A stretch of 35,796 nt of DNA from Bacteroidales bacterium (GTDB taxonomy: Bacteria > Bacteroidota > Bacteroidia > Bacteroidales > Dysgonomonadaceae). The first letter of the stretch is position 1, and the number at the start of each line of letters is the position of its first letter. The position numbers and the translations under genes were made by a program. The stretch is taken from assembly GCA_012840785.1 (NCBI GenBank), contig DUVZ01000142.1, positions 1 to 35,796 of the forward strand, given 5' to 3'. This document shows positions 1 through 35,796 of the stretch, one piece after another. The notes below the pieces were generated by a model. It ran no database searches, was not told the DNA's origin, and was given only the letters and a program-made list of their open reading frames with translations.

Positions 1-1436
1 CCGATGCTTCTGTTAAAGAGAGCCAAGAGCGCATGATTTCTGCTTTACGCTTCAATGGTTATAAATTTCCTCGCAAACAAATTATTATAAATATGTCTCC
101 TGCCGATATTCGTAAAGAAGGTTCGGCATATGATTTACCTCTTGCTATTGGAGTAATGGCTGCTTCAGAATCTTTAAAAACAGATAAACTTGCAGATTAT
201 ATTATGATGGGAGAGCTCTCGCTTGACGGTACAATTCTTCCTATAAATGGTGTTTTGCCTATTGCTATTTTAGCAAAAGAGAGTGGTTTTAAAGGATTTA
301 TTTTACCAGAAGAGAATGCTAAAGAAGCCGCTGTAGTGGAAGATTTAGAAGTATTAGGAGTAAAGAATATAAAGGAAGTTGTTGAGTTTTTTAATGATGA
401 GAGTGTTGTAACTCCTACTTTTGTTGATCTCGATAAAGAGTTTTCAAACTATAATACTACCTTCGATTTTGATTTTTCTGATGTAAAAGGGCAAGAAAAT
501 GTAAAGCGTGCTATAGAAGTAGCTGCAGCAGGTGGTCATAATATTGTAATGATTGGTCCTCCAGGGTCAGGAAAATCGATGATGGCAAAAAGAATGCCCT
601 CTATTTTACCACCTTTCACTGTGGAAGAAGCTTTAGAAACCACTAAAATTCATAGTGTTGCTGGACGTATTGACACAAATACTGCACTAATGCCTCGACG
701 TCCTTTTCGTTCGCCACATCACACTATCAGCGATGTGGCAATGGTTGGTGGAGGAGCTTTTCCGCAACCAGGTGAAATAAGTTTGGCACACAATGGTGTT
801 TTGTTTCTCGACGAACTACCAGAATTCAATAGACGTGTGCTAGAAGTAATGCGTCAACCATTAGAAGACCGTCGAATTACAATTTCACGTGCAAAGTTTA
901 CAGTTGAGTATCCTGCAAGCTTTATGTTAGTTTCTGCTATGAATCCATGTCCTTGTGGATTTTACAATCATCCAGATAGAGAATGTGTTTGTGCTCCAGG
1001 TTCAGTACAAAAATATTTAAATAAAATTTCTGGCCCTTTGCTTGATAGAATAGATATTCATATTGAAATTGTTCCTGTTCCCTTCGATAAAATATCAGAT
1101 AGATCGCCTGCTGAACATAGTTCTGAAATACGTAAACGTGTTATAATGGCACGTAAAATTCAGGACGAACGTTTTAAGAATTTCGAAGGCGTATATTCCA
1201 ATGCTCAAATGACATCGAAATTGATTAATAAATTTGCTCTTCCCGATGCAACAGGCTTGCAGTTATTAAAAACAGCCATGGAACGCCTCAATCTTTCTGC
1301 AAGAGCCTATGATAGGATATTAAAAGTATCTCGCACTATTGCAGATTTAGAGGGAGCTGAGAAGGTAGAGCCTGCACATTTAGCCGAAGCTATTAATTAT
1401 CGCAATCTAGATAGAGAAACTTGGGCAATTCAGTAG
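1..1436 (+). CDS. YifB/ComM family Mg-chelatase-like AAA ATPase (5' end outside window)
   Basis: The reading frame is open from base 3, so the gene starts before the window and the ATG at 33 is internal (residues before it read DASVKESQER). The visible part has the N-terminal Lon-protease-like ChlI domain (to about residue 130 of the visible protein), then a Mg-chelatase AAA+ module with Walker A GPPGSGKS, Walker B-like LFLDELPEF, and the C-terminal Mg_chelatase_C region. The cysteine cluster NPCPCGF...CVC is typical of the family. ComM homologues are hexameric helicases that help branch migration during transformation; here the role is inferred by family only. No terminator is obvious before the next gene. 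Confidence 0.93.
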   Translation, partial: DASVKESQERMISALRFNGYKFPRKQIIINMSPADIRKEGSAYDLPLAIGVMAASESLKTDKLADYIMMGELSLDGTILPINGVLPIAILAKESGFKGFILPEENAKEAAVVEDLEVLGVKNIKEVVEFFNDESVVTPTFVDLDKEFSNYNTTFDFDFSDVKGQENVKRAIEVAAAGGHNIVMIGPPGSGKSMMAKRMPSILPPFTVEEALETTKIHSVAGRIDTNTALMPRRPFRSPHHTISDVAMVGGGAFPQPGEISLAHNGVLFLDELPEFNRRVLEVMRQPLEDRRITISRAKFTVEYPASFMLVSAMNPCPCGFYNHPDRECVCAPGSVQKYLNKISGPLLDRIDIHIEIVPVPFDKISDRSPAEHSSEIRKRVIMARKIQDERFKNFEGVYSNAQMTSKLINKFALPDATGLQLLKTAMERLNLSARAYDRILKVSRTIADLEGAEKVEPAHLAEAINYRNLDRETWAIQ

Positions 1437-1557
1437 GTCAACTTTAGTTTTGTAATCTAAATCTACTTAAAGTATTTTCATCTAATTGATAGCTTATCTG
1501 ACAATCTACATAAATTACAATATAGATATATCGATTATACTGTCATAAAAGGAGGAT

Positions 1558-1579
1558 AATTGTGTACTTTTGCACAATT
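1558..1579 (+). promoter_or_regulatory. -7 promoter box TACTTTTG enclosed by an inverted repeat
   Basis: TACTTTTG at 1565-1572 fits the Bacteroidota -7 consensus TAnnTTTG and lies 35 bases before the antiporter ATG. It is flanked exactly by AATTGTG (1558-1564) and CACAATT (1573-1579), a perfect 7-bp inverted repeat whose 8-base spacer is the promoter box itself. This geometry suggests an operator, but no regulator is known. Confidence 0.55.
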
Positions 1580-1606
1580 GTTTTAAACTAAAGAATAAAA
1601 AAGTAG

Positions 1607-2572
1607 ATGTTTATATTATCAATATTGATAATTGCTGGTTTTGCTGCATTAATATTTGGTGCAAATTGGCTAGTTGATGGGGCATCAGCCCTTGCCAAGA
1701 AATACAATGTATCCGATTTGATAATTGGACTTACAATTGTCTCTTTTGGTACATCAGCCCCCGAATTAGTCGTAAATTCATTAGCTTCATACAACGGATA
1801 TTCCGATATTATATTAGGTAATATATTAGGTAGCAACAATTTCAACCTCTTTATTACCCTTGGTATAGCTGGATTAATATATCCTATGAGGGTGCAGAAA
1901 TCCACAATTTGGAAAGAGATACCAATCTCATTTGGTGCTGCTCTTCTCTTTTATATGATGGCAAACAATTTTTTCTTCAGCGATACTACAGCTGTACTTA
2001 GAATTGATGGGGTTGTTCTTTTATTGTGTTTTGTAGCTTTTTTGTTTTATGTTTTCAAGGAGATGAAAGCAGGAAAAGAGCCTATAGAAGAGATTATTTA
2101 TATACCTAAATCAAATTTTAAAATATGGAGCCTCATAATATTGGGTTTGGCTGGATTAATAATTGGTGGACAGCTAGTTGTAGACAATGGTGTTAAATTG
2201 GCCACTTTATTAGGAATAAGCGAAAAAATTATTGGGTTAACAATTATTGCAGTCGGCACTTCTTTGCCCGAATTGCTAACTTCAGTTGTAGCAGCTTTAA
2301 AGAAAAATAGTGGAATTGCTATAGGTAATATTATTGGTTCTAATATTTTCAATATTTTACTCATATTATCTGTAAGCTCTTTGATTGCTCCAATTGAGTT
2401 TCATTCATATTTCAATTTAGATTTATATATATTATTAGGAGGTACTATATTTCTCTTTCTTTCTATGTTTGTTGGTAAAAGGAATAGATTAGATAGGTGG
2501 CAATCGGCTTTTCTTTTGATTTTCTATTTAGTTTATTCAGGATATTTAGTTTGGTTAGAATTAGCTCATTAA
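1607..2572 (+). CDS. Calcium/sodium antiporter, CaCA family (YrbG-like)
   Basis: A 321-residue, very hydrophobic inner-membrane protein with about ten membrane segments. It carries the two alpha-repeat signatures of the CaCA family: GLTIVSFGTSAPEL near residue 42 and GLTIIAVGTSLPEL near residue 206, each followed by a GNIxGSNxFN segment. These acidic PEL motifs bind the cation in known exchangers. Length and architecture match bacterial YrbG-type Na+/Ca2+ exchangers. A -7 box lies 35 bases upstream. The ion specificity is inferred from the family. Confidence 0.92.
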   Translation: MFILSILIIAGFAALIFGANWLVDGASALAKKYNVSDLIIGLTIVSFGTSAPELVVNSLASYNGYSDIILGNILGSNNFNLFITLGIAGLIYPMRVQKSTIWKEIPISFGAALLFYMMANNFFFSDTTAVLRIDGVVLLLCFVAFLFYVFKEMKAGKEPIEEIIYIPKSNFKIWSLIILGLAGLIIGGQLVVDNGVKLATLLGISEKIIGLTIIAVGTSLPELLTSVVAALKKNSGIAIGNIIGSNIFNILLILSVSSLIAPIEFHSYFNLDLYILLGGTIFLFLSMFVGKRNRLDRWQSAFLLIFYLVYSGYLVWLELAH

Positions 2573-2616
2573 TTAGTAAATATGTAATATATTTCTCTTC
2601 TTAATAATGAAATTGT

Positions 2617-2624
2617 TATTTTTG
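2617..2624 (+). promoter_or_regulatory. -7 promoter box TATTTTTG for the sulfatase pair
   Basis: TATTTTTG matches TAnnTTTG and sits 34 bases before ATG 2658. It lies downstream of the alternative ATG at 2607, which argues that the longer reading frame is not the real protein. Confidence 0.55.
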
Positions 2625-2657
2625 TATTTCGTAAAGAAACAAACAATCGTATATATT

Positions 2658-4208
2658 ATGCTACAAAAAACTTATTTAAAACTTTTAGGTCTCTCTAGTT
2701 TATCCTTACTTACTGCAGGATGCACTGAGAAGAGTAAAGAAATTAATTCTGAGTTGCCTAAAAAGCCTAATGTTATTATCATTTTGGCAGATGATATTGG
2801 ATATGGTGATTTAAGCTGTAATGGCGAGCCTACCATCAATACACCTAATGTGGATAATCTTGCATCACAAGGTGTTCGTTTTACCGATGCTCATGCAGTA
2901 GCGGCTACTAGTACTCCCTCACGCTATTCAATGCTTACAGGAAACTACAATTGGCGCCGCACTGATACTCACATTGCTGCAGGAGATGCAAAAATGATTA
3001 TCGAACCCCATGAATATACCATGGCTCAAATGTTTCAACAAGCTGGATATACTACTGCAGCTATTGGTAAATGGCATCTTGGATTGGGCAAAGAGAAAGG
3101 ACAACAAGATTGGAACGGCAAGATTGATTATGGACCACGTGAAATAGGTTTCGACTATTCTTATATAATGGCTGCCACGGGTGATCGTGTTCCTTGTGTT
3201 TATATAGAGAACCAGCGTGTAGCAAATTACGATCCAGAACACCCAATAGAGGTAAGCTATACAACTCCCTTTCCAGGAGAGCCATTGGGTAAAGATCATC
3301 CTGAACTTTTGACTGTGCAGAAACCAAGCCCAAACCACGGTCACGACCAAGCTATTGTAAATGGAGTTTCACGCATTGGATATATGAAAGGTGGCGGAAA
3401 AGCTCTTTGGTTGGATGAAAATATTGCTGATAGTATAACAGCTCATGCAGTATCTTTTATAAAAGAGAGCAAAGACAAGCCTTTCTTCTTGTACTTTGGC
3501 ACAAACGATATTCATGTTCCTCGTGTTCCACATCCACGTTTTAAAGGAAAAAGCGGAATGGGACCTCGTGGAGATGCTATTTTAGAATTTGATTGGAGTG
3601 TAGGACAAGTTGTGCAAGCTGTAAAAGATATCGGTGCAGAAGAAAATACTATCATTATCATAACTAGTGACAATGGTCCTGTTTTGGATGATGGATATAT
3701 AGATCAGGCAGTAGAACTACTGGGAGACCACCGCCCATGGGCAGATTTTAGAGGAGGCAAGTATAGTAGCTTTGAAGCTGGAACTCGCATTCCTTTAATT
3801 ATTGCTTTGCCAGGATATACAAAACCAATTGTATCGGATGCTCCAGTATCTCAAATAGACTTTTTTGCTTCGTTTGCAAAACTTACTGGAGTTAATCTCC
3901 CAGAAGGAGCAGCCAAAGATAGTAAGAATCAAATAGAGGTTCTTTTAGGCAATTCTACTCTAGGTCGTGATTATGTAATAGAATCGGCTGGTACACTTTC
4001 AGTGTCGGATGGCGAGTGGAAATATATTGAACCAAGCAATGGGTCTAGATATAACAGACTAACAGATATAGAATTAGGCAACGATACGCTTCCCCAGCTA
4101 TACAATCTAAAGGACGATATAGGTGAAAAGAACAATCTTTATCTTGATAATCCAGAGAAATTAGAAGAATTAAAAAATATATTGGAAGCAGAAAAAAACA
4201 AATTCTGA
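2658..4208 (+). CDS. Lipoprotein sulfatase, serine type, arylsulfatase A-like
   Basis: Start chosen at 2658: it gives a lipoprotein signal peptide with lipobox TAGC (Cys22) and follows the -7 box, whereas ATG 2607 precedes it. The sulfatase domain starts NVIIILADD, whose two aspartates bind the metal. The formylglycine motif is S-T-P-S-R with Ser85 as the residue to be oxidised, followed by MLTG; the second metal site is near TSDNG. Ser-type sites are matured by a radical SAM sulfatase-maturating enzyme (anSME), which is not identified here. Expected to remove sulfate from a glycan at the cell surface or in the periplasm; the exact substrate cannot be read from the sequence. It is followed 35 bases later by a second sulfatase. 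Confidence 0.92.
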   Translation: MLQKTYLKLLGLSSLSLLTAGCTEKSKEINSELPKKPNVIIILADDIGYGDLSCNGEPTINTPNVDNLASQGVRFTDAHAVAATSTPSRYSMLTGNYNWRRTDTHIAAGDAKMIIEPHEYTMAQMFQQAGYTTAAIGKWHLGLGKEKGQQDWNGKIDYGPREIGFDYSYIMAATGDRVPCVYIENQRVANYDPEHPIEVSYTTPFPGEPLGKDHPELLTVQKPSPNHGHDQAIVNGVSRIGYMKGGGKALWLDENIADSITAHAVSFIKESKDKPFFLYFGTNDIHVPRVPHPRFKGKSGMGPRGDAILEFDWSVGQVVQAVKDIGAEENTIIIITSDNGPVLDDGYIDQAVELLGDHRPWADFRGGKYSSFEAGTRIPLIIALPGYTKPIVSDAPVSQIDFFASFAKLTGVNLPEGAAKDSKNQIEVLLGNSTLGRDYVIESAGTLSVSDGEWKYIEPSNGSRYNRLTDIELGNDTLPQLYNLKDDIGEKNNLYLDNPEKLEELKNILEAEKNKF

Positions 4209-4243
4209 TTCTCTCTATTGTAAAAAGCAACAACTATATTTCT

Positions 4244-5815
4244 ATGCAAAAAATTAATTCAAAACTCTTATATCCTTTAGCAGGATTAGCCACATTGGCA
4301 TCTTGTGGAGGTGGAGAGAAAGCTGAGCTAGCAAAGCCATTAAACATCGTTTATATCATGACTGACGATCATACACGTCAGATGATGAGTAGCTACGACA
4401 ACAGGCACATCGAAACCCCTAATTTAGATAGAATTGCTGAAGGTGGCGTTCTTTTCGAGAATGCTTTTGTGTGCAACTCCATTTCGGGTCCTAGCCGTGC
4501 AGCATTGTTAACTGGTAAACACAGTCACAAAAACGGAAAGATGGACAATCATACAAAGTTTGATGGAGACCAACAAACTGTTCAACAATTGCTAAAAGGC
4601 GCTGGTTACCAAACAGCTATGATTGGCAAATGGCATTTAGACAGTGAACCAACCAATTTCGACTTCTGGGAAATACTTCCAGGGCAAGGCGATTATTACA
4701 ATCCTGTTTTTATTACACCCGAAGGAAATAAAAACTATGAAGGCTATGTAACAGACATCATTACTGATATGAGCATCGATTGGATGGAGAATGAAAGAGA
4801 CAAGGAAGAGCCTTTCTGTCTGTTTATTCACCACAAAGTTGCACACCGCAATTGGATGAGCGATACTACTCATTTATCACTTTATGAAGATAAAGTGTTT
4901 GAACTTCCAGGTAATTTTTATGACGACTATGAAGGTCGTATTGCCGCTGCAGAACAAGAAATGAGCATTGCCAGTGATCATGATATGGATATCGTAAACG
5001 ACCTTAAAATGATGCGAGAAGGTGTTGAAACTAGACTTTCAGGTGGATATATTCATGGAACTTACGCGCGGATGAATGAGGCACAAAAAGCTGCATGGGA
5101 CAAACATTATAATCCTATTATTGAACAGTTTTATGCAGCTAATCTAAAAGGAAATGAACTAGCAGAATGGAAGTATCAACGCTATATGCGCGACTATGCT
5201 AAAACCATTAAATCACTTGACGAAAATGTTGGTCGTGTACTCGATTACCTTGAACAAAACGATATGTTGGAAAATACAATTATTATTTACACATCAGATC
5301 AAGGTTTCTATATGGGCGAGCATGGTTGGTTCGACAAGCGCTTTATGTATGAAGAGTCGATGAGTACACCACTTGTTATGCACCTACCTTCTCACTTAAA
5401 GAAAAGAGGCAATATTTCGGTTCTAGCTCAAAATATCGACTTTGCACCCACTATGTTGGACATTGCAGGAGCTGATATTCCGGAAGATATTCAAGGTGTT
5501 TCATTGTTACCATTGTTGAAAGACGAAGTTGACCCTAAAGATTGGCGCAAATCATTGTATTACCATTTCTATGAATTCCCATCAGAACATATGGTTAAAC
5601 GTCATTATGGAGTAAGAACAGAGCGTTACAAATTGATTCACTTCTACAATGATATAGATTCATGGGAGCTTTTCGACCTACAAGAAGATATAGAGGAAAT
5701 GCACAATCTATATGGAAAGCCTGGATATGAAGAAATTACAAAAGAGCTAAAAGCAGAATTGAAAAATTTACAAGAGAAATATGACGACCCGATACGTGAA
5801 GTGTATCCGTTGTAA
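4244..5815 (+). CDS. Lipoprotein sulfatase, serine type, GlcNAc-6-sulfatase/iduronate-sulfatase-like
   Basis: A 523-residue sulfatase with lipobox LASC (Cys21). The metal-binding start is NIVYIMTDD, the formylglycine motif is S-G-P-S-R with catalytic Ser81, GKWHL lies near residue 130, and the second metal site is in TSDQGFYMGEHGWFDKR. The C-terminal region resembles DUF4976 (YHFYE...YKLIHFY...WELFDLQEDIEEMHNL). The overall pattern resembles Bacteroides heparan-type N-acetylglucosamine-6-O-sulfatases, but assignment to one S1 subfamily is uncertain. It probably shares a transcript with the preceding sulfatase and ends at a strong hairpin terminator. The pair has no SusC/SusD or polysaccharide lyase neighbour in the window. 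Confidence 0.92.
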   Translation: MQKINSKLLYPLAGLATLASCGGGEKAELAKPLNIVYIMTDDHTRQMMSSYDNRHIETPNLDRIAEGGVLFENAFVCNSISGPSRAALLTGKHSHKNGKMDNHTKFDGDQQTVQQLLKGAGYQTAMIGKWHLDSEPTNFDFWEILPGQGDYYNPVFITPEGNKNYEGYVTDIITDMSIDWMENERDKEEPFCLFIHHKVAHRNWMSDTTHLSLYEDKVFELPGNFYDDYEGRIAAAEQEMSIASDHDMDIVNDLKMMREGVETRLSGGYIHGTYARMNEAQKAAWDKHYNPIIEQFYAANLKGNELAEWKYQRYMRDYAKTIKSLDENVGRVLDYLEQNDMLENTIIIYTSDQGFYMGEHGWFDKRFMYEESMSTPLVMHLPSHLKKRGNISVLAQNIDFAPTMLDIAGADIPEDIQGVSLLPLLKDEVDPKDWRKSLYYHFYEFPSEHMVKRHYGVRTERYKLIHFYNDIDSWELFDLQEDIEEMHNLYGKPGYEEITKELKAELKNLQEKYDDPIREVYPL

Positions 5816-5837
5816 TTAGCTCTTAAAACAATATTTT

Positions 5838-5873
5838 AAAAACCGATTCTAAATTATACGAATCGGTTTTTTT
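5838..5873. terminator. Bidirectional intrinsic terminator
   Basis: Arms AAACCGATTC and GAATCGGTTT form a 10-bp stem with a 10-base AT-rich loop, followed by a T run on the plus strand. A T run also follows on the minus strand, so it can serve both the sulfatase operon and the converging EamA gene. Confidence 0.85.
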
Positions 5874-5911
5874 CATGTTATAGATACCGATAAAGGTATA
5901 AATTATGGGTG

Positions 5912-6802
5912 TTATCTCTTTATTTTTCTCACTCCATATTCATTAAATAGAATACCCCCTACAATAAGTAATAATCCAATAAATGTTGTAAAGTATATCT
6001 GTTCACCTAATACAGAGCGAATAATGAATAGAGAGATAAAGGGAGAGAGATAACACAACTGATTAATAAGAGATGGATTGTCTGTTTTTTTGAGTGCTAA
6101 ACTAAAAAATATAAAAGGGATTGCCATTTCAAACAAACCTACATATATGGCAGACAATAATCCTTTAGATGAATACAACTGTATGTCTATAAAAAATAGT
6201 CCAACAAGTAGAAATAAAGAACCAAAGAAAAAGCTTATAAATAGCGCCAATATATTATCAATGTGCTCACTCTTTTTGTTGAATATCCAAAACGAAGCCC
6301 ACACAAATGCACTCAAAAATGCAAGTATCAACCCTGTTATTGAAAGTTTTACCCCTACAATTGTACTAGAGCCAAGTGAAATAAGCGCCACTCCACCTAG
6401 CGATATTGCCATGCCTAAATACTTTAATAGAGGTATACGTTCTCTTGTAACTAATGCTAATAGCAATGTAAGCACAATAGCCCACGAATAATTGATTGAT
6501 TGAGCAATTTGAGCCGGAAGCAAATCATATGCTTTAAATAGAATTAAGTAATATCCTGCAGGACTGAGCATACCTGTAATAGCAAAAAGTACCCACTCTT
6601 TGCGAGTAATTGATTTTACAAGATACCATTTCTTCTGAATAGTGATTAATAAAGCAAAAAGCATCGATGCTGTAATTGCTGCTACAAGCAAGAGTTCATA
6701 ATAAGAATAATGTCTCAAACCTATTTTAAACGCCGATGCTACAGTAGACCAGCTTGCTACAGCAATAGCAATATAGATTAATGATTTTGATGAATCTTTC
6801 AT
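5912..6802 (-). CDS. EamA/DMT-family transporter
   Basis: 296 residues with about ten predicted membrane helices in two EamA repeats. The first repeat starts at SLIYIAIAVASWSTVASAFK and the second around LSITGLILAFLSAFVWASFW. The protein ends in a short basic tail (EYGVRKIKR), as is common in DMT exporters. The substrate cannot be predicted. It follows the M15 peptidase gene after 50 bases on the same strand and is probably the last gene of an alkA-like/M15/eamA transcript, ending at the shared hairpin at 5838-5873. Confidence 0.88.
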   Translation of the reverse strand: MKDSSKSLIYIAIAVASWSTVASAFKIGLRHYSYYELLLVAAITASMLFALLITIQKKWYLVKSITRKEWVLFAITGMLSPAGYYLILFKAYDLLPAQIAQSINYSWAIVLTLLLALVTRERIPLLKYLGMAISLGGVALISLGSSTIVGVKLSITGLILAFLSAFVWASFWIFNKKSEHIDNILALFISFFFGSLFLLVGLFFIDIQLYSSKGLLSAIYVGLFEMAIPFIFFSLALKKTDNPSLINQLCYLSPFISLFIIRSVLGEQIYFTTFIGLLLIVGGILFNEYGVRKIKR

Positions 6803-6852
6803 TTATTCAACTAATTGTATTTATACACTTACTATTTTGCAAGGTTATACTT

Positions 6853-7527
6853 TTATTTTTTATCAAAATGGTGGTCATCCCAATATTTACTAAAATAGTG
6901 TCCCCATCTAAATCCACGTTTGCTAAATTCCTCCACAATTGGATGATTAGGGTGCAATGTTCCATTCACTGTTGTGTCTAACACCGCTCCAAGAGGCTGA
7001 TTGGAGCGATTCTCTATTTTCCATCTCAGTGGATTGAAGCGAGGATTTATGTCTATTGCCATTCCTTTTGCATGGAGAGAGTAGCTGGTGTTTCGATAAC
7101 AAAAACTATAGGTGTTGTTGTTAGCCATTGATAGACTGTCGCTCCAATTGTAGGCTACAATGGGTATTGCTCTTTCAATTACAAACTCCTGCTCAAGCAT
7201 CAGCTCAAATATCTCCTTTATATCGGCTACAAGTCGTTTGTTGGTCAATATTTGTCCTTTATGTAGTTTGCTATCTGTAGATATATAGGTTACATCTATT
7301 AACTCTAACTCATCAATAATATTTTGAGGTGCATTTGCACCTTCAATAGCTTCAGTAAAAGTGAAACGGCTATCAATTATAATGGTGTCTGTTTCTTGCT
7401 TCTCTTCTTTTACAATGTTGTTTTCTGCAATTGTTTCTTCTATAGATTTCTTCTCTTCATTGCTTTTATTTTGATGGCAAGCATTGAAAACTATTAAAAT
7501 TGACAGAGTTAGAAAAAAATAGCGCAT
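6853..7527 (-). CDS. M15-family (VanY/L-Ala-D-Glu type) peptidase lipoprotein
   Basis: 224 residues. The N-terminus is a lipoprotein signal with a probable lipidated Cys in FNAC, then a Glu/Lys-rich linker to about residue 50. The C-terminal half has the M15 zinc motifs: SLHAKGMAIDI (the S-x-H-x-x-G-x-A-x-D pattern) and the terminal WDDHHF, whose histidine completes the zinc site. This fits a D-Ala-D-Ala or L-Ala-D-Glu peptidoglycan peptidase acting outside the inner membrane. It begins 18 bases after the glycosylase stop codon, so the two are probably co-transcribed. Which cell-wall bond it cuts is not decided by sequence. Confidence 0.85.
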   Translation of the reverse strand: MRYFFLTLSILIVFNACHQNKSNEEKKSIEETIAENNIVKEEKQETDTIIIDSRFTFTEAIEGANAPQNIIDELELIDVTYISTDSKLHKGQILTNKRLVADIKEIFELMLEQEFVIERAIPIVAYNWSDSLSMANNNTYSFCYRNTSYSLHAKGMAIDINPRFNPLRWKIENRSNQPLGAVLDTTVNGTLHPNHPIVEEFSKRGFRWGHYFSKYWDDHHFDKK

Positions 7528-7545
7528 AGATGATGAAGTTTTTGT

Positions 7546-8208
7546 TTATTTACCTTTTGTCTGTTTAGGAGCATAATCTTTCAAATTGCAAGCACCTCCA
7601 GCAATTTCCCACAGATAGAGAGAAGCAACAGAAGCATAAGGAGAATATCTTCTTTTATATTTTTGGAACAACTTCTTGTCTATTTTTCTATGACGATGGA
7701 GCATTCGCAATCCGCGATGAATAGCAAGGTCGCCCCAACTCATAATATTAGAACGTTGCATACTGAAAATTAAAATCATCTCAGCAGTCCAAATTCCTAC
7801 ACCGTTTAGTGCAGTAAGTTTTTTTACTACTTCTTCGTCCGTCAGAGTATAGAGTTCATCGATATCCAACTCTCCATCAACTATAGCAGCAGCAGCCTGT
7901 TTAATATAGTTTGCTTTTCGCATCGACATACCACATTGTTGTATCTCTTCAACTGGTGCGTTATTCAATGCTTTGGGTGTAATATCAGGGTATTGATTCT
8001 TGAAACGTCCCCAAACTGTATCCATTGCTTTTGACGATATTTGTTGTCCTATTATAGAGTTAACCAATGCAGTAAATAAATCTGGAATTACTTTGCGTTC
8101 AATTGGTCCAATTTCATCAATGACTGCACCAAGCGCCGAATCTACATTTTTTAGATACTCTATCTCCTTCTCTCCATATATAAAGATTGTTGTCATATTT
8201 TTTTGCAT
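7546..8208 (-). CDS. DNA-3-methyladenine glycosylase II (AlkA-like, HhH-GPD)
   Basis: About 220 residues. The HhH-GPD fold is recognised from GQQISSKAMDTVWGRF, the helix-hairpin-helix LNGVGIWTAEMIL, and the catalytic aspartate in WGDLAIHRG about 20 residues later. There is no C-terminal FeS cysteine cluster, which excludes MutY/Nth and fits the AlkA branch. It would remove alkylated bases in base excision repair. Start is either ATG 8208 or ATG 8196 (MTTIF); both lie downstream of a TATTTTTG box on this strand at 8221-8228. It heads a probable three-gene minus-strand transcript. Confidence 0.88.
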   Translation of the reverse strand: MQKNMTTIFIYGEKEIEYLKNVDSALGAVIDEIGPIERKVIPDLFTALVNSIIGQQISSKAMDTVWGRFKNQYPDITPKALNNAPVEEIQQCGMSMRKANYIKQAAAAIVDGELDIDELYTLTDEEVVKKLTALNGVGIWTAEMILIFSMQRSNIMSWGDLAIHRGLRMLHRHRKIDKKLFQKYKRRYSPYASVASLYLWEIAGGACNLKDYAPKQTKGK

Positions 8209-8220
8209 TTATGATTCACA

Positions 8221-8228
8221 CAAAAATA
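8221..8228 (-). promoter_or_regulatory. -7 promoter box TATTTTTG for the alkA-like operon
   Basis: The minus strand reads TATTTTTG here, 12 bases before the first ATG of the glycosylase gene. It matches TAnnTTTG. Confidence 0.5.
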
Positions 8229-8304
8229 GGCAAAATGTATAGTGAAAAGACTCTTTATCACTAATTTATTTTAGCTATGCATTGGTTGCTTTAAGTTAAT
8301 TTGT

Positions 8305-8312
8305 TATGTTTG
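8305..8312 (+). promoter_or_regulatory. Possible -7 box TATGTTTG
   Basis: TATGTTTG matches TAnnTTTG and lies 74 bases before the ATG at 8387. No convincing -33 element has the usual spacing, so this is a weak call. Confidence 0.35.
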
Positions 8313-8386
8313 TTTTTTAATTTTCTATTACACTATTTAGCCTAATCAACTACTTCTATTATTACCATTTAAAATAACCTAAAAAT

Positions 8387-10441
8387 ATGACTCGTTCGTT
8401 ATTGCTTGTATTGATATTTGCTATTGGCTTCATCTTTTCGTTGAAAACTATAGCGCAGACAAATAATTGGCGTTCGCATCTTGAGCAGCTTGCAGAGGAG
8501 GCTGTAGATGAAGTGGCTATCAACAATATGTATGAAGAGTTGATTATGTTGGAACAAAACCCTATGAATCTTAACACCGTTACTCGCAGTCAATTAGAAC
8601 TGTTTCCCCTACTATCTATCAATCAGGCAAATGCAATAATAGAGTTTTTAGAAAAGAATAGACCTGTTTATACTCTGTTTGAATTACGCAATGTCTATAT
8701 GCTTGATTATGCAACTGTAGAGTTGATATTGCCTTTCTTTTATGTGGGTGAAATGATAAAAGAGAAAAAGCCATTCAATTTTGATCAATTTGTAAAGAGT
8801 TCACGTCACAATGTACAAGTAAGATTCGATAAAACTTTAAACCAAAGAGCAGGTTATGGCAGTTTTTCCGACTCTGTTTTAGCTAAATACGCTAATAGGA
8901 AGTATGTTGGAGAAGATTTTTATCACTCCTTTAAATACTCAGTATCTTATCGAGACAAGTTTCAAGCAGGTGTTGTGGGAGAAAAAGATGCTGGAGAGCC
9001 CTTTTGGAAGCCCCATTATAAGAAAGGATACGACCATTATGGATTTCACATGATGCTGCGCAATGTGGGCAAATTAAGAGCCTTGGCTGTTGGAGATTAT
9101 CGGTTGTCATTTGGGCAAGGGTTGGTTTTAAACAATGATTTTATGTTGGGAAAAAGTTTTTTCTCAAACAATACAATAAAACAAACTAGTTTGCCAAAGC
9201 GCCATTTCTCTACTGCCGAAAGTGGCTTCTTTAGAGGTGCAGCAGGTGTTATTCGATTGCAGAATGTTGATATAACAGCATTTTACTCCAATCAATCTAT
9301 CGATGCCAATGTGAAAGATGGTGAAGGAATAACCTCTTTTAAAACAGATGGATACCATCGTGTACCCCTCGATTTCGAAAAACGAAATAATACTAGAGAA
9401 CAAGTGATGGGTGCAAATATCAATTATCGATTAAATAGACTTCAAATCGGTGTAAGTGGTTTGCATCATGCCTATAATAGATTTTACAATCCAACTCTTC
9501 GATACTACAATGCCGACTATTGGCGGGGTAGTGAAAGTTTTAATTTAGGTATAGATTACTCTTATCGTTTTTCAAACTTCAATTTTGCTGGCGAGACTGC
9601 TCGCTCCGAAAATGGAACATTTGCCCATATTCATATATTGGAATACTTTCCATCAACTTTAGCCAGTTTTACTCTGTTGTATCGCAACTTCCCCTCTACC
9701 TATCATGCAATGTATGCTAAAGCTTTTGCCGATGGCAGCAGGGTGCAAAATGAGCGTGGCTTGTATTTAGGCACCACATTTTATCCATTTGCAAGGGTTA
9801 CAGTCTCTATGTTTGGTGATTATGTGAAATTTCCAACGCCTAAATACAACACACAAGAGCCATCATCAGCAATAGATTTGTATGCCATGGCAACATACAA
9901 CTTTTCGAGAGATACATTTATCGAGGCTCGTTATAAATTTAAGCGTAAAGAGAAGAATGTGAAACTTCCTGATGATAATATTACCACTGTTCTCCCCTAT
10001 CAGACCCATAAATTGCGTTTACGCTATCTAAAAACGTTTTATAGCGGTTGGTATCTTAGAACTACATTTGATTTTGCTAACTATCAAACTCAACGTTTTC
10101 CTTATGAGTTGGGATATATGATTTCTCAAAACTTTGGACATCGTGGCAATAAAAAAATACACGGAGATGGGTTTATAGGATATTTCGATTCAGATAGTTA
10201 TGATGCTAGACTCTATTCATACGAACGTAATATTATGAGCACATTTTATATGCCCTCTTTTTATGGCAAGGGATTACGGGCAGCTCTATCGATGCGTTGG
10301 AATATTAAAAACAACTTGTCGTTTTCTGCTAAAGCATCACAAACCCGCTATTTTAATCGAGATACTATTGGCTCTGGCACAGAGCAGATAAATGGTAATA
10401 GCAGAACTGATGTTTTTACTTATTTAGTGTGGAAATTTTAG
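8387..10441 (+). CDS. Helix-hairpin-helix outer-membrane beta-barrel protein
   Basis: 684 residues. A signal peptide (to about residue 24, ending IAQ) is followed by a ComEA-like helix-hairpin-helix segment at about residues 45-115 (MNLNTVTRSQLELFPLL...NAIIEFLEKNRP...LFELRNVYMLDYATVELILPFF). The rest has alternating polar/aromatic strands of an outer-membrane barrel, ending in the typical terminal aromatic (VWKF). Similar HhH-barrel proteins are widespread in Bacteroidota without an agreed function. A secreted protein with a nucleic-acid-binding type domain at the surface or periplasm invites a DNA-handling idea, but nothing here proves it. It converges on the DUF4332 gene, with array 1 between them. 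Confidence 0.75.
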   Translation: MTRSLLLVLIFAIGFIFSLKTIAQTNNWRSHLEQLAEEAVDEVAINNMYEELIMLEQNPMNLNTVTRSQLELFPLLSINQANAIIEFLEKNRPVYTLFELRNVYMLDYATVELILPFFYVGEMIKEKKPFNFDQFVKSSRHNVQVRFDKTLNQRAGYGSFSDSVLAKYANRKYVGEDFYHSFKYSVSYRDKFQAGVVGEKDAGEPFWKPHYKKGYDHYGFHMMLRNVGKLRALAVGDYRLSFGQGLVLNNDFMLGKSFFSNNTIKQTSLPKRHFSTAESGFFRGAAGVIRLQNVDITAFYSNQSIDANVKDGEGITSFKTDGYHRVPLDFEKRNNTREQVMGANINYRLNRLQIGVSGLHHAYNRFYNPTLRYYNADYWRGSESFNLGIDYSYRFSNFNFAGETARSENGTFAHIHILEYFPSTLASFTLLYRNFPSTYHAMYAKAFADGSRVQNERGLYLGTTFYPFARVTVSMFGDYVKFPTPKYNTQEPSSAIDLYAMATYNFSRDTFIEARYKFKRKEKNVKLPDDNITTVLPYQTHKLRLRYLKTFYSGWYLRTTFDFANYQTQRFPYELGYMISQNFGHRGNKKIHGDGFIGYFDSDSYDARLYSYERNIMSTFYMPSFYGKGLRAALSMRWNIKNNLSFSAKASQTRYFNRDTIGSGTEQINGNSRTDVFTYLVWKF

Positions 10442-10508
10442 AAAGTGTTTTTGTCTTTGCATGCATAAATTTACCAAAACCAGAAAGTGAGAATAGTGAA
10501 AGTTGATC
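10442..10508. other. Short non-coding lead-in to array 1
   Basis: No gene is visible. AT-rich sequence follows the stop of the barrel gene; a degenerate extra repeat copy may be present just before 10509 but is not clear. Confidence 0.4.
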
Positions 10509-10792
10509 TCCATTGCGTATTTGAGTTTCAACTCATGTTTTTCAAATCCACCACAGTAGATTTGAGTTTTATCTCTTGATTGTGCAATCCACCATGGTAG
10601 TTTGAAGTTTTATCTCATGGTTGTTAAAATCCACCACAGTAGATTAGAGTTTCACTCCTTGATTTTGTAATTCACCGCAGTAGATTGAAGTTTCATCCCT
10701 TGATTGACGTATCTACCACGTTAGATTGGAGTTTTGTCTCTTGATTTTGTAATCTACCATGGTAGATTTGATTTCTGACTCTTAAAGTTTGC
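10509..10792. repeat. Array 1: seven degenerate ~41-bp tandem units with palindromic cores
   Basis: Each unit has a core related to CCACCATGGTAG; the last copy, CTACCATGGTAG at 10754-10765, is a perfect 12-bp palindrome. By hand alignment the core-to-core distances are 39, 41, 42, 41, 41 and 41 bp. The spacers are all in one orientation and contain GAGTTTYATCTC-like dyads followed by TTGATTTTGTAAT. The 41-bp period is not a multiple of three and frames are not open, so this is not coding. It occupies a convergent intergenic region. Confidence 0.85.
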
Positions 10793-10854
10793 TTATGCTT
10801 GATAAGTGTAAATTAAAATGCAATAAACATTTCGATTTGATATGGCAGAGATAT

Positions 10855-10892
10855 GAAAAGCCTTAATAGTGCTTCAACTATTAGGGCTTTTC
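10855..10892. terminator. Hairpin terminator at the convergent gene ends
   Basis: GAAAAGCCTTAATAGT pairs with ACTATTAGGGCTTTTC through a 6-base loop (one G-U pair), giving a 16-bp stem 30 bases past the DUF4332 stop codon. The A/T-rich ends on both sides suit termination in either direction. Confidence 0.75.
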
Positions 10893-10921
10893 CTAAAAAT
10901 ATTTTTACTAGAATCTTACTA

Positions 10922-11329
10922 TTAGTAAGTAACCATTGGTTCTAGTTTTTTAGCCTGCTCAATAAAATCTTCAACTTGGCTTAACGCTGGAACCGAACGA
11001 GTAATTTTCTTTTCTTCCTGAACCTCTACCAGTTTTGCATGTAGATTTTCAGCATTTCTGTTTCTTAATTCTTTAACAGTGTCAACGCCAGCTGCTTTCA
11101 GTAATTCAGCAAATTGCGATGCAACACCATTGATACGAAATAGGTCGGCCATATTTACCCAAACTAGAATTCTACTCTCATCAAGTCCAGATTCGTTAGC
11201 TATTTTTTTTCTGCCAGCTTTTGATGCACCTGCTTCTAATAATCCCTCTACAGTTTTAACACCTGCTGCTGCTAATTTTTCTTGGTATACTGGTCCGATA
11301 CCTTCAATTTCTGTAATTTTCTTTGCCAT
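10922..11329 (-). CDS. DUF4332 helix-hairpin-helix protein
   Basis: 135 residues with two helix-hairpin-helix units: ITEIEGIGPVYQEKLAAAGVK at the N-terminus and a second around FRINGVASQFAELLKAAGVD. This is the DUF4332 arrangement (Pol-beta/RNA polymerase-type HhH repeats). The family ending SQVEDFIEQAKKL...VTY is present. Such proteins are probably non-specific DNA binders; no enzyme activity is evident. It is 31 bases downstream of the gene at 11361-11804 on the same strand and is probably co-transcribed with it, ending at the 10855-10892 hairpin. Confidence 0.85.
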   Translation of the reverse strand: MAKKITEIEGIGPVYQEKLAAAGVKTVEGLLEAGASKAGRKKIANESGLDESRILVWVNMADLFRINGVASQFAELLKAAGVDTVKELRNRNAENLHAKLVEVQEEKKITRSVPALSQVEDFIEQAKKLEPMVTY

Positions 11330-11360
11330 AATTTATTTTTTTATAGTTTAACATTGACGG

Positions 11361-11804
11361 CTAGAAGCCAAATTTCTTTCCTAAACCTCCAAGGATTTTA
11401 TCTTTTGCAGAACCTTTCAAAAGATCACCAAAGATATCTTTTACTCCCTCTTCGTTTGATTTTCCTTTATCCGATGTGAAATCGCTAAATTTATCTATTA
11501 TAAAAGGTATGGCAATACCTCCAATTTTATCGGCAACACCTTTTGGTAAACCCAATTTAGACATTAGATTGCTAACAGTGCTGTTTATTAAATTGCCAGC
11601 TAATGGCGAAGAACCTCCACCCTTACCAAGAAGACTCATAATATCATTGAGTTTTCCTTTACTAGCCGAGTCCATCAAGCCTGTTTTGAAAGTATCTGTT
11701 ACTACATTGGCAACACCATCAAGCTTACCTTCTTCTACTTCGGTTTTCCCCGCCAATTGACTAACCAATCCTCCTTTTACTGTATTTAAAAATTGATCTA
11801 ACAT
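11361..11804 (-). CDS. Hypothetical glycine-rich protein (weakly DUF937-like)
   Basis: 147 residues, no signal peptide and no strong membrane helix. It is rich in Gly, Lys, Leu and Ser, with repeated amphipathic helices (NTVKGGLVSQLAGK, INSTVSNLMSKLGLPKGVADKIGG) and a LLGKGGGSSP loop. The pattern recalls DUF937/YidB-type small proteins, but I do not recognise it securely and assign no function. Its spacing to the DUF4332 gene suggests an operon. Confidence 0.6.
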   Translation of the reverse strand: MLDQFLNTVKGGLVSQLAGKTEVEEGKLDGVANVVTDTFKTGLMDSASKGKLNDIMSLLGKGGGSSPLAGNLINSTVSNLMSKLGLPKGVADKIGGIAIPFIIDKFSDFTSDKGKSNEEGVKDIFGDLLKGSAKDKILGGLGKKFGF

Positions 11805-12129
11805 AGTTAAGCTGTTGTTATTTGTGAATAAAATTCTAATTTATTTTATTTGAAATCAATAGTATACTACATCTGCAAATACTATTTAGAAACATACAAT
11901 GTATTGTTAAAGTTCAATTTCCAATTAAAAAACAGGCTTAAACCTCAATTAAAAAGCCAATATACGAATAATTACTTTATTTAGTTATATTATAACAATT
12001 AGTTTGCGGAAAAGACATTAATTGATTCTAATTCTCAAAAAATATTCTTCACCTATTTTTATCTATGTTGTAGCTAACTTTTAGTAAGCGACTGTTTTTT
12101 TGACTATTTTTGTACAAACATTTATACTG
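11805..12129. other. Divergent intergenic region, no gene seen
   Basis: AT-rich spacer between the divergent 11804 and 12130 starts. It holds the TATTTTTG box at 12105-12112 for the plus-strand gene; I see no RNA gene or repeat and no clear -7 box for the minus-strand operon. Confidence 0.5.
12105..12112 (+). promoter_or_regulatory. -7 promoter box TATTTTTG for the ABC-F gene
   Basis: TATTTTTG matches TAnnTTTG, 17 bases before ATG 12130. A transcript from it would start downstream of the alternative ATG at 12100, supporting 12130 as the real start. Confidence 0.55.
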
Positions 12130-14007
12130 ATGGCAAATCCTATATTACAAATTGATACGCTCACTAAATCGTTTGGACACCTCCTGCTGTTCGAGGATAT
12201 CTCTTTTGGTATTGCACAAGGCGACCGAGTGGGATTGATAGCGCGCAATGGAACTGGAAAGACTACACTTTTGAATATAATTGCAGGCAAAGAGCCTTAC
12301 GATTCGGGCAGGGTTGTATTTCGCAATGATATTAGGGTTGCCTATCTTCCACAAGACCCTGATTTTAAAGCCGGTCAAACAGTTCTTGAAGCTTGTTTTA
12401 CATCCGAAAACGAAGTTGTGCAACTCATAGCTCGATACGAAGAGATGATATCAACGGGCAATCACGAAAACCTAGACGAGGTGCTTTCTCAAATGGATTT
12501 AATGCAGGCATGGGATTATGAGCAAAAGGTGAAGCAGATATTGAACCAGTTGAATATTACGCGTTTAAATCAAAAAGTGGAGGAGCTATCAGGTGGTCAA
12601 ATAAAACGTATTGCATTGGCAAATGTGCTTATATCGGAGCCAGATTTTATTATTTTGGACGAGCCTACCAATCACCTCGATTTGGAGATGGTAGAGTGGT
12701 TAGAAGATTTTCTAGATAGATCGAATGCTACGTTGCTAATGGTAACGCACGATAGGTTTTTCTTAGATAGGGTTTGTTCGCAAATTATTGAAATTGATGA
12801 TAAACAACTCTATCAATACAAGGGCAACTACTCTTACTTTCTAGAAAAGCAAGAAGAGCGCATTCAATTACAAAGTACAGAGGTTAGCAAAGCAAAAAAT
12901 CTATTCCGTAAAGAGTTGGAGTGGATGCGAAAACAACCCCGTGCACGTGGCACAAAGTCAAAATCGCGTATCGAAGGATTTTATTCTTTGGAAGAGAAAA
13001 CAAGGAGAACACGCAATGACGAAAACATACAGTTGGCAGCCAAGGGCTCGTATATTGGTAAAAAGATATTTGAAGCTAAAAATGTATCAAAGCGTTTCGA
13101 CGACATAAAGATAACTGAAGATTTTAGCTACATCTTCACGCGCTACGAAAAAATGGGGATTGTTGGCAAGAATGGCACCGGTAAATCTACATTTATAAAA
13201 ATGCTTTTGGGTGAAGTAGAACCAGATAGTGGCTATTTTGATGTGGGCGAAACTGTTACGTTTGGTTATTACAGCCAAGATGGTTTGCAATTTGACGATA
13301 ATATGAAGGTAATTGATGTGGTACAAAATATTGCAGAGGTTATCGATTTGGGTGATGGACACAAATTGACAGCATCGCAGTTTTTGCTGCACTTTATGTT
13401 TGCTCCAGAAAAGCAACACGATTTTGTAGCCAAACTTAGTGGAGGCGAAAGAAGACGTTTGTATCTATGTACTGTTTTAATAAAAAAACCCAATTTTTTA
13501 GTGCTAGACGAGCCTACTAACGATTTAGATATTGTTACATTGAGTATTCTGGAAGAGTATTTAGCCAACTTCAAGGGGTGTGTTATTGTTATTTCACACG
13601 ATAGATACTTTATGGATAAAGTGGTAGATCACCTAATGGTTTTTGAGGGTGATGCAGTTATTAGAAATTTCCCTGGCAACTATTCTCATTATCGCGAGTG
13701 GAAACAATTGGAAGAGAGGAGAGTTAGCGAAGAGGTGAAAGCTGCAAATGTAGAGGCAAAGCCTCAAGCGCCAGTAAAGGAGAAGGTAAAAGTGAAGCTT
13801 ACCTATAAAGAGAAAATAGAGTTTGAGGGGCTTGAACAAGAGATTGCCGATCTAGAAACAGAGAAAGAAGAGCTTACCGAAAAGCTCTCCTCTGGAAAAC
13901 TCTCTTCTGACGATTTGGTAGAGAGCTCAAACAGAATAACCACTCTTATGGAGTTGATCGACGAAAAAACAATGCGTTGGTTAGAGTTGAGTGAATATGA
14001 AGCATAG
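12130..14007 (+). CDS. ABC-F family ATPase (Uup-like)
   Basis: 625 residues from ATG 12130 (MANPILQ), chosen because the -7 box lies downstream of the alternative start at 12100. Two ABC ATPase domains are present. The first has ARNGTGKTT, LSGGQIKR and FIILDEPTNHLD; the second has GKNGTGKST, LSGGERRR and FLVLDEPTNDLD. The inter-domain ABC_tran_Xtn linker is rich in Arg/Lys (WMRKQPRARGTKSKSR). A charged C-terminal coiled coil (about residues 545-615) is the Uup-type DNA/ribosome-binding extension. No membrane segments are present. ABC-F proteins act on the ribosome, and Uup also affects DNA transposon excision; the exact paralogue is not certain. Confidence 0.93.
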   Translation: MANPILQIDTLTKSFGHLLLFEDISFGIAQGDRVGLIARNGTGKTTLLNIIAGKEPYDSGRVVFRNDIRVAYLPQDPDFKAGQTVLEACFTSENEVVQLIARYEEMISTGNHENLDEVLSQMDLMQAWDYEQKVKQILNQLNITRLNQKVEELSGGQIKRIALANVLISEPDFIILDEPTNHLDLEMVEWLEDFLDRSNATLLMVTHDRFFLDRVCSQIIEIDDKQLYQYKGNYSYFLEKQEERIQLQSTEVSKAKNLFRKELEWMRKQPRARGTKSKSRIEGFYSLEEKTRRTRNDENIQLAAKGSYIGKKIFEAKNVSKRFDDIKITEDFSYIFTRYEKMGIVGKNGTGKSTFIKMLLGEVEPDSGYFDVGETVTFGYYSQDGLQFDDNMKVIDVVQNIAEVIDLGDGHKLTASQFLLHFMFAPEKQHDFVAKLSGGERRRLYLCTVLIKKPNFLVLDEPTNDLDIVTLSILEEYLANFKGCVIVISHDRYFMDKVVDHLMVFEGDAVIRNFPGNYSHYREWKQLEERRVSEEVKAANVEAKPQAPVKEKVKVKLTYKEKIEFEGLEQEIADLETEKEELTEKLSSGKLSSDDLVESSNRITTLMELIDEKTMRWLELSEYEA

Positions 14008-14031
14008 TGTCTATTATTACGATACCCTCCC

Positions 14032-17000
14032 CTACCCTACAACTTCAATTAAACTGCCCTCGTCGATATCATTTTTAATGAACAGTGCTTTTGGAATGCG
14101 CTCTTGCAGCTCTTCTACGTGAGAAATAATACCAACAATACGGTTTCCTTTCTGAAGGTTGCTTAATGTCTCAAAAACAATATCTACCGACTCGGCATCT
14201 TGTGTTCCAAACCCTTCATCTATAAAGAAGAAGTTCTTTTCAGAGTTTGTTAATCCTTGCACATTTTCAGCCAAAGCAAGTGCTAGAGATAGCGATACCT
14301 GAAAGCTTTGTCCCCCAGATAGTGTCTTAACAGACCGTGTGCGTCCATTGTTGAGATAATCTACCACCTCAAATTCGTTTTTATCGTTTATCTGTAAGCT
14401 AAGCTGGTTTTTGGTTAGTCGATGGAATCGCTCGTTGGCTATAGCACACAAGTTTTTGAGATAGATGCTCGATACATAGTTTACAAAACCATTTGCTGTG
14501 AAAAGCTGAGTGAGAATCGAGATATTTGCTTTGCGGTTTTCTAACTTCTCTTTTTCTATTAACAGCTCTTTCTTTTCTTGGTATTCTTTCTCAGTACGTT
14601 CAAGGTCGTTCTTCAAAGTAGTTAGCTTGTTTCTCAGATTGATAATCATCTCTTCGCTCTCTTCAAATTCATGTTTTCTTTCTTCAAACTCTTCAGGTGA
14701 AAACGATTTGCCCTCCAATCTCTTTTCTAACTCTTCTACTGATTGCTTCAACGTATTATAGTTTATTCTAAAACTCTCTATGAGCACTCTCTCAGCCTCC
14801 ACATCGCGCCTGTGGCTTAGCAGTTGTTCAATTGCCTCTATCGACTCAAAAGAACTCTCAGCAAGCTTAGATTCAATTAAAGCACTGTTCTCACTCTCCT
14901 CTCTGCTTAATTGAGCAATCTGTTTTTCAAAAGCTTCTTTGGTAGCTTTCTGAGAAGATATTAGTAATAGTAAATCAGTCTTCTGCTTTTCTAGTGCTGC
15001 ATGCTCATCTTGTTTTGTTTTGATAAGTTGCTTCTGTTCTGAGATAATTTGATTGACTGTTTCAGATGTTTTGTTTTCAAAATCAGGTAGTTGAAGGAGT
15101 TTTAGTTGCTGCGAGTTTGACGCTATAAGCGTTTCATTATATCTGTTTTCTTCTTCTATTTTAGCTAACAACTCTTTTGCTTCTGTAAACTTCCTGCTTG
15201 TTTCTTCCAATACTCTGCGGTTCTCCTTTTGCAGATTTTCAAGCTTGTCTTTTTCAACAATCAATTGATCATTTTCTGCTTTCACAATTTTAAAAGCAGC
15301 TTCATCATCCGCTGAAAAACCATCCCACACAAATTGCGATACTTGCTTTTGCAGCTCCTCTTCGATGTTTTTTAGCTCAGCTTCAATACTCTCTCTGTTT
15401 TTATTATAACTGTTTTTCGTCTCTTGCAGTTTGGTCAACTCCAAATAGGTAGCCGTATTCAACTTTAATTGCTTATCAAGCGTTTCTAATTGTCGTTTGT
15501 TGTCCAATATATCTGCGCCAACATCTTCTGTCTCTATCACTTGTGGATGCTCTAGTGAGCCACAAAGTGGACAAGCTGCCCCTTCATGTATTTCGTTAGC
15601 AAATTGAGCTATCTTTTGTTTTACCTCTAGCTGTGTTTTTTGTCTGTTTGCTTTAGCTACCTGTTCATTTAACTGTTTGCTTTGTGCCTCTATTGCCTCT
15701 TTCCAACTGTTTTTATCATAATTCAACTCCTCGAATTTGTTGTCGGTAGTTTCAATTTGTTTACTTATATCCGTTAGCTTACCACTCCTATCCGCAAGTT
15801 GTTTTTTTAAGGCATTGTTTGCAGAAAACCAAAGTTCGACAGCTGTTAGCGTCTTCGCATCTATCAGCTTGCTCTTAATCTCTTCTACTTTTATATCAAC
15901 TTTATTTATCTCCTTTGTGATTGTATCAACCTCTTTTGATAGATTATCCACCACAGTTCGTCCTTTTTCTGTACGTTCTTCTCCTTTTTTTATAGCTGAT
16001 CTATAGGTCAATATTTGACTAATGAGTTCTAAATCTACTACCTCTTGTTTCTCCGTATCAATAGCGTCGATAAAAGGTTTAAGGGTAGTTAAGCTCTCTG
16101 CAGTTTTGGCAAATTTCTCTTTATTCACTGCCAACTCTTTTGCTATATTGTTTAGATTGGCATTTTCATAAGCCAGTTTCACACCAAGCTGATGCTTCAA
16201 TCTCAATATTTCATCAAACTGCTGATGTGTTTGCACATATAGCTTCAGAGATTTTTCTGTCTTTTCAATCTCTTTTTTGCGTTCTTCTTCAGCTACAAGT
16301 TTTTTATTTTGTTGCTGCAATAAGTTGAAGTCAGCATTTAGTTGCTTCAACTGTTCAAAAGCTTCATTCAGTTTTTTGTGCTCTTCAAGTTTTATGTCAA
16401 ATGTAGCTTTTTGGTCCGTGTATATCTTTGTCTTTTCATTTATTGCCTCTTCCGAGATATTTTCGTAGCCTGATAGCTTTCCTATCAACATGTTCAGTTC
16501 ATGCTCATTGGCATTGTATATACCTTTAGCGTTGTTATAAAGATCATACTGGTAGAGGTTGAATATTTCCTTCATCATCAAAGTACGGTCTTTGCCACCA
16601 AGTTCAATAAACTCTTTAAATTTTCCCTGTGGAATAATTATAGTGCGTTTAAAATTTACTCCACTCAATCCAATTATTGGTTCTGCATTGTCAATTTCCA
16701 AAGGCATCCAAGCTTCCTCTTTCCATTCGTAGAATGCAGCGGCGTGAATTTTTACATCATTAAAGTTCTTGCTGTTTCTTCTATACTCCTTAACAGCTCT
16801 ATATTTCTTGTTTTCATAGTTTAGGAATTCGAAATCAATATACATTCTATTTGATTTCAAATTCATCATATTGTAATTTCTATTAGTTCCACCCATTCTT
16901 TCAGAGTCGCCATAGAGTGAAAATGAAATAGCCTCTAATATGGTTGACTTGCCTGATGCTACAGCTCCAAATATTCCAAATAATCCAGCGTCGGTGAGTG

Positions 17001-17070
17001 CTGTAAAGTCTATAGTTTGTTGCTTCTGATAGGAGTATACTCCTTCTAAAGTTAATTTTACTGGTATCAT
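14032..17070 (-). CDS. sbcC: Exonuclease subunit SbcC
   Basis: 1012 residues, Rad50-like. The N-terminal ATPase half has Walker A GAVASGKST. Long coiled coils follow, with a zinc hook CPLCGSLEHP near residue 499 at the middle. The C-terminal half has signature LSGGQSFQVSLSLALALAE and Walker B FFFIDEGFG. With SbcD it forms the nuclease that cuts DNA hairpins and processes blocked ends. Its start overlaps the sbcD stop by 4 bases, indicating translational coupling. It converges with the ABC-F gene only 24 bases away. Confidence 0.96.
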   Translation of the reverse strand: MIPVKLTLEGVYSYQKQQTIDFTALTDAGLFGIFGAVASGKSTILEAISFSLYGDSERMGGTNRNYNMMNLKSNRMYIDFEFLNYENKKYRAVKEYRRNSKNFNDVKIHAAAFYEWKEEAWMPLEIDNAEPIIGLSGVNFKRTIIIPQGKFKEFIELGGKDRTLMMKEIFNLYQYDLYNNAKGIYNANEHELNMLIGKLSGYENISEEAINEKTKIYTDQKATFDIKLEEHKKLNEAFEQLKQLNADFNLLQQQNKKLVAEEERKKEIEKTEKSLKLYVQTHQQFDEILRLKHQLGVKLAYENANLNNIAKELAVNKEKFAKTAESLTTLKPFIDAIDTEKQEVVDLELISQILTYRSAIKKGEERTEKGRTVVDNLSKEVDTITKEINKVDIKVEEIKSKLIDAKTLTAVELWFSANNALKKQLADRSGKLTDISKQIETTDNKFEELNYDKNSWKEAIEAQSKQLNEQVAKANRQKTQLEVKQKIAQFANEIHEGAACPLCGSLEHPQVIETEDVGADILDNKRQLETLDKQLKLNTATYLELTKLQETKNSYNKNRESIEAELKNIEEELQKQVSQFVWDGFSADDEAAFKIVKAENDQLIVEKDKLENLQKENRRVLEETSRKFTEAKELLAKIEEENRYNETLIASNSQQLKLLQLPDFENKTSETVNQIISEQKQLIKTKQDEHAALEKQKTDLLLLISSQKATKEAFEKQIAQLSREESENSALIESKLAESSFESIEAIEQLLSHRRDVEAERVLIESFRINYNTLKQSVEELEKRLEGKSFSPEEFEERKHEFEESEEMIINLRNKLTTLKNDLERTEKEYQEKKELLIEKEKLENRKANISILTQLFTANGFVNYVSSIYLKNLCAIANERFHRLTKNQLSLQINDKNEFEVVDYLNNGRTRSVKTLSGGQSFQVSLSLALALAENVQGLTNSEKNFFFIDEGFGTQDAESVDIVFETLSNLQKGNRIVGIISHVEELQERIPKALFIKNDIDEGSLIEVVG

Positions 17071-18284
17071 GATTGTTGATTGATAACTTCTTTAAATAAA
17101 TCTAGAATTTCTTGATTGGGGTTTTGACCTTTTACCGATTTGAAATAATCGGCAAATAGCGCTGTTACATCTTGATTCAAATTCACTTGCTTTGTGCTCA
17201 AATCCATCCTATTCTCATTAGTTACAATAGGTATGATATGTACAATTCCTTGATGTGCACTGTGTAGTCGTTTCGAGTCTTCAGGTTTTAGATAATCATC
17301 ACTCTCTATAGTAAGCTCCACCAAGGTGTTTTGATTCTCACTCAACCACGCCACAGCCATATCCATATCAATGCTTTTGAATCTTTTACGCACCAACAGT
17401 TTACCCTCCTTCAAGGGTATTCGCTCTTGCTCTACTGTTTTATTTTGCTCTGCTTTAATGATGTTTACATATTTTTGTTGTCCTGCTTCTGCAAAGGAGT
17501 ACGCCAAAGGGCTACCAGAATATATTACAGGTTGCTCATCGCTGCCTACATTTTGAAAACGATGAAGATGCCCTAGAGCAACATACTGTATTTGTGAAGG
17601 AATTGTGTCTGAATAGACAAGGTCGGCATTGCCAATTTTCAAGGGTTTTTCACCATCGGGTTCTTCTAAAGTCTCACCACCCCTTTTTTGCATGAATAGG
17701 TGTGTTGTTAGCATGTTCACTCCATGCTCATCACAATAAGTCTCTGCTATTTTGCCCCAACTTTTCTTTAGAGCCTCTTGCAGTGCTACATTCTTCTCTT
17801 CACCAAAATACTCTTTCATCCTCATTTCATTGGCATAAGGTGTAGCTATTATTCGAAGAGGATAGCTGTAGTTGGGTAGTTTAAACTCTATAAATCCATC
17901 ATCTGTTTTTGTTATTTCAAACCCATCATCCAATTGCAGTGTTTGCACTTTTGTGTTGGGAAGTCCCATAAATATTATTCCACACTCTCGTGCCAATGGA
18001 TCTGGTGAATCAATTCTACTAGGCGAGTCGTGATTGCCAGCAATGGCTATCACAGGGCGTTTGCCTTTGTTGGTCAATCGTTTCAATGTTTTGTACAACA
18101 GCTCTATTGCCTCTACAGGAGGATTGAAGGTGTCGAAAAGGTCACCTGCCACAATAACTACATCAACAGCTTGTTCATCAGCTATTTCACAAATTTCATT
18201 TAGTACAAGTATCTGTTCTTCCAGTCGATTGAAATTGTCCAATCGTTTTCCTAGATGCCAATCGGCTGTGTGGAGAATTTTCAT
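17067..18284 (-). CDS. sbcD: Exonuclease subunit SbcD
   Basis: 405 residues. Calcineurin-like metallophosphoesterase motifs are in order: DWHLGK at residues 8-13, GDLFD near 48, GNHDSP near 84, and later TTHLFM and ALGHLHRF. These ligands hold the two catalytic manganese ions. It is the Mre11-like nuclease partner of SbcC. A TATTTTTG box lies about 28 bases upstream on the minus strand, and the gene runs straight into sbcC with a 4-base overlap. Confidence 0.96.
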   Translation of the reverse strand: MKILHTADWHLGKRLDNFNRLEEQILVLNEICEIADEQAVDVVIVAGDLFDTFNPPVEAIELLYKTLKRLTNKGKRPVIAIAGNHDSPSRIDSPDPLARECGIIFMGLPNTKVQTLQLDDGFEITKTDDGFIEFKLPNYSYPLRIIATPYANEMRMKEYFGEEKNVALQEALKKSWGKIAETYCDEHGVNMLTTHLFMQKRGGETLEEPDGEKPLKIGNADLVYSDTIPSQIQYVALGHLHRFQNVGSDEQPVIYSGSPLAYSFAEAGQQKYVNIIKAEQNKTVEQERIPLKEGKLLVRKRFKSIDMDMAVAWLSENQNTLVELTIESDDYLKPEDSKRLHSAHQGIVHIIPIVTNENRMDLSTKQVNLNQDVTALFADYFKSVKGQNPNQEILDLFKEVINQQS

Positions 18285-18311
18285 TTCATGAAGATTATAA
18301 TGGGTTTAACA

Positions 18312-18319
18312 CAAAAATA
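18312..18319 (-). promoter_or_regulatory. -7 promoter box TATTTTTG for sbcDC
   Basis: The minus strand reads TATTTTTG, matching TAnnTTTG, 27 bases before the sbcD ATG. Confidence 0.5.
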
Positions 18320-18629
18320 AGATTAATTTCTATTATCACATGCGATAACTCTTAATAAATTAGCTGTTCTTATTGTTGTGTTTGCAGGTTTAGCCGATGT
18401 TGCGATATTTCAATTGTTTTACAATCTAATTACACCTTCACATTATTACAGATTATGGAAGAGAACCCAATGATAGATTCTATTGCTTTTTGTACATTTG
18501 CACTGAAATTGATTTTTAATTACTTGTTTCATAACTTATGAGCGCTTGAACTGTGCTTGTATAGGTTTTATAAAAGAGAGGCTATATATGCAAAAAGGTA
18601 ATCATAACCCAGTGGTAAGCAACTCAATC
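18320..18629. other. Divergent intergenic region between sbcD and the TcdA-like gene
   Basis: It holds the plus-strand TACATTTG box at 18493-18500. Otherwise AT-rich; an open frame of 28 codons at 18456 has no support as a gene. No RNA or repeat was recognised. Confidence 0.5.
18493..18500 (+). promoter_or_regulatory. -7 promoter box TACATTTG
   Basis: Matches TAnnTTTG; a start about 7 bases downstream would give a leader of roughly 80-120 bases before the TcdA-like gene. Confidence 0.45.
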
Positions 18630-19373
18630 ATGGACTCATTCACTCGTGTAGAGTTGCTTCTTGGCAAAGAGGCTTTAAATCAGATTACCTCTAAAAGAGT
18701 TATCTTGTTTGGTGTTGGAGGTGTAGGCAGCTGGTGTGCCGAAGCTTTGGTGCGCAGTGGAATAATGCACTTAACTATTGTAGATCCAGATAGGGTAAAT
18801 GCATCTAATATTAACAGACAACTGCCAGCTACACAAGGTTCTATAGGACAATTAAAAGTTGATGTATTAAAGAGTCGCTTGCTTGAAATAAATCCAGAGG
18901 CTCAGATTGAAGCTCTTGCACAAATATATACAGAAGAGGCAGCGGCTTCATTTAATCTAAATAGCTACGACTATATAATTGATGCAATAGACACCCTTAC
19001 ACACAAAGCACACTTACTTTTAGAAGCTTGTAAAACTGATGCCATTGTGTTTGCTTCAATGGGTGCAGGGCTTAAAATGGACCCTACACGCATTCGCATT
19101 GATGAATTTTGGAAGGTGAAGGGATGTAAGTTGGCATCGGCACTGCGTCAAAGATTTAGAAAGACTGAAAAGCCTTCTAAAAAAATTCTATGTATATACA
19201 GCGAAGAGATGCTACGCAACAAAGGAGACAACCACGAGATTGAAGAGAGAGAAGTAGAGGGCGTTATTAGTAGCTACAAACCACATACCAATGGAGCCAT
19301 GCTCCATATAACTGGCATATATGGCTTTATGTTGGCTAGCTTGGTTATTAATGATATCAATGATGGCCTCTAA
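18630..19373 (+). CDS. tcdA: tRNA threonylcarbamoyladenosine dehydratase (TcdA/CsdL-like, ThiF superfamily)
   Basis: 247 residues from ATG 18630, where homologous sequence starts (MDSFTRVELLLGKEAL); upstream in-frame ATGs at 18588 and 18546 would add a tail not seen in the family. The adenylation fold has the nucleotide-binding GVGGVGSWCAEALVRSG, DPDRVNASNINRQ, and DAIDTLTHKAHLLLEAC. In the family, TcdA uses ATP to cyclise the t6A37 modification to ct6A. The C-terminal segment after GAMLHITGIYGFMLA is typical. No E1/ThiS partner is nearby, which favours TcdA over ThiF or MoeB. Confidence 0.88.
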   Translation: MDSFTRVELLLGKEALNQITSKRVILFGVGGVGSWCAEALVRSGIMHLTIVDPDRVNASNINRQLPATQGSIGQLKVDVLKSRLLEINPEAQIEALAQIYTEEAAASFNLNSYDYIIDAIDTLTHKAHLLLEACKTDAIVFASMGAGLKMDPTRIRIDEFWKVKGCKLASALRQRFRKTEKPSKKILCIYSEEMLRNKGDNHEIEEREVEGVISSYKPHTNGAMLHITGIYGFMLASLVINDINDGL

Positions 19374-19441
19374 AATAGAGATTAACATTGGACAGATAGC
19401 ACTCTCTCTCGAATAGTAGAGACTACTTTAGCTATTCAACC

Positions 19442-19855
19442 TTACTTGATAGCATTATCATCTCTGGCTTCAAGTATGGGTAGGCTAGCTTCAGTTGCTA
19501 TATAAATCTTATCGCCATCCATTTTGTCAATATTTCTAACCCATAAATATTGAATATACTTAGTAGTTAGTTTGCCATTCTCTATTTCTATTGCTTTTGC
19601 CATACCTTTGGCTCTCTCTATTTCGGCCAAGCTGTTAAGTTTTTGCGATTCTAAGTTGGCTTTAGCCTCTTCTATCTGAATCATTCTGTTCTGCTCAGCT
19701 CTAGCCATCTCAGCCTTACCCATATTCTGGGCAGCTTCAATAGCTATTTTTGTTCTCCAAACATTGTACTTTGGTATCCCAAACAATAAACCCAATACTA
19801 CACCAAATAATACTACAATTACTAAAACTGTTGTGTAAAAACCGTATTTATTCAT
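19442..19855 (-). CDS. Small membrane protein resembling the C-terminal tail of SPFH/prohibitin proteins
   Basis: 137 residues. One N-terminal membrane helix (about residues 8-28) is followed by a charged helix of Glu/Ala/Lys/Arg repeats (AEMARAEQNRMIQIEEAKANL...IERAKGMAKAIEIENG) and then YIQYLWVRNIDKM...IYIATEASLPILEA. The helix and the YLW...IYI.TEA..PILEA end resemble the tail of SPFH/prohibitin proteins, but the SPFH core itself is absent. Small tail-only proteins of this kind may be a Bacteroidota family rather than a truncation, since the helix and tail are intact. It starts 41 bases after the dnaX stop and is probably co-transcribed with dnaX. Function unknown. Confidence 0.7.
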   Translation of the reverse strand: MNKYGFYTTVLVIVVLFGVVLGLLFGIPKYNVWRTKIAIEAAQNMGKAEMARAEQNRMIQIEEAKANLESQKLNSLAEIERAKGMAKAIEIENGKLTTKYIQYLWVRNIDKMDGDKIYIATEASLPILEARDDNAIK

Positions 19856-19896
19856 CTTTATTTCAAGTTAAGTTGGTTTGTGTGTTTATGCTTAAT

Positions 19897-21780
19897 TTAT
19901 TTTATCTCTAAGCCTAATTCATCTGTAAGCTTTTTTAAAGCTGGATTTGTTTCTGTCATTTCTTGAAATATCTCTTGCGAGGTGAAAGCTTTCTTATTCA
20001 CAATGGTATCAGATATTTCAATTTTCATTTCAATAAAATCGTTTTTCAACTTATCATGAAGCCAATCTAAAATCGACCTCAAATTGCTCTCTATATACTC
20101 TTTGTTTATATCTGTATTTACAGTTATTTCTATTGTAGTATCATCTACCTTTTTTGGAAAGTACAACGACATAGTGTTCATCAACAACCTCTCTTCGGTG
20201 AGGGTTTTTGTGAAACTTTTCCAGGCCTCTATCAATGCTTCTTCGGTAAAAGAGGCTTTTCTTGTCCCTTTTTTGCTGCTTTGGCTATCTTCATCATCGC
20301 TATCTTGTTCCTCTGCAGAAGTGATAGATACTCCATGATTGGATATGGAAAAGGTTTTGGGTTGATGACCAGCAATGCGTGGTTTACGAGCAGGTTCTTT
20401 TTCTTCTTTGGGTGTTGTTTTAGTTTGTGTCTCTTTCTCCTTTGAAACCTGTGGAACATAGTGAGGGTCGCGTTCTGTTAATCGGCTATCTTCTTTTTTC
20501 TCATGTTCAACAGTTTTTTCAACTTCCTCTTTTTCAGGTTTTGGTTTTTCTACTTCCTCTGCTTTTGTTTCCACCTGTTTTGTTGGAGCTGTAGCTTGTG
20601 CTCTTTTTTCGGGGACATGTGTACGAGTTGTTTGCGATGAGTCTATCTGTTTGATAGGTTCTCTTTTTTTGGGTTGCTCCCCTGCCCCTTCTGATAGTTG
20701 ACACATGCGTATAAATGCCAATTCAAGCAATAGGCGTTTGTTTTTGCTAACGCGATAGTTAAGGTCACATTCGTTGGCTATTTCAATTCCTTTGTATAGC
20801 AATTCATACGAGCATAGCTTGGCACTCTCGATGTAGCGCTTCTTTATCTTTGGACCCACTTCAAACAGCATTGCCGAGCGAGGGTCTTTACTTATCATTA
20901 GGTTTCGAAAGTGCGATGCCATGCCAGATATAATATGTTGTCCCTCAAATCCATGTTTAAGAATATCATTAACGATGAGTAGACTGTCCACCACACTGCC
21001 TTGCAGTATAGCATCGGTTAGTTTAAAATAGTACTCATAGTCCAATACGTTCAAGTTTTCTATAACAGCCTGGTAGGTTACATTGCCTCCAGTATAACTT
21101 ACTGTTTGGTCAAAGATTGATAGTGCATCACGCATTCCACCATCTGCCTTTTGAGCAATAATATTTAGAGCCTCCTCCTCTGCCGTTATATTTTCTTGTT
21201 GTGCAACATATTTAAGATACTCTACAATATCGCTTAAACTAATTCTATTAAAATCGTATACCTGGCAGCGTGACAGAATAGTAGGTATAATTTTATGCTT
21301 TTCGGTTGTTGCCAAAATAAAGATGGCATGCTTGGGGGGTTCTTCCAATGTTTTCAGAAAAGAGTTGAAAGCCTGTGTTGATAACATGTGCACCTCATCG
21401 ATGATATACACTTTGTATTTACCAATTTGTGGAGGAATGCGCACTTGGTCTATCAAATCGCGTATATCTTCTACCGAGTTGTTCGATGCAGCGTCCATTT
21501 CATGGATGTTGTACGATCTATTCTCGTTGAATGCAACACAAGACTCGCAAGCATTGCAAGCTTCGTTTTCTGAAGTAAGATTGAAACAATTAATTGTTTT
21601 TGCAAAAATTCGTGCACAGGTTGTCTTGCCCACCCCTCTTGGACCACAAAACAGATAGGCATGTGCCAACTTGTTGTTTGAGATGGCATTTTTCAACGTA
21701 GTTGTTAGTGCATTCTGACCAATAACTGATTTAAAAGTAGCTGGGCGGTATTTCCGTGCCGAAACAATATAATTGTCCAT
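19897..21780 (-). CDS. dnaX: DNA polymerase III subunits gamma/tau
   Basis: 627 residues. The clamp-loader AAA+ domain has Walker A GPRGVGKT, the zinc-binding cysteines (C-NLTSENEAC-NAC-ESC), DEVHML, and sensor 1 LATTE; domain III runs to about residue 365. It is followed by a long Lys/Glu/Pro/Thr-rich linker (about 370-500) and a C-terminal domain that would contact the polymerase. It loads the sliding clamp in replication. A run of seven A's in the mRNA lies at codons 371-373, right where domain III ends. A TAGATTTG box is at 21802-21809 upstream, and the tail-only SPFH-like gene follows. Confidence 0.95.
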   Translation of the reverse strand: MDNYIVSARKYRPATFKSVIGQNALTTTLKNAISNNKLAHAYLFCGPRGVGKTTCARIFAKTINCFNLTSENEACNACESCVAFNENRSYNIHEMDAASNNSVEDIRDLIDQVRIPPQIGKYKVYIIDEVHMLSTQAFNSFLKTLEEPPKHAIFILATTEKHKIIPTILSRCQVYDFNRISLSDIVEYLKYVAQQENITAEEEALNIIAQKADGGMRDALSIFDQTVSYTGGNVTYQAVIENLNVLDYEYYFKLTDAILQGSVVDSLLIVNDILKHGFEGQHIISGMASHFRNLMISKDPRSAMLFEVGPKIKKRYIESAKLCSYELLYKGIEIANECDLNYRVSKNKRLLLELAFIRMCQLSEGAGEQPKKREPIKQIDSSQTTRTHVPEKRAQATAPTKQVETKAEEVEKPKPEKEEVEKTVEHEKKEDSRLTERDPHYVPQVSKEKETQTKTTPKEEKEPARKPRIAGHQPKTFSISNHGVSITSAEEQDSDDEDSQSSKKGTRKASFTEEALIEAWKSFTKTLTEERLLMNTMSLYFPKKVDDTTIEITVNTDINKEYIESNLRSILDWLHDKLKNDFIEMKIEISDTIVNKKAFTSQEIFQEMTETNPALKKLTDELGLEIK

Positions 21781-22057
21781 AATAATATATATTTTGAACT
21801 ACAAATCTAATGAAAAAAAATGACTTTATACAGTGTAAAGCAATATCCAATTTAAACTAAAATGTGTAACCCTAATAATATTCAGATTATAAATAATAGA
21901 TTGCTACTTTCTGATTAAAAATGATTGTTTGGTAGGTGATTTTTATTTCGAGTAATTTTATTGTTGATATATTACTAAACGATGGAGTTTTGCTCAGTTT
22001 TCCCTTAAAAGTGCCCTTTTTGACCCTTTTTTTGCTGTTTTCGCTCTTTTTTCAACA
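21781..22057. other. Intergenic region before array 2, no gene seen
   Basis: AT-rich, with the dnaX -7 box at 21802-21809 and a T-rich stretch at about 21960-22057 on the plus strand just before the first array core. No recognisable RNA or open gene. Confidence 0.5.
21802..21809 (-). promoter_or_regulatory. -7 promoter box TAGATTTG for dnaX
   Basis: The minus strand reads TAGATTTG, matching TAnnTTTG, 21 bases before the dnaX ATG. Confidence 0.5.
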
Positions 22058-22731
22058 TTTCCACCGCGGTGGATGGAAACTTTGCACTATATCTCCAATT
22101 TTCACCGTGGTGAATTTGAAAAATGCACAATAAATTGAATTTTCTACGTGGTGGATGAGAAATTCGCACTTTATTCTGAATTTTCTACAAGGTGGATAGG
22201 AATAACGCATTTTGTTTTCAATTTCCACCGTGGTGAATTTAAAAAATGCACTTTATTTTCAATTTTCACTTCGGTGAATATGAAAAACAGACAATTATTT
22301 AAATTTTCTACGAGGTGAATTTGATTTTTACACAAAAACTTCAATATTCACCGCGGTAAATTTGAAAAACACAAAAAACACTCAATTTCCACCGCGGTGT
22401 TTTGTCCGTTTATGGTGCTAAGTTTGTAAACACCGCGGTGGATTTTGTAATTCAAGTGCGAAGTTTGTAAACACCACGGTGGAAATTGCAGTTGAAGCGC
22501 AAAGTTTGTAAACACCACGGTGGATTTTGCAGTTGCAGTGCAAAGTTTAAAAACACTTTGGTGAATGTTTCAATTGCAGTGCAAATTTTCTAGACACGAT
22601 GGTGGATGCTCCATTTATGGTGCAAACTTTGTGATTGCCTTGGTGGATGATGCAATTGCAGTGTGAAATTACTAATCATCACGGTGGATGCTCAAATTAC
22701 AGAGCAAAGTAAGTAAACACCAAAGTGGATT
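22058..22731. repeat. Array 2: 17 palindromic cores at an exact 41-bp pitch, mirror-symmetric about core 9
   Basis: Core 1 is CCACCGCGGTGG (22061-22072), a perfect palindrome; later cores vary (CACCGTGGTG, CACCGCGGTG, CACCACGGTG). Anchoring on the GG of the right arm gives 22068, 22109, 22150, 22191, 22232, 22273, 22314, 22355, 22396, 22437, 22478, 22519, 22560, 22601, 22642, 22683 and (as AG) 22724: all steps are 41. Spacers 1-8 carry a TGCACT-like block 13-17 bases after the core; spacers 9-16 carry the reverse complement (AGTGCAAAG) before the next core. The symmetry axis is core 9, near 22394.5. It is non-coding in all frames. Confidence 0.92.
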
Positions 22732-22795
22732 ATCGAAAAGCTACCTACTAATCTGTTGTTTAACTATTCACGATAAAAGATTCATGTTAAATACT

Positions 22796-22826
22796 TTTGT
22801 AAAGAGAGGTTAAGTCCTTACTTTTG
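22796..22826 (+). promoter_or_regulatory. Full Bacteroidota-type promoter TTTG-N19-TACTTTTG
   Basis: TTTG at 22796-22799 and TACTTTTG at 22819-22826 are separated by exactly 19 bases, the classic -33/-7 arrangement. The -33 TTTG is itself the end of another TACTTTTG (22792-22799). It lies 65 bases past array 2 and drives the lipoprotein gene. Confidence 0.7.
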
Positions 22827-22938
22827 TTTTGTCTTAACAATATTATTTTTTCTTACAAAAAGTTACGTCAAAATAGCAGCTCTATCGGCATAGATAATGG
22901 GTTATTTAATACACGCTCACTTTTTAGCAATAGTAATC

Positions 22939-23925
22939 ATGAATAAATCGTATATCACTCATTTGCTTATAATGTTTGTGCTATTAATGTTCGCAAGTTG
23001 CGGATTGCACAGATCTACTGCTGAATTTGATCAATCGTTTAGTGAAATAGAGAATGCAATTTTGGTGCAGCATCACAATCCAAATTTCCCTTTACCCAAT
23101 ATCCCCGAATCAATTGTGGATGGGCAAGAGAGGGCAATCTACTTATCTAAACACTATTGGGATGAATTTCCATTCAACGATGTTTCGCTTATAGATAAAC
23201 CGCAGGTTACCGAGCAAGCCTTTGTTGACTATATACACGTTTTGAAGTTTATTCCATTTAAATATGCTAGTAGATCGATAAAATATTTATTTGTTCAGGC
23301 GCAGAGCAATCCTAATATGTATGGGCACTTTGCCTCTCTGTTTGAGAAATATTATTACATTGCCGACTCTCCCTTTTGCAACGAAGAGTTGTATATTCCT
23401 GTATTAGAGACTATTCTTAAATCGGATATGTTGACTAAAGAGGATTTCGAGAAGTATGATTATCAAAAAGAGATGATTCATAAGAACAGGGTTGGCTCCA
23501 AAGCTACCGATTTTGTATACACCCTTGAGAATGGAGATTGGAAAAGAATGCATGCTCTCAAGAGCAACTATTTGATACTCTTTTTCTCCACTCCCGAATG
23601 TAGCAAATGTGTGTCTGTAGCTGATGAGATACAAAATTCAGATGTTTTAGGAAAGGTTTGTTCTCTTAATAGTTTTAGCAGAAGCATGCTTTCGGTATTG
23701 CATGTTTATCCAGGATCTAATGTTCCTCTATGGCAAGAGTCACTTGCATCTATGCCTAAAAAGAATTGGATACATGCATACGATAGAGCTAGAGTATTAA
23801 CCAATAAACGGGTTTATAATCTTAAAAAGCTTCCTACAATATATCTGCTAGACGAAAACAAACGAATTATTCTTAAAGAGACCTCTTTAGAGGAAATAGA
23901 GAGTTACTTCTTGTCGAAAGAGTAG
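22939..23925 (+). CDS. Lipoprotein with DUF5106-like and thioredoxin-like domains
   Basis: 328 residues from ATG 22939, which opens a lipoprotein signal peptide with lipobox FASC; the ATG at 22897 would add a poor extension. The N-terminal half (about 30-185) is DUF5106-like. The C-terminal half is a thioredoxin fold starting VGSKATDFVYTLENG, with the redox pair CSKC in FFSTPECSKCVSV and the cis-proline loop KLPTIYLLDENK. It is probably a periplasm-facing thiol-disulfide protein similar to TlpA/ResA-like proteins of Bacteroidota. Its partner is unknown. Confidence 0.8.
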   Translation: MNKSYITHLLIMFVLLMFASCGLHRSTAEFDQSFSEIENAILVQHHNPNFPLPNIPESIVDGQERAIYLSKHYWDEFPFNDVSLIDKPQVTEQAFVDYIHVLKFIPFKYASRSIKYLFVQAQSNPNMYGHFASLFEKYYYIADSPFCNEELYIPVLETILKSDMLTKEDFEKYDYQKEMIHKNRVGSKATDFVYTLENGDWKRMHALKSNYLILFFSTPECSKCVSVADEIQNSDVLGKVCSLNSFSRSMLSVLHVYPGSNVPLWQESLASMPKKNWIHAYDRARVLTNKRVYNLKKLPTIYLLDENKRIILKETSLEEIESYFLSKE

Positions 23926-23961
23926 TAAATTGGTTTCTATATTGAACTGCATTGCAAAAGA

Positions 23962-23991
23962 AAGGGCTCGAATATAAATATCCGAACCCTT
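23962..23991 (-). terminator. Probable terminator of the flavodoxin gene
   Basis: AAGGGCTCG and CGAACCCTT form a 9-bp stem with one mismatch; on the minus strand it is followed by TTTCTTTTGC. It lies 38 bases past the flavodoxin stop codon and may also stop the converging lipoprotein transcript. Confidence 0.45.
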
Positions 23992-24029
23992 CGCTACACT
24001 ACAACTTAATTATTCTATTTAGAAAGCAA

Positions 24030-24533
24030 CTAAACAAATATTTCTTTCAATTGCTCTATCCATTTGGTCAAGCGCTCTTCAGTCTCGTCATATTCATTGT
24101 CTTCGTCAAGTGCAAGTCCCAACCACTTTTCATCCTCCACTGCCAGGCTATCATCATAAGTATATCCTTCGTCAGCAATTTCACCCACAATTTTCACTTT
24201 ATCTTTCAATTCATCGTGCAAGATAAATATCGACTCGGCAAATGAGTCAGAAAACGATGCGCTGTCGCCCAAACCAAATATGGCAACTGTTTTATCTGTA
24301 AAATCCATTTTTGAAGAAAATGTTGGAAGAAAACCGTCCCAGTCGTCTTGCAAATCACCTATGCCTGTTGTAGAAGCACCTAATATTAAGTATTGGTAGG
24401 GTTTTATTTCATCAATAGAAACGCTTCCAACATCAAAAACGTCAGCTTTACCGTCAAACATATCCTTTATTCTATTAGCTACAGTTTCTGTGTTTCCACT
24501 TGAGCTTCCGTATAGTATGGCTATTTTATTCAT
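24030..24533 (-). CDS. fldA: Flavodoxin
   Basis: 167 residues with the FMN phosphate-binding loop YGSSSGNTETVA at residues 9-20, the 50s loop LGASTTGIGDLQDDWDGFL, and the 90s loop FGLGDSASFSDSF. Length and motifs fit long-chain flavodoxins of the FldA group. It is a small soluble electron carrier that can replace ferredoxin. A TAGTTTTG box lies 52 bases upstream. It stands alone, divergent from the tRNA gene. Confidence 0.94.
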   Translation of the reverse strand: MNKIAILYGSSSGNTETVANRIKDMFDGKADVFDVGSVSIDEIKPYQYLILGASTTGIGDLQDDWDGFLPTFSSKMDFTDKTVAIFGLGDSASFSDSFAESIFILHDELKDKVKIVGEIADEGYTYDDSLAVEDEKWLGLALDEDNEYDETEERLTKWIEQLKEIFV

Positions 24534-24585
24534 TGTCTCTTGTTTTATGTTTAGTATATTTATTGTGTTATTAAAAGTATAAACA

Positions 24586-24593
24586 CAAAACTA
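24586..24593 (-). promoter_or_regulatory. -7 promoter box TAGTTTTG for flavodoxin
   Basis: The minus strand reads TAGTTTTG, matching TAnnTTTG, about 52 bases before the flavodoxin ATG. No clear -33 element. Confidence 0.4.
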
Positions 24594-24675
24594 GAAATAT
24601 TGTTTGATTATTTAATTCTATTAGCAGTTTTATTGTAAGTAATATTTCGCATCGTTGTATAAAATGGTGCAAGTG

Positions 24676-24706
24676 TTGGATATACTCAAAAAAACAGTTA
24701 CTTTTG
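24676..24706 (+). promoter_or_regulatory. Promoter of tRNA-Arg: TTG-N20-TACTTTTG
   Basis: TTG at 24676-24678 and TACTTTTG at 24699-24706 have near-ideal spacing. A perfect inverted repeat ACAAATG-T-CATTTGT (24711-24725) lies between this promoter and the tRNA 5' end. Confidence 0.65.
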
Positions 24707-24730
24707 CAATACAAATGTCATTTGTATGTT

Positions 24731-24802
24731 GGCGCGATAGTTCAATGGATAGAATAGGAGTTTCCTAAACTTTAGATCCGGGTTCGATTCCCGGTCGTGC
24801 TA
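24731..24802 (+). tRNA. tRNA-Arg (anticodon CCT)
   Basis: A cloverleaf can be drawn by hand: acceptor GGCGCGA with TCGTGCT (two G-U pairs), T8-A9, D stem GTTC/GAAT, anticodon stem GGAGT/ACTTT with loop TTCCTAA (anticodon CCT, reading AGG), T stem CCGGG/CCCGG with TTCGATT loop, and discriminator A. CCA is not encoded. It is 72 bases long and stands alone. Confidence 0.92.
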
Positions 24803-24829
24803 CTAATTTCCTAATAAGTCTCTACCCTA

Positions 24830-25431
24830 CTATCTAACAAGCTTAATCTTTGGAAAGTATTTGACTACTTTCTCCTTATTGATTCGTGCAGAGTTTACGA
24901 TAATCAAAACTATGTTGTAGAGATGCATAAATGAGATAAAGACAAGGTTTGTTATAAGCATAGTTGTTATGATTCCCGCATCAATATTTCCTGTTGAGTT
25001 TATTCTATATCCTGCACTGGAAGATATTATTATAAACCCGATAAATAAGACTATTGTCCATGTAATTTGAAAGTTCAAGATGTCTTTAGCTATCTTGTTG
25101 ATATCTTTAACTTTGTCTTTTTTAGAAATCCAAATTATTAGAGGAATTAGAATTCCTAATAAGGGAAACAATATAAAGCTTAGAGCCGATAGGTTTAGAC
25201 TTGTAAGAAGTCCTTTATCTTCATATTCAGCCCAATCAAGTATTTCATCTGGAGCAACTCCGAATGTAGCTCCAATTCTTTTAAGAGAATTGCCTCTTGG
25301 CTCAGTCTCTCCATTTTCAACTCTTTGAATTGTGCGTAAACTTAACCTTGCCTTTTCAGATAACTCTTCTTGTGAGAAACCTTCCTGTTTCTTAGCTCTT
25401 TAATTTTCTTTGCTAATTCTTTGTTTTTCAT
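24830..25431 (-). pseudogene. Frameshifted XRE-type HTH / DUF4870 membrane regulator
   Basis: From ATG 25431 the protein reads MKNKELAKKIKELRN and then leaves frame and stops. One base further on, the same HTH continues as QEGFSQEELSEKARLSL, RTIQRVENGETEPRGNSL, KRIGATFGVAPDEILDW, and then a three-helix DUF4870-like membrane domain (SALSFILFPLLGILIPLIIW...) to the stop at 24830. Adding one A to the AAA at 25388-25390 restores one continuous frame of about 200 codons. This is a one-base deletion or a sequencing error. A TACATTTG box on the minus strand at 25455-25462 fits the 25431 start. The intact protein would be a membrane-linked transcription regulator. Confidence 0.85.
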
Positions 25432-25454
25432 ATCTAATATTCTTTTGTTCATAG

Positions 25455-25462
25455 CAAATGTA
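25455..25462 (-). promoter_or_regulatory. -7 promoter box TACATTTG of the XRE gene, with possible operator upstream
   Basis: The minus strand reads TACATTTG only a few bases before ATG 25452, so the later ATG at 25431 is the more likely start. Upstream (about 25484-25520) GTCA/TGAC and ACGTCA words repeat, possibly an autoregulatory operator. Confidence 0.4.
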
Positions 25463-25578
25463 CAGTAAAAGAACTTTATTGATAACGTCACATCTATGAC
25501 AAGTTTACGTCATTTGTGTCAAAAGGTTGTATTTAAGGTTTTTGTATGGCATATATCCGTTTGCGGTAAATCTATAGC

Positions 25579-26157
25579 TTACTCATCTTTTTTGATGTAA
25601 TAATTAATTATTCTCTCCGTTTGCCCGTTTTCTGCGAGTTCTAGCAAAGTTCTGTTTACAGTGAAGGTAAGTTTTGAATTGATTGGAAATGCAAAACCAT
25701 ATCCTTGCTTTGAATATTCAGCTTTATTGATGTAAAACTTTTCAGCATTGTTGTTTTTTAGATAGTATAGAAGTTGTGGACGGTCAAACACTACAGCTTC
25801 TACTTCTTTACTTTCTAATCTTTCAATAGCTTCATTTAAATTATTTGTACCGATAGCTATTACATTATGTTTATTTAAAAATCCTTCCGAGGTTGACCCA
25901 GAGATAGTTGCAGCCTTACGACCCGAAAGTTGTTCGATGGTCGAAATTGTGGTTGAGTCAAGTGAAGAGAGTGTAAGTATGCTTGCAATTCCTGCAACCA
26001 TAGATGTTGCAAAGATGATGGATATTACCATCCAAGTACCTGTAATTATTCTACCTAGCAATGTTATTGGGGCTTTGTCGCCATAGCCTGTAGTAGTCAT
26101 AGTTACAATAGCCAACCACATACCCGTTATTATCTTTGTGTCAAAAGAAAAAAACAT
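25579..26157 (-). pseudogene. 5'-truncated glutamate-receptor-type (GluR0-like) potassium channel
   Basis: 192 residues. It begins a few residues before the pore loop, whose K+ selectivity filter TTTGYGD is at residues 21-27. One membrane helix follows (RIITGTWMVISIIFATSMVAGIA), then a substrate-binding lobe (ISTIEQLSGRKAATISG...AVVFDRPQLLYYL...GYGFAFPINSKL) of SBP_bac_3 type. Full proteins of this kind also have an N-terminal ligand lobe and a first membrane helix; both are missing, and an in-frame stop codon lies directly before the ATG. Only 21 bases separate it from the divergent alpha-galactosidase start. It is probably a remnant, although a short channel product cannot be excluded. Confidence 0.75.
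26131..26138 (+). promoter_or_regulatory. -7 box TATCTTTG for alpha-galactosidase, inside the truncated channel frame
   Basis: TATCTTTG matches TAnnTTTG and lies 40 bases before ATG 26179, within codons about 7-9 of the divergent channel remnant. Confidence 0.45.
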
Positions 26158-26178
26158 TTACTACCAATTCTCTAAACA

Positions 26179-27414
26179 ATGAAACAATTCAAATATCTAG
26201 TAGTTGCACTACTTCTACTATCGTTATGCATAGAAGCAAGTGCTCAAATTGAATCATCAAATGAAGTACGTCCCAAAACCCCCATTATGGGCTGGGCTAG
26301 TTGGAACAACTATCGTGTTGAAATTAATGAAGATATTATTAAAGCTCAAGCAGATGCTATGGTTTCATCGGGTTTGAGAGATGTTGGATACAGCTTTATC
26401 AATATCGACGATGGATTTTATGGTGGTAGAGATGAAGAGGGGAATCTTTTGGCACACCCTGTGAGGTTTCCTAGTGGTATGAAATCGTTGGCACAATATA
26501 TTCACTCAAATGGTTTATATGCTGGCATTTATTCAGACGCAGGCATTAATACCTGTGCCTCTTTTTGGGATAAAGACACTATTGGTGCGGGTATGGGGCT
26601 TTATGGTCACGAAGTGCAAGACTTGACGCTCTATCTGAAAGAGTGGAACTACGATTTCATCAAGGTAGATTGGTGTGGAGGCGAATGGATGGGACTTGAT
26701 GAAGAGGTGCAATATAAGCATATAGCCAATTTGGCGCGGAGCATAAAACCATCGGTTGTTTTCAACATTTGTCGTTGGCAGTTTCCTGGTATATGGGCTA
26801 CACAAGTGGCTGATTCGTGGAGAATATCAGCAGATATAGATAATCAGTTCAGTTCAATACTTGCTATTATTGACCTAAATGCCGATTTGTGGAAATATGC
26901 TTCTTATGGACATTACAACGATATGGATATGTTGCAAGTGGGTCGTGGAATGAGTTACGAAGAAGACAAGGCACACTTCACGATGTGGGCAATGATGCAC
27001 TCTCCCCTACTCTTAGGCAATGATTTGACAAGCTTATCAGACAAAACTATAGAAATAATTACCAATAAAGATATTATTGCTCTTAATCAAACGAACTATG
27101 TATACCAAGCCCGCCGAATGGTTGATTATGGAGACCTGGAAGTTTGGGCTAAGCCATTGATTGACTCTATGAGTGGCGAGGTTGCTGTAGCACTTTTGAA
27201 TCGCTCTGAAGAGTCGCAACCTATCAAGTTTTTATTGGAGCAAGTAGGTTTAGAGGCATCCAAAGGCTATAATATGAAAGATTTGTGGTCGAAAGAAACT
27301 TTTGATACTGCTACAGACCTTGAGGTGATACGCAAAGTACCCTCTCATGGTGTTGTAGTATTAAAGATTAAGGGAGTATCTATTCCTTTTAATGTGTTTC
27401 AGTATAAAGACTAA
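26179..27414 (+). CDS. Alpha-galactosidase-like glycoside hydrolase, family GH27
   Basis: 411 residues with a signal peptide ending near SAQ. GH27 features: PIMGWASWNNY at the start of the barrel, NIDDGFY, the nucleophile aspartate in FIKVDWCGG, and the acid/base aspartate in SWRISADID. A C-terminal antiparallel beta domain follows (VWAKPL...VAVALLNRS). It hydrolyses terminal alpha-galactosides (possibly alpha-N-acetylgalactosaminides, which the family also covers) in the periplasm or outside. No SusC/D partners are nearby. Its promoter box overlaps the channel remnant, suggesting a rearrangement at this junction. Confidence 0.92.
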   Translation: MKQFKYLVVALLLLSLCIEASAQIESSNEVRPKTPIMGWASWNNYRVEINEDIIKAQADAMVSSGLRDVGYSFINIDDGFYGGRDEEGNLLAHPVRFPSGMKSLAQYIHSNGLYAGIYSDAGINTCASFWDKDTIGAGMGLYGHEVQDLTLYLKEWNYDFIKVDWCGGEWMGLDEEVQYKHIANLARSIKPSVVFNICRWQFPGIWATQVADSWRISADIDNQFSSILAIIDLNADLWKYASYGHYNDMDMLQVGRGMSYEEDKAHFTMWAMMHSPLLLGNDLTSLSDKTIEIITNKDIIALNQTNYVYQARRMVDYGDLEVWAKPLIDSMSGEVAVALLNRSEESQPIKFLLEQVGLEASKGYNMKDLWSKETFDTATDLEVIRKVPSHGVVVLKIKGVSIPFNVFQYKD

Positions 27415-27444
27415 AAAAAAGGGACATATCTTTCGATACATCCC
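27413..27444 (-). terminator. Terminator of the SulP gene
   Basis: On the minus strand GGGATGTATC and GATATGTCCC pair (two central mismatches) around a GAAA tetraloop, followed by eight T's. It begins 30 bases past the SulP stop codon. Confidence 0.8.
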
Positions 27445-27473
27445 TCTCTCAAATTTTGTTATGCCTATTGCCG

Positions 27474-29006
27474 CTATTTTACCCTATCCAATGGCAATTT
27501 ATAGGTTGGATCTTCCAATACATTCACCTCAATAATCTTATCAGCATTTTTGAGCAGTCTTTGACAATCTTTGCTTAAGTGTTTTAGTTGTATCTTTTTC
27601 CCTACTTTCATATAGCGCTCTGTTAGCTTGTTGAGGGCTTCAATGGCTGACATATCTACTACACGACTCTCTTTAAAGTCAATTACCACCTCTTGAGGGT
27701 CGTTCAGCACATCAAACTTTTCGTTGAATACCGCAGTAGAACCAAAGAAGAGAGGTCCATATATTTCGTAGTGTTTCACTCCATTCTCGTCGATATGCTT
27801 TCTTGCTCTAATGCGCTTAGCATTGTCCCAAGCAAACACTAGCGCAGAAATTATAACTCCTACAAATACCGCCAATGCAAGGTTTCCTAATACTACTGTT
27901 ACAAGCGTAACCACTACAATTACAAACACATCCGATTTAGGCATTCTATTGAATGTGCGCAAACTTGCCCACTCAAAAGTGCCAATAGCTACCATTATCA
28001 TCACTCCTGTGAGTGCAGCCATTGGTAATTGCTCTATCACTCCCGAACCAAACATCACAAACATTAGGAGCGCCAATGCTGCAACAATTCCCGAAAGTCG
28101 TGCCCTTGCTCCTGACGATATGTTAATTAAGCTCTGTCCAATCATTGCACAACCACCCATACCTGAAAATACCCCAGATAACATATTGGCTACACCTTGC
28201 GCCACAGCTTCTTTGTTGCTACTACCACGGGTTTCTGTTATTTCATCTACAATATTTAGTGTCAACAAGCTTTCGATAAGCCCTACTGCCGCCATAATAG
28301 CTGCATAAGGAAAAATAATGCTTAAAGTTTCAAATGTAAATGGAACATTGGGTAGGTGAAATGGGGGAAAGCCACCTTGAATAGAGGCAATATCACCCAC
28401 AGTATGTGTGTTGATGCCAAATGCCATTACTAACCCAAACACGGTGAGGATTGCTACAAGCGATGCAGGAATTGCCTTGGTTATTTTGGGCAAACCCCAA
28501 ATAATGAGCATGGTAAGAAGCACCAACCCAAGAAGCACAAAGAGTGGTGTACCTGTCAGCCAACTTCCTGTAGGGTCTTTAAATTGGTCGAGTTGTGCCA
28601 TAAATATGATTATTGCCAATCCATTTACAAACCCAAATATTACAGGCTGAGGCACTAGTCGCATCAGCTTACCCAATTTGAGCACACCAGCTAACACTTG
28701 AATAACTCCAGCTAATACAACAGTTGCAAATACATACTCCACACCATGCGATATAGCTAAAGCTACAATTACCACAGCTACAGCACCTGTTGCACCCGAT
28801 ATCATTCCTGGGCGTCCACCAAGAATGGAGGTAACCAATCCCATTACAATGGCAGCATAAAGTCCCGTTAAAGGTGAGAGTCCTGCAATAAGAGCAAATG
28901 CTATTGCTTCGGGAACTAAGGCTAAAGCCACAGTTAACCCAGATAGTATCTCGGTTTTATAATTGATTTTCTATTTGATGTCGAAAATACTTAAAATCTT
29001 TTTCAT
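27474..29006 (-). pseudogene. SulP-family anion transporter with STAS domain, interrupted by an in-frame amber codon at position 12
   Basis: The full frame starts at ATG 29006: MKKILSIFDIK, then TAG at 28971-28973, then KINYKTEILSGLT and on into the normal transporter. Bacteroidota SulP proteins usually begin with exactly such a tail, so TAG probably replaced a CAG glutamine. The rest is intact: ten or more membrane helices beginning ALALVPEAIAFALIAGLSP, and a cytoplasmic STAS domain (about the last 100 residues, FKESRVVDMSAIEAL). After the TAG the first possible start is GTG 28931, which would cut into helix 1 (485 residues). ATC 28967 is the only other option close to the conserved start. 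The substrate may be sulfate, bicarbonate or another anion. Confidence 0.85.
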
Positions 29007-29047
29007 CTGTTGAATAGTTTTGATAACCTAACCCCCACTTGCTAGGA

Positions 29048-29078
29048 GATTTGTGATAGAAGATTTGTGATAGAAGAT
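29048..29078. repeat. Two-copy 14-bp tandem duplication in the SulP leader
   Basis: GATTTGTGATAGAA occurs twice in a row (29048-29061 and 29062-29075), followed by a partial third copy. Confidence 0.7.
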
Positions 29079-29162
29079 ACCTATCAATGTTGATTTTGTT
29101 TTGCAATTACAATCAGTTATTGTTTGATTGATATGCTTTTACCTTTCTTTTTTTTGAAGGCG

Positions 29163-29170
29163 CAAAAATA
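29163..29170 (-). promoter_or_regulatory. Possible -7 box TATTTTTG for SulP
   Basis: The minus strand reads TATTTTTG; a transcript from it would include the 14-bp duplication in its leader. No good -33 element was seen. Confidence 0.4.
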
Positions 29171-29374
29171 GCACTATTAAATGACAATCGGAAATAAAGA
29201 AAAGAAGTTAGGCTATAAGTGGGAGTTAATAATCTGCTTTTTCTTTCAAAAAACGATCTGCTTGGCTCTATAAATCTGCTGTTTTCTGTGTAATATCAAA
29301 CTTGATAATCTATTAACTATTTATAAATGAGGATAACTGCCCTACTCCATTTTATTTATATGCTTAAATTTTAC

Positions 29375-29382
29375 TATCTTTG
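29375..29382 (+). promoter_or_regulatory. -7 promoter box TATCTTTG for ychF
   Basis: Matches TAnnTTTG, 28 bases before the ychF ATG. Confidence 0.55.
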
Positions 29383-29410
29383 CAGGTTCAAAAATTAAAA
29401 CAAATAAATA

Positions 29411-30514
29411 ATGGCATTACAATGCGGTATTGTTGGACTTCCTAATGTAGGTAAGTCTACCCTTTTCAACTGTTTATCGAATGCAAAAGCGCAAGCAGCT
29501 AACTTTGCATTCTGTACTATAGAACCCAATATTGGAGTAATAACTGTTCCAGACGAAAGAATAAATAAATTATCGGAGATAGCTAAGCCACAACGTGTAC
29601 AACCTACTACAGTAGAGATTGTGGATATTGCAGGCTTGGTAAAAGGAGCTAGCAAAGGCGAAGGACTTGGTAATAAGTTTCTTGCTAACATTCGTGAAAC
29701 TGATGCGGTGTTGCACGTGTTGCGTTGCTTCGACGACGAGAATGTAACACACGTTGACGGGAGTGTTAACCCAGTAAGAGACAAAGAGATTATAGATATA
29801 GAGTTGCAACTTAAAGACCTTGAAACAATTGAAGCACGCATCGACCGTGTGGAAAAGATTGCAAGAACTGCCAAGGATAAAGAAGCACAGAGAGCTTTCG
29901 ATATTTACTCAAAGCTACGAGATGCTTTACTTAAAGGGGAGTCTGCTCGTAGTGTTAAATTTGACAATAAAGATGATCATGAAATAGCCAAAGAGTTGTA
30001 TCTGCTAACAGCTAAGCCCGTAATGTATGTTTGTAATGTGGACGAAGAGAGTGCTGTATCTGGCAACAAATATGTGGAGCAAGTGCGTGAAGCTGTGAAG
30101 CACGAGAATGCGCAAATCATTGTTGTAGCAGCCAAAACTGAATCTGAAATTGCAGAGTTGGAAACATACGAAGACCGTCAAGAGTTTCTAGCTGAAATTG
30201 GTTTAGAGGAATCGGGTGTTAACCGATTGATAAAATCGGCTTATCGATTGCTCAACCTTAAAACATATTTTACTGTTGGACCACTAGAGGTGCGTGCATG
30301 GACTTTTGAAGATGGATGGAAAGCACCACAATGTGCGGGTGTTATACATACCGACTTTGAAAAAGGATTTATTCGTGCCGAAGTAATAAAGTATGAAGAT
30401 TTTATCAGCTATGGCTCAGAGAATGCGGTAAAGGAAGCTGGGAAAATGAGTGTAGAGGGAAAAGAGTATGTGGTGCAGGATGGAGATGTTATGCATTTTA
30501 GATTTAATGTTTAG
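29411..30514 (+). CDS. ychF: Redox-regulated ATPase YchF (Obg family)
   Basis: 367 residues. G1 is GLPNVGKSTLFN at residues 8-19 and G3 is VDIAGLVKGASKGEGLG. The usual NKxD motif is replaced by the family-specific NVDEE, which explains its preference for ATP over GTP. An insertion helical domain and a C-terminal TGS domain (NLKTYFTVGPLEVRAWTF...GWKAPQCAGVIHTDFEKGFIRAEVI) complete it. It is a ribosome-associated conserved ATPase. It has its own promoter box and a GC-rich terminator. Confidence 0.97.
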   Translation: MALQCGIVGLPNVGKSTLFNCLSNAKAQAANFAFCTIEPNIGVITVPDERINKLSEIAKPQRVQPTTVEIVDIAGLVKGASKGEGLGNKFLANIRETDAVLHVLRCFDDENVTHVDGSVNPVRDKEIIDIELQLKDLETIEARIDRVEKIARTAKDKEAQRAFDIYSKLRDALLKGESARSVKFDNKDDHEIAKELYLLTAKPVMYVCNVDEESAVSGNKYVEQVREAVKHENAQIIVVAAKTESEIAELETYEDRQEFLAEIGLEESGVNRLIKSAYRLLNLKTYFTVGPLEVRAWTFEDGWKAPQCAGVIHTDFEKGFIRAEVIKYEDFISYGSENAVKEAGKMSVEGKEYVVQDGDVMHFRFNV

Positions 30515-30584
30515 TTCTCGCAGCAAAGTGTGTTTCTTGTAAAGGCAATAAAACGCTAACAAGAGATTTGATATAAATAGAGTA

Positions 30585-30615
30585 GGGGGTATCACTTTTT
30601 GTGCGCCCCCTTTTC
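30585..30615 (+). terminator. Terminator of ychF
   Basis: GGGGG and CCCCC pair with an inner CAC/GTG stem around a T-rich loop, followed by TTTTCT. It lies 70 bases past the ychF stop codon. Confidence 0.7.
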
Positions 30616-30623
30616 TATTTCAT

Positions 30624-31289
30624 TTAAAGCACTTTTCTCAACTCATCTCTCTTTAATACTGTTATCTGTCGTTTGTCGATAGCTATCACCCCTTGTTCAA
30701 CCAATTCGCTTATCGAACGGGCTAGAGAAGGACGCTGCACACCAAAATACTCTGCCAATTGTGTGCGGTTTCTTTTAAGTATAAAGCTGTTTTTCTCTTC
30801 TGTGGTATGTTCCAAAATAAAGAGCGAAAGCTTTCCTTTAATGCTTTTGATGGATATCATTTGTAGTTTTTGTGACAAAAACACGCTCATATTAGAATTC
30901 AATCTCAGAAAATTGCTCAACAAGGTTTCGTTTCTCATCATTTCGTTCAACCATACATCCTTTGGAATCAACAAGAAATGACACTCCTCAATGGTAATTA
31001 CATCTACAGGGAAACGATTGTTTTGTGCAAACATAAATGCAGGAGCTAGTGGACGTACCGCATCAATAAACTCTATTTCTAGCAGATTACCTTCTTGCGT
31101 AATCATCTCGGTACGCACAGTTCCTTTCACTAATAGGTATAGGTGTTTTATCTCATCGCCTTGTCTAGCAACAGTTTCGCCTTTCCCAACTATTTTTCTA
31201 TTGCTCACCAATCGGTTAAGAAAAGCTTTCTGTTCGGCTCTGTCTATTTCTGTAAATAGGGGGCATGTGGAGATATCGTAATCAAGCAT
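30624..31289 (-). CDS. Crp/Fnr-family transcription regulator (HcpR-like)
   Basis: 221 residues from ATG 31289. The longer frame to 31319 starts with TTG inside a -7 box, so it is rejected. The N-terminal cyclic-nucleotide-binding-type barrel (KGETVARQGDEIKHLYLLVKGTV) and a dimer helix (FLSQKLQMISIKSIKGKLSLFIL) precede a C-terminal winged HTH (RTQLAEYFGVQRPSLARSISELVEQGVIAI). No N-terminal FNR-type cysteine cluster is seen. The divergent neighbour is hcp. This arrangement matches HcpR regulators, which sense NO and induce the hybrid cluster protein in Bacteroidota and other anaerobes. The effector is inferred from context. Confidence 0.85.
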   Translation of the reverse strand: MLDYDISTCPLFTEIDRAEQKAFLNRLVSNRKIVGKGETVARQGDEIKHLYLLVKGTVRTEMITQEGNLLEIEFIDAVRPLAPAFMFAQNNRFPVDVITIEECHFLLIPKDVWLNEMMRNETLLSNFLRLNSNMSVFLSQKLQMISIKSIKGKLSLFILEHTTEEKNSFILKRNRTQLAEYFGVQRPSLARSISELVEQGVIAIDKRQITVLKRDELRKVL

Positions 31290-31316
31290 ACTCAAAATGT
31301 TGTTTGTTTGGTTTAT

Positions 31317-31324
31317 CAAAGATA
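31317..31324 (-). promoter_or_regulatory. -7 box TATCTTTG of the Crp/Fnr gene
   Basis: The minus strand reads TATCTTTG, 27 bases before ATG 31289. Confidence 0.5.
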
Positions 31325-31369
31325 AGGAAGTTACCTACTTTAACATATAAATAACTGTTAATTATCAGA

Positions 31370-31389
31370 TGTGTAACTTGTGTTACACA
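31370..31389. promoter_or_regulatory. Perfect palindrome TGTGTAAC-N4-GTTACACA, probable Crp/Fnr operator
   Basis: An 8-bp perfect inverted repeat with a 4-base spacer, in the regulator-hcp divergent region. Its centre is about 41-43 bases before the transcription start predicted from the hcp -7 box, the classic position for a class II Crp/Fnr activator. Confidence 0.75.
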
Positions 31390-31408
31390 TTTAGGTAATT
31401 GTATTTGA

Positions 31409-31416
31409 TACATTTG
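31409..31416 (+). promoter_or_regulatory. -7 promoter box TACATTTG for hcp
   Basis: Matches TAnnTTTG; the place of the -33 element is taken by the end of the operator palindrome, as expected for an activator-dependent promoter. Confidence 0.6.
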
Positions 31417-31468
31417 CATCAGAATAAAGGATTAGATAGTTATTAAACTCAATAAAAAATATAACACT

Positions 31469-33127
31469 ATGAGTAAAATGTTTTGTTACCAATGTCAAGA
31501 AACCGCTAAAAATGAAGGTTGCACCGTGAGAGGCGTGTGCGGAAAAACAGCAGATGTAGCCAATATGCAAGATTTGTTGATGTATTTGTGTAAAGGAATC
31601 TCGCACTACACTGTGCGTTTAAGAGCAAATGGGGTAGAGGTGTCTGAAATAAATAAATTTATTGTAGATAGTCTGTTTATGACTATTACCAACGCCAACT
31701 TCGATTTAAACAGATTTAAAGTTCGCATGTACATTGCTTATGAAATGCGCAATGCTGCAAAGAAAAAACTGCAAGAGTTAGGTGTAAACATCGACGATAT
31801 CACATACTCTGGTGTACATTGGATGGGTGAAACTGAAGAAGAGATGTTTGATAAAGCTCTTGAAGTGGGTGTGCTTGCTACTGAAAACGAAGATATTCGT
31901 TCGCTACGTGAGTTAACAATCTACGGATTGAAAGGAATGGCAGCTTATGCTGAGCATGCTTTTAATTTAGGCTTCGAAGACAATGAAATATATGCTTTTA
32001 TCCAACAAGCATTGGTGGATACAACAAACGACAACTTAAATGCCGATGAATTAACTCAGCTAGTATTAAAAACTGGTGAGGTTGGTGTAAAAGCAATGGC
32101 TTTGCTTGACAGTGCTAATACTGGTAGTTATGGTCATCCCGTAATATCGAAAGTTAGTTTAGGTGTTCGCAACAATCCTGGCATCCTTATCAGTGGGCAC
32201 GACATGAAAGATATGGAAGAGCTGCTAAAGCAAACCGAAGGAACAGGTGTAGATGTATATACACACAGCGAAATGTTGCCTGCTAACTATTATCCTGCAT
32301 TCAAAAAATACGACCACTTTGTGGGTAACTACGGTGGTTCTTGGTGGCAGCAAACCAAAGATTTTGAAACATTTAATGGCGTAGTTTTATTTACTACTAA
32401 CTGTATAGTTCCACCTTTGAGAAGCTCAACTTATGCCGATAGAGTTTATACAACAGGTGCATCTGGATTTGAAGGTTTCCCACATATAGCAGATAGAGAA
32501 GATGGCAAGACAAAAGACTTCTCGGCATTGATAGAGCATGCAAAAAAATGTGAGGCTCCTATAGAGATCGAAACTGGAGAAATAGTTGGTGGTTTTGCAC
32601 ACAACCAAGTGGCAGCTCTTTCTAGTCAAGTAGTTGAAGCTGTGAAAACAGGAGCTATCCGCAAGTTCTTTGTGATGGCCGGATGTGATGGACGCATGAA
32701 AGGTAGAAGCTACTATACAGAGTTTGCTCAAAAACTACCACAAGATACAGTAATTCTTACTGCAGGCTGTGCAAAATACAGGTACAACAAATTGGAACTT
32801 GGCGATATCAATGGTATACCTCGTGTTTTAGACGCTGGGCAGTGCAACGATAGTTATTCATTGGTAAAAATAGCATTAAGCTTGCAAGAAGCCTTTGGTT
32901 TAGATAGTTTAAACGATTTGCCAATTGCCTACAACATTGCATGGTATGAGCAGAAAGCTGTGATTGTATTATTAGCATTGCTATCACTAGGAGTAAAGAA
33001 TATTCATTTAGGACCCACATTGCCTGCTTTCTTATCTCCAAACATCGTGAATGTTTTAGTAAACAATTTTGCTCTTTCAGGCATTACATCAGTAGATGAA
33101 GACATGAAGGTTCTACTAGGTGCTTAA
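31469..33127 (+). CDS. hcp: Hydroxylamine reductase / hybrid cluster protein
   Basis: 552 residues. The N-terminal cysteines C6-x2-C9-x8-C18-x5-C24 bind the cubane cluster with class I spacing. The hybrid-cluster ligands appear further on: [10 protein letters not shown] region, [25 protein letters not shown] and the late acidic motif. HCP reduces NO to N2O (and hydroxylamine in vitro) in anaerobes. It is divergent from an HcpR-like regulator and preceded by its likely operator. A hairpin follows, so the cupin and DUF438 genes may be only partly on the same transcript. Confidence 0.96.
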
Positions 33128-33152
33128 CATTATCTTTAATTAAACTTATTGA

Positions 33153-33200
33153 AGCATGTGGCATTGGTGTAGGAATCGCTTATTGTCACATGCTCTTTTT
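33153..33200 (+). terminator. Terminator or attenuator after hcp
   Basis: AGCATGTG (33153-33160) pairs perfectly with CACATGCT (33187-33194), followed by CTTTTT. The 26-base loop is long. It stands between hcp and the cupin gene. Confidence 0.6.
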
Positions 33201-33226
33201 AATTAACAGGTAAAATATTTATAATT

Positions 33227-33550
33227 ATGGCAACATTTGATACATCAAAAATATTTGCAATGGATAAATCCATTGAATATACTTCAGGAGGAATAGTTAG
33301 CAAACTAATAGTAAATAGTAAGGGAGGCAATGTAACGCTGTTCTCTTTCGATAAAGGGCAATCTCTTGCTGAACATAGTGCTTCGTATGATGCATTGGTG
33401 CAGGTGATTGACGGAGAAGTTGAAATTACTATTGACGCTAAACCTCACATCTTGAAAAAAGGCGATAGCATTATTATGCCTGCCAATGTGCCTCATGCAG
33501 TAAATGCTGTGGAGTCTTTTAAAATGATACTAACAATGATAAAAAACTAG
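33227..33550 (+). CDS. Small cupin-domain protein
   Basis: 107 residues with one cupin barrel: LAEHSASYDALVQVIDGEVEITIDAK...GDSIIMPANVPHAVNA. The first motif keeps a His and Glu in the metal positions (EHS...E), and the second has the PHAV histidine. Single-domain cupins often accompany hcp and Crp/Fnr genes in anaerobic Bacteroidota. A role in nitrosative or oxidative stress is inferred from position. It is 7 bases upstream of the DUF438 gene, which suggests an operon. Confidence 0.85.
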   Translation: MATFDTSKIFAMDKSIEYTSGGIVSKLIVNSKGGNVTLFSFDKGQSLAEHSASYDALVQVIDGEVEITIDAKPHILKKGDSIIMPANVPHAVNAVESFKMILTMIKN

Positions 33551-33557
33551 ATATACT

Positions 33558-34793
33558 ATGAGTGAATTTATAAACAACTCTTCACTTCGTAAGGAAAAAC
33601 TACGCAACCTGCTGCTGAGAGTGCATGCTGGTGAAAACATCGATTCTATTCGCCAAGAACTGATTGAAGCTCTTACCAATATACCCTACAACGAGGTAGT
33701 GGAAGTAGAGCAAGAGATGATTGACGATAAAGTATTGACAGAAGAAGAGATTCTTCAGTTTTGTGATATACATACAGATATCTTAGATGGAAAAATTGAC
33801 CAAAGTGGTGCAAAAACAATTCCTGCTGGTCATCCTGTAGATACTTTTCAGAAAGAAAACGTGGCTTTAAAGAGCGAAACAGAGAAAGCTTATGGCTTAA
33901 TTAAGTCTGTTAAAGACCTCACAAATGACAAGCTGCCAGGCTTTGTAATACAGATGCGTACCATCTTTAATGCACTTTCGGATATAGATAAACATTATAA
34001 AAGAAAAGAGTTTCTTTTATTTCCTTATATGGAGAAACATCTTATCACCGGTCCACCCACAGTTATGTGGGGAAAGCACGATGAGTTGAGAGGTTTCCTA
34101 AACATTGCTATTAAAGAACTAGAGGGTTCTATTACAACTGTAGAGCAAATGCAATCAATAATTGAGAAACATCTCAATATTGTGCTCGAATTGGTTGATG
34201 GCATGATAATGAAGGAGGAGGAAATTCTTTTCCCTATGGCTATGGATACCCTTACCGAAGAGGAGTGGTTCAGAATATATTCAGAGACTTTGGAGTTTGG
34301 CTTTTGCCTTATCGACCCCGAAGACGAATGGAAACCAACTGGTGTAACAATAGAGAAGCAAGAGTATATAGAGGCAGGTGCCATTCAGCTATCTTCAGGG
34401 TCGTTCGATGTTCAGCAACTAGAGGCTCTGTTCTTGCATCTCCCCATAGATATTACTTTTGTGGATGCAAATGATAAAGTTGCCTTCTTCTCACATAGTC
34501 CTAAAAGAGTATTCGAGCGTAATCGTTCTATTATTGGGCGCGATGTGAGTATGTGTCATCCACCAGGAAGTGTTCATATTGTTGAGCAAATTATTGCAGA
34601 CTTCAAAAGTGGGAAAGAGAACAAAGCAGTCTTTTGGATGTCTAACTTCCAAGGAAGGTTCATCTATATAGAATTTTCGGCTGTGAGGGACAAAGAGAAC
34701 AACTATTTGGGGATTGTTGAAATTACACAAGACATAACCAAAATGCGCCAGCTAGAAGGAGATCAGCGATTGCTCTCTTACGAAAAGAAGTAA
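33558..34793 (+). CDS. DUF438 - hemerythrin - PAS protein
   Basis: 411 residues in three parts. Residues 1-75 are the DUF438 domain (REKLRNLLLRVHAGENIDSI). About 80-245 is a hemerythrin HHE-type helical bundle with candidate iron ligands H/E in DIDKHYKRKEFLLFPYMEK, WGKHDELR, EKHLNIVLELVDGMIMKEEEILFP. About 280-405 is a PAS domain (THVDANDKVAFFSH-like ITFVDANDKVAFF...IGRDVSMCHPPGSVHIVEQI). Such proteins are thought to sense or repair in response to NO or O2, comparable with YtfE/RIC. It completes the regulator-hcp-cupin locus. Confidence 0.88.
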   Translation: MSEFINNSSLRKEKLRNLLLRVHAGENIDSIRQELIEALTNIPYNEVVEVEQEMIDDKVLTEEEILQFCDIHTDILDGKIDQSGAKTIPAGHPVDTFQKENVALKSETEKAYGLIKSVKDLTNDKLPGFVIQMRTIFNALSDIDKHYKRKEFLLFPYMEKHLITGPPTVMWGKHDELRGFLNIAIKELEGSITTVEQMQSIIEKHLNIVLELVDGMIMKEEEILFPMAMDTLTEEEWFRIYSETLEFGFCLIDPEDEWKPTGVTIEKQEYIEAGAIQLSSGSFDVQQLEALFLHLPIDITFVDANDKVAFFSHSPKRVFERNRSIIGRDVSMCHPPGSVHIVEQIIADFKSGKENKAVFWMSNFQGRFIYIEFSAVRDKENNYLGIVEITQDITKMRQLEGDQRLLSYEKK

Positions 34794-34860
34794 TATCTTG
34801 AAGAGAGATAATTTATTATGTCTCTACTATTGACATAACAATAATTGAAAACTATATATT

Positions 34861-34896
34861 TATAGCAGTGTTTCTAACGAAATACTGCTATATTTG
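34861..34896 (+). promoter_or_regulatory. -7 box TATATTTG overlapped by a 9-bp inverted repeat
   Basis: TATATTTG at 34889-34896 matches TAnnTTTG, 24 bases before ATG 34920. TATAGCAGT (34861-34869) and ACTGCTATA (34884-34892) are perfect inverted repeats whose right arm overlaps the box, suggesting an operator. Confidence 0.5.
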
Positions 34897-34919
34897 TATG
34901 TAACAAAAAATTTAATAGT

Positions 34920-35147
34920 ATGGATTTAGTTGAAGTAATTGGCTATTTTGCCATGACATTCTTGGTACTTTCATTTATTCCAAAACAGATAGTACGCATT
35001 CGTGTTATCAATCTTATAGGCTGTCTTTTTTTTGTAGCTTATGGTATAATGCTCCAAGCGTGGCCTGTTGCAATATCCAATGGGTTTGTAGCAATTATAC
35101 AAATGTACCACTTGATAACAATGTGGAAGACAAAAAGCATAGAGTAA
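34920..35147 (+). CDS. Small YgjV-like inner-membrane protein
   Basis: 75 residues with three hydrophobic segments (residues about 5-20, 28-45 and 48-68). The pattern IGYFAMTFLVLSFIPKQIVRIRVINLIGCLFFVAYGIMLQAWPVAISNGF resembles the first half of YgjV family proteins and PQ-loop-type folds. Half-length forms are common in Bacteroidota. Function unknown. Confidence 0.7.
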   Translation: MDLVEVIGYFAMTFLVLSFIPKQIVRIRVINLIGCLFFVAYGIMLQAWPVAISNGFVAIIQMYHLITMWKTKSIE

Positions 35148-35178
35148 AACCACACCATGTAGATTTAGAAATAATAAA

Positions 35179-35204
35179 AGTGCTAAGAAATTATTTTTAG
35201 CACT
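35179..35204 (-). terminator. Terminator of the radical SAM gene
   Basis: AGTGCTAA and TTAGCACT form an 8-bp stem with a 10-base loop; on the minus strand the stem is followed by TTTTATTATT. It lies about 40 bases past the stop codon and may act in both directions. Confidence 0.65.
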
Positions 35205-35245
35205 GTCACTGTATTTGATGCTATATCTTGGAATTACACTAGTAG

Positions 35246-35796
35246 TTACCCCGCTACATTAGTTTTAATGCCCAATTGATTCACTCTATTAGCAATTTCA
35301 TTCAATACATCAACAGGGGCTTTTATAAGCTGTTTTGCGGGAGTTTCTCTGTCAATAGTGTAAATCATCACCTCGCGAGGGTTGAGCTCTTCTACAAGCT
35401 CTAGCCATGCTGAAACCTCTTCTTCTGTGGTGTTGTCAACTGTCTGTCCGTTGAATGAGCCTCTCAAAAACATAGTTTGCAATACAAAGTCGCCATTAAA
35501 CTGTTTGTAAAGTTCTACTTGTTTGGCAACAGTGTAAGTTGGGGAGTTGGGTCGGTCTATTAGCTTAACTGTTTCATCAAATGCTGAATCGAGCTTCAAT
35601 ACAGGAATCTCCACTTTTTGTAGTGCTTCAAATATTGGTTGTTTACCCACACTAATTCCATTGGTGAGTACACTTATCTTTGCATTGGGGCTATACTTGT
35701 TGCGTAGTTCAATAGTATCATCTATTACACCTGCAAACTCTGGGTGCATTGTTGGCTCACCATTTCCTGCAAAGGTTATTACATCAATCTTTGCGC
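35246..35796 (-). CDS. Radical SAM enzyme, 3' part (5' end outside window)
   Basis: The frame is open to the window edge, so ATG 35749 is internal. Residues before it read IDVITFAGNGEPT, the GGEP-like motif of the SAM-binding barrel, followed by MHPEFAGVIDDTIELR and ISVLTNG. This matches the COG0731-type radical SAM proteins (MoaA/wybutosine-like single-domain enzymes) common in Bacteroidota. The CxxxCxxC cluster would lie beyond the edge. It lacks any visible sulfatase-maturase (SPASM) extension; it ends soon after the barrel. Confidence 0.85.
   Translation of the reverse strand, partial: AKIDVITFAGNGEPTMHPEFAGVIDDTIELRNKYSPNAKISVLTNGISVGKQPIFEALQKVEIPVLKLDSAFDETVKLIDRPNSPTYTVAKQVELYKQFNGDFVLQTMFLRGSFNGQTVDNTTEEEVSAWLELVEELNPREVMIYTIDRETPAKQLIKAPVDVLNEIANRVNQLGIKTNVAG

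Follow-up and report, generated by a model that had tools for sequence, protein, structure and literature searches.

A head-to-head array of 41-bp palindromic units in a Bacteroidales genome is probably the body of a passively spread interspersed repeat

Introduction

The window analysed here, a 35,796-bp stretch of DNA from a Bacteroidales bacterium, carries between two divergent genes, dnaX and a gene for a DUF5106 protein, an array of short palindromes that seems to turn round at its middle, and the question raised by this locus is what such an arrangement represents. A first, sequence-only reading of the same DNA counted as many units on one side of the turn as on the other, and took this as a sign of either a functional bidirectional organisation or growth from a palindromic seed. 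The observation is real and well described, but neither a special bidirectional organisation nor growth from a palindrome finds support in the analysis. We consider it rather likely that the array is the body of a non-coding, non-autonomous interspersed composite repeat of ~740 bp, which would spread passively, with arms that may fold back on each other and a pitch that could be held by a putative protein.

Geometry of the array and its reversal

The array comprises 17 near-palindromic 12-nt cores (type YCACCNNGGTGR), which start at 22061+41k for k = 0 to 16 with zero exceptions and together span positions 22061-22728 (Table 1). A pattern of three ACCNNGGT cores at 41-bp pitch, with at most 3 mismatches, was matched 69 times in the source genome and the reversed pattern 0 times, so that the array as such cannot be attributed to chance. 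The spacers resemble each other within each arm, with a mean identity of 0.64 in the left arm and 0.66 in the right. When they were aligned with and without reversal, as the sequence-only reading had proposed, the left and right spacers reached an identity of 0.48 with the right arm reversed and 0.35 as read, the control of an arm against its own reverse being 0.36-0.37. Each spacer was also scored against left-arm (L) and right-arm (R) profiles built from three copies of the array (the two others are described below), with the scored unit left out. The left spacers scored +13 to +30 with L and -24 to -46 with R and the right spacers +19 to +32 with R and -10 to -42 with L, whereas the background maximum in the window was +3 (L) and +7 (R). 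Every spacer thus fits the profile of its own arm only, the sign flips at core 9 and no intermediate units are seen. The reversal at the ninth core that had been described is therefore real, and the axial CACCGCGGTG had been correctly placed at 22390-22399. Since each core reads almost the same on both strands, the 41-bp lattice would run on unbroken through a core at which the DNA had been inverted or joined, which could account for the seamless switch.

Table 1. Features of the window around the array, with the evidence for each
Feature	Positions	Strand	Evidence
Second array, single orientation, same core type, 41-bp pitch, about 6 units, between convergent genes	10519..10775	.	TRF period 41; cores CCACCACAGTAG, CCACCATGGTAG, CTACCATGGTAG
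dnaX (DNA polymerase III gamma/tau), left neighbour, reads away from array	19897..21780	-	Pfam DNA_pol3_delta2 1.1e-46, DNAX_ATPase_lid 1e-16
Left-end module (TTTTCCCTTAAAAGTGCCC...CAACATTT)	21998..22060	.	Homology with C108 and C76 starts at 21998, 85-86% identical
Left arm: cores 1-8 (12 nt) and L-type 29-nt spacers 1-8, e.g. ATTTGAAAAATGCACAATAAATTGAATTT	22061..22388	+	Spacer identity and arm-profile scores
Axial core 9 CCACCGCGGTGT, where spacer orientation flips in all three copies	22389..22400	.	Spacer comparison, copies in register, arm profiles
Right arm: R-type spacers 9-16 and cores 10-17, reverse-complement type of left arm	22401..22728	-	Spacer comparison, arm profiles
Approximate right end, where homology with C108 fades; short common ATCG motif	22729..22756	.	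Alignment, boundary inexact
DUF5106/thioredoxin-like protein, right neighbour, reads away from array	22897..23925	+	Pfam DUF5106 8.5e-43, Thioredoxin_8 1.4e-6

Several familiar kinds of sequence were considered and set aside. A coding repeat was rejected, given that 41 is no multiple of 3 and that no ORF of at least 80 aa crosses the window array. CRISPR arrays consist of near-identical repeats and unrelated spacers, and the present array is like them in its short palindromic repeats and regular spacing; unlike them, it has similar spacers within an arm (0.64-0.66), degenerate cores and a reversal, and this candidate was also discarded. A known structured RNA was rejected as well: in the window, Rfam recognised only a tRNA at 24731-24802, and neither the window array nor the related arrays scored above the gathering threshold.

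Two further copies in the same genome

A search of the source genome, a 362-contig assembly with an estimated contamination of 5.8%, returned two more copies, C108:4807-5488 (79%) and C76:2766-3356 (80%), which together with the window copy we call family A. The alignment of the window copy extends over 725 bp with C108 (79%) and over 633 bp with C76 (80%). In 41-nt register, each unit of one copy has its homologue in the other two, the peculiar axial units 8 and 9 among them, and C108 and C76 both flip orientation at core 9. C108 has 8 left and 9 right spacers, the R score of spacer 17 being +28, and C76 has 8 + 8 spacers plus one degenerate spacer. The count of eight units, an axial core and eight inverted units accordingly describes the window copy well, but it fails as a rule, with 8 + 9 units in C108. 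The weight that had been placed on equal counts cannot be upheld either, since the arms of C108 are unequal and the central position of the switch in three copies is, by common ancestry, one event and not three; the prior chance of a central switch with 17 cores would be about 1 in 17.

Between the three family-A copies, 151, 126 and 123 mismatches are accompanied by 1, 0 and 1 gap openings, respectively, whereas the same aligner gave 3-14 gap openings per 78-174 mismatches between pairs of family-B elements (see below). Between family-A copies the cores are no better conserved than the spacers (0.75-0.80 vs 0.77-0.82), and a test across these copies found no correlation between changes on the two arms of a core. 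The small number of gaps, taken together with cores that drift like spacers, points to the length or phase of the unit as the main target of selection, ahead of its exact sequence, and the same drift and the uncorrelated arm changes weaken the claim of a sequence-specific binding site. A 41-bp unit makes up roughly four turns of the helix, and a protein might read its phase.

Relationship of the two arms

If an arm had been copied backward, as growth from a palindromic seed would have it, left unit i should best resemble right unit 17-i. In the three copies, the identity of such mirror pairs was 0.466, 0.496 and 0.470, compared with 0.482, 0.497 and 0.461 for the other left/right pairs (p = 0.78, 0.47 and 0.29, respectively). 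Mirror units are thus no more alike than others, which speaks against growth from a seed by backward arm copying, and the same negative test rules out a whole-arm inverted duplication. The arms share an old common origin and expanded separately later.

The reversal makes the element self-complementary, as in MITEs and BOX elements (PMC3049150). The predicted single-strand energies of the three native arrays are -214, -235 and -208 kcal/mol, those with the right arm turned round -185, -190 and -171 kcal/mol, and those of shuffles about -157 kcal/mol. In these predictions, the native fold is better than dinucleotide shuffles by 50-80 kcal/mol in the three arrays and pairs between left and right arms make up 52-68% of all its pairs, while the fold loses 29-45 kcal/mol and most of its left-right pairs once the right arm is turned round. 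The suggestion that a TTTGCA/TGCAAA motif adds a second, alternating dyad to each unit found no support, the mid-spacer dyad having p = 0.17-0.42 by column permutation in the three family-A copies.

Ends of the element and likeness to known repeats

In the manner of a MITE, the three dispersed copies have a common left end at 21998 and the window copy contains no ORF of at least 80 aa; the inner 50 bp of the left-end module also terminates array C192. Examined by eye in the alignment, and with an inexact right boundary, the left end (TTTTCCCT..) and the right end are not inverse matches, and no target-site duplication (TSD) was seen flanking C41, C108 and C76. A search with the left end for an autonomous relative with the same ends gave only array copies and one weak match in C16. 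With no terminal inverted repeat (TIR), TSD or matching transposase found, it is from the distribution of the copies alone that we infer mobility.

The closest parallels are found among composite and palindromic repeats of other bacteria. BrickBuilt, a MITE of Porphyromonas gingivalis, is made of 23-bp units in one orientation, with TIRs and some TSDs reported (PMC4596501). The present element is like BrickBuilt in occurring in Bacteroidales, in its intergenic position and multiple copies, in its short tandem repeats between a conserved leader and tail and in its limited host range, and differs from it in the 41-bp pitch, the opposed arms, the palindromic cores and the lack of any TIR or TSD found (PMC4596501). 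The BOX elements of Streptococcus, built as boxA-boxBn-boxC with a strong predicted fold, are regarded as non-autonomous parasitic repeats (PMC3049150). By analogy, our element may be compared with them as a composite interspersed repeat with end modules, a tandem middle and a strong predicted fold (PMC3049150), where the left module is present and the right module amounts to only a short common motif. However, BOX belongs to another phylum and neither head-to-head arms nor 41-bp palindromic cores are described there (PMC3049150); the likeness is one of architecture. What is new with respect to BrickBuilt and BOX is the combination of palindromic cores at constant pitch with two opposed arms, the kind of element itself being already known. 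Within the literature searched, nothing relevant to 41-bp or palindromic arrays in Bacteroidetes came to light.

REP/BIME elements are hairpin palindromes with a GTAG/CGTC tag and a RAYT partner (PMC2817692, PMC3733652). They likewise show regularly spaced palindromes, a change of orientation, an intergenic position and many copies (PMC2817692, PMC3733652), but the core of our array is a loop-less dyad without a GTAG/CGTC-tagged hairpin. A REP/BIME system with RAYT was rejected, as the cores mostly end in GGTGG or GGTGA and the hairpins at the genome's one Y1_Tnp gene differ from them. That locus (L140, G000:C24:378-722) consists of a lone 155-aa Y1_Tnp gene surrounded by the REP-like hairpins CGACCCCATTCGGGGTCG, ATCCCGGAGGGAT and GAACCCGTTGGGTTC; it is a RAYT-like unit unrelated to the arrays.

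A second family on the same core and pitch

In the source genome, where the census of arrays was made by search only, the core-to-core distances peak at 41 (63), 82 (43) and 123 (42), and none of 100 relatives comes near its 69 three-core matches. The genome also contains a second family, B, a non-coding element of ~560 bp whose copies, about 20 in number, are around 75% identical (for example L068, G000:C218, 9700-10260); in it, three ATCTACCNNGGTAGAT cores follow each other at 41-bp intervals, with a fourth some way further along. The unit count stays almost the same in family A (8 + 8 or 9), and elements of family B can differ by one full 41-bp unit. In the congener G003, family B gave 12 matches; as read from the alignment, the middle unit is missing from 7/10 copies, and length, compared only in the five copies that align over their full extent, is 41 +-1 bp less than in the element of the source genome. 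Several of the G003 cores have CCAC..GTGG where those at home have CTAC..GTAG, so that both arms are changed, and in other G003 copies the core is changed on one arm only. Elsewhere in the source genome, an array at L062 (G000:C250, 6112-6390) is cut off by the end of its contig, and its units are almost the same (94% matches), perhaps a recent amplification that caused the assembly break.

Arrays in other genomes

When 84,980 species genomes were scanned for exact three-core matches, 59 loci were retrieved, among them several in one Kiritimatiellae genome as well as loci in Parabacteroides, Tannerellaceae and Dysgonamonadaceae genomes; these arrays were selected for their 41-bp pitch and are uninformative on any preference for it. 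A second dyad lies exactly 20.5 bp, or half a period, from the core in three genomes from the scan, and this half-period dyad of other taxa, coming from three independent genomes, is suggestive only. At L111 and L120 (Parabacteroides BRZ_RA bin30) and at L102 (Tannerellaceae Pc512_bin80), the second dyad is exactly 20.5 bp from the ACCNNGGT core, and L111 has an additional 41-bp array with an unrelated unit at 5576-5848. Kiritimatiellae RGIG3282 contains at least 7 one-family 41-bp arrays with two dyads about half a period apart (L083, L095, L099, L107, L110, L112 and L125). In nine loci laid out in register and inspected by eye, no head-to-head reversal was seen. A tandem-repeat survey of about 967 kb from four relatives (G001, G002, G014 and G023) found periods of 21 and 42, and no 41-bp array with this core.

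Discussion

The divergent neighbours of the array and the opposite orientation of its arms are what would be expected of a bidirectional regulatory region with one arm for each of dnaX and DUF5106. We regard such a role as very improbable, since two congeners, G001 and G002, carry the same divergent pair with no array between the genes, which are there separated by roughly 310-350 bp vs 1116 bp in the window, and since the paralogous copies adjoin other genes in other orientations. Among the related arrays, C192, C218 and the second array of the window (10519-10775) are flanked by convergent genes and C48 and C108 by tandem genes, in addition to the array at the divergent dnaX/DUF5106 pair. 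A scan for promoters of the sigma-70 type, which leaves Bacteroidetes promoter types outside its scope, found matches at shuffle level (6 vs a mean of 4.5). The head-to-head arms proposed as a bidirectional organisation are real, conserved in three copies and of consequence for the predicted fold, but a function specific to this gene pair finds no support. In a DNA search of 3 congeners and 57 other relatives, only 23-bp and 47-bp matches to the array were obtained. The absence of the array at dnaX/DUF5106 in two congeners indicates that the element most likely arrived after the split.

The reading that we favour is that of an element, present in at least three copies, composed of a left-end module, 8 tandem 41-bp units, a shared palindromic core and 8 (or 9) opposite units. 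It would spread as a passive (selfish) repeat mobilised by a putative enzyme, and its head-to-head arms would allow a displaced single strand or a transcript to fold back. The evenly spaced dyads may be bound by a putative protein common to all these elements, which would hold the pitch near four turns of the helix. This reading starts from what was observed: the array reverses, and does so at the same core in every copy; indels between the copies are almost absent; the syntenic site of two congeners is free of the array; and a larger set of dispersed elements has the same core and pitch.

The same regularity could also be that of a phased nucleoprotein array, in which a dedicated dimeric DNA-binding protein (a nucleoid-associated protein, a partition protein or a transcription factor) occupies all cores along the same side of the helix and the array, instead of being a passive repeat, belongs to the host and is kept by selection. 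The maintained 41-bp pitch (2 gap openings per 400 mismatches), the many arrays with different spacers that have only core and pitch in common, the changes on both arms of some family-B cores between species and the second dyad exactly half a period away in three other genomes all agree with it. Still, we hold it to be unlikely, as the cores drift as fast as the spacers between paralogues, the arrays occur in divergent, tandem and convergent contexts, two congeners are without the array at the dnaX locus, and the binding protein is putative. A neutral minisatellite, whose units are duplicated by palindrome-aided slippage and whose reversal is an accidental inversion between cores, frozen in the ancestor and copied by recombination, would explain why the switch falls exactly on a core, where such an inversion leaves no scar, and would fit the independent divergence of the arms in the mirror test and the difference of a whole 41-bp unit between species in family B. 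However, the unit number of family A hardly varies and single-base indels are nearly absent at about 20% divergence, which is unexpected under drift and makes this scenario quite improbable. More speculatively, and in our view distinctly unlikely, palindrome arrays at exactly 41-bp pitch could be a type of phased dyad lattice that has so far gone unrecognised, present in Bacteroidales and in at least one Kiritimatiellae genome and in some cases equipped with another dyad at exactly 20.5 bp. A DNA-binding protein or recombinase particular to the lineage would then read the lattice and evolve together with its core, with the result that the many cores of one genome would change in concert between species.

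The array at dnaX, then, is a copy of a dispersed element and no dedicated regulator of that gene. The element, proposed here to be a passively spread repeat, shows clearly how the spacing of an interspersed repeat in a bacterium can stay nearly free of indels while its sequence drifts by about 20%, and it is accompanied by a second family on the same core and pitch, in which some cores have changed on both arms between related species. Because family B shares the core and the pitch and shows such changes on both arms, whether a protein holds the helical pitch in dispersed repeats, and which protein this would be, become testable questions.
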